Notes under the pieces: model-generated
Told to the model about the DNA's origin: nothing
What the model saw: the letters and a program-made list of their open reading frames with translations, nothing else
The model's database searches: none
Program-made: the position numbers and the translations under genes
Shown: piece by piece, positions 1 to 64,000 of the stretch
Layout: every line of letters starts with the position of its first letter
Position numbering within the stretch: position 1 is the first letter of the stretch
NCBI RefSeq assembly: GCF_002968285.2
Contig: NZ_CP134400.1
Location: 1,178,001-1,242,000, forward strand
Length of the DNA stretch: 64,000 nucleotides
Reading direction: 5' to 3'
Origin: Mycobacterium sp. ITM-2016-00318
Lineage (GTDB): Bacteria; Actinomycetota; Actinomycetes; Mycobacteriales; Mycobacteriaceae

Positions 1-258
1 CCGCTGTCGGACGCGAACACCACCAACGTGGCCGTCGCCAAGACAGAGGCGACCGAGACCGACCTCCGCCTGGGCATCTTCGCCGAGCCGGGTGAGAGCA
101 CGTCGTCCAGCGATGCCAACACCAATCGTCCGCTGCGCAATGCGCTGAAGGACTTCCACCCGGTCCGCGACGTCGCCAAGGCCGTGTCGGGCACGGTGAA
201 CAAGGCCCTCGGCAAGGACGGCTCCGCGGCCGGGTCCGGGGACGACTCGGCGGGCTAG
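1..258 (+). CDS. C-terminal end of an unidentified protein (5' truncated by window)
   Basis: The reading frame is open from the first base of the window and stops at 258, so this is the tail of a longer gene. About 85 residues are visible. They are hydrophilic, rich in Asn, Thr, Ser, Ala and Gly, with a basic patch around KDFHPVRDVAKAVSG and a Gly/Ser/Asp-rich end. I see no membrane segment, no Cys and no catalytic motif. The composition resembles the low-complexity tail of a mycobacterial secreted or surface protein, but no family can be assigned. It points toward eccB4 and is separated from it by about 140 bp, so the two are probably independent units. A GTG at 28 is an internal in-frame codon rather than a likely start. 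Confidence 0.5.
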   Translation, partial: PLSDANTTNVAVAKTEATETDLRLGIFAEPGESTSSSDANTNRPLRNALKDFHPVRDVAKAVSGTVNKALGKDGSAAGSGDDSAG

Positions 259-397
259 CGGCGTCGAGGCTGCAATCCTGCAGGGAAAGTGCGAGAAGAC
301 CCCTGCGGGAATGCAGTCTCGCGGGCCGACTGGCCGGCCATCCGAATCGGTGAAAGGCCATGCCCCCGAGCGCCGTTAGGCTGGGTGCCGGGGGAGT

Positions 398-1780
398 ATG
401 GCTGGTCAACCGACAACCCGGCTGCAGGTCAGCGGGTACAGATTCCTGGTGCGCCGGATGGAGCACGCGCTGCTGCGCGGAGACATCAGCATGCTGCACG
501 ATCCGATGCGGGCGCAGGCTCTCTCGTTCATCGCGGGCTGCGTGTTGGCGGTCGTCGGCCTTGCGATTTGCGCCATCCTGGCATTCCTTCGGCCGGACAC
601 CCCGGTGGGCGACGCGGCCATCGTCATGTCCCGCGGCTCGGGAGCCCTCTACGTCCGAGTCGGCGACACTTTGCACCCCGTCCTGAACTTGGCGTCGGCG
701 TATCTCGTCACAGGCAGCGCCGCGAAACCGCAGGCCGTGAATGACGCGCACATCAACAGCGCAAAGCGCGGCCCGCTGCTGGGTATCCCCGGCGCACCCG
801 TCGTCGTCGCGAACCCCCTGTCGGTGAACGAGTCTGCGTGGACCATCTGCGAGGACACGACCACCACGTTGATCGCCGGCAAGACAGAAGGCCATGATCG
901 AGGCGATCGGCAGCCCAACATTCTGGTGACGGCCCGCTCGGAGAGCGCCGCGACGACGTACCTGCTCTACGACGGGCAGCGGGCTCAGGTCGATCTTCGC
1001 AATCCAGCCGTCGTTTGGGCACTGCGGCTCGACGGTGTCGAGCCGCGACCCGTGTCGAGGTCGCTTCTTGATGCCATCCCCGAAGCACCGCCGATCGTCG
1101 TGCCCCACATCCCCGACGGCGGATCGACCAGCGCCCTTCGCGGCATGCGCGTCGGCGCAGTGGTGCGGGTGTTACGAGTCGACTCCGACGACTTCTTCGT
1201 CGTGATGGCCGACGGAGTTCAGCGCATCGGCGAAGTCGCGGCGAACCTGGTTCGTTCGCTCGACTCGCAGGGCAGCCGCGGCATCCCGGTCGTGTCGCCC
1301 GACGCTGTCAGCGGGCTCACCGTCGTCGACTCGCTCCCGGTGTCTACATACCCCCAGCGCGCTGGCGCCACTGTTGGTGCTCGCGATGGCGGTGCGCTGT
1401 GCGCGGAATGGCTTCCCGGCGGACCGAAGGTCTCTGTGTGGACCGAAGACGCCATGCCGGCCGCAGGCACCGCGGCTGTGCTGGCGCAGGCCGACGGCGA
1501 GGGAGCCGATATCGACAGCGTCGCTGTGCCACCGGGACGAAGTGCCTACGTACGGGCAGCGTCACTGGTGCGCGGGGATGGCGGCGGCGGTCCTCTGTAT
1601 CTCGTGACCGACACCGGAGTGCTCTACGGCATTCGCGATGAGGACACTGCGAAGATTCTCGGCCTCCAAGGCGAACCTGTCACGGCGCCATGGCCGCTTC
1701 TGTCTCGGCTGCCCCGCGGACCAGAACTGAACCGCGACAGTGCGTTAGTCGCGCGGGACGTTGTCGATCTTCCGCCTTGA
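398..1780 (+). CDS. eccB4: ESX-4 type VII secretion core component EccB4
   Basis: EccB is the mostly periplasmic core subunit of the type VII secretion membrane complex. The protein has 460 residues, usual for the family. It has a short cytoplasmic N-terminus (QVSGYRFLVRRMEHALLRGD, a hallmark of EccB), one membrane helix at about residues 45-65, and a long extracytoplasmic domain with repeated DGxxY/R elements and two Cys (in WTICED and GALCAEW) that could form the family disulfide. The ATG at 398 is preceded by GGGGAG at a good distance. Its 3' end overlaps the convergent mycP4 gene by 36 bp. Neighbours mycP4, eccD4, eccC4, esxU and esxT make this the ESX-4 locus (Rv3450c by recall). No eccA or eccE gene and no PE/PPE genes are present, as expected for ESX-4. 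Confidence 0.93.
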   Translation: MAGQPTTRLQVSGYRFLVRRMEHALLRGDISMLHDPMRAQALSFIAGCVLAVVGLAICAILAFLRPDTPVGDAAIVMSRGSGALYVRVGDTLHPVLNLASAYLVTGSAAKPQAVNDAHINSAKRGPLLGIPGAPVVVANPLSVNESAWTICEDTTTTLIAGKTEGHDRGDRQPNILVTARSESAATTYLLYDGQRAQVDLRNPAVVWALRLDGVEPRPVSRSLLDAIPEAPPIVVPHIPDGGSTSALRGMRVGAVVRVLRVDSDDFFVVMADGVQRIGEVAANLVRSLDSQGSRGIPVVSPDAVSGLTVVDSLPVSTYPQRAGATVGARDGGALCAEWLPGGPKVSVWTEDAMPAAGTAAVLAQADGEGADIDSVAVPPGRSAYVRAASLVRGDGGGGPLYLVTDTGVLYGIRDEDTAKILGLQGEPVTAPWPLLSRLPRGPELNRDSALVARDVVDLPP

Positions 1781-3136
1781 GCGACCGAGTGTGGCCGTCA
1801 TCGCCAGCGCGGCTGTAACCATTGCGACGCATAACCCTGCACCGCCGAACGCGATACGTCGCCCGCTTCCGTCTTGCTGAGGATCACGCTCGGGCAAGTC
1901 GGGAACGACACCATCGTTGGCCGACTCGGTCATGGGTGCGACCATGCTCGTGGTCGCGGCACCACCGCTGACCGCGGCGAGCGCATCGACGACACCGTGA
2001 CCGACGAAGGGGTCCCAACCGGCCGGGGGACGGTGCGCGGTCTCCTTGATCCGCTGCATCACCTGCCGCGCGGTCAGATGCGGGGATCGTGCTCGCACGA
2101 GAGCGACGATGCCACTCACCACAGGCGCCGCATAACTCGTTCCCACGATCGCCGTCGGGTTGCCCAGTACCGGAAGAGAATCGACAAGACCTTCTCCGTC
2201 GGCGTCGAGTGACACAACGCCCTCTCCCGGGGCCGCGACGTCGACCCATGGCCCCGCGAGAGTGAACCGTGACGGCACTCCCCGCGGATCGGTCGATCCC
2301 ACCGTGAGCACGTACTCGTCATACCAGGCCGGGGTCACAACGACTTTCACGGCTGCCCAGTCGGGTTGGCCGGGATGAGCCGGATCCGACGGAGGATTCT
2401 GCTCCGGGCACTGGCCGAGTCCGCCGACATTTCCGGCCGCCGCGACGACAACGACGTTCTTGACATCCACCGCGTACGCGAGGGCTGCGCCGAGGGCGCG
2501 GTCGTCGAGATCGGCGGCCGCTTCGAGGCAGGCGATCGATGACACGTTAATCACCGAAGCTCCCATGTCCGCCGCGGTCCGTACCGCTTCGGCCAGCGTG
2601 TCGACGTCCCCGAAGCCAGGAGCCGACTGGCCGACAGGCGCGAACTTCACACTTGACTGCCTGATGCCGATGATCGTTGCCTCGGGAGCGACACTGCTGA
2701 ATCCTGCATTGTCCGTGGGGTCGTCGGCGGCACCGATGATGCCGGCGACGATCGTTCCGTGCCCGTCGCAGTCGTCCGTGCCGTCGCCGCTGTGGACGTA
2801 ATCGCCGCCGGGTACGAGGTGAGGCAGCAGACGGTGGCGCGCAACGCCGGTGTCGATCACGGCAACGGTCTGACCGGATCCTCGGCTGAGTGCCCAAACC
2901 TGGGGGAGATCGAGAGTCTCGAGTTGTTCTCCGGCCGCAGGCCTTTTCCGCGCAGGGGTCGAGACCAAGCAATCCTGGCGTTGCTCGGTTGCTTGCGGTG
3001 GAGCGGGCGGTCGCGGATCGGGTAACAGCGCATCATCGATCACCGGCGGCGTGACGGCAACGGCAACCGGTGACATCCAGACGGAGGCGGACGTCAGCGC
3101 TATGGCGCCCGCGATGCGCGCAGATCGGTAGCTCAT
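1745..3136 (-). CDS. mycP4: Mycosin MycP4, membrane-anchored subtilisin-like protease of ESX-4
   Basis: Mycosins are S8-family serine proteases fixed to the periplasmic face of type VII secretion systems. The 463-residue product starts with a signal peptide (about residues 1-27, ending near AVAVTP). It carries the catalytic triad: Asp95 in VAVIDTG, His126 in DGHGTIVAGI and Ser334 in GTSYAAPVVSG. The oxyanion Asn236 is in AAAGN. A C-terminal hydrophobic segment at about 430-452, followed by RSRRK, is the membrane anchor. Cys pairs (56 and 123 region, 203 and 243 region) fit the mycosin disulfides. It overlaps eccD4 by 4 bp (stop over start), so the two are cotranscribed, and it converges on eccB4 with a 36-bp overlap. 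Confidence 0.93.
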   Translation of the reverse strand: MSYRSARIAGAIALTSASVWMSPVAVAVTPPVIDDALLPDPRPPAPPQATEQRQDCLVSTPARKRPAAGEQLETLDLPQVWALSRGSGQTVAVIDTGVARHRLLPHLVPGGDYVHSGDGTDDCDGHGTIVAGIIGAADDPTDNAGFSSVAPEATIIGIRQSSVKFAPVGQSAPGFGDVDTLAEAVRTAADMGASVINVSSIACLEAAADLDDRALGAALAYAVDVKNVVVVAAAGNVGGLGQCPEQNPPSDPAHPGQPDWAAVKVVVTPAWYDEYVLTVGSTDPRGVPSRFTLAGPWVDVAAPGEGVVSLDADGEGLVDSLPVLGNPTAIVGTSYAAPVVSGIVALVRARSPHLTARQVMQRIKETAHRPPAGWDPFVGHGVVDALAAVSGGAATTSMVAPMTESANDGVVPDLPERDPQQDGSGRRIAFGGAGLCVAMVTAALAMTATLGRSRRKIDNVPRD

Positions 3137-4515
3137 GTCAGGCTCAGGCCACGGACAAGGTCGAACACGCCACCGATCCAGAGCGCCAAGGGTACGACCC
3201 CTGCGAGTGAGATGTAGTCCGCGGCCTCGAGACTGCGTCGCGTGAGCGGGCCCAGCCGCGACGCCAGATCAACCCGCGTGAGCCCCAATGCACCCGCGCC
3301 GACACCTACCGCGGTAAGACAGATCCAGGCGCCGTGAGCGGGCGACGACATCATCATCGACGCGAAAGCAGCGGTGACGCAGACAAACCCGGCAAGAAGC
3401 ACAGATGCCGATCGGACTGCACCGCGTTGTTGGCAACCCCGAAATATCAGTGCCGCGGACACTGTGATCGCGAAGGCGGTGCGAACCCACACGCTTGTGC
3501 CGTGTCCGCCGAATACCACCAACACGACACCCAGTGCACAAGCCAACGAGAGGCCGGCCAATAGACCCGTCAACACATCGTGGCCCCGCGCGGCTTTCGG
3601 CAGGCCAGCGGCCACAGGGAGAATCGTGTCGTCGTCTGACTGTTCTGAGGTCGGCATCCGTGGCGAGAGCCCCGCTACGACGATGGAAACCTTGGCTGCG
3701 ACAGTCAGCATGGCCAGTGATGCGGCCGAAAGAAAACATCCGAGTGTCGCGGGCGGTATGGGCCAAACCGTCGCGACGGCAAAGGCGATGGCCACCATCA
3801 GTGAGAATGTCGTGATCGCTGTGAACAACGTCGAGCCGCATGCGGTGACACGAAGCAACACCGTCGCCACAGCTGAGCAGATCGCCGCCGCCAGAAAGAA
3901 GCCCGGCGGTGTTGGGCCCCCTGGCACGATCAGGTATCCGGCCACTGCCCCGAAGGCGACTGCCGCCATGCCAATCGACGGGGTGGCCGATTGTTCCAAT
4001 CCGAGACGGCCCGCGATCACAGCCGAAACCGCCGCCGCGATGGCGACGATTGCAGCGGTCACCGCACGGTTGTTCTGCGCCACCTCTGTCGGCCAGACAA
4101 GACTCGCCGCGCCGAGCCCCGCTGACCACAACCAGGCACCCTCGCCCAGACGGCGCACCCAGCCGGTGTCGCCGTGCTTCCGGGCTGATGTATCGACGAC
4201 GTAGTCAATGAGATCGCCGCACGCAGGAGGAGGTATCAGATCAACTGTGGTGAGTAAGAGGAGGTCACCATCATGAACATCATTCTCCTGCAACGTCAAC
4301 GACTCATCGAGCGTCGAACCATCCAGCTGCGACAACCTCCACTGCTGTCGGCTGTCTCCCGCGCCACTCGCATCGGGCTGCCCACCGACGAGGTCGACGA
4401 CGCACGGCATCAGCTCGCCAAGGTCCATCCGCGCGGGCACCACGAGATCCACCGTTGACGAGTAGTCCTCGCCATGCGAACACACCGCGATCCGACATAC
4501 TTCCGCAACCGTCAT
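3133..4515 (-). CDS. eccD4: ESX-4 membrane channel component EccD4
   Basis: EccD is the multi-spanning subunit thought to line the type VII secretion pore. The product (460 residues from the ATG at 4515) begins with a ubiquitin-like domain of about 95 residues (beta-grasp pattern, RIAVCSHGEDYSSTVDLVVP). About eleven hydrophobic helices follow from residue 120 to the end, matching the family. An in-frame GTG at 4521 would add two residues, but the GGCGGGG stretch upstream suits the ATG better. The gene is divergent from eccC4 across about 100 bp, which must hold both promoters, and its stop overlaps the mycP4 start. Colinearity with Rv3448 is from recall. Confidence 0.92.
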   Translation of the reverse strand: MTVAEVCRIAVCSHGEDYSSTVDLVVPARMDLGELMPCVVDLVGGQPDASGAGDSRQQWRLSQLDGSTLDESLTLQENDVHDGDLLLLTTVDLIPPPACGDLIDYVVDTSARKHGDTGWVRRLGEGAWLWSAGLGAASLVWPTEVAQNNRAVTAAIVAIAAAVSAVIAGRLGLEQSATPSIGMAAVAFGAVAGYLIVPGGPTPPGFFLAAAICSAVATVLLRVTACGSTLFTAITTFSLMVAIAFAVATVWPIPPATLGCFLSAASLAMLTVAAKVSIVVAGLSPRMPTSEQSDDDTILPVAAGLPKAARGHDVLTGLLAGLSLACALGVVLVVFGGHGTSVWVRTAFAITVSAALIFRGCQQRGAVRSASVLLAGFVCVTAAFASMMMSSPAHGAWICLTAVGVGAGALGLTRVDLASRLGPLTRRSLEAADYISLAGVVPLALWIGGVFDLVRGLSLT

Positions 4516-4621
4516 ATCCACCCCCGCCGATCACCGTAACCGTGTCCGCACTTGGCGATCGGCGACGAATTGAAGGCTGTGGACATGGAACGGAATCGGT
4601 TGCAGCCGCGTCTACTTCTCG

Positions 4622-7600
4622 ATGGAGTTCTTGACGCAGCCGCGTCTGGCGGCGCCCCAACCGGCGCAGGGCGAGATCATCGTGAAGCCTCCGCCTGACG
4701 TGCCGCGAGAGACACCGGGCAATCCGCTTGCGCGGCTGCTACCCGTTGCGATGCTCGTCGCAACGGCAGGAATGATGGTCGTCTACGTCGCATCGGGAAC
4801 ATCGGCGACGCGCAATCCCATGTTCGTGTTCTTTCCGGTCATGATGCTCGCGTCGCTGATCGGCACGCTCGCTACTGGCGCACGCGGCGGAAGCCGAGCC
4901 GGCGAGATCAATCAGGCCCGCCGCGAGTACTTCCGCTACCTCACTTCACTGAAGTCACAACTCGCGGAGACCACAGACCAGCAGCGGCGTTCGCTTTCCT
5001 GGCACAACCCAGAGCCGGCCTTGCTGTGGGCGATGATCGGCAGCAGGCGCATGTGGGAGCGCGAACCCGGCGACGGCGACTTCGGGCACACCCGAATCGG
5101 GACAGGGCCGAAGCCACTGTCAACACCGGTCGTCGTACCAGACCTCGGGCCCCCGGGAAATTCCGATCCGGTGACGTCTGCGGAATTACGGCGGCTTGTC
5201 CGGAGTCGCTCGACGGTGCCGGACCTTCCGCTGTCGATCGCGCTGACGGAGCTCAACACCATTGTGATCGACGGCGAGGCGACGGACGGCCGAAGCCTGA
5301 TACGCGCACTGCTCTGCCATCTCGCCGTGATGCATGGCCCAGAAGATTTACGCATTGCCGCTGCGGTCGATCCGCTCACAGCTCGAGAATGGGATTGGCT
5401 AAAATGGCTGCCGCACCATCACCATCCGCATGCCGTCGACGACGGCGGACCTGCACGTCTGACGTACCACAGCCTTACGGCCGCCGAGACCGCGTTCGCT
5501 GACTGCAACAGCAGCCACGTAGTGCTCGTCATAGACAGCGACCTGATTCCCCGTAGACGTCAGTTGCCTGGCGCGGCAACGACTATCGCGCTAGGCACAG
5601 CCCGCGACCGCGTCGCCGACCTTCACATCGTTGTAAGCGACGGTCACCTGGTCGTCAGACGTGACGACGGTGACGAGGCACTGGGGTGCCCCGACGCGAT
5701 GACCGCAGGGCAGGCGCTCGCTGTCGCTCGGCGACTCTCCCGATTCAGGCCCATCTCGACACCTTCGGCAGCGGTGCGTATTCCACCGTCGATCCCGTGG
5801 CCGCAGCTGATGGGTAGCGACGGTGGCGACGGGCTCGACCTCCTCGGACCCCGGCCTGCGCTTCGCCGCTTCGACGGCATGTTGAGTGTTACCATCGGCG
5901 TCTCGGAAATCGGTGAGCGGGTCGTACTCGACATCAAGGAGGCCGCCGCCGGAGGGATGGGGCCGCACGGGCTCTGCATCGGCGCAACAGGTTCCGGGAA
6001 GTCGGAGTTTCTGCGCACCCTCACACTCGGCATGGTCACCGCGCATCCAGCGGAGGTTCTCAACCTGGTCCTCATCGACTTCAAGGGCGGCGCGACGTTC
6101 CTGGGCTTCGAGCGAGCACCGCATGTCGCCGCGGTAATCACGAATCTGGCGGACGAAGCACACCTCGTTGCTCGCATGAAAGACGCGTTGGCCGGCGAAG
6201 TCAACAGGCGTCAGGAACTGCTGAGAGCGGCGGGCAACTTCGCCAATATCGCGGACTACAACGCAGCGCGTATCGACGGCGCCGATCTGCGCCCCCTGCC
6301 GGCCTTGTTCGTCGTCGTCGACGAATTCTCCGAACTGCTCAGTCAGCATCCCGACTTCATTGATCTGTTCATCGCCATCGGCCGGCTCGGCCGCTCACTC
6401 GGCATGCACCTCCTGCTTGCCAGCCAACGCGTCGACGAGGGCAGGCTGCGCGGACTGGAGTCACACCTGTCGTACCGAGTGTGCTTGAAAACGTTCTCGG
6501 CGGCCGAATCCCGTTCGGTTCTAGGCCTTCCCGACGCCTATCATCTGCCGAGCACACCCGGTGCGGCGTACTTGAAGACCGGCTCTGGTGACCCATTGCG
6601 ATTTCAGACCGCGTTCGTCTCCGGGCCCTACGTGAGCACCCGAAGGCGTGTCGCCGGCACCGCCAACCCGCCGACGCCGCTTGTGTACACGGCGGCATCG
6701 ATGGGCCCAGTCATATCATCGAGTGGGCTGCCGAGCCAATCATCGGCCACCTCCACTCGGACGATCCTCGACACGGTGCTCGATCAGCTCGAGGGCCGCG
6801 GCCCGACCGCTCACCAGGTATGGCTACCGCCGCTGAGGGACTCGCCGAAGCTCGAGTCCCTGCTGTCACACTTCCGAACCGATGCACCGCTGACGGTGCC
6901 GATCGGGCTGGTGGACTGCCCTTACGAACAGCGTCGTGACTTCCTGGCGGCCCAACTCGCCGGTGCCACCGGGAATGTCGCGGTCGTCGGTGGTCCGCGG
7001 TCGGGTAAGTCGACGGCGCTGAAGACCTTGATGCTGGGACTCGCCGAGACACACGACCCGCGCGACGTGCAGTTCTACTGCCTGGACTTCGGGGGCGGAA
7101 TGCTGTCGTCGTTGTCCACGCTTCCGCACGTCGGATCGGTGGCGGGCCGACGTGACGTCGAGCTGGTGCGGCGGACGGTCGTCCAACTGGAGTCGCTGTT
7201 GCGATCGCGGGAGGAGCGGCGAAACTCGGGCGATGAGGCCGTTCGCGATGACCCGTATGGCGACGTCTTCCTCGTCGTCGACGGATGGGCCACTATTCGT
7301 CAGGAGTACGACGCCCTCGAGGCATCGATCACCGCTCTTGCGGCACAGGGCCTTTCCTATGGGCTTCATGTGGTTGTCTCGGCGTCACGGTGGGCCGAGA
7401 TACGTCCGGCGTTGAAAGACCTGATCGGCACGCGGATCGAATTGCGCCTGGGAGATCCCGCGGAATCCGAGATGGACCGCAAGCGTGCCCGTCAGCTGAT
7501 CCAAAGCCCACCCGGTCGCGGTACCACTCGCGATGGGCGCGAGCTAGTCATCGCGGATTCCCGATTCGACCCGTCAACCGCTGACAGGTTGCGCACCCGC

Positions 7601-8389
7601 TACTCGGATCGCGTCGCTCCACGCATAGAGGTGCTCCCGGCGCTGGTCGAATACAACGCGATTCTCGTCCATTCACGGGTCCAGCGGTCAGGGACACACA
7701 TTCTGATGGGCGTGGGTGAGGCCGAGTTGGCGCCGATGACAGTCGATTTCGCGGCGGAGCCGCATTTAGTCGTCCTCGGGGAGGGGGAGTGTGGCAAGAC
7801 GAGCGTGCTGCGGACACTCTGCAACGACATCGTCCGAACGAACACGGCGGAGGCCGCTCAGCTGTTCATTGTCGATTTTCGGCGCACGCTGCTCGGCGTC
7901 ATCGAATCCGAACACCTCGCGGGCTATATCCCATCCTCCGCTGCGCTGACCTCGCGTCTTGGCGCCCTGGTGCAGCGCCTTCGTGCGCGGATACCCGGCG
8001 CGGACGTCACCCAGCAGCAATTGCGGACGCGGTCGTGGTGGACGGGCCCCGAGATGTACGTCGTCATCGACGACTACGACCTTGTGGCCCCGCAGGGGGG
8101 TGTCAATCCGCTTGCGGCGCTTCTCGAATTTCTCCCCTACGCGAAGGATCTCGGACTGCATATCGTTGTGGCCCGGCGCTCCGGCGGTGCTGCGCGAGCG
8201 ATGTTCGATCCGCTGCTCGCCGCGCTGCGCGATCTCGGAACCATGGGTTTGATGATGAGCGCCAGTCCCGACGAGGGCGTCCTCCTTGGCTCCGTTCGCC
8301 CGTCGCGTCTGCCGCCCGGCCGCGGGACGCTAATCACACGCGAGCGCCCGCAACAGCTCGTCCAGATCGCGTGGATCGATCCAACATGA
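4622..8389 (+). CDS. eccC4: ESX-4 motor ATPase EccC4 (FtsK/SpoIIIE type)
   Basis: EccC is the cytoplasmic motor that recognises WXG100 substrates and drives type VII secretion. The single 1255-residue chain has two N-terminal membrane helices (about 38-58 and 67-87), a DUF domain, then three ATPase modules. Walker A motifs are GATGSGKS at about 454, GGPRSGKS at about 790 and GEGECGKT at about 1053. Matching Walker B strands are FVVVDEF at about 563, FLVVDGW at about 883 and YVVIDDY at about 1146. Only the first module has the Asp-Glu pair expected for efficient hydrolysis, the usual EccC pattern. Its stop overlaps the next gene in ATGA, and it runs as one operon through esxT. Unlike ESX-1, EccC4 is not split into two polypeptides. 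Confidence 0.95.
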   Translation: MEFLTQPRLAAPQPAQGEIIVKPPPDVPRETPGNPLARLLPVAMLVATAGMMVVYVASGTSATRNPMFVFFPVMMLASLIGTLATGARGGSRAGEINQARREYFRYLTSLKSQLAETTDQQRRSLSWHNPEPALLWAMIGSRRMWEREPGDGDFGHTRIGTGPKPLSTPVVVPDLGPPGNSDPVTSAELRRLVRSRSTVPDLPLSIALTELNTIVIDGEATDGRSLIRALLCHLAVMHGPEDLRIAAAVDPLTAREWDWLKWLPHHHHPHAVDDGGPARLTYHSLTAAETAFADCNSSHVVLVIDSDLIPRRRQLPGAATTIALGTARDRVADLHIVVSDGHLVVRRDDGDEALGCPDAMTAGQALAVARRLSRFRPISTPSAAVRIPPSIPWPQLMGSDGGDGLDLLGPRPALRRFDGMLSVTIGVSEIGERVVLDIKEAAAGGMGPHGLCIGATGSGKSEFLRTLTLGMVTAHPAEVLNLVLIDFKGGATFLGFERAPHVAAVITNLADEAHLVARMKDALAGEVNRRQELLRAAGNFANIADYNAARIDGADLRPLPALFVVVDEFSELLSQHPDFIDLFIAIGRLGRSLGMHLLLASQRVDEGRLRGLESHLSYRVCLKTFSAAESRSVLGLPDAYHLPSTPGAAYLKTGSGDPLRFQTAFVSGPYVSTRRRVAGTANPPTPLVYTAASMGPVISSSGLPSQSSATSTRTILDTVLDQLEGRGPTAHQVWLPPLRDSPKLESLLSHFRTDAPLTVPIGLVDCPYEQRRDFLAAQLAGATGNVAVVGGPRSGKSTALKTLMLGLAETHDPRDVQFYCLDFGGGMLSSLSTLPHVGSVAGRRDVELVRRTVVQLESLLRSREERRNSGDEAVRDDPYGDVFLVVDGWATIRQEYDALEASITALAAQGLSYGLHVVVSASRWAEIRPALKDLIGTRIELRLGDPAESEMDRKRARQLIQSPPGRGTTRDGRELVIADSRFDPSTADRLRTRYSDRVAPRIEVLPALVEYNAILVHSRVQRSGTHILMGVGEAELAPMTVDFAAEPHLVVLGEGECGKTSVLRTLCNDIVRTNTAEAAQLFIVDFRRTLLGVIESEHLAGYIPSSAALTSRLGALVQRLRARIPGADVTQQQLRTRSWWTGPEMYVVIDDYDLVAPQGGVNPLAALLEFLPYAKDLGLHIVVARRSGGAARAMFDPLLAALRDLGTMGLMMSASPDEGVLLGSVRPSRLPPGRGTLITRERPQQLVQIAWIDPT

Positions 8390-9549
8390 GCGGCTGTGTT
8401 GTGGAGGTGGGTCCGGCAACGGTCCGCGGACCGCGCCCCGTGCCACATCATCTGGTGACGACTGCTCTGGAATGCATCGACGACGAGATCGCGATCGTCG
8501 ACGACGCGCCCGTGGCGGTGACAGCGCTTTGGCGCGAGGTGTTTCACGCGGCGCTGCCCGACGGCGCCGCCTCTGCTGTCCTTGTGTGTCCGACATGGTG
8601 GCCGACGACGCGCGTCGAATGCGTGCGTGAGGCTGCAGAGGCCAGGTCGGCGGAAGTCACCGTGCTGCAACGCGCCGAGGCGCTGGGCCGAACGGCTCCC
8701 GCCGGCTCGATCGTTATCGAAATCGCACCCGAGTTCGTTGTCACGATATGTGCGGGCGACGTCGTCGCGGCTGATCCGCGTTTAGGCGAGACGTCGGACG
8801 TCGCACGATCGGTTGCGGAGCACATCGGCCGGCCGACCGCTGTGCTGGTGGACGCACCGAAAGGGGTCGTCGGCGCAGTGGAACTCGCCGGTGCCATCTG
8901 CCGACACCTCTGCACCGACGGCGTATCCGCGACGACTGTGCACCCGGACCGGGTATTGCGTCCGAGCGAGAAGCCGCCGCACGCCAGCTACGTGACGGAG
9001 GCGGCGCGGTGGAAGCGGGGAAGACCCGCTGTACGAGCCGGCCTCGTCGGTTCGGTATCGATGACGGTTCTGTGTCTCGGCCTTGCTCTCGGTTCGAACG
9101 AACCCAACCCGATGTCGACCCCGATGACCCTTCTGGTCGAGGGTCGGGTCGCGCTGAAAGTTCCTGCGCTGTGGGCGGTACGGCGCATCACATCCGGGCC
9201 GGGGTCTGCGCGGGTGCAGGTGACGGCACCGGACGGTTCGAGCGCCGTGCTGGTGACGCAGTCGCGGGTGAAGAAGGGTGAGACGCTGACGACGACGGCG
9301 GCGGCATTGCGCAGTGCTCTCGGCGACCAGGACGCAGGTGTGTTCAGCCGCTTCAATCCCGACGACCGTCGTGCGAATCGGACAGCGGTCACATACCGGG
9401 AGATCCGCGGCGCACGCCAGATCGACTGGACGGTGTTGGTCGACGACACCGTGCGCATCGGTGTGGGATGCCAGAGCGCTCACGGCGATGACGACGCCGT
9501 CCGGCTCGTCTGCGACGAGGCGATCCGGTCGGTGCACGCGATTTTCTGA
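8386..9549 (+). CDS. Type VII secretion-associated protein (TIGR03931 / Rv3446c-like)
   Basis: The frame stays open far upstream inside eccC4, but the ATG at 8386 forms an ATGA overlap with the eccC4 stop and is the credible start, giving 387 residues. The N-terminal half (1-205) is an acidic, nucleotide-fold-like domain with an actin/Hsp70 flavour ([26 protein letters not shown]). A single membrane helix follows at about 215-235, then an extracytoplasmic C-terminal domain. This layout matches the accessory protein found beside eccC and the Esx genes in ESX-4 loci (Rv3446c by recall). Its biochemical role is not established. The position between the motor and its substrates suggests a part in substrate handling or complex assembly, which is inference. 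Confidence 0.82.
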
Positions 9550-9619
9550 TTCGACGGAACCAGACGCCGTCGCGTCGCGTCGTAAAACACAACTCGACCA
9601 AGAACGCGAAAGGACCCAG

Positions 9620-9943
9620 ATGACAACATCGGCTGGCGGATCGCTCACGACCGACCTCGATCTGATGACGGCGGTGGCGGGCAAGATCGACGCCCGAAAC
9701 GAGGAGATCCGCGCGATGCTGCAGTCGTTCATCGGCCGGATGGTCAGCGTGCCGCCGTCGGTGTGGGGAGGCGTGGCCGCCGCACGTTTCAGAGACGTCG
9801 TGGATCGCTGGAACGGAGAGTCGACGAAGCTCCATGCCGCCCTGCAGCGGATCGCGGAAACCATGCGCGTCAACGAGCGGTCGCTACGCGAGGCGGCGGA
9901 CAGCCATTCGCATCAAATCGGCGCCGTCGGCACGAACATCTGA
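9620..9943 (+). CDS. esxU: WXG100-family ESX-4 substrate EsxU
   Basis: The 107-residue product is a small helical-hairpin protein of the WXG100 superfamily, secreted as a dimer with its partner. The turn motif is W49-G50-G51 in [13 protein letters not shown], between two amphipathic helices. The ATG at 9620 is preceded by GAAAGGA at 7-8 bases and was preferred over the longer open frame from 9314, which runs inside the previous gene. EsxT starts 11 bp after the stop. The C-terminus ends [12 protein letters not shown], without a clear YxxxD/E export signal, as is common when the partner carries it. Confidence 0.9.
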
Positions 9944-9954
9944 GGAGCCTGACC

Positions 9955-10251
9955 ATGGAACCGGTTCTTTCGTACAACTTCGACGAGATCGAGTACACCG
10001 TCCGGCAGGAGGTTCACAACACCTCCGCACGGCTCAACGCAGCGCTCGACGACCTGCGGTCGCAGATTGTTCCGCTCCAGGAGGTCTGGACTCGGGAGGC
10101 CGCCGAGGCGTACCGGGTCGAGCAGGCCAGATGGGATCAGGCGGCGGCGGCACTGAACGAGATCCTGTTCAACCTCGGCAACGCCGTGCGCGACGGTGCA
10201 GACGACGTCGCGACCACCGACCGCAGCGCCGCGAGCGCCTGGGGCGGCTGA
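9955..10251 (+). CDS. esxT: WXG100-family ESX-4 substrate EsxT
   Basis: This 98-residue helical-hairpin protein pairs with EsxU. The turn carries W45-T46-R47 in place of a strict W-x-G. That is normal for EsxT as I recall the M. tuberculosis sequence, so it is a lineage trait rather than damage. The segment LNEILFNLGNAVRDGADDVA is strongly conserved with that protein. The ATG at 9955 follows TGAGGAG, and an SD overlapping the upstream stop implies translational coupling with esxU. A strong hairpin terminator follows immediately, closing the ESX-4 operon. Confidence 0.92.
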   Translation: MEPVLSYNFDEIEYTVRQEVHNTSARLNAALDDLRSQIVPLQEVWTREAAEAYRVEQARWDQAAAALNEILFNLGNAVRDGADDVATTDRSAASAWGG

Positions 10252-10262
10252 CCTACAGACCA

Positions 10263-10304
10263 CTGTGCGGTCCCGTCGGGAGGGGAGCCCGCGGGACCGC
10301 ACAG
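10263..10304 (+). terminator. Hairpin terminator after esxT
   Basis: A perfect 13-bp inverted repeat (CTGTGCGGTCCCG at 10263-10275 with its complement at 10292-10304) encloses a 16-base loop, 12 bases after the esxT stop. The T-tract is weak (TTCTGTCT), as is typical in mycobacteria. It separates the ESX-4 operon from the ribosomal operon. Confidence 0.75.
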
Positions 10305-10428
10305 TTCTGTCTAGGCTTTGACCTCGGCAGACGCCGAAATCTGCATGAGGGTCGTGAATGGCTTCGGATCGTAGCCCTGGCGCAGATCTCGACGTCGCGA
10401 CCAAGGGCGGCGGCGACGCGAACGCGTT

Positions 10429-10458
10429 TTGACCTGCGGTGACGCTCGCCGGTATGCT
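10429..10458 (+). promoter_or_regulatory. SigA-like promoter of rplM-rpsI
   Basis: TTGACC at 10429-10434 and TATGCT at 10453-10458 are separated by 18 bp, a near-consensus housekeeping promoter. A start site near 10465 would give a leader of about 128 nt before rplM. The rest of the 10305-10592 gap holds no ORF I can support. Confidence 0.7.
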
Positions 10459-10592
10459 GCTCGGTTGGCGTGCGGTGAGCCTTCGGGCACGCGGGTCTCG
10501 GGTCAATGTCGGTCGCCGAGCCCATTCGCCGAAACGCTTGACCGGCACCCGGTTACACCGGGATCCAACCCGAGATAGATAGGAAACGCGCT

Positions 10593-11036
10593 GTGCCTAC
10601 GTACACGCCGAAGGCGGGTGACACCACACGCACGTGGCATGTCATCGACGCCACCGACGTGGTGCTCGGCCGGCTCGCTGTCGCGGCAGCCAATCTGCTG
10701 CGTGGCAAGCACAAGCCGACATTCACGCCGAATGTCGACGGTGGCGACTTCGTCATCGTCATCAACGCAGACAAGGTCGCCATCGGTGGTGACAAGCTGC
10801 AGAAGAAGTTCACCTACCGTCACTCGGGTTTCCCCGGTGGCCTCCACCGCCGTTCGCTCGGTGACGAGATGCAGCGCCATCCCGACCGTGTGGTCGAGAA
10901 GGCGATCGTCGGCATGCTGCCCCACAACAAGCTCAGCCGTCAGATTCAGAAGAAGCTGAAGGTCTACGCAGGGCCGGAGCATCCGCACACCGCTCAGAAG
11001 CCGGTGCCGTACGAGATCAAGCAGGTGAGCCAGTGA
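10593..11036 (+). CDS. rplM: 50S ribosomal protein L13
   Basis: L13 binds 23S rRNA early in assembly of the large ribosomal subunit. The 147-residue protein carries the family signatures [16 protein letters not shown] near the N-terminus and the [15 protein letters not shown] region near 105-120, with a normal actinobacterial length. It starts at GTG 10593 after AGATAGATAGGAAA. Its stop overlaps the GTG start of rpsI (GTGA), the standard rplM-rpsI pair. Confidence 0.97.
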
Positions 11037-11554
11037 CCGAGACAACCGATACCACTGATGTGACGGAAACCCCGGACGTCGAGGCCACTACCGCGCCTGA
11101 GGCCGTCGAGACGGTGACCGAGAACGAGGCCCCGCAGGCGCGTGAGCCCCGCGAACCGGTCATCATCGACCGCCCGATCCAGACCGTCGGCCGCCGCAAG
11201 GAGGCCGTGGTGCGGGTGCGTCTAGTGCCCGGCACCGGCCAGTTCAACCTCGACGGACGCACGCTGGAGGCGTACTTCCCGAACAAGGTGCACCAGCAGT
11301 TGATCAAGGCGCCGCTGGTGACCGTTGACCGGGTCGACAGCTTCGACATCCACGCCCACCTCGATGGCGGTGGCCCGTCCGGGCAGGCGGGCGCGTTGCG
11401 CCTGGCGATCGCCCGGGCACTGATCGTGGTGCAGCCCGAGGACCGGCCCGCGCTCAAGAAGGCCGGCTTCCTGACGCGTGACCCGCGTGCCATCGAGCGC
11501 AAGAAATACGGACTCAAGAAGGCCCGCAAGGCGCCTCAGTACTCCAAGCGCTGA
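11033..11554 (+). CDS. rpsI: 30S ribosomal protein S9
   Basis: S9 sits in the head of the small subunit with its C-terminal tail reaching the P-site tRNA. The 173-residue product has an actinobacterial acidic extension of about 45 residues (Thr/Glu rich), then the conserved core beginning at [17 protein letters not shown]. It contains [19 protein letters not shown] and ends in the invariant basic tail QYSKR. Translation is coupled to rplM through a 4-bp overlap. Confidence 0.97.
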
Positions 11555-11569
11555 TCTGCTTCATCGCCG

Positions 11570-11600
11570 CCGCCCGGTATGCCTCGCGCATGCCGGGCGG
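11570..11600. terminator. Bidirectional terminator between rpsI and the AIM24-family gene
   Basis: A 12-bp stem (CCGCCCGGTATG at 11570-11581 with CATGCCGGGCGG at 11589-11600, one G-T pair) has a 7-base loop and is followed by TTT. It lies between convergent genes and can serve both. Confidence 0.7.
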
Positions 11601-11606
11601 TTTGCG

Positions 11607-12362
11607 TTAGCGGCCTAAGAAGTTGCCGAGGACCCCGGCGACTGCAGACCCGGCCTGGCCCGCCTGCTGGCCGCCGCCGGTGCCACCCACGAACCTGCCG
11701 GGCACCTCCTCCGACGGCTGTACGACGACGAAGCCCTGGCCGTTGAACGACATCGTGAAGGCCTCGCCGGTGCTGCGCCCGATCAGGGTGCCGAGCCCGA
11801 ATTGGTCGGCGCGGTGAAAGCCGGTCTGCGGCGACGCCGACGAGGCCACGGCGGCCTGCGGGTCGGCATACGTCGGCTGGTCGACCTGAAGTATCACCGG
11901 CGGGCCCTTCGTGGTGATCGCAATACGACCCTGGCCGGAGAACACACAGTTGAACAGGCCGGCGTTCGACAGCACCCCCGCGCCCTGCACGCGACGGATG
12001 TCGTAGGACAGCATCGGCTCGAAGGCCAGGACGTTCTTGCCGTTTATGGTCAGTCCGTCGTGGCCGCCCTCGAGGTCGATCAGGTGGATGTCGGAGGCCA
12101 GGTCGGCGAGGAACACGTCACCGGCGCCGGTGCAGCGCATCAGCGGGACACCCTCACCGGTCAACTGCTGCTTGACGAACTGCCCGACACCGCTGGCGCC
12201 AACCCCTGGAACTGCATGTTGCCCTGGTAGGCCACCATCGCACCTTGGCACCATCATCTCGCCGTCGAGGGCAACCTTGAGCATCTTGCCGTTCTGCAGC
12301 TTCATACCGGGATGCTGCGTCTTTGTTTCGGCGTTCTGCGGGGAGAGCAGGTCGCTGCGCAT
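11607..12362 (-). CDS. AIM24/TIGR00266-family protein with an internal compensated frameshift
   Basis: The 251-residue product belongs to the AIM24 (tryptophan-RNA-binding-attenuator-like fold) family. Matching stretches include FVKQQLTGEGVPLM, GDVFLADLASDIHLIDL, NAGLFNCVFSGQGRIAITTK and TLIGRSTGEAFTMSF. The function in bacteria is unknown; some members are mitochondrial or surface associated. Residues about 36-55 read as MMVPRCDGGLPGQHAVPG. The neighbouring frame over the same DNA (about 12198-12250) encodes GAMVAYQGNMQFQG, which is the sequence the family normally has there. So one net indel near each edge puts the segment out of frame and back. This may be a real compensated pair or two sequence errors. 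The gene converges on rpsI and ends in a Gly/Gln-rich tail. Confidence 0.75.
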   Translation of the reverse strand: MRSDLLSPQNAETKTQHPGMKLQNGKMLKVALDGEMMVPRCDGGLPGQHAVPGVGASGVGQFVKQQLTGEGVPLMRCTGAGDVFLADLASDIHLIDLEGGHDGLTINGKNVLAFEPMLSYDIRRVQGAGVLSNAGLFNCVFSGQGRIAITTKGPPVILQVDQPTYADPQAAVASSASPQTGFHRADQFGLGTLIGRSTGEAFTMSFNGQGFVVVQPSEEVPGRFVGGTGGGQQAGQAGSAVAGVLGNFLGR

Positions 12363-12642
12363 GGAGATCCTTTCGACGTTGCGACGTTATCCACCGATCG
12401 CAGGCAGAAATAGGGCGTTTCCCTACCGAAGCGGGCCGGGGCGGAGCCGATACTGCCAAAGTACTTGCGTTTGCAAGGATATTTTTTTCGGAAGTTCAGT
12501 AACGATCTTGGTGGCCCAATCGGACATACGCATAGAGCGTTTACCTGCGCGTTAATCGTTTTCTAATTATCGGAGCAGTTAATTAGCTGATATGTAGTAT
12601 CGGCGCCTAGATCAGGCTTTTCAGTTTCTTCTTGTTTAGCTA
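12363..12642. other. AT-rich intergenic region with divergent promoters
   Basis: About 280 bp without a gene separate the AIM24-family gene (minus) from the secreted-protein leader (plus). The stretch 12470-12600 is markedly AT-rich for this genome (runs such as ATATTTTTTT and TTAATTAGCTGATATG). It probably holds promoters in both directions, but I cannot fix their hexamers. Confidence 0.4.
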
Positions 12643-12770
12643 CCTCGGTAACGAGGAAGTCCTGTGGCCGGAAGCGGGCACGCCGAGCGCGTGTCGGCAG
12701 TCCTACTGCCGCTGGTGGGCGAGTGCGTGTCAGTCACCTCGTCGGGGGACCAGAGCCGTTGCTTCCCGAC
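12643..12770 (+). promoter_or_regulatory. Hairpin-rich 5' leader of the small secreted protein gene
   Basis: Three local hairpins lie in tandem before the SD. CCTCG-GTAA-CGAGG at 12643-12656 is a stem capped by a GNRA-type tetraloop. CGGCAGT-CCT-ACTGCCG lies at 12695-12711. GTCGGG pairs with CCCGAC across 12741-12770. The last ends just before the SD GAAAGG at 12772. This looks like a structured, possibly regulatory leader. I do not recognise a known riboswitch class. Confidence 0.4.
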
Positions 12771-12784
12771 TGAAAGGAACACGA

Positions 12785-13141
12785 ATGCACAACATTATGA
12801 AGAAGACTGCAGCCGGGGCCGTAATGGGTGGAGCGCTGCTGTTCACGGGTGGTATGGGCCTCGCGACTGCCCAGCCGGTTCAGGTGCAGGACGGCTTGGT
12901 CAATCTGGCTATTGGCGATGTCGCCCTGCTCAATGACCTAGACGTTGCCGTCGCCGCGCAGATCGCTGCGGCCGTCTGCGGCCTGGACGTCGGGCCTGTT
13001 GCTGTGCTAGGCGAGGCCGTCGCGGCAGGTGGCCCCGAGGAGGTTGTTTGCACGAATAATCTTGGCCCGATCACCATCGAGCAGGCCGGGCCTGGCACCT
13101 CCGAGAATGCTCCTGGGGCTGCGAATCGTCCCCAGAGGTAA
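12785..13141 (+). CDS. Small secreted protein, rodlin/chaplin-like in pattern
   Basis: The frame opens at 12632, but the ATG at 12785 with SD GAAAGGA and an immediate signal peptide (MHNIMKKTAAGAVMGGALL, cleavage near ATA-QP) is the convincing start, giving 118 residues. The mature part begins VQDGLVNLAIGDVALLNDLD, continues with alternating hydrophobic residues, and has two Cys (in AAAVCGLDVG and EVVCTNN) likely to form a disulfide. The QDGLVNxxxxDV opening and paired Cys recall rodlins and related actinobacterial surface proteins. That relation is a pattern match, not a proven homology. It is a single-gene unit with its own leader and terminator. Confidence 0.75.
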   Translation: MHNIMKKTAAGAVMGGALLFTGGMGLATAQPVQVQDGLVNLAIGDVALLNDLDVAVAAQIAAAVCGLDVGPVAVLGEAVAAGGPEEVVCTNNLGPITIEQAGPGTSENAPGAANRPQR

Positions 13142-13157
13142 TTAGTCGGTTCTGATT

Positions 13158-13192
13158 CTCACCGCCCGTATCCGAGGGGTACGGGCGGTGAG
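13158..13192 (+). terminator. Hairpin terminator after the small secreted protein gene
   Basis: A perfect 13-bp stem (CTCACCGCCCGTA at 13158-13170, complement at 13180-13192) has a 9-base loop, 17 bases after the stop. It insulates this gene from glmM. Confidence 0.75.
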
Positions 13193-13292
13193 TGCCGTCT
13201 TTGGAGTCTCGATCGGGTCCCGATTGCGCGGCGGCATGAGCGTTGACGTCGCCGGTTGTGTCATTCGGTGGCATCTGTGAGAAATTTGTCTC

Positions 13293-14630
13293 GTGGGTCG
13301 GCTGTTCGGCACCGACGGAGTCCGTGGGGTTGCCAATCGCAATTTGACCGCTGAGCTGGCACTTGGCCTTGGTTCGGCGGCCGCGCGTCGACTCGGAAAA
13401 ACCTCGCACGCCCGCCGCAGGGTCGCGGTGGTCGGTCGCGATCCGCGCGCCAGCGGCGAAATGCTGGAGGCGGCGGTCATCGCCGGGCTGACCAGCGAGG
13501 GCGTCGACGCACTGCGTGTCGGCGTGCTGCCCACACCTGCGGTCGCTTACCTGACGAACGCCTATGACGCCGAGTTCGGCGTCATGATCTCCGCGTCGCA
13601 CAACCCGACGCCCGACAACGGCATCAAGATATTCGGCGCCGGCGGTCACAAACTCGACGACGCCACCGAGGACCGCATCGAAGAACTCCTCGCGGGCGGG
13701 TCCGGCGAGCGCCCCGTCGGCGCGGGCATCGGCCGCGTCGTCGACGCCGCCGACGCCCTCGACCGGTATCTGCGCCACGCGAGCAAGGCCTTGACCACCC
13801 GGCTCGACGAGCTGACCGTCGTGGTCGACTGCGCGAACGGCGCCGCGTCGGACGCCGCGCCCAAGGCTTATCGGGCCGCAGGCGCCAACGTGATCGCGAT
13901 CAACGCCGAACCCAACGGACTGAACATCAACGACGGCTGCGGCTCCACGCATATGGAGGTTCTGCAGCAAGCCGTCGTGGCCCGAGGCGCCGACCTCGGA
14001 CTGGCACACGACGGCGACGCGGACCGATGCCTGGCCGTCGACGCCGAGGGCAACATCATCGACGGCGACGCCATCATGGTGATCCTGGCGCTCGCGATGC
14101 AGGAGGCGGGCGAGTTGGCGTCCAACACACTCGTCGCCACCGTGATGAGTAACCTCGGGCTGCACCTGGCGATGCGAGCGGCGGGCATCGAGGTCCGCAC
14201 CACCGGTGTCGGCGATCGGTACGTGCTCGAGGAACTGCGCGCAGGCGAATACTCGCTCGGCGGAGAACAATCCGGCCACATCGTGATGCCCGCGCTGGGC
14301 ACCACCGGCGACGGCATCGTCACCGGGCTACGGCTGATGTCGCGGATGGCCCAGACGCGCACACCGCTGGCCGCGCTGGCAGCGTCCATGCATCAGCTGC
14401 CGCAGGTTCTCATCAACGTCGAGGTCGACGACAAGGCCACCGTCGCCGACGCGCCCCAGGTGCGTTCCGCCGTGGCCGAAGCGGAAGCCGAACTCGGTGA
14501 CACCGGACGAATACTGTTGCGGCCGTCGGGAACCGAGCAGATGGTCCGGGTGATGGTGGAGGCCGCCGACGAGGACACCGCCCGCCAGCTTGCGATTCGC
14601 GTCGCCGAGTCGGTCAGCGACCATGGCTAG
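13293..14630 (+). CDS. glmM: Phosphoglucosamine mutase
   Basis: GlmM converts glucosamine-6-phosphate to glucosamine-1-phosphate on the route to UDP-GlcNAc and peptidoglycan. The 445-residue protein starts [15 protein letters not shown] at GTG 13293. It carries the phosphoserine loop [12 protein letters not shown] (Ser at about 101), the Mg-binding DGDADRC near 244, the sugar-binding GGEQSGH and the phosphate-binding [11 protein letters not shown] near the C-terminus. Length and motifs are all standard. The partner enzyme GlmS lies 7 kb downstream on the same strand. Confidence 0.97.
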
Positions 14631-14675
14631 AAATTAGGGTGGAACCCCCAGGGGCTCACCGACGTCGTAGCCAGT

Positions 14676-14981
14676 GTGGGACTACCTGACTTCGCGCGTG
14701 TGGACGTGGCGGCGGTGCTCGACGTCGCGCGCCAGTACGACACCGCAGCCGAGATGATCGATGCCGCCGTCCGTACTCACTTGACGGCGTTGCGGTTCGA
14801 CGGCGCTGTCGCAGGTCGTGTACACGCCGCCCAAGGTGACGCGCTGCGCCGTGCGGTCGACGACCTTACGCACCGCCTGCAGCAATGGGTGCGAGCCTCC
14901 ACGGAGGTGGCGGCCGAATTGCGTTCGTCGGCAGACCGATACGTCGACGCCGATGCCAACGGCGCCCGCCGGATCGGCTGA
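14676..14981 (+). CDS. EspC-like (DUF2580-type) small protein, Rv3440c-like
   Basis: This 101-residue, mainly helical protein has the pattern of the EspC/DUF2580 family of ESX-associated proteins: an early hydrophobic heptad region (VAAVLDVARQYDTAAEMID), a central FDGAVAGRVHA segment, and a late helix with SSADRYVDADANGARR. There is no Cys, signal peptide or membrane span. The start is GTG 14676 (another GTG lies at 14674 in a different frame). It is followed 3 bp later by a large WXG-bearing gene, so the two form a unit. Export by a type VII system is inferred from family likeness and the nearby ESX-4 locus. Confidence 0.7.
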   Translation: MGLPDFARVDVAAVLDVARQYDTAAEMIDAAVRTHLTALRFDGAVAGRVHAAQGDALRRAVDDLTHRLQQWVRASTEVAAELRSSADRYVDADANGARRIG

Positions 14982-14984
14982 GCC

Positions 14985-16430
14985 ATGGCCGAACCGCTCG
15001 ACGTCGACGCGCGGCTGGCGCAAGGGCGGCCGGCCGTCGACAACGTCGGCGACTACGTGTGGGCATGTCATCTGCTCGGCTACCAGAATCCGGACCTCAC
15101 GCTGCATTCCGCGCAAGTACGCGACTGGTACAGCAGCGAGGACGGGTTGGACCTGGCCGCGCTGGAAGCGGATTGCGTGGCCCTCGAGTCGGTCGCAACG
15201 GCCGCAGAGGGTGCCCAGGAGCTTCAGGGGCGACAGCTCGACGCGCTGACAGACGCATGGCAGGGCCGCGGCGGCGACGCCTCACGCGAATTCCTGCTCC
15301 GCCACGGCGAGGCGTCCGCGGCCGCTGCGTCGGCGGTGCGCAATGCTGTCGATGCGCTCGCCGCATTGCGCGACGATCTGTGGCGCGCGGTCGACGAGAA
15401 GGTCGCCACCGCCATCGCAATCGATGACCGCAGACAAGCTGAGCGCTCGCAGTGGCAGGCCGCCACGCAGACGGTTACGACGGGGGCGGGGGACCGCGCG
15501 ATCGCCAGCGAACTCGTCGACCAGCAGGTGAAGCCGTTCGTGGACAACGATGTTCGTTCTGATTGGCTCACCGCGATGCAGAAAGCGATGGCCGCCGTCT
15601 CCGCCGCATTCGACGCCGCGACCGGCGCTCTGACAGCTGATCCGCTATCGACATTCGAGGTGCCCGGAGACCTGGGACCGACGCCAACACCGACGCCATC
15701 GTCGCCGCCGAGCAGCGCGACGCCCGCCGAGATAGCGGGAACTGTACCTGCCGGGTGGTCGCCGCTGATGCCGTCGGCCAGTCCACCGGCGGCTCCGTCA
15801 CCGCCTCCGGCCGCGGCGCCAGAACCGTTCGCATCGACGATGCCGGCTGCTCCACCCGTGGCCCCGCCTGCAACCGCTTCCATGCCTGCGGCGCCGTCGC
15901 TGCCCTCGATGCCGTCACTCGGCGAGACGGGCGGCGGGCTGCCGGGGGGAGCAGGCGGGCTCACCGGACTCGGGACGCAACTCGCGGATGCCATCGGTGG
16001 CCTGTTCGGTCGTCCGGACGACGCGCTTCCTGATCCGCAGGAGTTGAACGACGATGTCGTGGACGGAGACGAGCCTGAACCGGATGACGTAGACCAGACA
16101 CCCGACGGTGAGGACGTCGAAGACGATGACCTCGAAGACGAAGACGAGGACGTCGACGAGGAACTCGAGGACGAGAAACTCGAGGACGGGGACGAGACAG
16201 ACGGTCTCGCCGAAACCGATGATCCGGCGCAGGACCCGGACGACGTCTGTGCGGACGAGCCACCGGTCGAAGCCGTGCCACCTTCAGACCCGGCTGCGAC
16301 CCCTCCGCCCCCGTCGATGCCGCCACCGCCGGAGCCAATCGAGGAACCGCCGCCGAGTGAGCCGTTGGGCGCGGAAACACCGTGCGAGATTGCGGCCGAC
16401 GAGTTGCCGCAGGCCGGTCCAGAGAACTGA
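14985..16430 (+). CDS. WXG-motif protein with proline-rich and acidic C-terminal region (Rv3439c-like)
   Basis: The 481-residue product has a helical N-terminal domain of about 210 residues containing LTDAWQGRGGDASREF (W-Q-G turn) followed by a long Ala-rich helix, resembling the hairpin core of large ESX substrates. Residues about 225-340 are Pro/Ala/Ser rich. About 345-425 are a strongly acidic Asp/Glu run, and the end is again Pro-rich with two Cys. No signal peptide or membrane helix is evident, which fits type VII rather than Sec export. It follows the EspC-like gene by 3 bp, is closed by a hairpin, and resembles Rv3439c by position. Function unknown. Confidence 0.75.
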   Translation: MAEPLDVDARLAQGRPAVDNVGDYVWACHLLGYQNPDLTLHSAQVRDWYSSEDGLDLAALEADCVALESVATAAEGAQELQGRQLDALTDAWQGRGGDASREFLLRHGEASAAAASAVRNAVDALAALRDDLWRAVDEKVATAIAIDDRRQAERSQWQAATQTVTTGAGDRAIASELVDQQVKPFVDNDVRSDWLTAMQKAMAAVSAAFDAATGALTADPLSTFEVPGDLGPTPTPTPSSPPSSATPAEIAGTVPAGWSPLMPSASPPAAPSPPPAAAPEPFASTMPAAPPVAPPATASMPAAPSLPSMPSLGETGGGLPGGAGGLTGLGTQLADAIGGLFGRPDDALPDPQELNDDVVDGDEPEPDDVDQTPDGEDVEDDDLEDEDEDVDEELEDEKLEDGDETDGLAETDDPAQDPDDVCADEPPVEAVPPSDPAATPPPPSMPPPPEPIEEPPPSEPLGAETPCEIAADELPQAGPEN

Positions 16431-16433
16431 TCG

Positions 16434-16457
16434 ACACGGGTAGCGCATTACCCGTGT
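16434..16457 (+). terminator. Hairpin terminator after the Rv3439c-like gene
   Basis: A perfect 9-bp stem (ACACGGGTA at 16434-16442, complement at 16449-16457) with a 6-base loop begins 4 bases after the stop codon. Confidence 0.6.
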
Positions 16458-16490
16458 GCGGCGGCCCTGTGCGTGCCTACGCTCCGTGAC

Positions 16491-17600
16491 ATGCCTCCAG
16501 GCGCCGACCTTCCGACCCCAGACTTCACGTTCGATCCGACAGCGCCCGGTGCGTGCGTCGCAGGCGTGCGGCCTTACCGCAAGCGGTCATATCGACTCGA
16601 CCATGAGATGGCGGGCGAGAAGTTCCTGGTGCACAACTACGGGCACGGCGGGGCAGGCATCACGATGAGCTGGGGCTGCGCCCAACAGGTACACGACATC
16701 GTCGCCGGCCGTATCGCCACGTCACACGACACCTCGGCGGCGGTGCTGGGCGCTGGCGTGATGGGTTTGACGGCGGCGACATTGCTGACTGAACTCGGGC
16801 TCGAGGTCACGATCTACTCTGACCGCAAACCCATTGACACTACGTCACACAAGGCAGGCGGTCAGTGGGCGGTCTCGGTCGTCGAGTACGCGCGCGAACA
16901 GGAACTGAAGAAGATCCTCACGGATTCCTACACGCGGTTCCGCTGTGAACTGGGCCCGCAATTCGGTGTCTACGAGCGGTCGAACTACACCCACGAACGG
17001 ACGAAGAACTTCGACGTCGTGCTGCAGTTGTGTCCGGGTCTGATCCCCGAACCGGTCCCACTGACGCGCATGCCATTTCACGGACACACCAAGGCCGGTT
17101 ACGAGTACCGCACGCTGTTGATCGAGCCGCCGGTGTTCCTCGCACGACTCGAGAACGATCTGAGGCAGCGTGGGGTGATATTCCTGGAGCGGCGCTTCGA
17201 TAGCCGCGCGGACATCCTGGCAACGGTTCCGCAACACGTCATCGTCAACTGTACGGGTATGGGCGCGAAGAACTTGTTCAACGATGCTGACATGCAACCG
17301 ATCAAGGGCCAACTGGCGATGCTGCCCGCACAGACCAACCTCACGTACCTGTACAGCGGTGATGGTTACTTGTTCCCGCGATCAGACCATGTCGTGATCG
17401 GCGGAACCTATGAGGAGAATGTCGCCGACGAAGACGTGTCGCACGCGGTCTGCAAGAACGTTGTGAAGTACATGGCGGCCCACTTCGGCGTCGTGCCGCC
17501 GATGCCGATGCCGAGAATCCACATCAATCATCCCGATCACGCTGCCGTCTACGATCCGGTACTGCCCAACGGCCCGGCGCAGCCGAGCGTGAACGTCTGA
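16491..17600 (+). CDS. FAD-dependent D-amino-acid oxidase-family protein
   Basis: Members of this family oxidise the C-N bond of D-amino acids to give 2-oxo acids. The Rossmann motif VLGAGVMGL appears about 85 residues in, after an unusual N-terminal segment that already contains the family element VHNYGHGGAGITMSWGCA. That element normally lies at the C-terminus of D-amino acid oxidases, so the protein looks circularly permuted or N-terminally extended. Other marks are THKAGGQW-type SHKAGGQWAVSV and VIVNCTGMGAKNL. The ATG at 16491 is used; a GTG at 16473 in frame would add six residues. It is followed 16 bp later by a thiamine-diphosphate decarboxylase, the natural consumer of 2-oxo acids. 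Confidence 0.7.
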   Translation: MPPGADLPTPDFTFDPTAPGACVAGVRPYRKRSYRLDHEMAGEKFLVHNYGHGGAGITMSWGCAQQVHDIVAGRIATSHDTSAAVLGAGVMGLTAATLLTELGLEVTIYSDRKPIDTTSHKAGGQWAVSVVEYAREQELKKILTDSYTRFRCELGPQFGVYERSNYTHERTKNFDVVLQLCPGLIPEPVPLTRMPFHGHTKAGYEYRTLLIEPPVFLARLENDLRQRGVIFLERRFDSRADILATVPQHVIVNCTGMGAKNLFNDADMQPIKGQLAMLPAQTNLTYLYSGDGYLFPRSDHVVIGGTYEENVADEDVSHAVCKNVVKYMAAHFGVVPPMPMPRIHINHPDHAAVYDPVLPNGPAQPSVNV

Positions 17601-17616
17601 ATGCGAGGTGCACGCT

Positions 17617-19242
17617 GTGCCATTCACTGTCGTCGACTACGTCTTGACCCGGTTGAAGGAGCAGGGTGTCACACACCTCTTCGGTGTCCCTGCGCTGTAC
17701 TGCGCCGCGCTTTTCGATGCGGCACCGACTCATGGCATCACTCCTGTCGTCACGGCCAGTGATCTCGAAGCCGGTTATGCCGCAGACGGATACGCGCGCA
17801 CCAAGGGGTTGGCGGTCGTCGCGGTCGCCAATGGTGTCGGCACGCTGAGCCTCATCAACGCCGTCGCGGGCGCCTATGTCGAGCGCAGTCCGATCATCGT
17901 CATCAACGGAGGACCCACGGCGGGACATCTGGCTGATCTGGCGCAGCGGGATGTCGTGTACTCGCATTCGACCGGGCGCGCCAACATCGAACTCGACGCC
18001 TTCGCTCTTGTCACCGCCAAGTCGGTGCGGGCGGCGACCAGAGAAGCGGTGCCTTCCGCCGTCGACTCCGCGATCTCTGCGGCGCTGACCTCGAAGCGGC
18101 CCGTATATCTCGAAATCGCCATGGATCTGTGGCGGCAGACCTGTGACAACCCCGGTGCGCCGCTGACGTCGAACGTTGCTGCTGTTGGTAGCGAGACACA
18201 GCTTGCCGCAACGATTGTCAACCTGATTCGCGGCGCGCAGAAGCCGGTGATCCTGATCGGCACCGAGGTCGCGCGCTACGGTCTTGCCGATGCGGCCGCG
18301 GATCTGATCGCCAAGCTGGGCGTCCGGTGGGCAAGCGACATGCTCTCGAAATCAACGCTGGCCGAGAAGGGTGCGGGCTGGATAGGCGTCTACGATCCGC
18401 CGTATGTGCCGCAGGTGATCCGGACGCAGGTCGAATCGACCGACCTGCTCGTGACGCTCGGATGCGTGTTTCCCAACAGTTTCGCGCCGCTGGTCACCCA
18501 GAAGTTCAACAGCATGGTCGCCGTCTACGACGGCAAGGTGCGGGTAGGAAACCAGCCCAAGCAGAGCGCCGAAATCCGTGCGCTGGTGGCGGCGATGGCC
18601 AACAAGGCGGCCGAACAGCCGCCAGCGACTGTTCCCGCCGGTGCAGTGCCGGCGGCCCCTCCCGCAGCCGCGGGCACATTGACCTACAAGCAGGTCTTCC
18701 AGCGCGTCGGCGTCGCCCTGGACGAAACGCTGATCACCATCCCTGACACGTTTCTCGGCACATACTCGGCGGCGAACCTGCCGGTCGAGGGCAAGGACGC
18801 GTTCCTGTGCGACGCGGTATGGGCGTCGATCGGGCACTCCGTCGCCGCTGCCGTCGGCGCGTCATTCGGATCGACCAGACGTCCACTCGTGCTCTGCGGC
18901 GACGGGGGCTTCCAGATGACGGCGCAGGCGTTGTCACCGATGGCGCGATACGGCCGCAATCCCATCGTCGTGCTGATCGTCAACGGCATTTACGGCTTCG
19001 AACAGTTCCTGTTGGATCGGACCTACTTCAACACGAACAGCAACACGCCTGCCCGACCCTATGCGGTCATCGGACAATGGGACTTCGCCACGTTCGCCAA
19101 CAGCGTGGGCGTGCAGTTCGCGAAGGTCGTCGACACCGCGGCTGCGCTGGACTCCGAACTCGCTGCCGCCAAGGCCCATCCGGGGCCATGCTTGATCGTC
19201 GCGCAGGTGCCGCCACGCGGGCTACCCACCGAGATGGAATGA
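17617..19242 (+). CDS. Thiamine-diphosphate-dependent 2-oxo-acid decarboxylase-like enzyme
   Basis: The roughly 541-residue protein has the three-domain layout of the pyruvate/indolepyruvate decarboxylase superfamily. The N-terminal pyrimidine-binding domain has catalytic-type Glu in TASDLEAGYAADGYAR. A central domain spans about 195-340. The C-terminal domain carries the diphosphate motif GDGGFQMTAQALSPMARYG, ending near VNGIYGFEQ. GTG 17617 has GAGG eight bases upstream; GTG 17608 is an alternative adding three residues. Placement right after a D-amino-acid oxidase-like gene suggests sequential D-amino acid to oxo acid to aldehyde conversion. Substrate is not predictable; benzoylformate, phenylpyruvate and indolepyruvate types are all possible. 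Confidence 0.75.
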   Translation: MPFTVVDYVLTRLKEQGVTHLFGVPALYCAALFDAAPTHGITPVVTASDLEAGYAADGYARTKGLAVVAVANGVGTLSLINAVAGAYVERSPIIVINGGPTAGHLADLAQRDVVYSHSTGRANIELDAFALVTAKSVRAATREAVPSAVDSAISAALTSKRPVYLEIAMDLWRQTCDNPGAPLTSNVAAVGSETQLAATIVNLIRGAQKPVILIGTEVARYGLADAAADLIAKLGVRWASDMLSKSTLAEKGAGWIGVYDPPYVPQVIRTQVESTDLLVTLGCVFPNSFAPLVTQKFNSMVAVYDGKVRVGNQPKQSAEIRALVAAMANKAAEQPPATVPAGAVPAAPPAAAGTLTYKQVFQRVGVALDETLITIPDTFLGTYSAANLPVEGKDAFLCDAVWASIGHSVAAAVGASFGSTRRPLVLCGDGGFQMTAQALSPMARYGRNPIVVLIVNGIYGFEQFLLDRTYFNTNSNTPARPYAVIGQWDFATFANSVGVQFAKVVDTAAALDSELAAAKAHPGPCLIVAQVPPRGLPTEME

Positions 19243-20283
19243 CTACGGCAGCAGCGCCTGGAGTTCCTCGACGAAGCGGACCGACTCGCGGCGGTCGCCG
19301 GTCAGCGGATGCACCAGCAGCGTGGTGACGCCTGCCTCCGCATAAGCAGCGACGCGTTCCTTGACGAAACCCCTTGGCCCGATCAGTGATACGTGCCGCA
19401 CCAAGTCATCGGGCACGGCGTCGATGGCCTCCGCCTTCTTGCCGGACAGATAGAGATCCTGAATGTGGTCAGCCACGTCGCCGAAGCCGTAGCGGGTCGC
19501 GAGATTGTGGTAGAAGTTCCTGCCGCGAGCGCCCATCCCGCCGATGTAGAGCGCGAGTTGCGGTTTGGCCCAAGCCAACCGGTCTTCGGCATCGTCGCCG
19601 ATGGCCAGGGGCGCGCTGACCATGACGTCGAGCGGCCCGAGCTCCTGGTCGCGCTTGGCCATTCCCGCGCGCAGTGCGTCGCCCCAGGCGTCGTCGGCCT
19701 TCTCGGGATAGAAGAACACCGGCTGCCAGCCCTCGGCGATCTCGGCCGTCAGTTCGACGTTCTTCGGGCCGAGCGAAGCGATCGTGATCGGAATACGTTC
19801 GCGGACAGGATGATTGATCAGGTGTAGCGACTTGCCAAGTCCGGTGCCCTGATCGTGGGGCAGCGGTATCTGGTAGTGCTTGCCGTCGAACTGCACGTTC
19901 TCACGGCGCCACACCTGCCTGCAGATCTCCACGACCTCACGGGTACGGCCCAGCGGAGCATCGAACGGAACCCCGTGGAAGCCCTCCATCACCTGCGGGC
20001 CCGACGTGCCGATGCCCAGCCGGAACCGGCCATCGGACACATAGTCCAGACCCGCGGCCGTCATCGCCAGCAGCGACGGGGTGCGGATGTAGATCGGGAC
20101 GACACCGGAGCCGAGCTCGATTCGCGATGTCTTGGCCGCCAGGAAGCCGAGTTGGCTGATCGCGTCGAACGAGTACGCCTCGGCCACGAGCGCGATGTCG
20201 ACGCCGACCTTCTCCAGCTCGACGACCTCGTCGACGGCCTCGAGGAAACCGCCGGCGTAGTTGAGGAAGATTCCTGTCCGCAT
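19243..20283 (-). CDS. LLM-class (F420-dependent type) oxidoreductase
   Basis: The 346-residue TIM-barrel protein belongs to the luciferase-like monooxygenase class, mycobacterial members of which usually use coenzyme F420. Diagnostic stretches are GVDIALVAEAYSFDAISQLGF, RIELGSGVVPIYIRTP, RFRLGIGTSGPQV and GVTTLLVHPL. The ATG at 20283 is preferred; an upstream TTG would add five residues. Its stop abuts the convergent decarboxylase gene directly, with no gap. A palindromic site sits about 25 bp upstream. The substrate cannot be read from sequence. Confidence 0.85.
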   Translation of the reverse strand: MRTGIFLNYAGGFLEAVDEVVELEKVGVDIALVAEAYSFDAISQLGFLAAKTSRIELGSGVVPIYIRTPSLLAMTAAGLDYVSDGRFRLGIGTSGPQVMEGFHGVPFDAPLGRTREVVEICRQVWRRENVQFDGKHYQIPLPHDQGTGLGKSLHLINHPVRERIPITIASLGPKNVELTAEIAEGWQPVFFYPEKADDAWGDALRAGMAKRDQELGPLDVMVSAPLAIGDDAEDRLAWAKPQLALYIGGMGARGRNFYHNLATRYGFGDVADHIQDLYLSGKKAEAIDAVPDDLVRHVSLIGPRGFVKERVAAYAEAGVTTLLVHPLTGDRRESVRFVEELQALLP

Positions 20284-20307
20284 GGAGGCCACCCACAAGT
20301 TATATAC

Positions 20308-20319
20308 CCAACCGGTTGG
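20308..20319. promoter_or_regulatory. Palindromic operator candidate upstream of the LLM gene
   Basis: CCAACCGGTTGG is a perfect 12-bp palindrome within a longer CCAACC-rich stretch, 25 bp before the LLM start. On the minus strand a TAACTT -10 element (20302 down to 20297) lies just downstream. This is the arrangement expected of a TetR-type repressor site. No regulator gene is adjacent. Confidence 0.45.
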
Positions 20320-20329
20320 TTGGGACTAA

Positions 20330-21175
20330 TCAGGGCTTCAGCAGCGCGACGACCTTGTTTTCCAGGTCAACGGGGTCGTCTGCGAACGGATCCATCGTCG
20401 CGGCCTTCGGCAGGTCCACCTCGGGATCGGCGAAGTCGCGATAGGTCTTGTCGCCGGTGAGCTGGTTCAGCAGGAAGCCGGTCATCAACGCCCGCACCAT
20501 CTTCTGCGTGCTTCTGTCGGCGCCCGGCAGGCCGACCACCCGGGCCAGCCGGCGCCCCTCGACCAAGCCGCCGGCTTTAGCCTTCGGAATCGCCCGCAGC
20601 GTCGCGGCATCCCATTCCCGCGCCAGCTCGACTGCGTTGGATCGCAACGTCATCGGATCGCCTGGGTCGGTGAGAATGAGCCCGGGCACGGTCAACGACG
20701 TCGCAGCCTCCTCGGCGCGCGGTGTTGTGACCGTCGGGAATGCCGCGACCACAGCCTTCGGCTTGACCGGCATCCCCGCGGCGGCGAACACCGCCGTCGA
20801 CGCGCCGAAGCCGTGGCCGACGATTCCGAGCTTGTCCGGATGCACGCTGATCGTCCCGTCGCCCAGCCGGACCCCTGCGATGATGTCCAGCGTGGTGCCG
20901 AGGTCGAATGCCAGGTTCAGTACCGACGGCGCGATGCCCGTCTCGGTGTCCGGCGCCGCTGCGACTATGCCCCAGGACGCCAAATGTTCGAGCGTCCCGG
21001 TGTAGCGCTGCGCCCCCGTCACCCATTCATGGCCGAAGGCGACGCCGGGCAGGTTCAACCCGGACTCCGGGGTGTAGACCACACCGGGCAGACCTGCAAA
21101 GGACAGGTCGCCACGCAGCACACGATGCGGACCGCGGCGCTTCAAAGCGGCGAAAAGCTTCTTCGTGGCGGCCAT
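20330..21175 (-). CDS. Dienelactone-hydrolase-like alpha/beta-fold protein lacking the nucleophilic Ser
   Basis: The frame opens at 21514, but the credible start is the ATG at 21175, next to the divergent gene, giving 281 residues. The alpha/beta hydrolase fold is clear (LPGVVYTPE, GIVAAAPDTETG, DKLGIVGHGFGAS, PGLILTDPGDPM). At the nucleophile elbow the motif is G120-H-G122-F-G, with Gly where the family has Ser or Cys. I checked the codons (GGC CAC GGC TTC GGC). The protein may be a non-catalytic member or use another residue. It precedes the LLM gene by 46 bp on the same strand. Confidence 0.72.
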   Translation of the reverse strand: MAATKKLFAALKRRGPHRVLRGDLSFAGLPGVVYTPESGLNLPGVAFGHEWVTGAQRYTGTLEHLASWGIVAAAPDTETGIAPSVLNLAFDLGTTLDIIAGVRLGDGTISVHPDKLGIVGHGFGASTAVFAAAGMPVKPKAVVAAFPTVTTPRAEEAATSLTVPGLILTDPGDPMTLRSNAVELAREWDAATLRAIPKAKAGGLVEGRRLARVVGLPGADRSTQKMVRALMTGFLLNQLTGDKTYRDFADPEVDLPKAATMDPFADDPVDLENKVVALLKP

Positions 21176-21223
21176 CTGTCGACCGTAGCCCACCGCCGAT
21201 GCGCAGAGGCTAGGGTCCTTGCC

Positions 21224-21847
21224 GTGAAGCTGCGCTGGCCCGATGCGGTGTTTCTGTTCGTGGTCGGAGCGGTGGCGTCGCTGATCGGCGACCACAGCCA
21301 CGTCGCCACCGGCACCACCGAATACCTCTCCGACGCGGTGCCGTTCGTGTGGAGCAGCCCCGTCTGGTTTCCGCTGCTCGTCGCCCTCGCGACCGTCTCG
21401 GTCGCCGAGTTGCGGCTGCACATGCCCGGCCTGCGGACAGCTGTCAGTGCCCGACAGGGCCTGGCGGGCGTGGCCGCCGTCGTCGGTATCTACGTCACCA
21501 CCGCGCTGGTGCACACGGCACCATCGGTGCCTGCCAACGTCCTCATCTATGCGCTCGCTGTCCTCACCTGGTGCGTGCTCGGCGATCGGTGCGGCGCGAT
21601 CTGCGGCGTGCTCGCCGCTGTGGTGGGGCCGGTGGTCGAGGCTGTCATCGCCGCGGCAGGACTGGCGCGCTACGCCGACGACTCGGACGCGCTGTTCGGT
21701 GTCCCGCCGTGGCTGCCCGCGCTGTACTTCACGTTCGGAGTCGTCGTGGCGATGCTGGCCAAAATCGCCTCATCGAGACACACCACACGCGCATTCAGCG
21801 GCCCAGTGGGCGGTGACAATTCGCTCGATGTCAACGATCCGGCGTAA
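21224..21847 (+). CDS. Small integral membrane protein, unknown function
   Basis: The 207-residue product, from GTG 21224, shows about six hydrophobic helices (AVFLFVVGAVASLIG, SPVWFPLLVALATVSVAE, GVAAVVGIYVTTALV, ANVLIYALAVLTWCVLG, ICGVLAAVVGPVVEAVIAAAG, PALYFTFGVVVAMLAKIAS) and a short polar tail. The open frame extends upstream to 20813, but that part is the shadow of the divergent hydrolase. TAGGGT at 21211-21216 places transcription within a base of the GTG, so the mRNA is probably nearly leaderless. No family is recognised with certainty. Confidence 0.72.
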   Translation: MKLRWPDAVFLFVVGAVASLIGDHSHVATGTTEYLSDAVPFVWSSPVWFPLLVALATVSVAELRLHMPGLRTAVSARQGLAGVAAVVGIYVTTALVHTAPSVPANVLIYALAVLTWCVLGDRCGAICGVLAAVVGPVVEAVIAAAGLARYADDSDALFGVPPWLPALYFTFGVVVAMLAKIASSRHTTRAFSGPVGGDNSLDVNDPA

Positions 21848-21914
21848 ATTGCACTGTACACCGACTTCTTTGCGGAGATGATGTTAGCTGAATAGTCGTC
21901 TACGCTTATTGCCT

Positions 21915-23783
21915 ATGTGTGGAATCGTCGGCTACGTCGGCACGCGGGACGCGCGCGGAGTCGTCGTCGATGCGTTGCGCCGAATGGAGTACCGCGGATA
22001 CGACTCCTCCGGCATCGCGCTGATCGACGGTGCGGGCGGACTGACGGTCCGGCGCCGTGCGGGTCGACTGGCCAACCTCGAGGCCGCGTTGGCCGAAACC
22101 GACGCTGCCGACCTCGCAGGCAGCACCGGCCTCGGCCACACCCGCTGGGCCACCCACGGCAGGCCGACCGACCGCAACGCCCACCCGCATCAGGACGCCT
22201 CGGGCAAGATCGCGGTCGTCCACAACGGCATCATCGAGAACTACGCCGGGCTGCGCCAAGAGCTGGAGGCGACCGGCGTCGAGTTCGCGAGCGACACCGA
22301 CACCGAGGTCGCCGTGCACCTGGTTTCGTGGCAGTACCACCACGGTCGCACGGCAGGAGACTTCGTCGCCTCGGTGATGACCGTCCTGCCGCGGTTGGAG
22401 GGTCATTTCACGCTGGTGTTCGCCAGCGCTGACGATCCCGACACCATCGTGGCCGCGCGGCGCTCGACCCCGTTGGTGGTCGGCGTCGGCGACGGCGAGA
22501 TGTTCCTCGGCTCCGACGTCGCGGCCTTCATCGAGCACACCCGCGACGCGGTCGAACTCGGCCAGGACCAGGCCGTGGTGCTTACCCGCGACGGCTACAC
22601 GATCACCGACTTCCACGGCAACGACGAGGCCGCCAACGCCCGCGAGTTCCACATCGACTGGGACCTCTCGGCCGCGGAGAAGGGCGGCTATGAGTACTTC
22701 ATGCTCAAGGAGATCGCCGAGCAGCCCGCCGCGGTGTCCGACACCCTGCTGGGGCACTTCGTCGACGGCCGCATCGTGCTCGACGAGCAGCGGCTGTCCA
22801 ACCAGGAGCTGCGCGACATCGACAAGGTCTTCATCGTCGCGTGCGGCACCGCCTATCACTCCGGCATGCTGGCCAAGTACGCCATCGAGCACTGGACGAG
22901 GTTGCCCGTCGAGGTCGAACTCGCCAGCGAGTTCCGCTACCGGGACCCCGTGTTGGACCGCAGCACGCTGGTGATCGCGATCTCGCAATCCGGCGAGACC
23001 GCCGACACGTTGGAAGCGGTGCGGCACGCCAAGGAGCAGAAGGCCAAGGTGCTGGCGATCTGCAACACCAACGGCAGCCAGATCCCGCGCGAATGCGATG
23101 CCGTGCTCTACACGCGCGCCGGGCCGGAGATCGGCGTCGCCTCGACGAAGACGTTCCTGGCGCAGATCGCCGCCAATTACCTCGTCGGACTGGCGCTCGC
23201 GCAGGCCCGCGGCACCAAGTACCCCGACGAGGTCGAGCGCGAATACCGCGAACTCGAGGCGATGCCCGAGCTGGTGAAGCGGGTGCTCGCCACCGTCGAG
23301 CCCGTCAACGCGCTTGCCCACCGGTTCGCGAAGTCGCAGACCGTGCTGTTCGTCGGCCGCCACGTCGGCTATCCCGTCGCGCTCGAGGGTGCGTTGAAGC
23401 TGAAGGAACTGGCGTACATGCACGCCGAGGGCTTCGCGGCGGGTGAACTCAAGCACGGGCCGATCGCGCTGATCGAGGACAACCTGCCGGTCATCGTGGT
23501 GATGCCGTCGCCGAAGGGTTCGGCGACGCTGCACGCCAAGATGCTGTCGAACATCCGCGAGATCCAGGCCCGCGGTGCGCTGACCATCGTGATCGCCGAA
23601 GAAGGCGACGACACTGTGCGGCCGTACGCCGATCACCTGATCGAGATACCGGCGGTGTCGACGCTCTTTCAGCCGCTGCTGTCGACGATCCCGCTGCAGG
23701 TGTTCGCCGCAGGGGTCGCGCAGGCCCGAGGCTACGACGTCGACAAGCCGCGCAACCTGGCGAAGTCGGTCACCGTCGAGTAG
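21915..23783 (+). CDS. glmS: Glutamine-fructose-6-phosphate aminotransferase (isomerizing)
   Basis: GlmS makes glucosamine-6-phosphate from fructose-6-phosphate and glutamine, the first committed step to UDP-GlcNAc. The start must be the ATG at 21915 because the following Cys (MCGIVGYVG) becomes the N-terminal nucleophile of the glutaminase domain. Residues 1-240 are that domain (GLGHTRWATHG, HNGIIENY). Two SIS domains follow (about 300-440 and 470-600; SQSGETADTLEA, STKTFLAQI). The invariant tail is PRNLAKSVTVE. Length (622) is standard. A TACGCT element at 21901-21906 predicts a very short leader. I see no glmS ribozyme. Confidence 0.97.
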   Translation: MCGIVGYVGTRDARGVVVDALRRMEYRGYDSSGIALIDGAGGLTVRRRAGRLANLEAALAETDAADLAGSTGLGHTRWATHGRPTDRNAHPHQDASGKIAVVHNGIIENYAGLRQELEATGVEFASDTDTEVAVHLVSWQYHHGRTAGDFVASVMTVLPRLEGHFTLVFASADDPDTIVAARRSTPLVVGVGDGEMFLGSDVAAFIEHTRDAVELGQDQAVVLTRDGYTITDFHGNDEAANAREFHIDWDLSAAEKGGYEYFMLKEIAEQPAAVSDTLLGHFVDGRIVLDEQRLSNQELRDIDKVFIVACGTAYHSGMLAKYAIEHWTRLPVEVELASEFRYRDPVLDRSTLVIAISQSGETADTLEAVRHAKEQKAKVLAICNTNGSQIPRECDAVLYTRAGPEIGVASTKTFLAQIAANYLVGLALAQARGTKYPDEVEREYRELEAMPELVKRVLATVEPVNALAHRFAKSQTVLFVGRHVGYPVALEGALKLKELAYMHAEGFAAGELKHGPIALIEDNLPVIVVMPSPKGSATLHAKMLSNIREIQARGALTIVIAEEGDDTVRPYADHLIEIPAVSTLFQPLLSTIPLQVFAAGVAQARGYDVDKPRNLAKSVTVE

Positions 23784-23867
23784 CTTCTCCGCGGGTGGTC
23801 AGGAACGTGACCATAACGAAAGGACGGCGGCCCGAGCGGCGAATGACAGCCGCGACGGGCGGGCGCC

Positions 23868-23873
23868 TACCAT
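23868..23873 (+). promoter_or_regulatory. -10 element giving a leaderless transcript for the 53-residue ORF
   Basis: TACCAT fits the TANNNT -10 pattern. Its last base is exactly 7 nt before the A of the ATG at 23880, the geometry of mycobacterial leaderless promoters. Confidence 0.5.
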
Positions 23874-23879
23874 GTAGCG

Positions 23880-24041
23880 ATGAGCACGGGTTCCAACGCA
23901 TCGTCCGGCGCCCCGGATACCTCGGAGATCACACCCCACGCATTCCGGGACTTCATTGAGGAGCGCTACACCGAGTGGTCGAACGAGTTCGGCGACAACG
24001 TGCATGTCAGACGCACGATAGCGTTCGATCCGAAGAACTAG
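23880..24041 (+). CDS. Short conserved-looking ORF of 53 residues, function unknown
   Basis: An ATG-to-TAG frame between glmS and the convergent antiporter encodes 53 residues. It begins with a Ser/Gly/Ala-rich tail-like region and continues EITPHAFRDFIEERYTEWSN, with a basic stretch HVRRTIAFD and an end of PKN. The second half looks like an amphipathic helix followed by a strand. Codon use is GC-rich at third positions like true genes here. A TANNNT element placed for leaderless transcription precedes it. No SD, signal peptide or membrane helix is present, and no family is recognised. Confidence 0.55.
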   Translation: MSTGSNASSGAPDTSEITPHAFRDFIEERYTEWSNEFGDNVHVRRTIAFDPKN

Positions 24042-24042
24042 C

Positions 24043-25620
24043 TCATTCGGGCTGACTGCCGCGGCTGTCCAGCCTGCGCAGTACACGGTCGGCGATGGTC
24101 GGGTCTGTTCCCGACTGGGTACGGGCTTCGACGACCGCTTCTCTGGCCGCGGCCAGCATCTCGTCTTTGACCGCATTGACTGTGACCGCGTCCCCGGCGC
24201 GGTCAGCGGTGCGTCGTGCCGAGTCGTCATCGCGCCCGTTCGGCGCGTAGCCGAGTGAATGCCACATCCTGTCGGCGTTCTCCCTGGCCTGCTCGATGAC
24301 GTCGCCGTCGACGTCTTCGGAGTCGCGAAGCTCGTCGAGACGCTGAAAACCCGCGTCTCGGGCGCGATGCAACAGGTTCTGTTCGGCCTCGCGCTGCTCG
24401 CCGTCGGAGGCGCTGACATTGAGCCGTCGCACCAGCCACGGGAGGGTCAGACCCTGTAGGAGCAGGGTCACGCTGATGACGACGAAGGCGACGAAGATCA
24501 GCCGGTCGCGCTCCGGGAAGTTCGGCGGTAGGGCCAGCGCCGCCACCAGCGTCACGACACCCCGCATCCCCGCCCACGACGCCACGGTCATCTCGCGCCA
24601 ACCGACGGGCTCGGCGAGATCGGGCTTACGGCGTCGGCGTGCCTTCTCGTCGATGAACGCCACCGGAAAGATCCACGCGAAGCGGACGACGATCACCACT
24701 GCCGTCACGATCGCCGCCTGACCGATCAGCGTGTGCAGCTGACCGTCGACTTCGGCGGCAACGGCGCGCAGTTCCAGGCCGACGAATGCGAAAGCCGCAC
24801 CCGTCACGAGCAATTCGATGATCTCCCACGTGGTTCCCGCCACCAGGCGGGTCTGCGAGGACTCCGCGTCGCCGTACCGGTCCAGCGCAAGGGCGACCGT
24901 GACGACCGCAAGCACACCACTGCCGTGTGCGGCATCGGCCGCGGCATAAGCGGCGAACGGGACGATCAGGATCAGCGCGCTGCCCGCGGGGTGGGCCGGC
25001 AGCTTCTTCACCAGCAAGCGTGTGACAGCAGCCATGACGAACCCGACGGCGATGCCGACCACGACGGCGAGCCCCAGCTGCGCGCCACCGTGCCACGGCG
25101 ACAATGCTCCCGTGAGGGTGGACGCGACCGCGACCTCGTAGAACACCAGAGCCGTCGCGTCGTTGGACAGCCCCTCTCCCTCCAATATCGTGCGCAGCCG
25201 GTGCGGTAGTCCCAGTTTGCGCGCGACGGCAGTGGCGGCGACGGGATCGGGCGGCGCAACCGCAGCGCCGAGCGCAAAAGCGGCGATCAGCGGCAGTCCG
25301 GGCACGAGCGCCTGCAGGGTCAGTCCCACCGCGAAGGCGGTGACCGCCACCAGCGCGACGGCCAGCAGCGCGATCGGCCTGCGATTGTCCAGGAATTCGC
25401 GCCACGACGTTCGCCGGGCGGCGGCGAACAGCAGCGGCGGCAGAACCAGCGGAAGCAGCATTTCAGGATCGACTGCAGGCAACGGCAAACCGGGTACGAA
25501 CGCGAGCACCAGGCCGAACATCAACAGCAGAACGGGGTAGGGGATCGCGATGCGTTCAGCGATTGGAGCGAGCACCACCGTTGCGGCCATCAGCACCAAA
25601 AGCAGCGTCAAGGCAGCCAA
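24043..25620 (-). CDS. Na+/H+ antiporter (CPA1/NhaP type)
   Basis: The roughly 525-residue protein has about twelve membrane helices followed by a soluble C-terminal tail of about 130 residues rich in charged amino acids. CPA1 signatures include PPDPVAATAVARKLGLP, EGEGLSNDATALVFYE (the ND pair of the ion site), SWAGMRGVVTLVAALALP and FVAFVVISVTLLLQGLTLP. The start is uncertain. TTG 25620 lies 10 bases after GGGAG and just before the first helix; longer frames read through the divergent nnrD region and are unlikely. It exchanges protons for sodium or potassium at the cytoplasmic membrane. Its last base is 1 bp from the convergent 53-residue ORF. Confidence 0.88.
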   Translation of the reverse strand: MAALTLLLVLMAATVVLAPIAERIAIPYPVLLLMFGLVLAFVPGLPLPAVDPEMLLPLVLPPLLFAAARRTSWREFLDNRRPIALLAVALVAVTAFAVGLTLQALVPGLPLIAAFALGAAVAPPDPVAATAVARKLGLPHRLRTILEGEGLSNDATALVFYEVAVASTLTGALSPWHGGAQLGLAVVVGIAVGFVMAAVTRLLVKKLPAHPAGSALILIVPFAAYAAADAAHGSGVLAVVTVALALDRYGDAESSQTRLVAGTTWEIIELLVTGAAFAFVGLELRAVAAEVDGQLHTLIGQAAIVTAVVIVVRFAWIFPVAFIDEKARRRRKPDLAEPVGWREMTVASWAGMRGVVTLVAALALPPNFPERDRLIFVAFVVISVTLLLQGLTLPWLVRRLNVSASDGEQREAEQNLLHRARDAGFQRLDELRDSEDVDGDVIEQARENADRMWHSLGYAPNGRDDDSARRTADRAGDAVTVNAVKDEMLAAAREAVVEARTQSGTDPTIADRVLRRLDSRGSQPE

Positions 25621-25718
25621 GCCGCAACATCTCCCATCTCGCAAACCCCGGGTGGACCGACTGGGTGGATTCCCGTTATCGCCGGTCTGAATCCCGCCGG
25701 GATATAACGTGGGAGCTG

Positions 25719-27140
25719 ATGCGGTACTACTACTCCGCTGATGCGATCCGCGAAGCCGAAGCACCGCTGCTGGCCTCGCTGCCCGACGGCGCCCTGATGC
25801 GGCGGGCGGCGATCGGCCTGGCCAATGCGATCGCCCGCGAGATGATCGCGCGAACCGGGGGAATCGCAGGCCGGTCGGTGTGCGCGGTCGTCGGCTCCGG
25901 CGACAACGGTGGTGACGCGCTGTGGGCCGCCACATTCATTCGTCGCCGTGGTGCAGCCGCGGCTGCAGTTCTGCTCAATCCGGAACGCACACACAGCAAG
26001 GCGCTGGCCGCATTCCGGAGGGCCGGCGGGCGCGTGGTGCAAAACGTGCCCGCGACAAGCGATCTGGTGATCGACGGCGTCGTCGGTATCTCCGGCTCCG
26101 GCCCGTTGCGACCCGCCGCCGCCGAGGTGTTCGCCACAGTCGCCGATGCGTCGATCCCGGTGGTAGCGGTCGATGTGCCCAGCGGTATCGACGTGAACAC
26201 CGGGGCCGTCAGCGGACCCGCGGTGAACGCCGCGCTCACCGTCACCTTCGGCGGGCTGAAACCCGTTCACGCGTTGGGCGACTGCGGCCGCGTCGAACTG
26301 GTGGACATCGGCCTCGACCTGCCGCAGCCGGAAGTGATGAGCTTCGACGCCGCCGACGTCGCGGCCCGTTGGCCCATGCCGGGACCGAAGGACGACAAGT
26401 ACACCCAGGGCGTCACCGGTGTCCTCGCGGGCTCGGCGACCTACCCCGGCGCGGCCGTGCTGTGCACGGGTGCGGCAGTGGCCGCCACCTCCGGCATGGT
26501 CCGCTACGCGGGAAGCGCGGCACAGCAGGTACTTTCGCATTGGCCGGAGGTCATCGCATCGCCGTCGCCTGCGGCGGCGGGCCGGGTGCAGGCATGGGCG
26601 GTCGGACCTGGGCTCGGCACCGACGACGTCGGCGCGTCTGCGCTGTGGTTCGCTCTCGACACCGACCTGCCCGTGATCGTCGACGCCGACGGGTTGACGA
26701 TTCTGGCCGCGCATCCCGACCTGCTCGTCAACCGCAGAGCACCGACGGTGCTGACCCCGCATGCCGGTGAGTTCGCGCGCTTGGCCGGTGCACCTCCTGG
26801 CGACGACCGCGTCACCGCCACCAGAAGGCTGGCCGACCAGTTCGGCGCCACCGTACTGCTGAAGGGCAACGTCACCGTCATCGCCGAGCCCGGCGGGCCG
26901 GTGCACCTCAATCCCGCAGGCCAGTCGTGGGCCGCCACCGCCGGGTCTGGCGACGTGTTGTCCGGCATCATCGGTGCGTTGCTTGCCGCCGGCCTGCCTG
27001 CAGGCGAAGCGGCCGCCTGCGCGGCGTTCGTGCACGCCCGCGCCGCCAACCTGTCCGCCGCCGACCCCGGCCCGCGGCCGGCCCCCACCTCCGCGTCGCG
27101 CATCCTGGCGCACGTCCGCTCCGCCATCGCCCGTCTATAG
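25719..27140 (+). CDS. nnrD: Bifunctional NAD(P)H-hydrate epimerase / ADP-dependent dehydratase
   Basis: This repair enzyme restores damaged NAD(P)H hydrates. The N-terminal 205 residues are the YjeF_N (NnrE) epimerase domain (VVGSGDNGGDALWAA, PVVAVDVPSGIDVNTG). The remainder is the ribokinase-like dehydratase (NnrD) domain (DADGLTILAAHPDLL, TPHAGEFARL, ATAGSGDVLSGIIGALLAAG). The ATG at 25719 gives 473 residues, identical in length to Rv3433c as I recall it; the longer open frame from 25563 is not credible. It is divergent from the antiporter and is followed 21 bp later by gadB. Confidence 0.95.
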   Translation: MRYYYSADAIREAEAPLLASLPDGALMRRAAIGLANAIAREMIARTGGIAGRSVCAVVGSGDNGGDALWAATFIRRRGAAAAAVLLNPERTHSKALAAFRRAGGRVVQNVPATSDLVIDGVVGISGSGPLRPAAAEVFATVADASIPVVAVDVPSGIDVNTGAVSGPAVNAALTVTFGGLKPVHALGDCGRVELVDIGLDLPQPEVMSFDAADVAARWPMPGPKDDKYTQGVTGVLAGSATYPGAAVLCTGAAVAATSGMVRYAGSAAQQVLSHWPEVIASPSPAAAGRVQAWAVGPGLGTDDVGASALWFALDTDLPVIVDADGLTILAAHPDLLVNRRAPTVLTPHAGEFARLAGAPPGDDRVTATRRLADQFGATVLLKGNVTVIAEPGGPVHLNPAGQSWAATAGSGDVLSGIIGALLAAGLPAGEAAACAAFVHARAANLSAADPGPRPAPTSASRILAHVRSAIARL

Positions 27141-27161
27141 CAAGTCACGAGAGGACTTCTC

Positions 27162-28556
27162 ATGCCCCCCAAGCATTCCAGCGGCCACGTCATCGCACCG
27201 GCATACACCGGACGGATGTCGATGGCACCCGTTCCGGCGTTGCGGATGCCGGACGAGAGCATGAATCCCGATGCCGCGTACCGGTTCATCCACGACGAGC
27301 TGATGCTCGACGGCAGCTCGCGGCTGAACCTGGCGACGTTCGTCACGACCTGGATGGACCCACAGGCTGAGAAGCTGATGGCCGAGACGTTCGACAAGAA
27401 CATGATCGACAAGGACGAGTACCCGGCCACCGCGGCGATCGAGTCGCGCTGTGTGGCGATGGTCGCCGATCTGTTTCATGCCGAGGGCTTGCGCGACGAC
27501 GATGCGTCAAGCGCGACAGGCGTTTCCACGATCGGGTCGAGCGAGGCCGTGATGCTCGCGGGTCTTGCGATGAGCTGGCGGTGGCGGACGCGTGTGTCGG
27601 GCGGGAAGAAAGACGCCTGGCGCCAGCGCAGGCCCAACCTCGTGATGGGCTCCAACGTGCAGGTCGTCTGGGAGAAGTTCTGCCGCTATTTCGACGTCGA
27701 ACCTCGCTATCTACCGATGGATAAGGATCGTTACGTCATCACGCCCGAGCGGGTGCTGGAGAACATCGACGAGGACACCATCGGCGTCGTGGCGATCCTT
27801 GGCACCACGTTCACCGGTGAGCTTGAGCCGATCGGCGAGATCTGCGAGGCGCTGGACAAGCTGGCCGCCGACGGCGGGCACGATGTCCCCGTGCACGTCG
27901 ACGCGGCCAGTGGCGGCTTCGTGATTCCCTTTCTGCACCCCGATCTGGTGTGGGACTTCCGGCTCCCCCGAGTCGTGTCGATCAACGTCAGCGGGCACAA
28001 GTACGGGCTCACCTACCCCGGGATCGGTTTCGTGGTGTGGCGCAGCCCGGAGTACCTGCCGGACGACCTCGTGTTCCGGGTCAACTACCTCGGCGGCGAC
28101 ATGCCGACGTTCACCCTCAACTTCTCGCGACCGGGCAATCAAGTCGTCGGCCAGTACTACAACTTCCTTCGGCTCGGTCGGGAGGGCTACTCGCAGGTGA
28201 TGGGGTGCCTGTCGCAGACCGCGCGGTGGCTCGGTGATCAGTTGAGGGAGGGCGAGCATTTCGAGCTGATCTCCGACGGCTCGGCGATCCCGGTCGTCAG
28301 TTTCCGGTTGAAGGGCGACCCCGGCTACACCGAGTTCGATGTCTCCCATGCGCTGCGCTCGTTCGGCTGGCAGGTTCCCGCCTACACCATGCCGGAGAAC
28401 GCCACCGATATCGCGGTGCTTCGGGTCGTTGTGCGCGAGGGCTTCTCGATGAACCTGGCGCGTGCGCTGCGCGACGACATCATCACCGCGCTGAAGACCC
28501 TCGAGGAACTCAAGCCCGCAGGCCATTTCGACCAAGTCCAGCCTTTCTCGCACTGA
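27162..28556 (+). CDS. gadB: Glutamate decarboxylase
   Basis: GadB is a PLP enzyme that turns glutamate into GABA with proton consumption, usually linked to acid tolerance. The 464-residue protein shows the PLP lysine at about 278 in SINVSGHKYGLTYPG, the DAASGGFV aspartate site and the EYPATAAIESRCV opening region typical of bacterial GadA/B. The start is the ATG at 27162 after GAGAGGAC. It follows nnrD by 21 bp and precedes the first monooxygenase by 12 bp, so all may be cotranscribed. No glutamate/GABA antiporter gene is nearby. Confidence 0.95.
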   Translation: MPPKHSSGHVIAPAYTGRMSMAPVPALRMPDESMNPDAAYRFIHDELMLDGSSRLNLATFVTTWMDPQAEKLMAETFDKNMIDKDEYPATAAIESRCVAMVADLFHAEGLRDDDASSATGVSTIGSSEAVMLAGLAMSWRWRTRVSGGKKDAWRQRRPNLVMGSNVQVVWEKFCRYFDVEPRYLPMDKDRYVITPERVLENIDEDTIGVVAILGTTFTGELEPIGEICEALDKLAADGGHDVPVHVDAASGGFVIPFLHPDLVWDFRLPRVVSINVSGHKYGLTYPGIGFVVWRSPEYLPDDLVFRVNYLGGDMPTFTLNFSRPGNQVVGQYYNFLRLGREGYSQVMGCLSQTARWLGDQLREGEHFELISDGSAIPVVSFRLKGDPGYTEFDVSHALRSFGWQVPAYTMPENATDIAVLRVVVREGFSMNLARALRDDIITALKTLEELKPAGHFDQVQPFSH

Positions 28557-28568
28557 CGGGGCGGACAC

Positions 28569-30347
28569 ATGCAACACCCTGACGTCGCGTTCGACCCGGA
28601 TGCGCTGCGGCAGAAATACGCCAGCGAACGCGACCGGAGGCTGCGGCCGGACGGCATCGCACAGTATGTGGAGATCGCTGGACCCTTCGCGGGATTCGCC
28701 GAGGACCCCTGGGGCGAACCGCATTTCACCCGTGCCCCGCTTCACGACGACGTCGACGTGGCGATCGTCGGCGCGGGGTTCGGAGGACTGCTGATCGGGG
28801 CGCGGCTGCGCGAACTGGGTGTGCAGAACATCCGACTGATCGACAAGGCCGCCGACGTCGGCGGCACCTGGTACTGGAACAGGTATCCGGGCATCGCCTG
28901 CGACGTCGAGTCCTATGTGTACATGCCGCTGCTGGAGGAGCTCGGCTACATCCCGACCGAGAAGTACGCCAAGGGCCACGAGATCTTCGCGCACTGCAGG
29001 CGGATCGCCGAGCATTACGACCTGTACCGCGATGCCTGCCTGCAGACCGAGGTCACGGAGATCCGCTGGGATGAAACGATTTCCCGCTGGATCATCGCCA
29101 CCAGTCACGGTGATGAGCTACTGGCGCGGTTCGTTTCCATGGCCAACGGATACCTGCAGAAGCCGAAACTGCCCGGCATACCCGGAATCATGGACTTCGG
29201 CGGGCACGCCTTCCACACCAGTCGCTGGGACTACGACTACACCGGCGACGATCTGGCCAGGCTCGCCGACAAGCGGGTGGGCATCATCGGCACCGGCGCG
29301 ACCGCGATCCAATGCGTTCCGCATCTGGGCCGATCGGCCGGGCACCTCTTCGTGTTCCAGCGCACCCCGTCGACGGTGGACGTCCGAGGCAACCGGCCCA
29401 CCGATCCGGAGTGGTCGGCGGACCTGAAGGACGGCTGGCAACGGCACCGCGTCGAGAACTTCCAGCTGCTGACCACGGGTGGGGAGGCCGATGAGGATCT
29501 GGTCGACGACGCGTGGACCAGCATCGTCAAGAAGCTGTTCGTGATGCGGCAGCGCAGCGTGACGGGGATGTCGGACGAAGACCGTTTGCGCGCAGTCGAA
29601 ATGGCCGATTTCGCCAAAATGGAGGAGATCCGGGCCCGCGTCGACTCCGTCGTGACGGACCGCGCCACCGCCGAGGGCCTCAAACCCTGGTACGGCTACT
29701 TCTGTAAACGGCCGTGCTTCCACGACGAGTACCTGCAAACCTTCAACCGCGACAACGTCACCCTCGTCGACACCCGTGGCCTTGGCGTCGAAAGGATCAC
29801 GGCGGACGGCGTCGTCGTCGACGGCACCGAGTACCGCATCGACTGCCTGATCTTCGCCACCGGATTCGAAGTGGGTACCGACTACTCCCGGCGTACGGGC
29901 TTCGACCTGATCGGGCGTGACGGCCGCACGCTGACCGACGCCTGGCGCGACGGTATCCGCACACTGCACGGCATCAACGTCCACGGCTTCCCTAACTGCT
30001 TCGTGCTGAGCATCGCGCAGTCGGGCTTCACCGTGAACTTCCCCTATCTCCTCGACGTGCAGGCGACGCACGCGGCATGGCTGATCGCCTGGGCTCTCGG
30101 CAGCGGCGTCGAGACGCTGGAGGCGTCGCTCGACGCCGAAAGCGCCTGGGTGGCCGGCATCGTGGAGCGGTCGGCGGCCGGCGCGGCACGGGCGAAGTCC
30201 TGCACGCCCGGCTACTACAACCGCGAGGGTCAGGCGAACGCGAAGACCCGCCAGGGCAGTTTTTTCTACGGCAGCCCAACCGAATACGCCGACATCCTCG
30301 CTGCGTCGAGGGCGAACGGTGCGCCGGAGGGATTCGACGTCAAGTGA
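28569..30347 (+). CDS. Baeyer-Villiger-type flavin monooxygenase (first of a tandem pair)
   Basis: This 592-residue class B flavoprotein likely uses NADPH and O2 to insert oxygen beside a ketone. FAD motif VGAGFGG is at 68-74, after an N-terminal extension of about 60 residues. The Baeyer-Villiger fingerprint FGGHAFHTSRW (F-x-G-x3-H-x3-W) is at about 210-220. The NADPH Rossmann motif IGTGATAIQ and the late ATGFE signature follow. SD GGGGCGGA precedes ATG 28569. The stop overlaps the start of the second monooxygenase in GTGA. The extension and length resemble cyclohexanone or aryl-ketone monooxygenases; the substrate is unknown. Confidence 0.9.
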   Translation: MQHPDVAFDPDALRQKYASERDRRLRPDGIAQYVEIAGPFAGFAEDPWGEPHFTRAPLHDDVDVAIVGAGFGGLLIGARLRELGVQNIRLIDKAADVGGTWYWNRYPGIACDVESYVYMPLLEELGYIPTEKYAKGHEIFAHCRRIAEHYDLYRDACLQTEVTEIRWDETISRWIIATSHGDELLARFVSMANGYLQKPKLPGIPGIMDFGGHAFHTSRWDYDYTGDDLARLADKRVGIIGTGATAIQCVPHLGRSAGHLFVFQRTPSTVDVRGNRPTDPEWSADLKDGWQRHRVENFQLLTTGGEADEDLVDDAWTSIVKKLFVMRQRSVTGMSDEDRLRAVEMADFAKMEEIRARVDSVVTDRATAEGLKPWYGYFCKRPCFHDEYLQTFNRDNVTLVDTRGLGVERITADGVVVDGTEYRIDCLIFATGFEVGTDYSRRTGFDLIGRDGRTLTDAWRDGIRTLHGINVHGFPNCFVLSIAQSGFTVNFPYLLDVQATHAAWLIAWALGSGVETLEASLDAESAWVAGIVERSAAGAARAKSCTPGYYNREGQANAKTRQGSFFYGSPTEYADILAASRANGAPEGFDVK

Positions 30348-31873
30348 CAAGACGACCTCTGTTCTGCTCCTCGCGTGCGCGACGTCGCTATGTGCTTGGG
30401 CGGGTGTTGGCGCGCACCCGTCGCAGGCGCTCGCCCCGGGTGGTGATCATCGGCGCAGGCTTCGGCGGCCTCGCCGCGGCCGTGGCGTTGCGGCGAAGGG
30501 GTATCGACGACCTGACGATCATCGAAAGCGCCGACGGCGTCGGCGGGACGTGGCGGCGCAACGTATACCCCGGTGCGGCGTGCGACATCCAGAGCCATCT
30601 GTACTCGTTCTCGTTTGCGCCGAATCGGTCGTGGAGTCGCACCTACGCGTACCAACCGGAGATCCTCGCCTATCTGGAGAAGGTCGCCGACGACTTCGAC
30701 CTCCGCCGACATCTGATGCTGAACACCGACGTGGCCGGCATGCGGTGGAACTCCGACATGGGGCACTGGGAGGTGATCCTCGACGGCCGCGACCCGATCA
30801 TCGCCGACGTGGTGGTCAGCGCGGTCGGACTCTTCGGTGAAGCGCGCTGTCCCGACATCGACGGCCTGGCGGAGTTCGCGGGCACGCTGATGCACACCGC
30901 GCAATGGGACCCGTCGGTCGACCTGGCCGGCAAGAGTGTGGCGGTGATCGGCACGGGCGCCAGCGGCGTTCAGGTCGTCCCCGAACTCGCCGATGTCGTG
31001 GGCGAATTGACGGTCTTCCAGCGCACGCCGCCGTGGATGGTGCCGAAGGAGGACCGGCCCTACAGCCCGCAGGAGTTGTCCCGATACCGCCGGCTGCCGT
31101 GGGCGTCGGCTGCGGAGCGGTGGCGGTTGTGGAAGCTGCAGCACGACAACACCGCATTGACGCCGGATCATCCGAGAATGGCTGTCGTCCAACGGTTGTC
31201 CGAGGGATTCCTGCGCAAGCACGTCGACGACGAGTCGCTGCGTGATGCGCTGACGCCCAGATATCCGTTCCGCTGCAAGCGGGTGCTGCTCGGCGAGAAG
31301 TACTACACCGCACTGCAACGCGATCACGTCAACCTCGTCGTCGAGCCCATCGACCACCTCACCGAGAAGGCGATAATCACCGCCGACGGGACAGCGATCG
31401 ACGTCGACGCGGTCGTGCTGGCGACCGGTTTCGAAACCAGCAGCTACCTGTCCGGTCTGAAGGTGACCGGCCTCGAGGGCCAGAGCCTGCACGAGCGATG
31501 GGGTTTGAATCCGCACGCTTACCTCGGCGTCGCCGTCAGCGGGTTCCCGAACTTCTTCATGCTCTACGGCCCGAACACCAACCAGGGAGCGAATTCGATC
31601 ATCTACATCCTCGAGGCGGGCGCCCGGCTCGTCGCCAGCGCGGTCAGCCGCCTCGCGCGCAGGGGCGGCTTCGTCGACGTCCACGCCGACGTCGAGCGTC
31701 GGTTCAACGACCGGATCACCGAGGACCTGGAGCAGACGATCTGGACGCGTTGTGACAGCTACTACCGGTCGCCTACCGGTCGCATCGTCACGCAGTGGCC
31801 CTACTCGGAGCTCGACTACGCGAAGGCGACCTGGCGGTTGCGGTCAGGCGACTGGGTGCACATGCGCTGGTGA
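30344..31873 (+). CDS. Baeyer-Villiger-type flavin monooxygenase (second of a tandem pair)
   Basis: The GTG at 30344 overlaps the previous stop by four bases and gives 509 residues; the longer frame from 30077 lies inside the upstream gene. An Arg-rich N-terminus (about 30 residues) precedes the FAD motif IIGAGFGGL at about 35-43. The Baeyer-Villiger fingerprint FAGTLMHTAQW is at about 179-189, with a second Rossmann motif IGTGASGVQ and LATGFETSSYL. Sequence is clearly different from the upstream enzyme, so the pair is not a recent duplication. Translational coupling suggests the two act on related substrates. Relative to M. tuberculosis this pair is inserted between gadB and alr. Confidence 0.9.
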   Translation: MTRRPLFCSSRARRRYVLGRVLARTRRRRSPRVVIIGAGFGGLAAAVALRRRGIDDLTIIESADGVGGTWRRNVYPGAACDIQSHLYSFSFAPNRSWSRTYAYQPEILAYLEKVADDFDLRRHLMLNTDVAGMRWNSDMGHWEVILDGRDPIIADVVVSAVGLFGEARCPDIDGLAEFAGTLMHTAQWDPSVDLAGKSVAVIGTGASGVQVVPELADVVGELTVFQRTPPWMVPKEDRPYSPQELSRYRRLPWASAAERWRLWKLQHDNTALTPDHPRMAVVQRLSEGFLRKHVDDESLRDALTPRYPFRCKRVLLGEKYYTALQRDHVNLVVEPIDHLTEKAIITADGTAIDVDAVVLATGFETSSYLSGLKVTGLEGQSLHERWGLNPHAYLGVAVSGFPNFFMLYGPNTNQGANSIIYILEAGARLVASAVSRLARRGGFVDVHADVERRFNDRITEDLEQTIWTRCDSYYRSPTGRIVTQWPYSELDYAKATWRLRSGDWVHMRW

Positions 31874-31912
31874 GGCGGAAATCGGGGGTCTGGGACAATC
31901 GTCGGTGGTGAC

Positions 31913-33103
31913 ATGACCATGCCGAAGACGGAAACGACGACTTCCCTGACGCCAAGCGCGAACGCCGAGGCGGCGGTGGACCTCGCGGCGATCGGGCACA
32001 ACGTCCGGGTGCTGCGGCAACACGCCGGCTCCGCGCAGGTGATGGCCGTCGTCAAGGCTGACGGATACGGCCACGGCGCCACCCAGGTCGCGCGGGCCGC
32101 GCTGGCCGCGGGCGCCGCCGAGATCGGCGTTGCGACCATCGCCGAAGCGCTGGCGCTGCGCCGCGACGGCATCACCGCGCCGGTGCTCGCCTGGCTGCAT
32201 CCGCCCGGCACCGACTTCGCTCCGGCCTTGCAGTCGGACATCGCGGTGGCGCTGTCCTCGCCCCGGCAACTCGAGGAACTGCTGGTCGCCGCCAAGCTCA
32301 CCGGCGTCACCGCCGACATCACGGTCAAGGTGGACACCGGGTTGAGCCGGAATGGCGTCAGCCCCGACGTCTACCCGTCGATGCTGCCGATGTTGCGCCA
32401 GGCGGCCGCCGACGAGGCGGTGCGGCTGCACGGCATCATGTCGCACCTCGCCAACGCCGACGAGCCCGACAACCCCGTCAACGATCTGCAGGCGCGACGC
32501 CTCATCGACATGCGCAAGCAGGCGGCCGATCAGGGCGTGCACTTCGACATCACCCACCTGTGCAATTCGCCCGCTGCCATGACGCGTCCCGACCTGGCAT
32601 ACGACCTGGTTCGGCCTGGTATCGCGGTGTACGGGCTCAGCCCCATTCCCGAGCGCGGCGATATGGAGTTGCGGCCCGCCATGACGCTGAAATGTGCTGT
32701 CACACTGGTCAAGTCGGTGCGCGCTGGCGAAGGCGTGTCCTACGGACACACCTGGAAAGCTGACCGCGACACCACGCTCGCGCTGCTGCCCATCGGATAC
32801 GCCGACGGTGTGTTCCGCCCCCTGAGCGGACGGATGAGCGTGCTGATCAACGGCAGGCTGCGGCCCAACGTCGGCCGAATCTGTATGGACCAGTTCGTGG
32901 TCGACCTCGGGCCCGATGCGAGCGACGTCAGCGAGGGTGACGAGGCGATCCTGTTCGGGCCCGGCGTCGACGGCGAGCCGAGGGCACAGGACTGGGCCGA
33001 CATGCTCGACACCATCCACTACGAAGTCGTCACCAGCCCGCGGGGCCGGGTCGTCAGGTCGTATCTCGGCGCTCCTGCGGAAGGCGAGGCGGGTGAGCGT
33101 TAA
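31913..33103 (+). CDS. alr: Alanine racemase
   Basis: Alr supplies D-alanine for peptidoglycan. The 396-residue product has the PLP lysine at about 48 in [15 protein letters not shown], the general-base tyrosine at about 277 in GVSYGHTW and the C-terminal motif [12 protein letters not shown]. It is the target family of cycloserine. The start is the ATG at 31913; an N-terminal polar extension of about 20 residues precedes the conserved core ([12 protein letters not shown]). It heads the run alr, hydrolase, tsaE, tsaB, rimI, tsaD and the SnoaL-like gene, in which every junction overlaps. Confidence 0.97.
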
Positions 33104-34211
33104 CGACCCGAAACGGCTGCGACGCACAGCGAACGCGGGCCTGTTGGCGGGTGTCGCGGGGCTGGCCGCGGTCGGGACCATCGCAGGCGTGACGGTCGCG
33201 CGGTCGGTCACGCGCCGCACCACGAACGAGGATCTGTACGCGGGCGAGGATTTCGATCTTCTCGACGCCGATCGCAGTTCCGTGGTGACCACACCCGACG
33301 GCATCGATCTCGCCGTGCGCGAAGTCGGGCCCGAGGACGCGCCCCTGACGGTGGTGTTCTCACACGGGTTCTGCCTTCGCATGGGCGGCTTCCACTTCCA
33401 GCGCGTACGCCTCGAGCAGGAGTGGGGCCCGCAGGTCCGCATGGTGTTCTATGACCACCGCGGTCACGGCCAGTCCGCCGAGGCGCCGCCGGACACCTAC
33501 ACGATCGAGCAGCTGGGCCGCGATCTCGAGACCGTCCTCGCCGTTACGGCGCCGAAGGGCCCGGTGGTGCTCGTCGGGCACTCGATGGGCGGCATGACCG
33601 TCCTGTCACATGCCCGCCAGTTCCCGCGGCGCTATCCCAGCCGTATCGTCGGCGCGGCGCTGATCTCCTCGGCCGCCGAAGGTGTCGCACGGTCGCCGGT
33701 CGCCGAGATCCTGAAAAACCCGGCGCTGGAGGCCGTTCGGTTCGCGGTCCGCTACGCGCCGAAGACCGTGCACCGAACCAGGGGCGCCGCCAAGTCGATC
33801 ATCGCCCCCATCCTGCGGACCGCCTCGTACGGCGATGAGAAGGTCAGCCCCAGCGTCGTCGAGTTCTCCGAGAAGATGATGCTCGGCACGCCGATCGTCA
33901 CCCTGGTGGAGTTCCTGCACGCCTTGGAGGTGCACGACGAGGACGAGGGCCTGCGCACGCTTGCCAAGGTGCCGACGCTCGTCGCCTGCGGCGATCGCGA
34001 CCTCATCACACCCGCCGAACACTCGCAGGCGATGGCGGCCGCGTTGCCCAAGTCCGAGCTGGTGACCGTCGGCGGCGCGGGCCATCTCGTTCAGTTGGAG
34101 CAGCCCGAGGTCATCGACGACGCGCTCGTCAGGCTGGTCGAGCGTGCCACACCGTCCAAGCTCGTCGCGATGACGCGCCGGATTCGCGATCGGGCGCGGC
34201 CCCATGGGTGA
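33093..34211 (+). CDS. Alpha/beta hydrolase with N-terminal membrane segment
   Basis: From GTG 33093 (overlapping the alr end by 11 bp) the product has 372 residues. A hydrophobic segment at about 12-34 ([18 protein letters not shown]) may act as an anchor or uncleaved signal. The catalytic residues are Ser at about 164 in VGHSMGGM, Asp in CGDRDLITP and His in GAGHLVQLE, with the oxyanion element SHGFC. It is a typical alpha/beta-fold esterase, lipase or peroxidase-like enzyme whose substrate is not predictable. Homologues sit between alr and tsaE in other mycobacteria by recall. Confidence 0.85.
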
Positions 34212-34671
34212 CCATTCGGAGGGAACAGCGGAGCTGCCCACCGCCGAGGACACCAAGGGGCTGGGCGTTAGACTCGGCGCAGGGCTGCGCGCAGGCGATG
34301 TGGTGGTGCTGTCGGGACCGTTGGGAGCGGGAAAGACCGTGCTCGCCAAGGGAATCGCCGAGGCGATGGACGTCGACGGTCCCGTGACGTCGCCGACGTT
34401 CGTGCTGGCCCGGGTGCACCGGCCGCGGTGGCCCGATTCGCCGGCCATGGTGCACGTCGACATGTATCGGCTGCTGGACCACGTCGGAACCGACCTGCTC
34501 GCCGAACTCGACTCGTTGGACCTCGACACCGACCTTGACGGTGCCGTCGTCGTCGTCGAGTGGGGCGAAGGCATCGTCGAGCGGCTCTCGGAGCGACACC
34601 TTGACATCCGGCTCGAACGCGCCGCGGATACCGAAGTGCGCACGGCCATCTGGCGGTGGAGCCGACCATGA
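34204..34671 (+). CDS. tsaE: tRNA t6A biosynthesis ATPase TsaE
   Basis: TsaE is the small P-loop ATPase that works with TsaB and TsaD to make N6-threonylcarbamoyladenosine on ANN-decoding tRNAs. The 155-residue protein has Walker A SGPLGAGKTVLAKG at about 38-51, the switch-like TSPTFVLAR and the Walker B-type VVVVEWGEG. It overlaps the hydrolase by 8 bp and tsaB by 4 bp (ATGA). Confidence 0.94.
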   Translation: MGDHSEGTAELPTAEDTKGLGVRLGAGLRAGDVVVLSGPLGAGKTVLAKGIAEAMDVDGPVTSPTFVLARVHRPRWPDSPAMVHVDMYRLLDHVGTDLLAELDSLDLDTDLDGAVVVVEWGEGIVERLSERHLDIRLERAADTEVRTAIWRWSRP

Positions 34672-35306
34672 CGAACGTCGTGCTCGTCATCGACACAGCG
34701 ACGCCCGCCGTCACCGCCGGAATCGTGCGGCGCGACGTCGGCAGTATCGACGTGCTGGCCGAACGCGTCACCGTCGACGCCCGTGCACACGCTGAGCAGC
34801 TGACGCCCAATGTGCTGGCGGCGCTCGGCGATGCGGGGATCGCGGTCACCGACCTCACCGCTGTCGTGGTGGGCTGCGGGCCTGGGCCTTTCACCGGGCT
34901 GCGGGTGGGAATGGCCACCGCCGCCGCGTACGGACAGGCGCTCGAAATCCCGGTGTACGGCGTGTGCAGCCTCGACGGGATCGGCGTCGACACCGTGGGA
35001 GACGTTCTCGTCGTCACCGACGCCCGTCGCCGCGAGGTGTACTGGGCGCGCTATCGCGACGGGCAACGCACCGAGGGTCCTGCTGTGTCGTCGCCCGCGG
35101 ACGTACCGACTGACGTTGGCGCCGTCGCGGGTTCACCCGAGCATGCGGCGTTGTTCGCGTTGCCGCGCCAGCCCGCCGTTTGCCCAACCGCCTCGGGGCT
35201 GGTGCGTGCCGTCGACTGGGCGGTGCCGCCGCGCCCGTTGGTGCCGCTGTACCTGCGTCGACCGGACGCGAAGCCGCAAGTCGTCACGCCGGTGGTGCCG
35301 TCGTGA
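34668..35306 (+). CDS. tsaB: tRNA t6A biosynthesis protein TsaB
   Basis: TsaB is the scaffold partner of TsaD in the threonylcarbamoyl transferase complex. The 212-residue ASKHA-fold protein shows VLVIDTATPAVTAGIV, the HAEQLTP element and the characteristic VVVGCGPGPFTGLRVGMATA. The ATG at 34668 forms an ATGA overlap with tsaE; a GTG at 34656 would add four residues. The rimI gene begins at the TsaB stop (GTGA). Confidence 0.94.
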   Translation: MTNVVLVIDTATPAVTAGIVRRDVGSIDVLAERVTVDARAHAEQLTPNVLAALGDAGIAVTDLTAVVVGCGPGPFTGLRVGMATAAAYGQALEIPVYGVCSLDGIGVDTVGDVLVVTDARRREVYWARYRDGQRTEGPAVSSPADVPTDVGAVAGSPEHAALFALPRQPAVCPTASGLVRAVDWAVPPRPLVPLYLRRPDAKPQVVTPVVPS

Positions 35307-35767
35307 CGGTCTCCTACGACGAGTTGACGCCCGCCGACGCGGCGCGGTGCGCGGAACTGGAAGCGCAGCTGTTCGACGGCGACGATCCGTGGCCCGCTGC
35401 GGCATTTCTGCGCGAACTGGCCGCTCCGCACATCCATTACGTCGCGGCGCGCGCCGACGACCAGCTCGTCGGCTACGGAGGAATCGCACGGCTCGGCCGA
35501 AAACCGCCGTACGAGTATGAGATTCACACCATCGGCGTCGACCCGGCATACCAGGGCCATGGCATCGGCCGCGAGATGCTGAAACGGCTGCTCGACATCG
35601 CGGCCGACGACACGGTCTATCTCGAGGTGCGCACGGACAACGCGGCCGCCATCGCCATGTACGAGAGCGCGGGCTTCGTCAATGTCGGGCTGCGCAAGCG
35701 CTACTACCGCGTCAGCGGTGCTGACGCCTACACCATGCAACGCCCCGCACGAGGAGGTTCGGCATGA
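35303..35767 (+). CDS. rimI: Ribosomal protein S18 alanine N-acetyltransferase-like GNAT
   Basis: This is a 154-residue GNAT acetyltransferase with acetyl-CoA motif [16 protein letters not shown] at about 74-88 and motif [19 protein letters not shown], both characteristic of RimI. It acetylates protein N-termini, classically S18, though mycobacterial RimI is thought to be broader. GTG 35303 overlaps the tsaB stop. In actinobacteria it is regularly placed between tsaB and tsaD. The stop overlaps tsaD by four bases. Confidence 0.92.
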
Positions 35768-36786
35768 CGACCATCCTGGCGATCGAAAGCTCCTGCGATG
35801 AGACCGGAATCGGCATCGCCGAGCTGGCCGCCGACGGCACCGTGACGCTGCTCGCCGATGAGGTGGCCTCCAGCGTCGACGAACACGTGCGATTCGGCGG
35901 TGTGGTGCCCGAGATCGCCTCGCGGGCACATCTCGAGGCACTTGGGCCGACCATGCGCCGCGCGCTGGACGCGGCGGGCATCGCCAAGCCGGATGTCGTC
36001 GCGGCCACCATCGGTCCTGGGCTGGCAGGCGCCCTGTTGGTGGGCGTCGCCGCGGCCAAGGCGTACGCGGTCGCATGGCAGGTGCCGTTCTACGCGGTCA
36101 ACCACCTCGGCGGGCACCTGGCCGCCGACGTGTTCGACCATGGCTCACTGCCCGAATGCGTCGGCCTGCTGGTCTCCGGCGGCCACACCAATTTGCTGCA
36201 CGTGCGCTCGCTGGCCGAACCGATGGAGGAGCTCGGCAGCACCGTCGACGACGCAGCGGGGGAGGCCTACGACAAGGTCGCGCGCCTGCTCGGCCTCGGC
36301 TATCCCGGCGGCAAAGTGCTCGACGACCTCGCCCGCCAGGGCGATCCCGACGCGATCGTGTTCCCCCGCGGCATGACCGGACCGCGCGACGACCCGTACG
36401 CGTTCAGCTTCTCCGGCCTCAAGACGGCCGTTGCCCGCTACGTGTTGAAGAACCCCTCGGCGCCGCAGGCTGACGTCGCCGCCGGGTTCCAGGAGGCGGT
36501 CGCCGACGTGCTCACGATGAAGGCGGTGCGGGCGGCTACCGAGCGCGGAGTTTCGACGCTGTTGATCGCGGGCGGTGTGGCCGCCAACTCCCGGCTGCGC
36601 GAGCTGGCTGCACAACGTTGCGCGGCTAACGGTCTGACACTTCGCATCCCGCGCCCGCGACTGTGCACCGACAACGGCGCGATGATCGCGTCGTTCGCGG
36701 CGCATCTCGTCGCAGCGGGCGCCCCGCCGTCCCCGCTCGACGTCGCAAGCGATCCCGGTCTGCCGGTGGTGAAAGGACAGCTGTGA
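35764..36786 (+). CDS. tsaD: tRNA N6-adenosine threonylcarbamoyltransferase TsaD
   Basis: TsaD transfers the threonylcarbamoyl group onto A37 of tRNA. The 340-residue protein opens [15 protein letters not shown], carries the iron-binding His pair in [10 protein letters not shown] at about 116-120, the nucleotide site VSGGHTNL, and the late metal aspartate in CTDNGAMIA. All are standard. It is the last t6A gene of the operon, and its stop overlaps the next start in GTGA. Confidence 0.96.
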
Positions 36787-37232
36787 CCCACAAACTCGAG
36801 ATCACCGAGCTGCTGTACCGGTATGCCGAGCTCATCGACGCCGGTGACTTCGACGGCATCGGTCAGCTGCTGGCCCGATCCACCTTCGGCGGATCGGGGA
36901 CCGGATCGGTCTCGGGTGCCGACAACATCGCCAACCTGTTCGCGATGACAACCCGCCGATACCCCGACCACCAGAACACGCCGCGCACAAGGCATCTGGT
37001 GCTCAACCCGATCGTCGAGCTCGCCGACGACGACACCGCCACCACCCGATCGACGTTCTGCGTCGTCCAGGACACGGAGAGCGTGCCGATTCAGCCGATC
37101 GTCGTCGGTCGTTACTACGACAAATTCGGTCGCGACGACGACGGGTGGTACTTCACAGAGCGCAAGGTGGAGATCCAGATGATCGGCGACGTCTCGGCCC
37201 ACCTCATGGTCGATCCGCGCAACTTCGGCTGA
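36783..37232 (+). CDS. SnoaL-like / NTF2-fold protein
   Basis: The 149-residue product from GTG 36783 (overlapping the tsaD stop) has the NTF2-like cone pattern: an N-terminal helix with [20 protein letters not shown], the [10 protein letters not shown] strand and paired C-terminal strands. Such proteins serve as small polyketide cyclases, dehydratases or ligand-binding domains. No family-defining catalytic dyad can be assigned with confidence. Its coupling to tsaD probably reflects operon growth rather than a tRNA role. Confidence 0.78.
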
Positions 37233-37254
37233 TTCGTGCGGCAGACTCACTGCC

Positions 37255-38256
37255 GTGCACTACGACTTGCGTCTGCGGCCCGAACAACCCGAGACACCGT
37301 CCGCTGACGCCTTTGCGGTCCACCGCAGGGAGGTTCCTCCCACGCCTGGTCGCGACGGCCTGTCCCTCGCTTTCGTGCACGAGAGGCCCAGAGACGGGGT
37401 CGGCTATCCCCTCGTCCTCTTGCACGGCTACCCCGAGACCAAACGTATCTGGTGGCGCAACATTCGTCCCTTGGCCGACGCCGGTCATGAGGTGATCGCA
37501 CTTGATCTGCGCGGCTACGGCGACTCCGACCTGTCCTCCGAGGATGTGTACGACCTCGCGGCGTGGAGCCGCGACATCTACCTGCTGGTCCATGATGTGC
37601 TCGGGTACGAACGGTGCGGCGTGGTCGCCGGCGATCTGGGCGGCGCGATCTCCTGCGACCTCGTCCAGCGGTACCCGGGTTTCGTGGAGAAACTCGTCTT
37701 CTTCGACTCCGTACCCCCGTTCCTGTTCGACGACTTCGCCGCAGCGGGCATCGACATCACCTCGATTCGCGCGATCGGCGAGGGGCCGACAAGTGACTAC
37801 CGATACCTCCAGGGCGTGACCCCCGACGAACTGGCCGCCGAGCTGGACACACCCGCCAAGCGCAGGCGCTACGTCGCCGGAATGTACGGCCACCGGCTGT
37901 GGGCGTCACCGGGCACCTTCACCGCGGCCGACGTCGACTTCATGACCGAACCGTTCTCGACCGAAGAGCGATTGCGCGCGGGGTGGGCGGCCTATCAACT
38001 CATGCATGGACGAAAAATCAGTGAGCCGCCGATCCTGGACCGCAAGATCGACGTCCCGACGTTGATCCTCTACGGCATGGACGACCACGTCGTCGGACCC
38101 GATTTCCTGCCCACTTGCGAGATCGCTTTCACGGACAGAACCGGTCCTGTGGTGCTTCCGGGTGCAGGCCACTTCTTGCAGTGGGAGCGAGCCGACCTGT
38201 TCAACCCGCTGGTCACCGCCTACTTCGGCGACGTCCGCGTTCGCCACGGGCGATAG
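37255..38256 (+). CDS. Alpha/beta hydrolase of the haloacetate dehalogenase / epoxide hydrolase type
   Basis: This 333-residue protein has an aspartate nucleophile (Asp at about 127 in VAGDLGGAISC) where esterases have Ser. It also has the HGYPETKRIWW oxyanion element, a later acidic residue in YGMDDHVVG and the catalytic His in GAGHFLQWE. That combination marks fluoroacetate/haloacetate dehalogenases and soluble epoxide hydrolases. An N-terminal extension of about 40 residues precedes the fold. It starts at GTG 37255, 22 bp after the SnoaL-like gene, and ends 15 bp before the CIRCE region of groES. Confidence 0.83.
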   Translation: MHYDLRLRPEQPETPSADAFAVHRREVPPTPGRDGLSLAFVHERPRDGVGYPLVLLHGYPETKRIWWRNIRPLADAGHEVIALDLRGYGDSDLSSEDVYDLAAWSRDIYLLVHDVLGYERCGVVAGDLGGAISCDLVQRYPGFVEKLVFFDSVPPFLFDDFAAAGIDITSIRAIGEGPTSDYRYLQGVTPDELAAELDTPAKRRRYVAGMYGHRLWASPGTFTAADVDFMTEPFSTEERLRAGWAAYQLMHGRKISEPPILDRKIDVPTLILYGMDDHVVGPDFLPTCEIAFTDRTGPVVLPGAGHFLQWERADLFNPLVTAYFGDVRVRHGR

Positions 38257-38271
38257 GCAGGGGTGGCTCTT

Positions 38272-38303
38272 GAGTGCTAGCACTCTCATGTATAGAGTGC
38301 TAG
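38272..38303 (+). promoter_or_regulatory. CIRCE operator with an extra half-site, HrcA-controlled groES promoter
   Basis: CTAGCACTC at 38277-38285, a 9-base spacer, and GAGTGCTAG at 38295-38303 form the CIRCE element bound by HrcA. An additional GAGTGCT immediately upstream makes GAGTGCTAGCACTC (38272-38285) a second perfect palindrome sharing the left arm. A plausible promoter (TTGAGT at 38270, TAGAGT at 38293, 17-bp spacer) is embedded in it, so repressor binding would block polymerase directly. Confidence 0.88.
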
Positions 38304-38417
38304 GAGGCAGGCGGCCACGCCCTCGACCGGCACCCGCGACGACGGCGCGAGGGCACGGACGCATGCCAACACCTACTAGAGCTGTGCAACCCGAATCTAC
38401 GAAAGAGGGCTCCAATC

Positions 38418-38720
38418 GTGGCGAGCGTGAACATCAAGCCACTCGAGGACAAGATCCTCGTACAGGCCAACGAGGCCGAGACCACGACCGCATCCGGTCT
38501 GGTCATCCCCGACACCGCCAAGGAGAAGCCGCAGGAAGGCACCGTCGTCGCAGTTGGCCCCGGCCGCTGGGATGAGGACGGCGAAAAACGGATCCCGCTG
38601 GACGTGTCCGAGGGCGACACCGTCATCTACAGCAAGTACGGCGGCACCGAGATTAAGTACGGCGGCGAGGAGTACTTGATCCTGTCCGCACGCGACGTGC
38701 TGGCCATCGTCAACAAGTAA
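38418..38720 (+). CDS. groES: Co-chaperonin GroES
   Basis: GroES is the heptameric lid of the GroEL chamber. The 100-residue product has the family opening [21 protein letters not shown], the mobile-loop segment [17 protein letters not shown] and the end [11 protein letters not shown]. The start is GTG 38418 with SD GAAAGAGG. The leader of about 115 nt begins inside the CIRCE element. groEL1 follows after 86 bp. Confidence 0.97.
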
Positions 38721-38788
38721 ATAGACGAACGTGACCGCCCCGGCGATCCCCGCTAGCCAGCGGCGGATTCCCGGGGCGTCATGCATAG

Positions 38789-40426
<1,638 letters not shown>

Positions 40427-40460
40427 CTCCGCTGGTCCCCGCTAGTCGGCGCAGAACGAG

Positions 40461-40489
40461 ACACCCCGGTCCTCAGCGGCCGGGGGTGT
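40461..40489 (+). terminator. Hairpin terminator after groEL1
   Basis: ACACCCCGG (40461-40469) pairs with CCGGGGGTGT (40480-40489, one bulge), followed by TTCTTT. It begins about 35 bases after the groEL1 stop. A diverged copy of this structure recurs at 40920-40955. Confidence 0.65.
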
Positions 40490-40652
40490 TTCTTTCGGCG
40501 GCCTACGTGCGAAGCGCGAGCGTGCGGTCACCGCGATAATTCGGCTGAATTTTCGCCGTCATTGCACGCTCGCTGCGGAAATGCCACCGGCGCAACCGCT
40601 TACGAGAAGATGCGACCAATACCTGCAACGCCATCTCCGGGGACCGGTGAAC

Positions 40653-40740
40653 GTGTGAGCTTGTTGGAGTACCTCCGCTACCAACGTCAGGCCTCGATCG
40701 TGACGTCACAAGGCCTGACGAATGAGCAGCCCGCGGTAGC
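40653..40740 (+). pseudogene. Possible DinB/DUF664 N-terminal fragment
   Basis: From the GTG at 40653 the frame reads SLLEYLRYQRQASIVTSQGL followed by TNEQ, which resembles the start of DinB-like DUF664 proteins (LLEYLRxQR...GLxDEQ). The similarity ends after about 30 residues and the frame runs into unrelated sequence, stopping at 40816. It is best read as a gene remnant in the 635-bp gap between groEL1 and the OsmC gene. Confidence 0.4.
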
Positions 40741-40854
40741 CCGACGGTCATCCTGGCCAGCGGCTTCGCGGCCCGTTCAGCGCCCTGCTAGCTGCGACGG
40801 CCGCGGCGCTGGCTGACAAGTTCCGAGAGGAACTCGGTCACGTGCGGACGTTTG

Positions 40855-40955
40855 CGGCAGCCGACGACGGTCACGGCCACGGTCATCACCACCACTGACC
40901 CCACTAGTCGGCGCACGCCGAAACACCCTCGGTCCTGTGGGGCCGGCGGTGTTTC
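40855..40955 (+). pseudogene. Second copy of the groEL1 3' end and terminator
   Basis: Bases 40855-40898 encode [13 protein letters not shown] and a TGA stop, almost the same DNA as the groEL1 tail at 40388-40426. The following CTAGTCGGCGCA and the hairpin (GAAACACC at 40920-40927 with GGTGTTTC at 40948-40955) match the sequence after groEL1. The upstream 60 bases in this frame (LADKFREELGHVRTFA) are not groEL1-like. This is a duplicated 3' segment, perhaps left by a lost groEL copy or local recombination. The remainder of 40427-41061 shows no gene. Confidence 0.7.
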
Positions 40956-41061
40956 GTTTCAGACGGCTCGACTGCGCGGTTTCGTGCGCGACATGTCTTG
41001 AGACCGTTCCGATTCGCACAGTCGAGGGACGACCGGGCAACTCCGCCCGCTAAAGACCGAC

Positions 41062-41520
41062 TCAGACCGGTGCCGTCGTGATGTTCACCTCTGACGTCAG
41101 CGTGTGGTGAACGGGGCAACTATTGGCAATGGTCATCAAACGCTGCCGTTGTGTGTCGTCGAGTTCGCCGACCAACTCGATGACGCGATCGATGTGGTCG
41201 ATCCAACCCTTGGTGGTCTCGCAGTCGGCGCAGTCTTCCGCGTGAATTCGGGAGTGTCGCAGGGTCACTCGTACCTTCTCCAACGGCCAACCCTTGCGAT
41301 CGGCGTACATCCGCACGGTCATCGACGTGCATGCTCCCAGCCCGGCCAGCACGAGGTCATATGGATTCGGACCCGCATCGTCGCCAACAGGTGGCGGCTC
41401 GTCGGCCACGAGTCGGTGATGCCCGATGCTGATCTCCTGTTTGTATGTTCCGGAGTCGGCTTCCGTCACGGTCACGGTGCCCTCGGACGAATTCGCATGG
41501 CCGGCGTCCGCTGTGGTCAT
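41062..41520 (-). CDS. OsmC-family peroxiredoxin-like protein
   Basis: OsmC/Ohr proteins reduce organic hydroperoxides with two cysteines. In this 152-residue protein they are the Cys in [19 protein letters not shown] and the Cys in [11 protein letters not shown], the canonical pair. The start is the ATG at 41520, preceded by an exceptionally good SD (AGGAGGG); the open frame to 41622 is upstream noise. The extra Cys pair in [16 protein letters not shown] is typical of the YhfA/OsmC-like subgroup. It stands alone on the minus strand. Confidence 0.92.
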
Positions 41521-41609
41521 GCGACCCTCCTGGCGGTAGGAATGGCGAGTTGGACCACGGCGAATCGTCTCACAGGTGTCGTTAGGAGAAGCGGCAAGTC
41601 GTTGCGCTT

Positions 41610-42123
41610 TCAATCTCGACAAGTTACGTCGAGCGGCGTCGCTTCCGGCATGCAGTTCCGCGGCTGGATGGTTACGAGCCGGAACACGTTCGGCTGGGCG
41701 TCGTCAGAAAAGAACTGCACCAAAGCTGTGTCAGGGGGAAACTGAGTGGCGAGGTCGTTCGAGGTCCTGGGCAGGAACACCTTGGCCTTGGCGTTGCCGT
41801 ACCAATTGGGATTGCTCGCATCGACGTCCAGGCCACTGACGTGGTCGATCGTTTCGTCCCAGCGGCGCACCGGGTCCGGCGGCGCCTCTCCGAAGCCGGC
41901 CGACTTTTCGTAAGCATCTTCCTGTCCCGCAAGGGTAATCGCCGTCCCGCCACCGACCGGCGTCCCCGTGATCGTCCCATCAGCGGCATTGGCCGTCACC
42001 GACGTCAGCCGCGCGGTGCAGATGTCGTCGACGACGCTGGCTGGCAACGCAGAATTCGGGCACGGCCTGAGCCGGCGAAGCGTTCGGCAGGGCAGTCGCG
42101 GCCATCACACATACGGCGGCCAC
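41610..42123 (-). pseudogene. Frameshifted gene for a secreted protein of unknown function
   Basis: The main frame (42047 to 41610) encodes about 145 residues: VVDDICTARLTSVTANAADG, a long polar middle with NPNWYGNAKAKVFLPRTSND, and an end with two Cys ([16 protein letters not shown]). It has no start except a TTG and no export signal. Immediately upstream, in the next frame, lies an apparent signal peptide (VAAVCVMAATALPNASPAQA, then VPEFC) that starts near GTG 42123. Reading VPEFCVAS and then switching to PASVVDDIC would join them, so a single indel near 42045-42060 seems to separate the signal peptide from the mature protein. It may be a pseudogene or a sequence error. An AAGGAGGG SD-like motif (42156-42163) lies further upstream. 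Confidence 0.6.
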
Positions 42124-42367
42124 CGGACGGCTACAACCGTTCAGCGTGGGGATGTCCCTCCTTCGGAGGCTGGCGATGTCTTCGGCGATGACGGTGAGCA
42201 GTTTCTCGTGTACCGGTGACAATAGGCCGAAATACCCTGATGCTGAACACGATACGCCAGATGTGTCGCAGGTAGCCTTCGCGAGCCCGAGATGTCGCGC
42301 GGTCAGGGTAATCGACAGCAAACGCGATTGTCGCGCGCACAGATTGGTCGGGCCATACGCTGGCGTT

Positions 42368-42730
42368 GTGATCGGGCGAGGTCTGGCAGCGGCCGTACTG
42401 GGCGCGGCTGTGGTCGCGGTCGCCCCGGCCGCGCCTGCGGCCGCCGATCCGATGGACCCGATTCCCGGGAGCGGCTTCTTTCTCGTCGGGCCCGACGTCT
42501 CGCCTGGTCTCTACCGCACAGACGGTACGGCGTCGACGTTCGGCGTCTTCATCAACGATGTGCCGACGCAGGACTCGATGTGCCTGTGGTTCACCTACAG
42601 CACGCCCGGCGCGAACAAGGACCACGTGGTCGCGACGAATCTGTCCGTCGGCCCGATGTATGCGACTCTGAACGAAACGGTGAAGGCCTTCGAGTCGCAG
42701 AACTGTCAACCCTGGATTCGGATCACCTGA
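42368..42730 (+). CDS. Small secreted protein, leaderless mRNA predicted
   Basis: The GTG at 42368 gives 120 residues with a clear signal peptide (about 1-32, ending PAAPAAADP). The mature part contains SGFFLVGPDVSPGLYRTDGT, FGVFINDVPTQDSMCLWF and a second Cys near the C-terminus, so one disulfide is likely. TACGCT at 42356-42361 places its last base 7 nt before the GTG, the leaderless arrangement. The open frame from 42146 is not needed. The motif GPDVxPGxYR recurs in mycobacterial exported proteins by recall, but no function is known. Confidence 0.75.
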   Translation: MIGRGLAAAVLGAAVVAVAPAAPAAADPMDPIPGSGFFLVGPDVSPGLYRTDGTASTFGVFINDVPTQDSMCLWFTYSTPGANKDHVVATNLSVGPMYATLNETVKAFESQNCQPWIRIT

Positions 42731-42803
42731 GCCGCCGGGCCGCACGGGAATTGATCGCACGGCTTCGACGCTGCTCTGGGGACAGACCGGGCCGGAGGAT
42801 GCA

Positions 42804-43433
42804 ATGAGTAGGCGTTATCCCGCGATCGCTTTCACTGACGACGTGCAGGCAGTGCAGCACGAGCGCGGCAGCGACGCCTTCTACGAACGCAAACGCATCG
42901 CGGGCGCGGCGTCCGCGGAACCGGACGGGTTGACCGAGGACGAGACCGAGTTCCTCGCCGAGCGTGACGGCTTCTATCTCGCCACCGTGAGCGAAACCGG
43001 TTGGCCCTATGTGCAGCATCGGGGTGGCCCACCTGGATTCGTGCGGGTGCTGGATGAGCACACGATCGGGTGGGCCGATTTTCGCGGCAATCTGCAATAC
43101 ATCAGCACCGGCAATCTCGGCGGCGACGATCGCGTCGCGATCATCACCGTCGACTATGCGCGTCGGCGGCGGCTCAAGATTTTCGGCCATGCCCGCATCG
43201 TCACCGCTGAAGAAGAGCCGGACCTCATCCGGTCGCTGAGCCATCCGGACTACGACGCCGTGGTGGAAGGCGCAGTCCTCGTGACGGTGGACGCGTTCGA
43301 CTGGAACTGCCCGCAGCACATCACGCCCCGGTTCAGCGCCGCCGAACTCGAGCCTGCTCTCGCCGGCATGCGCCAACGGCTATCGGATCTCGAGGCAGAG
43401 AACACCGCTCTGAAGGCCGAGCTTCACGCTTAG
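42804..43433 (+). CDS. Pyridoxamine 5'-phosphate oxidase-family flavin protein
   Basis: The 209-residue split-barrel protein matches the PPOX-like group: FLAERDGFYLATVSETGWPYVQHRGGPPGF, then WADFRGNLQYISTGNL and VDYARRRRLKIFGHARI. These are the FMN (or F420) contact regions. A C-terminal coiled helix (LEPALAGMRQRLSDLEAENTA) follows. SD GGAGG lies 6 bases before ATG 42804. Members reduce or bind flavin-linked small molecules; the exact substrate is unknown. Confidence 0.88.
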   Translation: MSRRYPAIAFTDDVQAVQHERGSDAFYERKRIAGAASAEPDGLTEDETEFLAERDGFYLATVSETGWPYVQHRGGPPGFVRVLDEHTIGWADFRGNLQYISTGNLGGDDRVAIITVDYARRRRLKIFGHARIVTAEEEPDLIRSLSHPDYDAVVEGAVLVTVDAFDWNCPQHITPRFSAAELEPALAGMRQRLSDLEAENTALKAELHA

Positions 43434-43593
43434 TCTGCCGGCCTGGAGCGCTTTCGGACTGAACCTGCCGCGAGTGGGAAGTTTTCAGTCGTAAGACGTC
43501 GATTCGCGCAAGATAACCAGCCACTCGACGCCCGACCGAGAAGTCCTGCCAGCGGAAATGGGCGAACCTCACAGCTGATGGCAAGGTGATTGC

Positions 43594-44460
43594 ATGATCT
43601 TGATCACTCCTCGGCTCCACCGCATCCGCCTGTTGCTGGCGATGTCAGGCATTGCAGTAGTGGGCCTCCTGACCGCCTGCTCCACGCCGTCCCTTCAGGG
43701 CAATGCACCCGCATCCAGCCCCAAAGACGGCGTTGCGGAGGCGCCGGCTGCCCCGCCCGAGTCGGGGCCCATGCCGGTGCAGGACGCACAACGTGACGTC
43801 GTCAAGACCGCGTCGATGACGATCAGGGTCAGAGATGTGTCCGAGGCGGCGGACAAAGCCGCCGTCATGGTGGAGGACTCCGACGGTCGGGTCGACAGTC
43901 GTACCGAGGACGCGGGATCCGACAGGGGCCTGGCCCGTACCTCGGTCGTGCTGCGCGTTCCGGTGGCGAAGCTCGACGGTGTCGTGCGGGAGCTGAAGAC
44001 TCTGGGCACCGTCCAGACCGCCGAAACGAGATCCGAGGATGTGACGGCGCAACGGGTCGATCTCGACGCCCGCATCAGGGCACTGCAGACCTCGGTGGAC
44101 CGCCTTCTTGCCATCATGCGCGACGCGAAGGACCCCGAAGCTCTGATCTCGGCAGAGAACGCACTCTCACAGCGGCAGGCCGATCTGGACAGCCTGCGCG
44201 CGCAACGCGAGGCGCTCGGTGACCGCGTCGAATACAGCACTGTTGACGTCAGCTTCGTGGCCGAGACGGTGGGCGGACCTTCGCCCAAGGAGTATCAGGG
44301 CTTCGCCGGCCAAATTCAAAGAGGTTGGGACGCAATGGTTTCCGTCGCGGGCAATCTGGTTCTGGTCTTCGGCTTGCTGCTTCCCTGGCTGGGTGTTGCC
44401 GCTGTCGCCTGCGCCGTCGGTTACGGCGTGATCCGTCTGGTCAAAGCGCGCCGCTCCTGA
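43594..44460 (+). CDS. DUF4349 lipoprotein with C-terminal membrane helix
   Basis: The 288-residue product starts with a lipoprotein signal peptide with lipobox LLTAC (Cys at 29). A linker rich in Pro/Ala follows, then the DUF4349 domain (VKTASMTIRVRDVSEAADKA, VLRVPVAKLDGVVRELKTLG, VTAQRVDLDARI) with a long coiled-coil (about 150-210). A C-terminal hydrophobic helix (about 250-275) and RRS end follow. It should be anchored on the outer face of the membrane with its coiled-coil exposed. Function of DUF4349 is unknown; envelope sensing or scaffolding is possible. Confidence 0.88.
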   Translation: MILITPRLHRIRLLLAMSGIAVVGLLTACSTPSLQGNAPASSPKDGVAEAPAAPPESGPMPVQDAQRDVVKTASMTIRVRDVSEAADKAAVMVEDSDGRVDSRTEDAGSDRGLARTSVVLRVPVAKLDGVVRELKTLGTVQTAETRSEDVTAQRVDLDARIRALQTSVDRLLAIMRDAKDPEALISAENALSQRQADLDSLRAQREALGDRVEYSTVDVSFVAETVGGPSPKEYQGFAGQIQRGWDAMVSVAGNLVLVFGLLLPWLGVAAVACAVGYGVIRLVKARRS

Positions 44461-44601
44461 GGTCGCGCTTCGCCGGCTGACCTGGACGCCAAGGATCCGC
44501 CAAGCGTCCCATCCACTCTGTGCGCAACGGGCCACGAAGCCCGACCGCCTACGAACTGGGTTGAGTCCTTCGGCCGTCGATGGACGGGATACGGTCCAGC
44601 G

Positions 44602-45075
44602 ATGGTCCCCGACCCGACCCCGTGGGGAGTCGAACTCGCCAAAGTCGCCGAACGCCTGGAGGCGAAGACGAAGCAGGCGCGGTGGACCGATCGAACCGAC
44701 GTCCTTGTCGAGCGAGACTTCATCGTGGGCGCACATGTGGTGCGCAAGCTCTTCTGCTACCACCCGGCCTCGCAAGAGCTTCGAAACCGCCGGATCCCGA
44801 TCAGGCGTTTCGATCCCGACGCCCGGCTGCCGATCGCGCCCGGTGATATCGGGCCGTCATACGACCTCGCGCTCAGCCGGCGAGACACCATCACTCCCGC
44901 AGAGCTCTGTCATCAGATCGTGAACAACACCGTCTTCGCGTTCTACTGCGGTGAGACGGCGGACCTCTTCGACGGCGTCTATGTCGCATCGGATTGCGAA
45001 GAGGAGAACGTCATTCTGGTCATCGCTTCCGACTTCATCGCGCTCTGTGACGACATCGTTATGGAAATTATTTAA
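44602..45075 (+). CDS. Hypothetical soluble protein, leaderless mRNA predicted
   Basis: The 157-residue product has no signal peptide or membrane helix. Recognisable stretches are VERDFIVGAHVVRKLFCYHP, RRDTITPAELCHQIVNNT and a C-terminal acidic, hydrophobic strand region (EEENVILVIASDFIALCD). I do not recognise the family. TACGGT at 44590-44595 ends exactly 7 nt before the A of ATG 44602, predicting a leaderless transcript. The end of the gene and the 45076-45250 gap have lower GC than neighbours, which may indicate recent acquisition. Confidence 0.65.
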   Translation: MVPDPTPWGVELAKVAERLEAKTKQARWTDRTDVLVERDFIVGAHVVRKLFCYHPASQELRNRRIPIRRFDPDARLPIAPGDIGPSYDLALSRRDTITPAELCHQIVNNTVFAFYCGETADLFDGVYVASDCEEENVILVIASDFIALCDDIVMEII

Positions 45076-45261
45076 AGCGCAATGGATTTGACGGTCTCCG
45101 TACAATAAGGAGGTAGCTTCCGTCATGCGAACCGCAGAGGGTTCGGGCAGCCGCTGACGATGTGAGCGAAAACACCAAAACGTCAAAGCATGAGTTGAAA
45201 CGTTCGTCTGCGCCATTGCGTTGTGATTGGACGAGTCGGCGGAAATAGGAAGGGGAGAGTT

Positions 45262-46710
45262 GTGGAGTTGACCCGTGACCGTGCGGGCCAGCCATGGGGG
45301 GCACGTCAGCGTGAGAAGCTGCGTCGGCTCGTTCGGGAAACCGAGCCGCCGACCGGCAGCATGCGCCGGCTGACCGACCAGGAACTCGCCGAGCGCGATG
45401 CCGCCTACTACGAGCAGGTCGGGGAGATCCTCGATCTCGCCGGGAACATCGGCGCCATTCTGATGGCGTCAGGTACGCCTGCCACCGCGACCATGGAGCA
45501 GGTCGAGGCCATCTGCGCTGCGTACGGCATCACGCGCTGCGAGGTCGACGTCATCAACACGACGATCCACCTGGCCGCATACCGCGGGCCGACCGCGCCT
45601 GCCGCCAGCACCCTGCATATCGTGCAGGCCCGTTCCATGGACTTCAGCCGACTGGCCGCCGTCGACCGCTTGATCGGCCGCATCCGCGAGGGCGAGGTGT
45701 CGCCTACCCAGGCGCGTCGCGAACTGGACACGATCATCACCGCCCCGCACCCCTACAAGCGCTGGGTCGCCACCCTGGCCTGGGGCGCGCTGGCGTTCGC
45801 AACCGCGGGAACACTGGGCGGGAACTGGCTGGTGTGCCTTATCAGTGCGTTGAGCGCCATGGCGATCGACCGCGTCAACCGCGTGCTCAACAAGCACGGG
45901 CTTCCGTTCTTCTTCCAGTACGCGGTCGGCGGCGCGATCGCGACCGCGCCGCCGATCCTGCTCTACGCGCTCAGCCCCAAGCTCGGCTTCCATTTCGAAC
46001 CGACGGTGGCCATCGCCGCAGGCCTGGTGGTGCTGCTCGCCGGTCTGTCGCTCGTCGGATCGGTCGGCGATGTGATCTCGGGGGCGCCCGTCACCGCGGC
46101 GGGTCGCTTCTTCGAGCTGGTCATGTTGACCGGTGCGACGATCGCAGGCGTCGCTCTCGTACTGCACCTCGCCAACCGCTTCGGCGCGCCCTACGTCGGG
46201 ATCAGCGCGTTTCCGCCGCCCGCACTGTCGGAGTGGGCCGCGCGCGTCGCATTCGGTGCGGCCACCGCGGCGGCGTTCGCGCTGGCGTGCTACGCCGAGC
46301 GCTCAGCCGCGATGGCCGCGGCGTTCGGAGGTGCGGCGGGCACCACCGTCTTCCTGCTGGCGCAGGGCGCGGGGTTGGGCGCTGTGGTGGCGTCGTTCGT
46401 CGCCGCTGTCCCGATCGGCCTGGTCGGTCGCCTGATGGAACGTCGTAATCTGGCGCCACCTCTGGTGGTCTCCATCACCGGCATCGTGCCACTGCTGCCG
46501 GGCCTGTCCCTGCTGCACGGCATCTACGCCATCCTCAACGACCAGCACGCCGTCGGGTTCGCCTCGGTGCTCGGTGCCTTCGCGATCGGCACCGCGCTCG
46601 CGGCGGGCGTCACCCTTGGCGAGTGGAGTTCGTGGAAAGTTCGACGACGTCGGCTTCAGAGCCGTCGCCAGGCTGGCGACAGCGGACCCACCGTAGGCGC
46701 GCGTAGCTGA
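45262..46710 (+). CDS. ThrE-family threonine/serine exporter
   Basis: From GTG 45262 (SD AGGGGAG) the protein has 482 residues. The cytoplasmic N-terminal ThrE domain (about 60-190) includes EILDLAGNIGAILMASGT and the hydrolase-like ITRCEVDVINTTIHL. Ten hydrophobic helices follow from about 170 (WGALAFATAGTLGGNW onward). This two-part arrangement matches the actinobacterial ThrE amino-acid exporter (Corynebacterium ThrE; Rv3737 in M. tuberculosis by recall). It effluxes threonine and serine with proton coupling. It is convergent with whiB3 across a shared terminator. Confidence 0.9.
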   Translation: MELTRDRAGQPWGARQREKLRRLVRETEPPTGSMRRLTDQELAERDAAYYEQVGEILDLAGNIGAILMASGTPATATMEQVEAICAAYGITRCEVDVINTTIHLAAYRGPTAPAASTLHIVQARSMDFSRLAAVDRLIGRIREGEVSPTQARRELDTIITAPHPYKRWVATLAWGALAFATAGTLGGNWLVCLISALSAMAIDRVNRVLNKHGLPFFFQYAVGGAIATAPPILLYALSPKLGFHFEPTVAIAAGLVVLLAGLSLVGSVGDVISGAPVTAAGRFFELVMLTGATIAGVALVLHLANRFGAPYVGISAFPPPALSEWAARVAFGAATAAAFALACYAERSAAMAAAFGGAAGTTVFLLAQGAGLGAVVASFVAAVPIGLVGRLMERRNLAPPLVVSITGIVPLLPGLSLLHGIYAILNDQHAVGFASVLGAFAIGTALAAGVTLGEWSSWKVRRRRLQSRRQAGDSGPTVGARS

Positions 46711-46719
46711 CCGGCCAAC

Positions 46720-46760
46720 GCAAAAGCCCCCGGACACGATGAGTGCTCGGGGGCTTTCGC
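46720..46760. terminator. Bidirectional terminator between the ThrE-family gene and whiB3
   Basis: GCAAAAGCCCCCG (46720-46732) pairs with CGGGGGCTTTCGC (46748-46760) with one mismatch. A-rich and T-rich flanks let it act from both sides. Confidence 0.8.
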
Positions 46761-46770
46761 GTTCGTGTCG

Positions 46771-47061
46771 TCACGAGGCGCGGCGGATGCCTCGTTTGAG
46801 TAGCAGTTCACGTTCCGATTCCGAAAGCCCACCCCAGATGCCGTAGGGCTCGCCGACGGCCAGGGCATGCGAACGGCATTGCGTGATCACCGGGCAGCTT
46901 CGGCACATCTCCTTGGCGCGCAGTTCGCGTTGCGCGCGGGCTCGGCCGCGCTCGCCATCGGGGTGGAAGAACACCGACGAATCGACCCCGCGGCAAAGCC
47001 CATGCATCTGCCAATCCCAGGTGTCTGCGTTTGGTCCGGGTAGCTGCTGCGGCTGTGGCAT
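46771..47061 (-). CDS. whiB3: Redox-sensing transcription factor WhiB3
   Basis: WhiB proteins bind a [4Fe-4S] cluster and act with the primary sigma factor. The 96-residue product has the four cluster cysteines at 23, 53, 56 and 62 (GLCRGVD, EMCRSCPVITQC), the GIWGG turn at 74-78 and a basic C-terminal DNA-binding tail (LLLKRGIRR). The DTWDWQMHGLCRG opening is typical of WhiB3, which links redox state to lipid and acid responses in M. tuberculosis. It lies close to groEL1 and sigD as in that species, but here several genes are inserted between groEL1 and whiB3. The long upstream gap (about 430 bp) fits complex control. Confidence 0.93.
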   Translation of the reverse strand: MPQPQQLPGPNADTWDWQMHGLCRGVDSSVFFHPDGERGRARAQRELRAKEMCRSCPVITQCRSHALAVGEPYGIWGGLSESERELLLKRGIRRAS

Positions 47062-47488
47062 ATGGAAAACCCCTCTCTACGCACCGATTTCGAGAACGCA
47101 CGGGTGCGTGAGTCGTGGAACCGATCCGAGCACAGTCGCCGATGACTACTCGTGCACACAACGTATGGGCGCTTAGCAAAATCAGTCAATAGCCCGATCA
47201 TGTGCTCAACCACATATGCGCAGGCCGAGAATTTACATCACGTTCATCGGTTCGACCCGAGGTTATCGGCGAGGGTGATAGCCAACGGCGCCTTTACTCA
47301 CGATGACTCGGGTTTCTCCAGTTCGCTCGGCTCCGCGCCGGACCGAATGCCCAAGGCCGTCCGTCGTCGGTTGACATGGCTGTAACACGCGCCGCACGAA
47401 CTGTTAACCAAAGAGATTCTGCGTCAACCATTTACCCGTGCCCGCCGGTACCGGCTACTCGGTGCACTATTGATAACGTCGGCGCCTG
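47062..47488. other. Long divergent intergenic region upstream of whiB3 and the Rv3415c-like gene
   Basis: About 430 bp carry no credible ORF. The region is relatively AT-rich near 47090-47240 and 47390-47480. A TTGACA hexamer is at 47371 on the plus strand without a convincing -10 at the right spacing. It should hold the whiB3 promoter with a long leader. Small RNAs cannot be excluded. Confidence 0.4.
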
Positions 47489-48367
47489 ATGATCACCAAC
47501 GGTGGTATCGCTCCTCGCGTTCGCAACGGTCATATCGATCCTCGCGTCGGCAGCGGTCATATCGCTCCTCGCGTCCGCAACGGTCATATCGCTCCTCGCG
47601 TCCGCAGCGCCGCCTTCGGCGACGCCCCAGGCGAATGGCCGCTCCCTGCGGCGAGGACGGCCGAGGAGCTGTGGCTGCGCGCGGTCGCCGCGGGCGGACA
47701 GGGGCGCTACGCCAACGCCAACGCCGATCTGGCGTCTGTGCGGCGCGCGCATCGGGTCGGGCGGTTGGCCTCACTGGCCCACAGCACGCACGCGTCCTTC
47801 TTACGTCAGCTGGGTTGGCACGAGAAGGCCCGCGGGTGGGATGGCCGCGCCCTGGCCGTTGCCGCCGGTGATCCGGAAGCCGTCGGCGACGCTTTGATCG
47901 GTCTGGCGGCCGACGCTCTCGGCGTCGGGCGGTTCGCGCTGTCAACCGCTGCCCTTCGTCGCGCTGAAGATTTGCTCGACGACAGGCTGCCGCGGCTGGG
48001 CGTCCGGCTGGCATGGGTTTCTGCCGAATTGGCGATGGCCACCGGCGACGGCGCCGCGGCGGTGGATCACGCCGAGCGCGCGTGCGCTCTCGCAGCCGCC
48101 TTCGGATCTGCCCGGCACCGGGTCAAGTCCGATGTCGTACTGGCCGCTGCGCTCTGCTGCGACGGCCGAACGGACCGGTCACGCGACGTGGCCGATGCCG
48201 CACTGGCCATCACTTCGGAATGTGGGTTGGTCCCATTGAGCTGGGCGTTGTCCTGCCTGCTCGGCGACATCGGCAGCGGGAACCACTCCGCTGCTCAAGT
48301 CGTTGGAATTCGCGACCAGTCCGTTGATACGGTGCGGCGCCGTGGCGGCGTGTTGTTTGATCGCTGA
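47489..48367 (+). CDS. Rv3415c-like protein with TPR-like helices and N-terminal 9-residue repeats
   Basis: The 292-residue product begins with four tandem copies of a 9-residue unit of the form I-(A/D)-P-R-V-(R/G)-(N/S)-G-H. An all-helical Ala-rich region follows that looks like degenerate tetratricopeptide repeats (AARTAEELWLRAVAAGGQG, SAELAMATGDGAAAVDHAER). No catalytic motif, signal peptide or membrane span. Position just upstream of sigD matches Rv3415c by recall. The true start may lie after the repeats. The SD is unclear. Function unknown. Confidence 0.75.
   Translation: MITNGGIAPRVRNGHIDPRVGSGHIAPRVRNGHIAPRVRSAAFGDAPGEWPLPAARTAEELWLRAVAAGGQGRYANANADLASVRRAHRVGRLASLAHSTHASFLRQLGWHEKARGWDGRALAVAAGDPEAVGDALIGLAADALGVGRFALSTAALRRAEDLLDDRLPRLGVRLAWVSAELAMATGDGAAAVDHAERACALAAAFGSARHRVKSDVVLAAALCCDGRTDRSRDVADAALAITSECGLVPLSWALSCLLGDIGSGNHSAAQVVGIRDQSVDTVRRRGGVLFDR
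47507..47608 (+). repeat. 27-bp in-frame tandem repeat (3.8 copies)
   Basis: Units begin at 47507, 47534, 47561 and 47588, each opening ATCG(C/A)TCCTCGCGT and ending in GG(T)CAT. Units 1 and 3 differ at only two or three bases; unit 2 is more diverged. The repeat is in phase with the coding frame and adds nine residues per copy. Confidence 0.85.
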
Positions 48368-48456
48368 ACCGGGCCGCACCGGCCCGAGAGCTAGTGTTTA
48401 GCCCGATTACTCAACCGCCACCTGTCCCTTTAGTAACGCTGGAGAGAGCTTCACCG

Positions 48457-49035
48457 ATGACAATTTCGGGAGAACGTCTCGATGCTGTCGTTGCTGAAGC
48501 CGTGGCGGGCAACCGGGACGCGCTCCGGGAGGTACTGGAGATCATCCGCCCGATTGTTGTTCGCTACTGCCGAGCGAGGGTCGGGACGGCCGAGCGGAGC
48601 GGTCTCTCAGCTGACGATGTTGCTCAGGAGGTGTGCTTGGCCGCCATCACGGCGCTGCCGCGCTACAAGGATCAGGGACGACCGTTCCTGGCCTTTGTAT
48701 ACGGCATTGCCGCCCACAAGGTTGCCGACGCTCATCGCGCGGCCGCCAGGAACCGCTCTGAGCCGACAGACGTCGTGCCGGAGCGCTTCTCCGCGGAGGC
48801 CGGTCCTGAACAGATGGCTCTCGAGGGGGAGGCGGCGGAGCGGATGAACAGGCTGCTGGCAGTCCTGCCGGAGAAGCAGCGCGAGATCCTCATCCTTCGC
48901 GTCGTGGTCGGTATGAGCGCCGAGGAGACCGCAGAGGCGGTCGGCAGCACGGCGGGCGCCGTTCGCGTCGCCCAGCACCGGGCGCTAGCACGCCTGAAGA
49001 CCGAGATCATGGCGACGGGACATGACCATGCCTGA
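48457..49035 (+). CDS. sigD: ECF sigma factor SigD
   Basis: SigD is an alternative sigma factor with region 2 (RPIVVRYCRARVG, DDVAQEVCLAAITALPRYKD, PFLAFVYGIAAHKVADAHR) and region 4 (LPEKQREILILRVVVGMSAEE, GSTAGAVRVAQHRALARLK). The ATG at 48457 has GGAGAG at 48441-48446 and gives 192 residues. A GTG at 48394 would give 213, close to the annotated length of M. tuberculosis SigD, so the start is open. It overlaps rsdA by 14 bp, coupling the sigma factor to its antagonist. Confidence 0.95.
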   Translation: MTISGERLDAVVAEAVAGNRDALREVLEIIRPIVVRYCRARVGTAERSGLSADDVAQEVCLAAITALPRYKDQGRPFLAFVYGIAAHKVADAHRAAARNRSEPTDVVPERFSAEAGPEQMALEGEAAERMNRLLAVLPEKQREILILRVVVGMSAEETAEAVGSTAGAVRVAQHRALARLKTEIMATGHDHA

Positions 49036-50242
49036 CTTCGGACGCTGGGGCGGAAATGGGGGCGACCCGTCGCTGAACGCCATCGCACGCACAGACCAGT
49101 ACCTCGACGCGCTCGCCTCCGAGCATCCGGTGTACGCCGGCGATCCGGCCGACGCCGAGCTGGCGAACCTAATGGCGGGCTGGCGCGACGACGTGCGCAA
49201 ACCGCCCGCCACGGTCGCCCTTCAGCGCGACGCCGAAATCGTGCTGCAGCGAGCGCTCGCCTCACAGCGGCGCAACCGGATGTCGGTGGCCGTGATGGGC
49301 TCGGTCGCCGCGGCCATGCTGTGCCTCGGCGGGTTCGGCGCGCTCGTCTACGGCGCGGCACCCGGCGACGCCCTCTACGGGCTGCGAGTCGCCGTATTCG
49401 GTGAACCGCAGGTCACCCGCGACGATCAGGTGGCGCTGGCTGCGCAGACCGAGATGCAACAGGTTCAGCAGCTCATCGAGCAGGGCAACTGGGACGCCGC
49501 CCAGGACAAGCTGTCGACCATCACCTCGACGGTGCAGACCGTCGAAGACCCGCAACGGCAGCAGAATCTGCAGCAGCAGCTGAACGACCTGACCGCCAAG
49601 GTGGAGACCCGGGATCTTGACGCCACGGCTCCGCGGCTGCCCGATGCTTCGGTCGTGCCGAACGCCTCGGTTCCGAGTCCGCCCGGCCCCATCTCGTTGC
49701 CGCCCTTGCCGCAGCTGCCGCCGTCGGTACCCGGTATCCCGTTGCCGGATATCTCGCTGCCGCAGCTGCCGCCGATTCCGCAGTTGCCGATTCCGGGACC
49801 CGGTGTGCCACCGGACATCTCATTGCCGGATCTGCCGCTGCCCAAGCTGCCTGCCGGCCTGCCGAAGCCGATCCCCGGTGAGCAGAAGCCCAATCCGGAT
49901 GCGCCGAAGCCTGCGCCGAAGCCGCCGATCGAACTGCCGAAGCCGATAGAGCAACCGAAGCCGGTCGAGCCGCAGAAGCCGATCGAGTTGCCGAAGCCGA
50001 TCGAGCAGCCCAAGCCGGTCGAGCAGCCCAAGCCGTTGATACCGGAGATCCTGCCGATGCCGAAAGCTGGCCCCGTCCCTGAGGCTCCGCCGGTGCAGGA
50101 GGCCCCGCCCGCTGCGGTGATACCGGCTGCACCGAAGGCGCCGCCTGCCCTGGCGCCTGCGCCCGAAGCGCCGCAGGAGCAGCCGGAGACGACGTTACCG
50201 CCGGTGCCCGGCGAGAAGCCCGGCCGCGGAGACGGAAACTAG
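49022..50242 (+). CDS. rsdA: Anti-sigma-D factor RsdA with proline-rich extracytoplasmic tail
   Basis: The 406-residue product has a cytoplasmic N-terminal sigma-binding region (about 1-85, SLNAIARTDQYLDALASEHP), one membrane helix at about 88-115 (VAVMGSVAAAMLCLGGFGALVYG) and a small extracytoplasmic helical domain with coiled-coil character (MQQVQQLIEQGNWDAAQDKL). A tail of about 200 residues is dominated by LPxLP and PKP(I/V)E repeats. RsdA holds SigD inactive and is degraded to release it, by recall of Rv3413c. The tail is longer and more repetitive than needed for sigma binding, suggesting cell-wall contact. It stops 4 bp before the convergent DUF5319 gene. Confidence 0.92.
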   Translation: MTMPDFGRWGGNGGDPSLNAIARTDQYLDALASEHPVYAGDPADAELANLMAGWRDDVRKPPATVALQRDAEIVLQRALASQRRNRMSVAVMGSVAAAMLCLGGFGALVYGAAPGDALYGLRVAVFGEPQVTRDDQVALAAQTEMQQVQQLIEQGNWDAAQDKLSTITSTVQTVEDPQRQQNLQQQLNDLTAKVETRDLDATAPRLPDASVVPNASVPSPPGPISLPPLPQLPPSVPGIPLPDISLPQLPPIPQLPIPGPGVPPDISLPDLPLPKLPAGLPKPIPGEQKPNPDAPKPAPKPPIELPKPIEQPKPVEPQKPIELPKPIEQPKPVEQPKPLIPEILPMPKAGPVPEAPPVQEAPPAAVIPAAPKAPPALAPAPEAPQEQPETTLPPVPGEKPGRGDGN

Positions 50243-50246
50243 GGGA

Positions 50247-50657
50247 TCAGCGCTCAGCGAAGCCGTCGGACTCCGACGTCGCCTCGTTGAGCGAAGCGTC
50301 GGCGTAGCCGCGGCAATAATCCCAGGTCACGTACGCGTCGGGTTCGGGATCATAGGCCGGCTCGTGCGGACGGACAGTGCCATCGACCAACAGCTGCAAC
50401 AGGTTCGCCCGCAGCATGTCCCAGTCGTGATAATGGTCCTGCTGGCACTCGTCACAGCACACCACGAGACCGCGAATTCCCTTGTGCGCCAGCAGCGCTT
50501 CGTAGACCGCGAGGTCGGCCAGATCAGCCTCTACCGCTGTGCGTTCCTGCGCGTCGAGCGGCTGACCGGGTTCCAGGGCGTCCAGCGCACCCGACGGATC
50601 GCACGGGTCATCGGCGAATGGATCCGGCGGCAAACCAGGCGGTAGGTGGTCTCGCAC
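50247..50657 (-). CDS. DUF5319 protein (Rv3412-like)
   Basis: The 136-residue acidic protein starts at GTG 50657 (RDHLPPGLPPDPFADDP). It has the segment GIRGLVVCCDECQQDHYHDWDML, whose C-C-x2-C and H-x-H pattern suggests metal binding, and an aromatic acidic C-terminus with DYCRGYAD. It is a conserved actinobacterial protein of unknown function, located between rsdA and guaB2 as in M. tuberculosis. It is divergent from guaB2 across about 150 bp. Confidence 0.88.
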   Translation of the reverse strand: MRDHLPPGLPPDPFADDPCDPSGALDALEPGQPLDAQERTAVEADLADLAVYEALLAHKGIRGLVVCCDECQQDHYHDWDMLRANLLQLLVDGTVRPHEPAYDPEPDAYVTWDYCRGYADASLNEATSESDGFAER

Positions 50658-50760
50658 GGTTCCACATTACGCAGCGGTGCTCCTATCGCGCCAGCGGTCG
50701 CCCCGCCGGCCCGGGTTCCCCGGCGACCCCGTGTGGGGCCCGGTTCTGTCTGCGGATGCC

Positions 50761-50776
50761 GATAAGATGGTTATCT
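50761..50776 (+). promoter_or_regulatory. Promoter element of guaB2
   Basis: TAAGAT (50763-50768) fits the mycobacterial -10 pattern about 37 bp before the guaB2 start. It lies inside GATAA-GATGG-TTATC, a small inverted repeat that could be an operator. Confidence 0.45.
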
Positions 50777-50801
50777 AGCTCCCCGCCGATGGAGGCTGTA
50801 A

Positions 50802-52346
<1,545 letters not shown>

Positions 52347-52364
52347 CGAGTCCGCATGCGCGAC

Positions 52365-53492
52365 ATGGTTGAAATCGGTATGGGTAGAACCGCCCGCCGC
52401 ACCTACGAACTCGACGACATCAACATCGTCCCGTCCCGGCGGACCAGGTCGAGCCAGGATGTCTCGACCGCATGGCAGCTCGACGCCTACCGGTTCGAGA
52501 TACCCGTCGTCACCCATCCCACCGACGCACTGGTGTCGGTGGAGTTCGCCATCGAGATGGGCAGGCTCGGTGGCCTCGGTGTGCTCAACGGCGAGGGGCT
52601 GATCGGCCGGCACGCCGACGTGGCAGCCAAGATCGCCGAGGTCGTCGAGGCGGCGGAGAAGGAGCCGGAACCGTCGGCGGCGATTCGTCATCTGCAGCAA
52701 CTACATTCGGCGCCCATTGACCCTGAGTTGCTCGGCGCAGCAGTCACCCGCATCCGTGAGGCCGGGGTGACCACCGCCGTTCGCGTGAGCCCGCAGAACG
52801 CGCGGGCGTTGACTCCGGCGCTGGTGTCCGCGGGCATCGATCTGCTGGTGATTCAGGGCACCATCGTGTCCGCCGAACGCGTCGCACAGGACGGCGAGCC
52901 GCTCAACCTCAAGACGTTCATCTCCGAACTCGATGTGCCGGTGGTCGCAGGCGGCGTGCTCGACCACCGCACCGCCCTGCACCTGATGCGGACGGGCGCC
53001 GCGGGCGTCATCGTCGGCTACGGCTCCACCAGCGGCGTCACCACCAGTGACGAGGTGCTGGGCATCAGCGTGCCGATGGCGACCGCCATCGCCGACGCCG
53101 CCGCCGCCCGACGCGAATACCTCGACGAGACGGGCGGCCGATACGTCCATGTGTTGGCCGACGGTGACATGCACACGTCCGGCGATCTGGCCAAGGCCAT
53201 CGCGTGCGGCGCCGATGCCGTCGTGCTCGGCACCCCGTTGGCGGTATCCGCCGAGGCGATGGGTGGCGGCTGGTTCTGGCCTGCCGCGGCGGCTCACCCG
53301 TCGCTGCCCCGCGGGGCGCTGCTGCAGGTCGCGCTCGGTGAGCGGCCCGGGTTGAAGCAGGTGCTCGGTGGGCCGTCGGATGACCCGTTCGGATCGCTGA
53401 ACCTGGTCGGTGGCCTGCGCCGGTCGATGGCCAAGGCGGGCTACTGCGACCTCAAGGAGTTCCAGAAGGTTGGCTTGGCAGTCGGTAGCTGA
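52365..53492 (+). CDS. guaB3: IMP dehydrogenase-related protein GuaB3
   Basis: GuaB3 is an actinobacterial and cyanobacterial relative of IMP dehydrogenase. This 375-residue product has the TIM barrel (EIGMGRTARRTYELDDINIV, GGVLDHRTALHLMRTGAAGV, DGDMHTSGDLAKAIACGADA) but no CBS domains. It also lacks the GxGSxCxTR catalytic loop, having VGYGSTSGVTTSD in the corresponding area. It therefore should not act as a classical IMP dehydrogenase. ATG 52365 matches the M. tuberculosis start by recall; ATG 52356 would add three residues. Confidence 0.94.
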   Translation: MVEIGMGRTARRTYELDDINIVPSRRTRSSQDVSTAWQLDAYRFEIPVVTHPTDALVSVEFAIEMGRLGGLGVLNGEGLIGRHADVAAKIAEVVEAAEKEPEPSAAIRHLQQLHSAPIDPELLGAAVTRIREAGVTTAVRVSPQNARALTPALVSAGIDLLVIQGTIVSAERVAQDGEPLNLKTFISELDVPVVAGGVLDHRTALHLMRTGAAGVIVGYGSTSGVTTSDEVLGISVPMATAIADAAAARREYLDETGGRYVHVLADGDMHTSGDLAKAIACGADAVVLGTPLAVSAEAMGGGWFWPAAAAHPSLPRGALLQVALGERPGLKQVLGGPSDDPFGSLNLVGGLRRSMAKAGYCDLKEFQKVGLAVGS

Positions 53493-53505
53493 CCCAGACT
53501 TCTGG

Positions 53506-53519
53506 TTACCGGCCGGTAA
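53506..53519 (+). promoter_or_regulatory. Palindromic operator candidate overlapping the choD promoter
   Basis: TTACCGGCCGGTAA is a perfect 14-bp palindrome. The right arm overlaps a TANNNT element (TAAGTT at 53517-53522) that would start transcription about 6 nt before choD. The arrangement suggests repression by a TetR-like dimer. It does not look like the KstR or KstR2 consensus known for cholesterol genes. Confidence 0.5.
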
Positions 53520-53534
53520 GTTCATACTGGTTGA

Positions 53535-55274
53535 ATGCAGCCTGACTATGACGTTCTGATCATCGGTTCGGGATTCGGGGGGAGTGTTTCGGCGCTGCGG
53601 CTCACCGAGAAGGGCTACCGCGTCGGCGTCCTCGAAGCCGGCCGCCGCTACGCCGACGATGAATTCGCGAAGACCTCGTGGAATCTGCGCAAATTCCTCT
53701 GGATGCCCAGGCTCGGCATGTACGGAATCCAGCGGATCCATCTGCTCCGCAACGTGATGATCCTGGCCGGCGCAGGCGTCGGCGGCGGATCGCTGAACTA
53801 CGCCAACACGCTGTACGTGCCACCGGACCCGTTTTTCAACGACCCGCAGTGGAAGCACATCACCGACTGGCGCGCCGAACTGATGCCGCACTACGAGCAG
53901 GCGCAGCGCATGCTCGGCGTGGTGCAGAACCCGACTTTCACCGACGCCGACAAGGTGATCAAAGAGGTCGCCGACGACATGGGCGTCGGCGACACGTTCG
54001 TCGCGACGCCCGTCGGCGTGTTCTTCGGGCCGGACGGCAACAAGACGCCGGGTAAGACGGTGCCCGACCCGTACTTCGGCGGAGCGGGGCCGGCCCGCAC
54101 CGGCTGCATCGAATGCGGCTCGTGCATGACAGGTTGCCGCTACGGCGCCAAGAACACGCTGGTGAAGAATTACCTCGGGTTGGCGGAATCGGCTGGTGCA
54201 CAGGTGCATCCGATGACGACGGTGACCTCGTTCAAGCAGCGGTCCGACGGGCTGTGGGAGGTCAAGACGGCCCACACCGGCCGACTGCTGCGCCGCAGAC
54301 GTCGCACCTTCACCGCAACGCACCTCGTGCTCGCGGCGGGCACGTTCGGCACCCAGAAGCTGCTGTTCAGGATGCGCGACCACGGCAACCTTCCGAAGCT
54401 GTCGGACAAGCTCGGCGTGCTCACCCGCACCAACTCCGAGTCGATCGTCGGCGCGGGCCGCCTCGAGGTCCGTGACGATCTCGACCTGACACACGGCGTG
54501 GCGATCACGTCGTCGATCCACCCGACGGCCGACACTCATATCGAGCCGGTCCGTTACGGCAAGGGCTCCAACGCGATGGGCCTGCTGCAGACGCTGATGA
54601 CCGACGGTCCGGGTCCCGGCGGCAGCGACGTTCCGCGCTGGCGGCAGCTGCTCGACCAGGCGCGCCAGGATCCCAAGAAGATGCTGCGGCTGCTGAACCC
54701 GACGCGCTGGAGCGAGCGCACGATGATCGCGCTGGTCATGCAGCACCTCGACAACTCGATCACGACCTTCAGCCGCAAGACGAAGCTGGGCTTCCGGGTG
54801 ATGGACAGCAAGCAGGGCCACGGCGAGCCGAATCCCTCGTGGATTCCGGTCGGCAACGAAGTCACCCGCAAATTGGCCGAGAAGATCGACGGCGTCGCGG
54901 GCGGCACGTGGGGCGAGCTGTTCAACATCCCGCTGACCGCACACTTCCTTGGCGGCGCAGCGATCGGCGACAGCCCGGAGCACGGTGTCATCGACCCGTA
55001 TCAGCGGGTCTACAACTACCCGACGATGTACGTTGTCGACGGTGCCTCGGTGTCAGCCAACCTCGGGGTGAACCCGTCGCTGAGCATCACCGCGCAGGCC
55101 GAGCGCGCCGCGTCCTTGTGGCCCAACAAGGGCGAAGAAGACCTGCGGCCCAAGCAGGGCGAGGCCTACAAGCGGCTGTCGCCGATCGAGCCGCGGCATC
55201 CCGTCGTGCCCGCCGACGCGTACGGGGCGCTGCGCCGCGTCCCGTTCGAGCCGGGGCAACCGGTCGCCGGTTGA
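53535..55274 (+). CDS. choD: GMC-family oxidoreductase ChoD (annotated cholesterol oxidase)
   Basis: The 579-residue flavoprotein has the FAD motif [16 protein letters not shown] at about 6-22, the GMC signature [16 protein letters not shown], a Cys cluster [20 protein letters not shown] and the GMC C-terminal [10 protein letters not shown] and [13 protein letters not shown]. It matches Rv3409c in length and position. Although named cholesterol oxidase, the mycobacterial ChoD has weak evidence for sterol oxidation. The Cys-rich segment (C-x2-C-x3-C) looks like an iron-sulfur or metal site. A palindrome overlaps its promoter. Confidence 0.9.
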
Positions 55275-55341
55275 AGGCCTCGATGTCGGGTATCTGACCC
55301 GTCAGGTCGGGTCTCGTCGCGGCGCGGAGAGGTGTGGGCTT

Positions 55342-56001
55342 ATGCGCACGGCTTACCAGGAACAGCTGTCGGGACTCTGCGACCAGCTGGCCGATATGTG
55401 CGGGCTGGCCGCCGACGCGATGCGCCGCGCGTCCAACGCCCTGTTGCAGGCGGATCTGGAGCTCGCCGAGCAGGTCATCACCGACCACGACCACATCGCG
55501 GACCGGTGGCGTCACGCCGAGGAATCCGCTGTCCGGCTGCTCGCACTGCAGCAGCCCGTCGCAGGCGATCTGCGCAAGGTCGTCGGCTCACTGCACATCG
55601 GCGCCGACATCGAACGCATGGGCGCGCTGGCGGTGCACGTCGCCGACATCGCCCGCATGCGTCATCCGGAGGGTGCGCTGCCCGACGAGGTTCGCGGCGC
55701 CTTCACCGAAATGGCTGATGTGGCAGTGCAACTCGCGCGGACGGCGCAGGAGGTGTTGCGGTCGCCCGACCCGAAGAAGGCGGCGCAGATTCGCGAGAAG
55801 GATGACGTCATCGACAGCAGACACCGAGATCTGTTCACGGTGTTGATCGACCGCGAATGGCACAACAGTGTCTGCTCCGCCGTCGACGTCGCGCTACTCG
55901 GCCGCTTCTACGAGCGCTTCGCCGACCACGCCGTGGCCATCGGCAGACGGGTGGTGTTCGAGGCGACCGGCGGCCTGCCCATGCACAAACAACTGGCCTA
56001 A
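55342..56001 (+). CDS. PhoU-family phosphate signalling protein
   Basis: The 219-residue protein is a two-repeat helical bundle with PhoU metal-site motifs: [16 protein letters not shown] in the first repeat and [16 protein letters not shown] in the second. PhoU proteins tune phosphate uptake and the PhoR-type kinase. No pst or phoB/R genes are adjacent, so it is an isolated copy. Mycobacteria usually carry two (PhoY1 and PhoY2); which one this is cannot be decided here. Its stop overlaps the convergent DMT gene by 4 bp. Confidence 0.92.
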
Positions 56002-56906
56002 CCGGACGTCTCGGACTCCTCGCGCCTGGTGCTCTCCGCCTCGAGCATCTCCTCGAACGCGCCCTCGTCATGCCCGAGGGCGATGGTCGCGGCCGCCATC
56101 GCCGCCGCCGCGACCGCGAGCAGCGCAACCGTCCTCGGATCGGTGACCTTGAGCGCCTCGCCGAGCACGACGACCCCCAGCAGGACCGCCACCAGCGGCT
56201 CGAGGACGAGCATGGTCGGCACCGACGCCTGCAGGGCGCCCGCGTGAAACGCCGACTGCTGCAACAACGTTGCCGCGACACCGAGGATCACCACGAGGTA
56301 CGGCGCGGGAACCACAAGCGTGCCCCACAGGCCCTCCTCGTTGAGTCGCTGCACGGTGACTTTGGTCAGTACCGCCACCACGCCGAACAGCACCCCAACC
56401 GCAGCGGCGATCAGCACCGCACGCTGACGCCCTTCGGTACGGGCGCCGCCCACCACACAGCCCAATACCACCACAACGCACAACACGGTGGCGAGGATCC
56501 AGACGGCGGGCACGGGCCGGTAGTTGCCCGGCTGAACACGTGCCACCAGCACGAACACCGCAAGCCCGAAGGTCAGCACCAGTGCCCATACCCAGTCGTG
56601 CGTCGTGACGCGACGGTGGGCCATGCGGGCACTCATCGGAAGGGCGAACAGCAGCGCCGAAACCAGCAGTGGCACCACCAGGATCAGTGAACCCCAGGTC
56701 AACGCCAGCGCCTGGAAGCCGTAGCCGGTCGCCGCCACCGCGGTACCAGCCCACCACAGGCGGTTGCGCAGCAGCTTTTTGAACATCGTCGTGCTGACGC
56801 CCTCATCCTGGGGGATGGTCAGCGTCGCGCGCTGTCGGATCACGATCCCGAGCGCTGAGGTCACTGCGGCAGCCAGGGCCAGCAGAATGACGACCCACTC
56901 GGGCAT
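55998..56906 (-). CDS. DMT-family transporter (EamA-like)
   Basis: The 302-residue product has nine to ten hydrophobic helices in two pseudo-repeats ([40 protein letters not shown]; then [39 protein letters not shown]). A conserved proline-containing [10 protein letters not shown] is in the second, and an acidic tail ends it. Drug/metabolite-type exporters of unknown substrate have this form. SD AAGGAG precedes the ATG at 56906. It is divergent from the SDR gene. Confidence 0.85.
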
Positions 56907-56984
56907 GAATCTCCTTCGCGACAGGGAACGACTTACTCACCGGATACCCAATCACACCCGTAGCGCTCGTCTATGGTTTGGCGG

Positions 56985-57857
56985 GTGAAGAGCGAGGGCG
57001 TCCTCGACGGCAAGGTGGCCATCGTCACTGGCACCAGTCGTGGTGTCGGTGTCGGGATCGCGCACGAACTGCTCCGTGCGGGCGCCACCGTGATCGGCTG
57101 TTCGCGGTCGCGGCTCGACGCACTTCCCGGTGCCGACCAGAACGAAGCATGGCTGCAGCGCAGCGCCCAGATGGTCTGTGACCAAGGGGATTTCCGCGCC
57201 ATCGACGCCATGGTCGGGCAAGTGTCAGACACCTACGGCCACATCGACATCCTGGTCAACAACGCCGGTGGCACCGTGCCGACGCCGAATGTCGAGGACG
57301 TACCGGAGTTGGTCAGCAAGATCCAGGGTGCGCCGCGCGTCGAAGACGACTACGAGCGGACCGCCCTTTTTCACGCCTTCGCCGTCCAGATGAACCTGAT
57401 CAGCCCGCTGTGGTTCGCCCTTCGCGTCTATCGGCAGATGCGCACCCAGGACGGCATCGGCTCCATCATCAACATCTCCAGCGGTGCCGGTCACCCGGCG
57501 GGCTCACCCACGCTGGTGTCCTACGGCGCGGCGAAGGCGGGGCTCAACCATCTCACCCGGTCGCTGGCCGAGGAGTGGGGGCCGCATGCGCGCGTCAACA
57601 GCTTGGCCCTCGGGCCGACGATGACCGACAACTTCCGCTCCATCGTGCTTCCGAAAGACGATCCGCACGGAGAGGCGTACTTCCGCAACGTTCCGCTGCG
57701 CCGCGCCGGGGAACCCGCCGAAGTGGGCCGCGTCTGCGTGTTCCTGTGCAGCGGCGCCGCCGACTTCGTCAACGGCACCACGATCGAGATCGACGGCGGC
57801 ATGCTGCCCGGTGTGCTGTACGACGCGGGCCTGAAGACGATCACCGACCTGCTGTAG
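56985..57857 (+). CDS. Short-chain dehydrogenase/reductase
   Basis: The SDR has the cofactor motif TGTSRGVGVG at about 12-21, the structural NNAG motif (ILVNNAGG), and the catalytic Ser in INISSGAGH with Tyr-x3-Lys in YGAAKAG. The cofactor is probably NADP(H) given the SR in the loop. Compared with typical family members there is an insertion of about 30 residues after NNAGGTVPTP (VEDVPELVSKIQGAP). GTG 56985 is preferred to ATG 56973, because TATGGT at 56972-56977 starts transcription next to the GTG. Substrate unknown. Confidence 0.87.
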   Translation: MKSEGVLDGKVAIVTGTSRGVGVGIAHELLRAGATVIGCSRSRLDALPGADQNEAWLQRSAQMVCDQGDFRAIDAMVGQVSDTYGHIDILVNNAGGTVPTPNVEDVPELVSKIQGAPRVEDDYERTALFHAFAVQMNLISPLWFALRVYRQMRTQDGIGSIINISSGAGHPAGSPTLVSYGAAKAGLNHLTRSLAEEWGPHARVNSLALGPTMTDNFRSIVLPKDDPHGEAYFRNVPLRRAGEPAEVGRVCVFLCSGAADFVNGTTIEIDGGMLPGVLYDAGLKTITDLL

Positions 57858-57924
57858 AGCCCAGTGAACATCTTCTGGCGGCGCTCGGCAGGGCGGCGGC
57901 GACCCCCGCCCGTAGACTGAGCAG

Positions 57925-59484
57925 GTGCAGCCCGCAGCCCCGCGCCCCGTCCTCGTGGTCGACTTCGGAGCGCAGTACGCGCAGCTGATCGCGCGTCGCG
58001 TCCGTGAGGCGCGGGTGTATTCGGAGGTCGTACCCCACACCGCGTCGATCGACGAAATCAAGGCAAGGGACCCGCAGGCGATCGTGTTGTCCGGTGGTCC
58101 GTCGAGCGTGTATGTGGAGGGTGCTCCGCAGCTTGACCCCGGCGTGTTCGACCTCGGGGTCCCTGTGTTCGGCATCTGTTACGGGTTTCAGGCGATGGCG
58201 CAGACCCTCGGCGGTACCGTGGCCCGCACGGGCACCAGCGAGTACGGCCGCACGGAACTGAATGTGTCGGGTGGGCAATTGCATTCGGAGCTGCCCGAGC
58301 GTCAGCCGGTGTGGATGAGCCACGGCGACGCCGTCACCGCCGCGCCGGAGGGTTTCGACGTGGTGGCCAGCAGCGCGGGCGCACCCGTCGCGGGTTTCGA
58401 GAATCCGGCACGCGGGCTCGCCGGCGTCCAGTACCACCCCGAGGTGATGCACAGCCCGCACGGCCAGCAGGTGCTGAGCCGGTTTCTGCACGAGTTCGCG
58501 GGCATCGACTCGACGTGGACGCCGGCGAACATCGCCGACACCCTGGTCGAGCAGGTGCGCAGCCAGATCGGCGAGGGAAGGGCGATCTGCGGCCTTTCCG
58601 GCGGAGTGGACTCGGCCGTCGCCGCAGCCCTCGTCCAACGCGCCATCGGTGACCGGTTGACCTGTGTGTTCGTCGATCACGGCCTGCTGCGGGAAGGCGA
58701 GCGGGCGCAGGTACAACGTGACTTCGTCGCGGCGACGGGCGCCAACCTGGTCACCGTCGACGTCGCCGACAGATTCCTGCAGGCGCTGTCGGGCGTGACC
58801 AATCCCGAGGGCAAACGCAAGATCATCGGCCGCGAGTTCATCCGGGCGTTCGAGGGCGCGGTCCGAGACATCGTGGACGACACCGGTTCTGAGGTCGACT
58901 TCCTGGTGCAGGGCACGCTCTACCCCGACGTGGTCGAGTCCGGCGGCGGCTCAGGCACCGCGAACATCAAGAGCCATCACAATGTCGGCGGCCTTCCCGA
59001 CGACCTGACGTTCACGCTCGTCGAGCCCCTGCGTCTGTTGTTCAAGGACGAGGTTCGCGCCGTCGGCCGCGAGCTCGGACTGCCGGAGGAAATCGTTGCC
59101 CGCCAACCCTTCCCGGGTCCCGGACTGGGAATTCGCATCATCGGCGAGGTGACGAAGGACCGGCTGGACACGCTGCGCCGCGCCGATGCGATCGCGCGCG
59201 AGGAACTCACCGCGGCGGGCCTGGACAACCAGATCTGGCAGTGCCCGGTGGTGCTGCTGGCCGACATCCGGTCGGTCGGTGTGCAGGGCGACGGCCGCAC
59301 CTACGGGCACCCGATCGTGCTGCGCCCGGTGTCCAGCGAGGACGCGATGACCGCCGACTGGACGCGGGTGCCGTATGAGGTGCTCGAACGTATCTCCACC
59401 CGCATCACCAACGAAGTGCCCGAAGTGAACCGGGTCGCGCTGGACGTCACCAGCAAGCCGCCGGGCACCATCGAGTGGGAGTGA
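57925..59484 (+). CDS. guaA: GMP synthase (glutamine-hydrolysing)
   Basis: GuaA aminates XMP to GMP using glutamine. The 519-residue protein has an N-terminal class I amidotransferase domain with nucleophile Cys at about 85 ([12 protein letters not shown]), the catalytic His-Glu pair in QYHPEVMHS, and the ATP-pyrophosphatase P-loop [14 protein letters not shown] at about 220-233. The C-terminal dimerisation domain ends PPGTIEWE. The start is GTG 57925. It is convergent with the MerR gene, abutting it with no gap. Confidence 0.97.
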
Positions 59485-60405
59485 TCAGCCTTCCGGCGAG
59501 GCGTCCCCGTCGGCTTCCTTCGCGATGAAATCGCCAAGGATTTGACCGACCGCGGACTCGATGGTCGACTCGATCGAGAACGCCAACGTCGCCGACACTG
59601 CGGACACCGCTTGGGTGCGGAACCGCACCAGCATGGTCAGCAGTTCGGCTATTTCGGTGTCCGGCGGCAGCGCCTCGCCGGGCTTGATGCGATCAACGAC
59701 CTCTTCGATGCCCGCCTGCACCAGGATTCCGCTGATCTGGTCGATGATCGGGGCGATCTGCTCGTGCAGATCGATGAGCTTGTCGGTGGCAACGCCGTAC
59801 TGACGGATGTCGTTGAACGCCTCGATCAACGTGGGCCGCACGATGACGGCCTCGCCGTCCTCGAGCCGGATGACGCCGAGACCGACCATCCGGTCGAACC
59901 CAGGGTCGTCGTCGACCAACCGCTTGGCGTCGGCGACGCTCATCCGCTCCGGCTTCTCGGTGGCCCAGCTGCCTGCGATGGCCGTTTCGAGGCCGAGCAT
60001 GTCGCCGACGTTCTTGCCCTGCTCCCACGCCGACAACATCTCGTGCACGTGCGAGATGTTGTAGCCCCGGTCGAGAAGGGAGGTGATCAGCCGCAACCGG
60101 GTCAGGTGGGTGTCGTTGAACAACGCGATGCGGCCCACCCGAAGCGGTGGATGCAGCAGGCCCCTGTCGCGGTAGACGCGGATGTTGCGGGTCGTCGTGC
60201 CCGCCATCCGCGCGAGTTCCTCGATGCGGTACTCACCCGATGCCTCCATGCCGTGCGGCTGCACGGTCGCATCGAACAACTGCGAGACCGCGGACTCTAC
60301 GACGTCGCGGGAACCCCTGCGGATCTGCCGTTCCGCGCGGCGCACACCGCCGAGGATCGTAGAGATCGCCCCCGCCGGCTGCCGTGGTTGCCTGCCCCCG
60401 GACAT
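59485..60405 (-). CDS. MerR-family transcriptional regulator
   Basis: The 306-residue protein has a MerR winged-helix DNA-binding domain at about 58-125 (YRIEELARMAGTTTRNIRVYRD, GLLHPP, RLRLITSLLDRGYNISHVHE). An N-terminal extension of about 57 residues, rich in Arg and Gln, precedes it, and a large C-terminal helical domain (about 130-306) has no metal-binding Cys. Such long C-terminal domains usually bind an organic effector. It starts 1 bp after the stop of the monooxygenase gene on the same strand, so it is the last gene of that operon and a good candidate for its autoregulator. The start may be internal (for example near residue 53). Confidence 0.83.
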   Translation of the reverse strand: MSGGRQPRQPAGAISTILGGVRRAERQIRRGSRDVVESAVSQLFDATVQPHGMEASGEYRIEELARMAGTTTRNIRVYRDRGLLHPPLRVGRIALFNDTHLTRLRLITSLLDRGYNISHVHEMLSAWEQGKNVGDMLGLETAIAGSWATEKPERMSVADAKRLVDDDPGFDRMVGLGVIRLEDGEAVIVRPTLIEAFNDIRQYGVATDKLIDLHEQIAPIIDQISGILVQAGIEEVVDRIKPGEALPPDTEIAELLTMLVRFRTQAVSAVSATLAFSIESTIESAVGQILGDFIAKEADGDASPEG

Positions 60406-60406
60406 G

Positions 60407-61921
60407 TCAAGCCGACGACGTGACCGCTGGTGCGGCGGCGACGCGCGCCACCGCCTGATAGTCGGCGAACCGGAAATCCCCCATCTGACGAAGATACTGC
60501 GTGGCGAAGCCCGGGTACATCGAGGCGTTGAAGCCTTCCTTGGTCAGATACCAGCTACTGCAGCCCGACATCCATGTCGTCTTGGTCAGCCTCTTCTGCA
60601 GGCTCTTGTTGTAACTGCGCTGCACGTCCTCTCGGACGTCGAGATAGCGCAGGCCGTCCCGCAGGATCGTGGTGATACCCCGCACGGCGTAGTCGATCTG
60701 CCCCTCCACATAGACCAGAAGCGAGTTGTGGCCAGGCCCGGAGTTCGGTCCGGTCATGAAGAACAGGTTCGGGTAGCCGTGTGCGTTGATGCTCTTGTAG
60801 GCCTGCGCGCCGTCGGCCCACTCGTCGCGCAACGAGCGTCCACCGATTCCGGTGACCGGGTACGGCGGTCCTGTGAGATGGACGTCGTACCCGGTCGCGA
60901 ACACGATGCAGTCGAGGTGGTGTTCGATGCCGTCGCTGGTGCGGATGCCGACCGGGCTGATCGTCGCGATCGGCCAGTCGATCAGCTTGCAGTTGTCGCG
61001 TTGCAGGGCGGGGTAGTAGTCGCTGGAGACGAGCATGCGCTTGCAGCCGGGGGTGAAGTTCGGCGTGAGCTGGCGGCGCAGCCACGGGTCCTTGACCTGA
61101 CGTCGCAGGTGCGCCCTGCCGACCCGGGCCACCAGGCCGGTCAGCGGGCTGTCCCACACCAGCGCGGTCGCGCTGACCTCGTGACCCCAGTACAACACCT
61201 GACGGGCAAGCTGCTGTGTGGCAGGGACTTTCGCGAACAGTCCCTGTGCGGCGGCGGGGATGGGCAGGTCCATTCGGGGCAGCACCCAGCCCGGCGTGCG
61301 TTGAAAGACCTTGACGAAGTCGGCCTTCTCGACGAGTTCGGGGATGATCTGCACCGCGCTGGCGCCGGTACCGATGACCGCGACCCGCTTACCCGCGAAG
61401 TCGTAGTCGTGATCCCAGCGCGCGCTGTGAATCACGGTGCCCTCGTAGGTGTCGACACCGCGGATGTCGGGCAGCTTATGGTCGGGCAGCGATCCGGAGG
61501 CCAACGCCACCGTGCGCGCCGTGTAGGTCGTCCGACCCGTCGTCTCGACCGTCCAGGCGCCTTCGGCTTCGTCGAAGTGCAGCCCGTTGACCTCGACGCC
61601 GAACTGGATGCGCCTGCGCAGGTCGAATGCGTCGACCAAATCCTCGATGTGTGCGCAGATCTCGCCGGCAGGGGAGTATGCGCGCGACCAGTCCGGGTTC
61701 TGCGCGAACGAGAAGGAGTACAGCAGCGACGGGATGTCGCACGCCGCACCGGGATACGTGTTGTCCCGCCATGTTCCGCCCACGCGATCTTCCCGCTCGA
61801 CGATGACGAAGTCGTCGACGCCTGCCTGCGCGAGCTTGATCGCGGTGCCGATCCCGGTGAAGCCGCTGCCGACGATCAGCGTGTCGTGAACGCGCTGGCT
61901 CACGTCAGGCCGCCGGCTCAT
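60407..61921 (-). CDS. Flavin-containing monooxygenase, MymA-like Baeyer-Villiger type
   Basis: The 504-residue flavoprotein has the FAD motif IVGSGFTGIG at 16-25, a near-complete Baeyer-Villiger fingerprint (YEGTVIHSARW, with Tyr for the first Phe), the NADPH motif IGTGASAVQ and FATGYD. The set RVGGTWRDNTYPGAACD is shared with the MymA (Rv3083) and EthA groups. It is followed by the MerR gene and preceded by the diiron protein gene, overlapping it by 17 bp. Likely an NADPH-dependent oxygenase acting on a lipid-derived ketone, which is inference. Confidence 0.88.
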   Translation of the reverse strand: MSRRPDVSQRVHDTLIVGSGFTGIGTAIKLAQAGVDDFVIVEREDRVGGTWRDNTYPGAACDIPSLLYSFSFAQNPDWSRAYSPAGEICAHIEDLVDAFDLRRRIQFGVEVNGLHFDEAEGAWTVETTGRTTYTARTVALASGSLPDHKLPDIRGVDTYEGTVIHSARWDHDYDFAGKRVAVIGTGASAVQIIPELVEKADFVKVFQRTPGWVLPRMDLPIPAAAQGLFAKVPATQQLARQVLYWGHEVSATALVWDSPLTGLVARVGRAHLRRQVKDPWLRRQLTPNFTPGCKRMLVSSDYYPALQRDNCKLIDWPIATISPVGIRTSDGIEHHLDCIVFATGYDVHLTGPPYPVTGIGGRSLRDEWADGAQAYKSINAHGYPNLFFMTGPNSGPGHNSLLVYVEGQIDYAVRGITTILRDGLRYLDVREDVQRSYNKSLQKRLTKTTWMSGCSSWYLTKEGFNASMYPGFATQYLRQMGDFRFADYQAVARVAAAPAVTSSA

Positions 61922-62825
61922 GGGTGACCTCTTTGACCCACGTCGGTACCGACGGCAGCAGCGCCTTCGGATACTGGTCGGAGAGCCAGATCATCGAGTT
62001 GGCCAGTAGGTGGTACGGATGACGGGGGTTGGTCACCACCCCGGCGTATCGACGCAGCAGCTGGTACGTCGGCACCCGCCACGTCGATTCGCCGCGATCG
62101 CCGAGCTCCTTGAACCGCTTCACCGCCCTGTAGAGCCGCTCGGGTTCCATCCCCATCTCGACGATCTCGTTGCGGATCCGGTTGATAAGCGGGGCACCCG
62201 TGATCAGGCCGACGATGACGCCAGGGGTTGCGTTGTGGCCGATGAAGTCGATCAGCATCCGACGGATCTTCGCGTGTCCGATCATGTCGAGCACCTCGAA
62301 GTCGACGACCAGGTGCCGTGACTCGTCGTTGTTGATCTTCTCGAAGACCCGGTGGCACACCGGATCATGCACTTCGTCGAGCAGGAATTTGAGCAGCGCC
62401 CCGTCCAGCGCGACCTCCAGCATCGGGATCACCGTTCCGAGCAGCGACAGTGGCATGTCGTCGGCCCAACGGTCCAGCCACTCGATGGCCAGCCGGATGT
62501 TCACGTTCGGCTCCGGCACTTCGCCGTCTTCGAGCATGCCCCAGCGCTTCATCAGCGCAAGCTCGGCGTTGGCGTGCCGTTGTTCCTCGGCGTGGAAGTA
62601 GCGGTAGATCTCGGCGATGGTCGGCGTCGGCGCCTTCCTCGCCAGTGCGGCGAAACCTCGCGCGCCGATGTTCTCGATCCAGCACAGGTCGGCCATGAAT
62701 GCCTTGAGCTGCGGCCGCTGTTCGTCGCTGATCATCTCGGCGCCTGGTGCGTCCCAGTCGATGTCGGCAAGCGCCCACTGACGGTCCTTGATCTTCGCCA
62801 GCATCACGTCCATGTCGATCGCCAT
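61905..62825 (-). CDS. Ferritin-like diiron protein, likely oxygenase or oxidase
   Basis: The 306-residue all-helical product has two E-x2-H metal motifs, EEQRH at about 80-84 and DESRH at about 163-167, with extra carboxylates in the DLCWIENIGARG helix and EVALDGALLKF. This is the four-helix diiron arrangement of AurF, R2-like and rubrerythrin relatives. It has no transmembrane desaturase features. A cluster position between an SDR and a Baeyer-Villiger monooxygenase implies O2-dependent modification of the same substrate. SD GAGGAT precedes ATG 62825. Confidence 0.82.
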   Translation of the reverse strand: MAIDMDVMLAKIKDRQWALADIDWDAPGAEMISDEQRPQLKAFMADLCWIENIGARGFAALARKAPTPTIAEIYRYFHAEEQRHANAELALMKRWGMLEDGEVPEPNVNIRLAIEWLDRWADDMPLSLLGTVIPMLEVALDGALLKFLLDEVHDPVCHRVFEKINNDESRHLVVDFEVLDMIGHAKIRRMLIDFIGHNATPGVIVGLITGAPLINRIRNEIVEMGMEPERLYRAVKRFKELGDRGESTWRVPTYQLLRRYAGVVTNPRHPYHLLANSMIWLSDQYPKALLPSVPTWVKEVTHEPAA

Positions 62826-62834
62826 TGATCCTCC

Positions 62835-63668
62835 TCAAGGTGTCGTGATACGTGTGGTGAGTCCGGCGGCGCGGGTGTAAACCGTCGGGGTGAAACGCTT
62901 GATGCCCCAGCTGATCCGGGCATCGGGCTGCGGCATGCAGTACAGGCCGCCGCGGTCGAGGGTGTCCAGGCAGGTACGCGCTACCCGCCCCGGTGGGAAG
63001 CCCGTCCAGCGCATCAGCCGGTCCGCCATCTGTGTCGACTTGTCGGTGATTCGGCCCGAGTCGACGATGTTGGTCTTGACGAACGTGGGGCACAGCACCG
63101 TGACGCGCACACCGGTGCCCGAGAGTTCGGCGGCCAGCGTCTCGGACAATGACAACACGCCTGCCTTGCTCACGTTGTAGGCCGCCATCCCCGGCGCCGC
63201 GCCGAAAGCCGCTGCGGACGCGACGTTGATGATGCCGCCGTAGCCGGCTTCGCGAAGGATCGGCGCGAAGACGTGACAACCGTGGATCGGGCCCCACAGG
63301 TTGATGCCGAGAAGCCAGTGCCAGTCGTCGATATCGGTCTCGCCGATCGCCGTACCGCCCGCACCGACGCCCGCGTTGTTGATCACGACGGTCGGCGGCC
63401 CGCCGAACCAGTCCTGCGCGATCTTGGCCAGTTGCACGACCTCGTCGAGTTGGGCGACGTCGCACCTCGTCGCCAGCGCCTCACCGCCGGCGGCGACGAT
63501 CGCGTCGGCCGTTGCGCGCGCGGCTGTTTCGTCGATGTCGCTGCACACCACCCTGCCGCCTCTTCTGGCGAGCTCGGTGGCGAACGCTTCGCCGATGCCG
63601 CTTCCTGCGCCGGTGATGACGGCAGCTGCGTCGCGGCTGCGCTTGGCCGACGATCCGAAGAGGCCCAT
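62835..63668 (-). CDS. Short-chain dehydrogenase/reductase, SadH-like
   Basis: The 277-residue SDR has VITGAGSGIGEAFA at about 17-30, the acidic loop SDIDE that selects NAD(H), VINNAGVGAGG, and the catalytic Ser (NVASAAAFGAA) with YNVSKAG. Sequence character is close to SadH (Rv3085) of the mymA operon. The C-terminal extension with WGIKRFTPTVYT is typical of that group. It lies 9 bp upstream of the diiron gene and 4 bp downstream of the hydrolase gene. Confidence 0.88.
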   Translation of the reverse strand: MGLFGSSAKRSRDAAAVITGAGSGIGEAFATELARRGGRVVCSDIDETAARATADAIVAAGGEALATRCDVAQLDEVVQLAKIAQDWFGGPPTVVINNAGVGAGGTAIGETDIDDWHWLLGINLWGPIHGCHVFAPILREAGYGGIINVASAAAFGAAPGMAAYNVSKAGVLSLSETLAAELSGTGVRVTVLCPTFVKTNIVDSGRITDKSTQMADRLMRWTGFPPGRVARTCLDTLDRGGLYCMPQPDARISWGIKRFTPTVYTRAAGLTTRITTP

Positions 63669-63672
63669 GACC

Positions 63673-64000
63673 CTATCCCGCCTGTCGATCGATGACGGTG
63701 TCGCCGAGCGACTCCGTGATGAAGTGCGCCACCTTCCTCATGGCGGGTCCCGCTTCGGGCGAGATCCGGGGTAGTGCTTGGAAGACGTGGAGTTGGTCGG
63801 GCCAGACCTGAAGCTCGCAGTCGCCGCCCGCCGCGCGAATGTCGGCTGCGAGCGCTCGGGCGTCGGCGGAGAGAAATTCCGCGCCGCCGGCGTGGATGAG
63901 GGTGCGCGGCAAGCATCGTCCCCCCGCTACGTCGAGAGTGAGCCGCGGATGACCCAGATCGGTGCCCAGGCAGTACAACCCGACAAGCCGCTCGGCGTCG
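63673..64000 (-). CDS. C-terminal part of an alpha/beta hydrolase, LipR-like (truncated by window)
   Basis: About 109 residues of an alpha/beta hydrolase are visible, and the frame remains open at the window edge. The Asp region LSADARALAADIRAAG and catalytic His in DQLHVFQALP mark the HSL-type esterase/lipase fold. The nucleophile lies outside. With SDR and monooxygenase it recalls the mymA-lipR-sadH order of M. tuberculosis. Confidence 0.8.
   Translation of the reverse strand, partial: DAERLVGLYCLGTDLGHPRLTLDVAGGRCLPRTLIHAGGAEFLSADARALAADIRAAGGDCELQVWPDQLHVFQALPRISPEAGPAMRKVAHFITESLGDTVIDRQAG

Follow-up and report, generated by a model that had tools for sequence, protein, structure and literature searches.

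Catabolic gene sets of the chnABC/cpnABC type combine an alcohol dehydrogenase with a Baeyer-Villiger monooxygenase (BVMO) and a hydrolase. The mymA operon includes LipR (Rv3084) and SadH (Rv3085), and its regulator, VirS, is of the AraC type. The R2 superfamily contains dimetal proteins whose native substrates are debated. According to two reports, mymA comprises seven genes, Rv3083-Rv3089, with fadD13 last, and is under VirS (PMC2793005, PMC13234193). An R2lox protein has been reported to consume C10-C22 alkanes; the assays used crude lysates, and a ligand mutant lost its activity only partly (PMC10867098).

Here we describe a five-gene unit of Mycobacterium sp. ITM-2016-00318 that a sequence-only reading had called mymA-like. 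It resembles mymA in its kinds of enzymes (BVMO, esterase and short-chain dehydrogenase/reductase, SDR), and differs from it in gene content, in its regulator and in a layout headed by a palindrome.

Gene content and layout

The window, a stretch of 64,000 nucleotides, ends within the unit. Its minus strand carries all five open reading frames head to tail, in the order hydrolase, SDR, dimetal protein, BVMO, MerR, as assigned from the list of reading frames and Pfam:

59485-60405, minus strand: MerR-type regulator of 306 aa, which closes the unit (PF13411, MerR_1, 69.9 bits against a cut-off of 21.6, E 1.9e-19)
60407-61921, minus strand: Baeyer-Villiger-type flavin monooxygenase (BVMO), 504 aa (Pfam Pyr_redox_3/FMO-like, PDB relatives, motifs)
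61905-62825, minus strand: ferritin-like dimetal protein, 306 aa, type A version (predicted R2-like fold and ligand residues)
62835-63668, minus strand: SDR, 277 aa (Pfam adh_short)
63673-64000, minus strand, truncated at the end of the window: alpha/beta hydrolase (esterase), with which the unit opens (Pfam Abhydrolase_3)
64673-64690 in window-equivalent numbering, beyond the window (G000:C1:1242673-1242690; L009:6674-6691): candidate operator TGACATTGACAAATGTCA

The genes are separated by 4 bp (hydrolase-SDR), 9 bp (SDR-dimetal) and 1 bp (BVMO-MerR), and the dimetal and BVMO genes overlap by 17 bp (61905-61921). The sequence-only reading had the overlap right; of the several 1-bp gaps it listed, there is just the one between BVMO and MerR. 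It had also proposed extending the sequence past 64000, and in the whole genome (5.46 Mb, one contig) the full hydrolase frame reaches window-equivalent 64650 (L009:5674-6651), with the palindrome following at 64673-64690. The hydrolase start is the ATG chosen behind this candidate operator, and L060 has the same start context. At the other end, the MerR stop codon abuts that of the convergent guaA (57925-59484). On the 5' side of the unit, in the same direction, translations read by eye suggest a zinc-ribbon membrane protein, an S53-type protease and then imuA'/imuB homologues.

The best PDB relatives of the BVMO are themselves BVMOs, phenylacetone monooxygenase among them (E 9.4e-76). The Rossmann and fingerprint motifs of type I BVMOs were found in 79, 80 and 79 of the 81 loci compared below, and the closest paralogue in the same genome is 43% identical. 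The regulator has a MerR_1 DNA-binding domain. Two defining features of mymA do not apply: in place of seven genes ending in fadD13, the unit runs hydrolase-SDR-dimetal-BVMO-MerR and is followed by convergent guaA, and its regulator is of the MerR_1 family and not VirS. We recognised no FadD or AraC gene among the five. The label mymA-like finds support in the enzyme kinds only, and the further suggestion that this is a distinct version, with a dimetal gene inside and MerR at the end, is upheld.

Conservation across genomes

We compared 81 loci: our own and 80 more, chosen as the best of the 205 matches that the dimetal protein gave, and so a biased and not a random sample. The best matches that carry names are Mycobacterium and Mycolicibacterium. 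The complete five-gene order was kept in 63 of the 81, and SDR-dimetal-BVMO-MerR in 77, with intergenic gaps whose medians range from 1 to 10 bp. The metal-ligand motifs of the dimetal protein were present in all 81. An order unique to this strain would have counted against the sequence-only reading; the order is not unique, and the idea of a single compact unit that includes a dimetal protein and a MerR regulator is borne out by reading frames, Pfam and these loci. In the open-licence literature we recognised no description of the five-gene block. The guaA gene adjoins the unit in 50 of the 81 loci and lies elsewhere in the others, some of which belong to slow-growing species. M. smegmatis locus tags considered as candidates for the vicinity of guaA turned out to be those of ABC-transporter genes and were discarded.

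Within the genus, 131 of 198 genomes have a dimetal homologue; by a count of the rows listed, 104 reach at least 72% identity. In the family the figure is 98 of 251 genomes, spread over 14 of 31 genera. The other-genus contexts considered below had their genes located by tblastn. Two relatives on plasmids have P450, FadD and acyl-CoA dehydrogenase genes around them.

This distribution bears on the possibility that the unit modifies an endogenous lipid, in a remodelling of lipids or envelope as proposed for mymA, instead of feeding catabolism. The recurrence of BVMO, esterase and SDR in mymA speaks for it (mymA function as given in PMC2793005). However, we recognised no acyl-CoA ligase or acyltransferase in the unit, 67 of the 198 genus genomes have no dimetal homologue, and relatives also occur on those catabolic-looking plasmids; we consider lipid remodelling quite unlikely. 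Oxidative catabolism, the role already suggested from the sequence alone, remains the probable one; the long-chain or sterol-like compounds named with it are possible substrates.

A candidate operator heads the unit

The palindrome TGACATTGACAAATGTCA lies 22 bp before the hydrolase ATG. Its own genome holds a single perfect match to the pattern TGACATTNNNNAATGTCA, this same site; at up to two mismatches there are five further places for TGACATTNNNNAATGTCA and three for the reversed pattern. Of 61 upstream regions, 37 contain TGACA-N2-TGTCA, and overlapping dyads were seen in between 30 and 33; in 20 shuffles, a control that ignores relatedness, the number was never above 3. With two mismatches allowed, TGACATTGACAAATGTCA stands at the head of the unit in 76 of the 81 loci, whichever gene is first: it precedes the SDR gene in L041, L043, L093 and L096, and the dimetal gene in L101 and L110. 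In the remaining five (L051, L059, L069, L094, L104) the contig stops short of the unit head.

Searching 196 genomes for TGNCATTGACNAATGTCA, we found 92 sites, distributed over 91 genomes; the reversed control matched nowhere. For most of the sites (85), a dimetal gene of at least 72% identity is no more than 4 kb away, and for three more the dimetal gene is on another contig of the same genome. The other four are in three genomes that have no dimetal gene at that level of identity; one of them (G137:C5:247033) is about 1.9 kb upstream of a 57% dimetal homologue. The exact pattern was absent from 15 of 103 genomes with a dimetal gene.

Of 23 contexts from other genera, 18 have the core CATTGACNANTG ahead of the unit, and in 16 of these it reads GCCATTGACAA[ACG]TGGC. 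The core was found in 16 of the 18 contexts with MerR, compared to two of the five without. L176 and L180 carry MerR without the core pattern, of which L176 shows a near variant; in L173 and L184 the operator is present, and tblastn found no MerR. Where genes diverge, the palindrome sits between them: reductase and hydrolase, MerR and hydrolase, MerR and dimetal gene (L181), or SDR and dimetal gene (L174). Arm bases that are A and T in many mycobacteria are C and G elsewhere, so that the symmetry is kept. Within the genus, outer-arm covariation (4.11 of 7 symmetric positions) did not exceed that of re-dealt arms (mean 4.06, maximum 4.26), and we therefore limit our claim to the 18-bp core.

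By its position and co-occurrence, MerR is the natural candidate to bind the palindrome before the first gene, and would thereby control its own operon. In the classical MerR layout the operator lies between the -35 and -10 elements. The palindrome would depart from this, as its centre falls on a -35-like TTGACA, a putative promoter element; relief of repression by a pathway compound would thus be the likeliest mode of control. The palindrome opens both the regulon and the inducer to direct test by gel shift and reporter.

The dimetal protein

An R2-like fold is predicted for the dimetal protein. This predicted fold resembles NrdF, and relatives by fold include ribonucleotide reductase, R2lox, aldehyde-deformylating oxygenase, and toluene and phenol hydroxylases. 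Its predicted ligands, E51, E81, H84, E137, E168 and H171, are invariant in 42 rows. Against family profiles it scored 22.1 bits for AurF (Pfam cut-off 29.6), barely reached the Rubrerythrin profile (23.0 bits, cut-off 22.8), and had no Pfam match to Ribonuc_red_sm at E 0.001.

The six carboxylate and histidine ligands and the predicted fold agree with R2lox. However, in place of the R2lox cross-link pair V72/Y162 the dimetal protein has G54/V132, an equivalence set by spacing from the ligands; both residues are invariant in 39 rows. It further differs from R2lox in sitting in its own operon and in matching PDB sequences at chance level only.

Two versions of the dimetal gene

The 81 dimetal proteins fall into 36 of type A (at least 88% identical to our own) and 45 of type B (at most 84%), proportions of little meaning, since similarity to our own protein was the criterion for picking the loci; the discordance described here is independent of them. 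A and B separate in the dimetal tree with support 100/99, and with outgroups added, quick trees place A as one clade nested among B rows.

When the A/B label was mapped on the trees of neighbouring genes, it required 10 changes on BVMO (7 forced by strong branches; 79 rows), 11 on MerR (5 forced; 80 rows), 9 on SDR (3 forced; 77 rows) and 4 on guaA (2 forced; 50 rows). The BVMO data rejected A as one clade (p-AU 9.5e-147). Conversely, the dimetal data rejected a grouping of L103 with its sisters (p-AU 1.8e-4) and, marginally, the union of our own group (own, L051, L060, L040, L078; p-AU 0.026). Both parts of the L103 dimetal gene are closest to B-type species, and its SDR, BVMO and MerR genes are closest to A-type sisters. 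Compared with its A-type sister L047, L103 is 85-93% identical in the flanks, falls to 68-75% over about the last 60% of the dimetal gene, and returns to 92% from the BVMO start onward. In L078, only the C-terminal part is closest to B-type species. With both parts affected in L103 and the C-terminal part alone in L078, we dropped the rule that only the 3' 60% of the gene is exchanged. Of the 15 type-specific residues, 13 lie beyond residue 183, outside the four ligand-bearing helices.

Could A and B instead be old paralogues that different species have lost differently, with no recombination between them? Residues 1-118 separate A weakly (support 83), which suits this explanation, and silent sites give it some further room: fourfold sites approach saturation between distant A pairs, and a comparison of our own sequence with L078 gives no clear drop at silent sites (42 of 78 in the C-terminal part, 132 of 232 in BVMO), so that this case rests on amino acids. 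There was no clear drop for L089/L067 either. L103 speaks against differential loss: it matches L075 at 26 of 72 fourfold sites in the C-terminal part of the dimetal gene versus 199 of 259 in BVMO, the same-type pair L047/L052 shows no such drop, and the split affinities of L103 and of L078 also oppose it. We regard differential loss as highly unlikely. The A/B distribution contradicts the neighbours' trees and shows that the dimetal gene has passed between species independently of the genes around it.

A proposed oxidation route

What might the four enzymes do together? Judging by its fold, its ligands and a linked reductase, the R2-like protein would activate O2 and hydroxylate a carbon. By family, the SDR would oxidize the resulting alcohol to a ketone, the BVMO would convert the ketone to an ester or lactone, and the esterase would hydrolyse this product. 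In series, the four steps would cut a chain or ring beside the newly made ketone. Electrons may come from a ferredoxin-type reductase. Such a gene is linked to the unit in 7 of 23 family contexts, in some relatives divergently across the operator; none lies beside the block in our own genome or in the other 80 genus loci examined. In our own genome the reductase would act from elsewhere, and its nearest relative there (50%) looks like KshB. Aliphatic substrates are plausible for the unit, by analogy with the alkane report on R2lox (PMC10867098), a pointer to which we attach modest weight.

We put at about even chances that the block is one MerR-controlled operon encoding a four-enzyme route that oxidizes and cuts a carbon skeleton. 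More tentative, and on our assessment somewhat below even, is a fuller proposal: that the dimetal protein is the founding member of a branch of R2-like monooxygenases lacking the R2lox cross-link, that it carries out the first hydroxylation in a complete route of C-C cleavage encoded by one Mycobacteriaceae operon under the control of MerR and palindrome, and that its substrate-deciding part exists in two versions swapped by recombination while the rest of the operon is kept.

A detoxification or stress unit would have the same genes and another logic: MerR would sense a reactive or lipophilic compound that the enzymes remove, and the dimetal protein would be an oxidase, a desaturase or a peroxide handler and not an opening hydroxylase. 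R2-like folds do serve very different reactions, MerR proteins often sense toxic compounds, and the Rubrerythrin profile was just reached. Against this, SDR, BVMO and esterase form a familiar series from alcohol through ketone and ester to acid, the plasmid relatives adjoin fatty-acid activation genes, and a ferredoxin-type reductase is among the linked genes. Detoxification seems fairly unlikely to us. If the catabolic route is correct, a defined oxidation pathway, with a first enzyme of the R2 superfamily, is common to many mycobacteria and relatives of theirs. Exchange of the dimetal gene alone would then point to selection on the oxygenase itself, and so offer a handle on its substrate.

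Comparison with known systems

As in the chnABC/cpnABC type, SDR, BVMO and hydrolase genes occur side by side, with the logic alcohol to ketone to ester to acid; they are contiguous in one unit in which the dimetal gene stands between SDR and BVMO. Unlike that type, the unit contains an R2-like dimetal protein and has a MerR of its own, with a palindrome. The same order recurs on plasmid NZ_LR134464 of Tsukamurella tyrosinosolvens, where the genes are annotated singly as hydrolase, SDR, 'reductase', NAD(P)/FAD oxidoreductase and MerR, again with a palindrome before the hydrolase. That block differs in that its dimetal protein is 56% identical and a ferredoxin--NADP reductase gene lies divergently upstream. 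The most fitting description of the unit is a dehydrogenase-BVMO-hydrolase set that also includes an R2-like protein and has its own MerR switch.

Exchange of the dimetal gene

The two versions of the gene for the ferritin-like dimetal protein are discordant with the trees of its operon neighbours (window 61905-62825; fetched loci L103, L095, L078 and L082, and their sisters). The dimetal gene has been swapped singly between species, inside a conserved operon.

Copies of the palindrome, the candidate operator heading the block, were also found in genus genomes without a dimetal gene at ≥72% identity (G137, G178 and G023). One of these copies (G137 C5:247033) lies ~1.9 kb upstream of a 57% dimetal homologue, and the others (G137 C8:943003, G178 C1:1562793 and G023 C3:3301749) may mark other regulon genes.

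Neighbouring and related genes

L009:6705-10228 (source genome, just past the window), zinc-ribbon membrane protein and S53-type protease, from reading of the translations
28755-31855 (window), plus strand, at least two BVMO-like genes in tandem, from sequence comparison with the block's BVMO

The first two genes are located between imuA' and the block, and homologues of one or both occur in only some of the 81 loci (our own and the best 80 of 205 matches). The tandem BVMO-like genes have ≤38% identity to the block's BVMO.

Comparison with plasmid clusters

Plasmids of M. chubuense NBB4 (L145) and M. aubagnense (L146) both carry an SDR-dimetal-BVMO set. At these loci we looked for a MerR gene and found none, and the palindrome is absent. 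The set is followed by a second BVMO gene and by hydrolase, P450, FadD and acyl-CoA dehydrogenase genes, making up a larger cluster that is apparently under different regulation.
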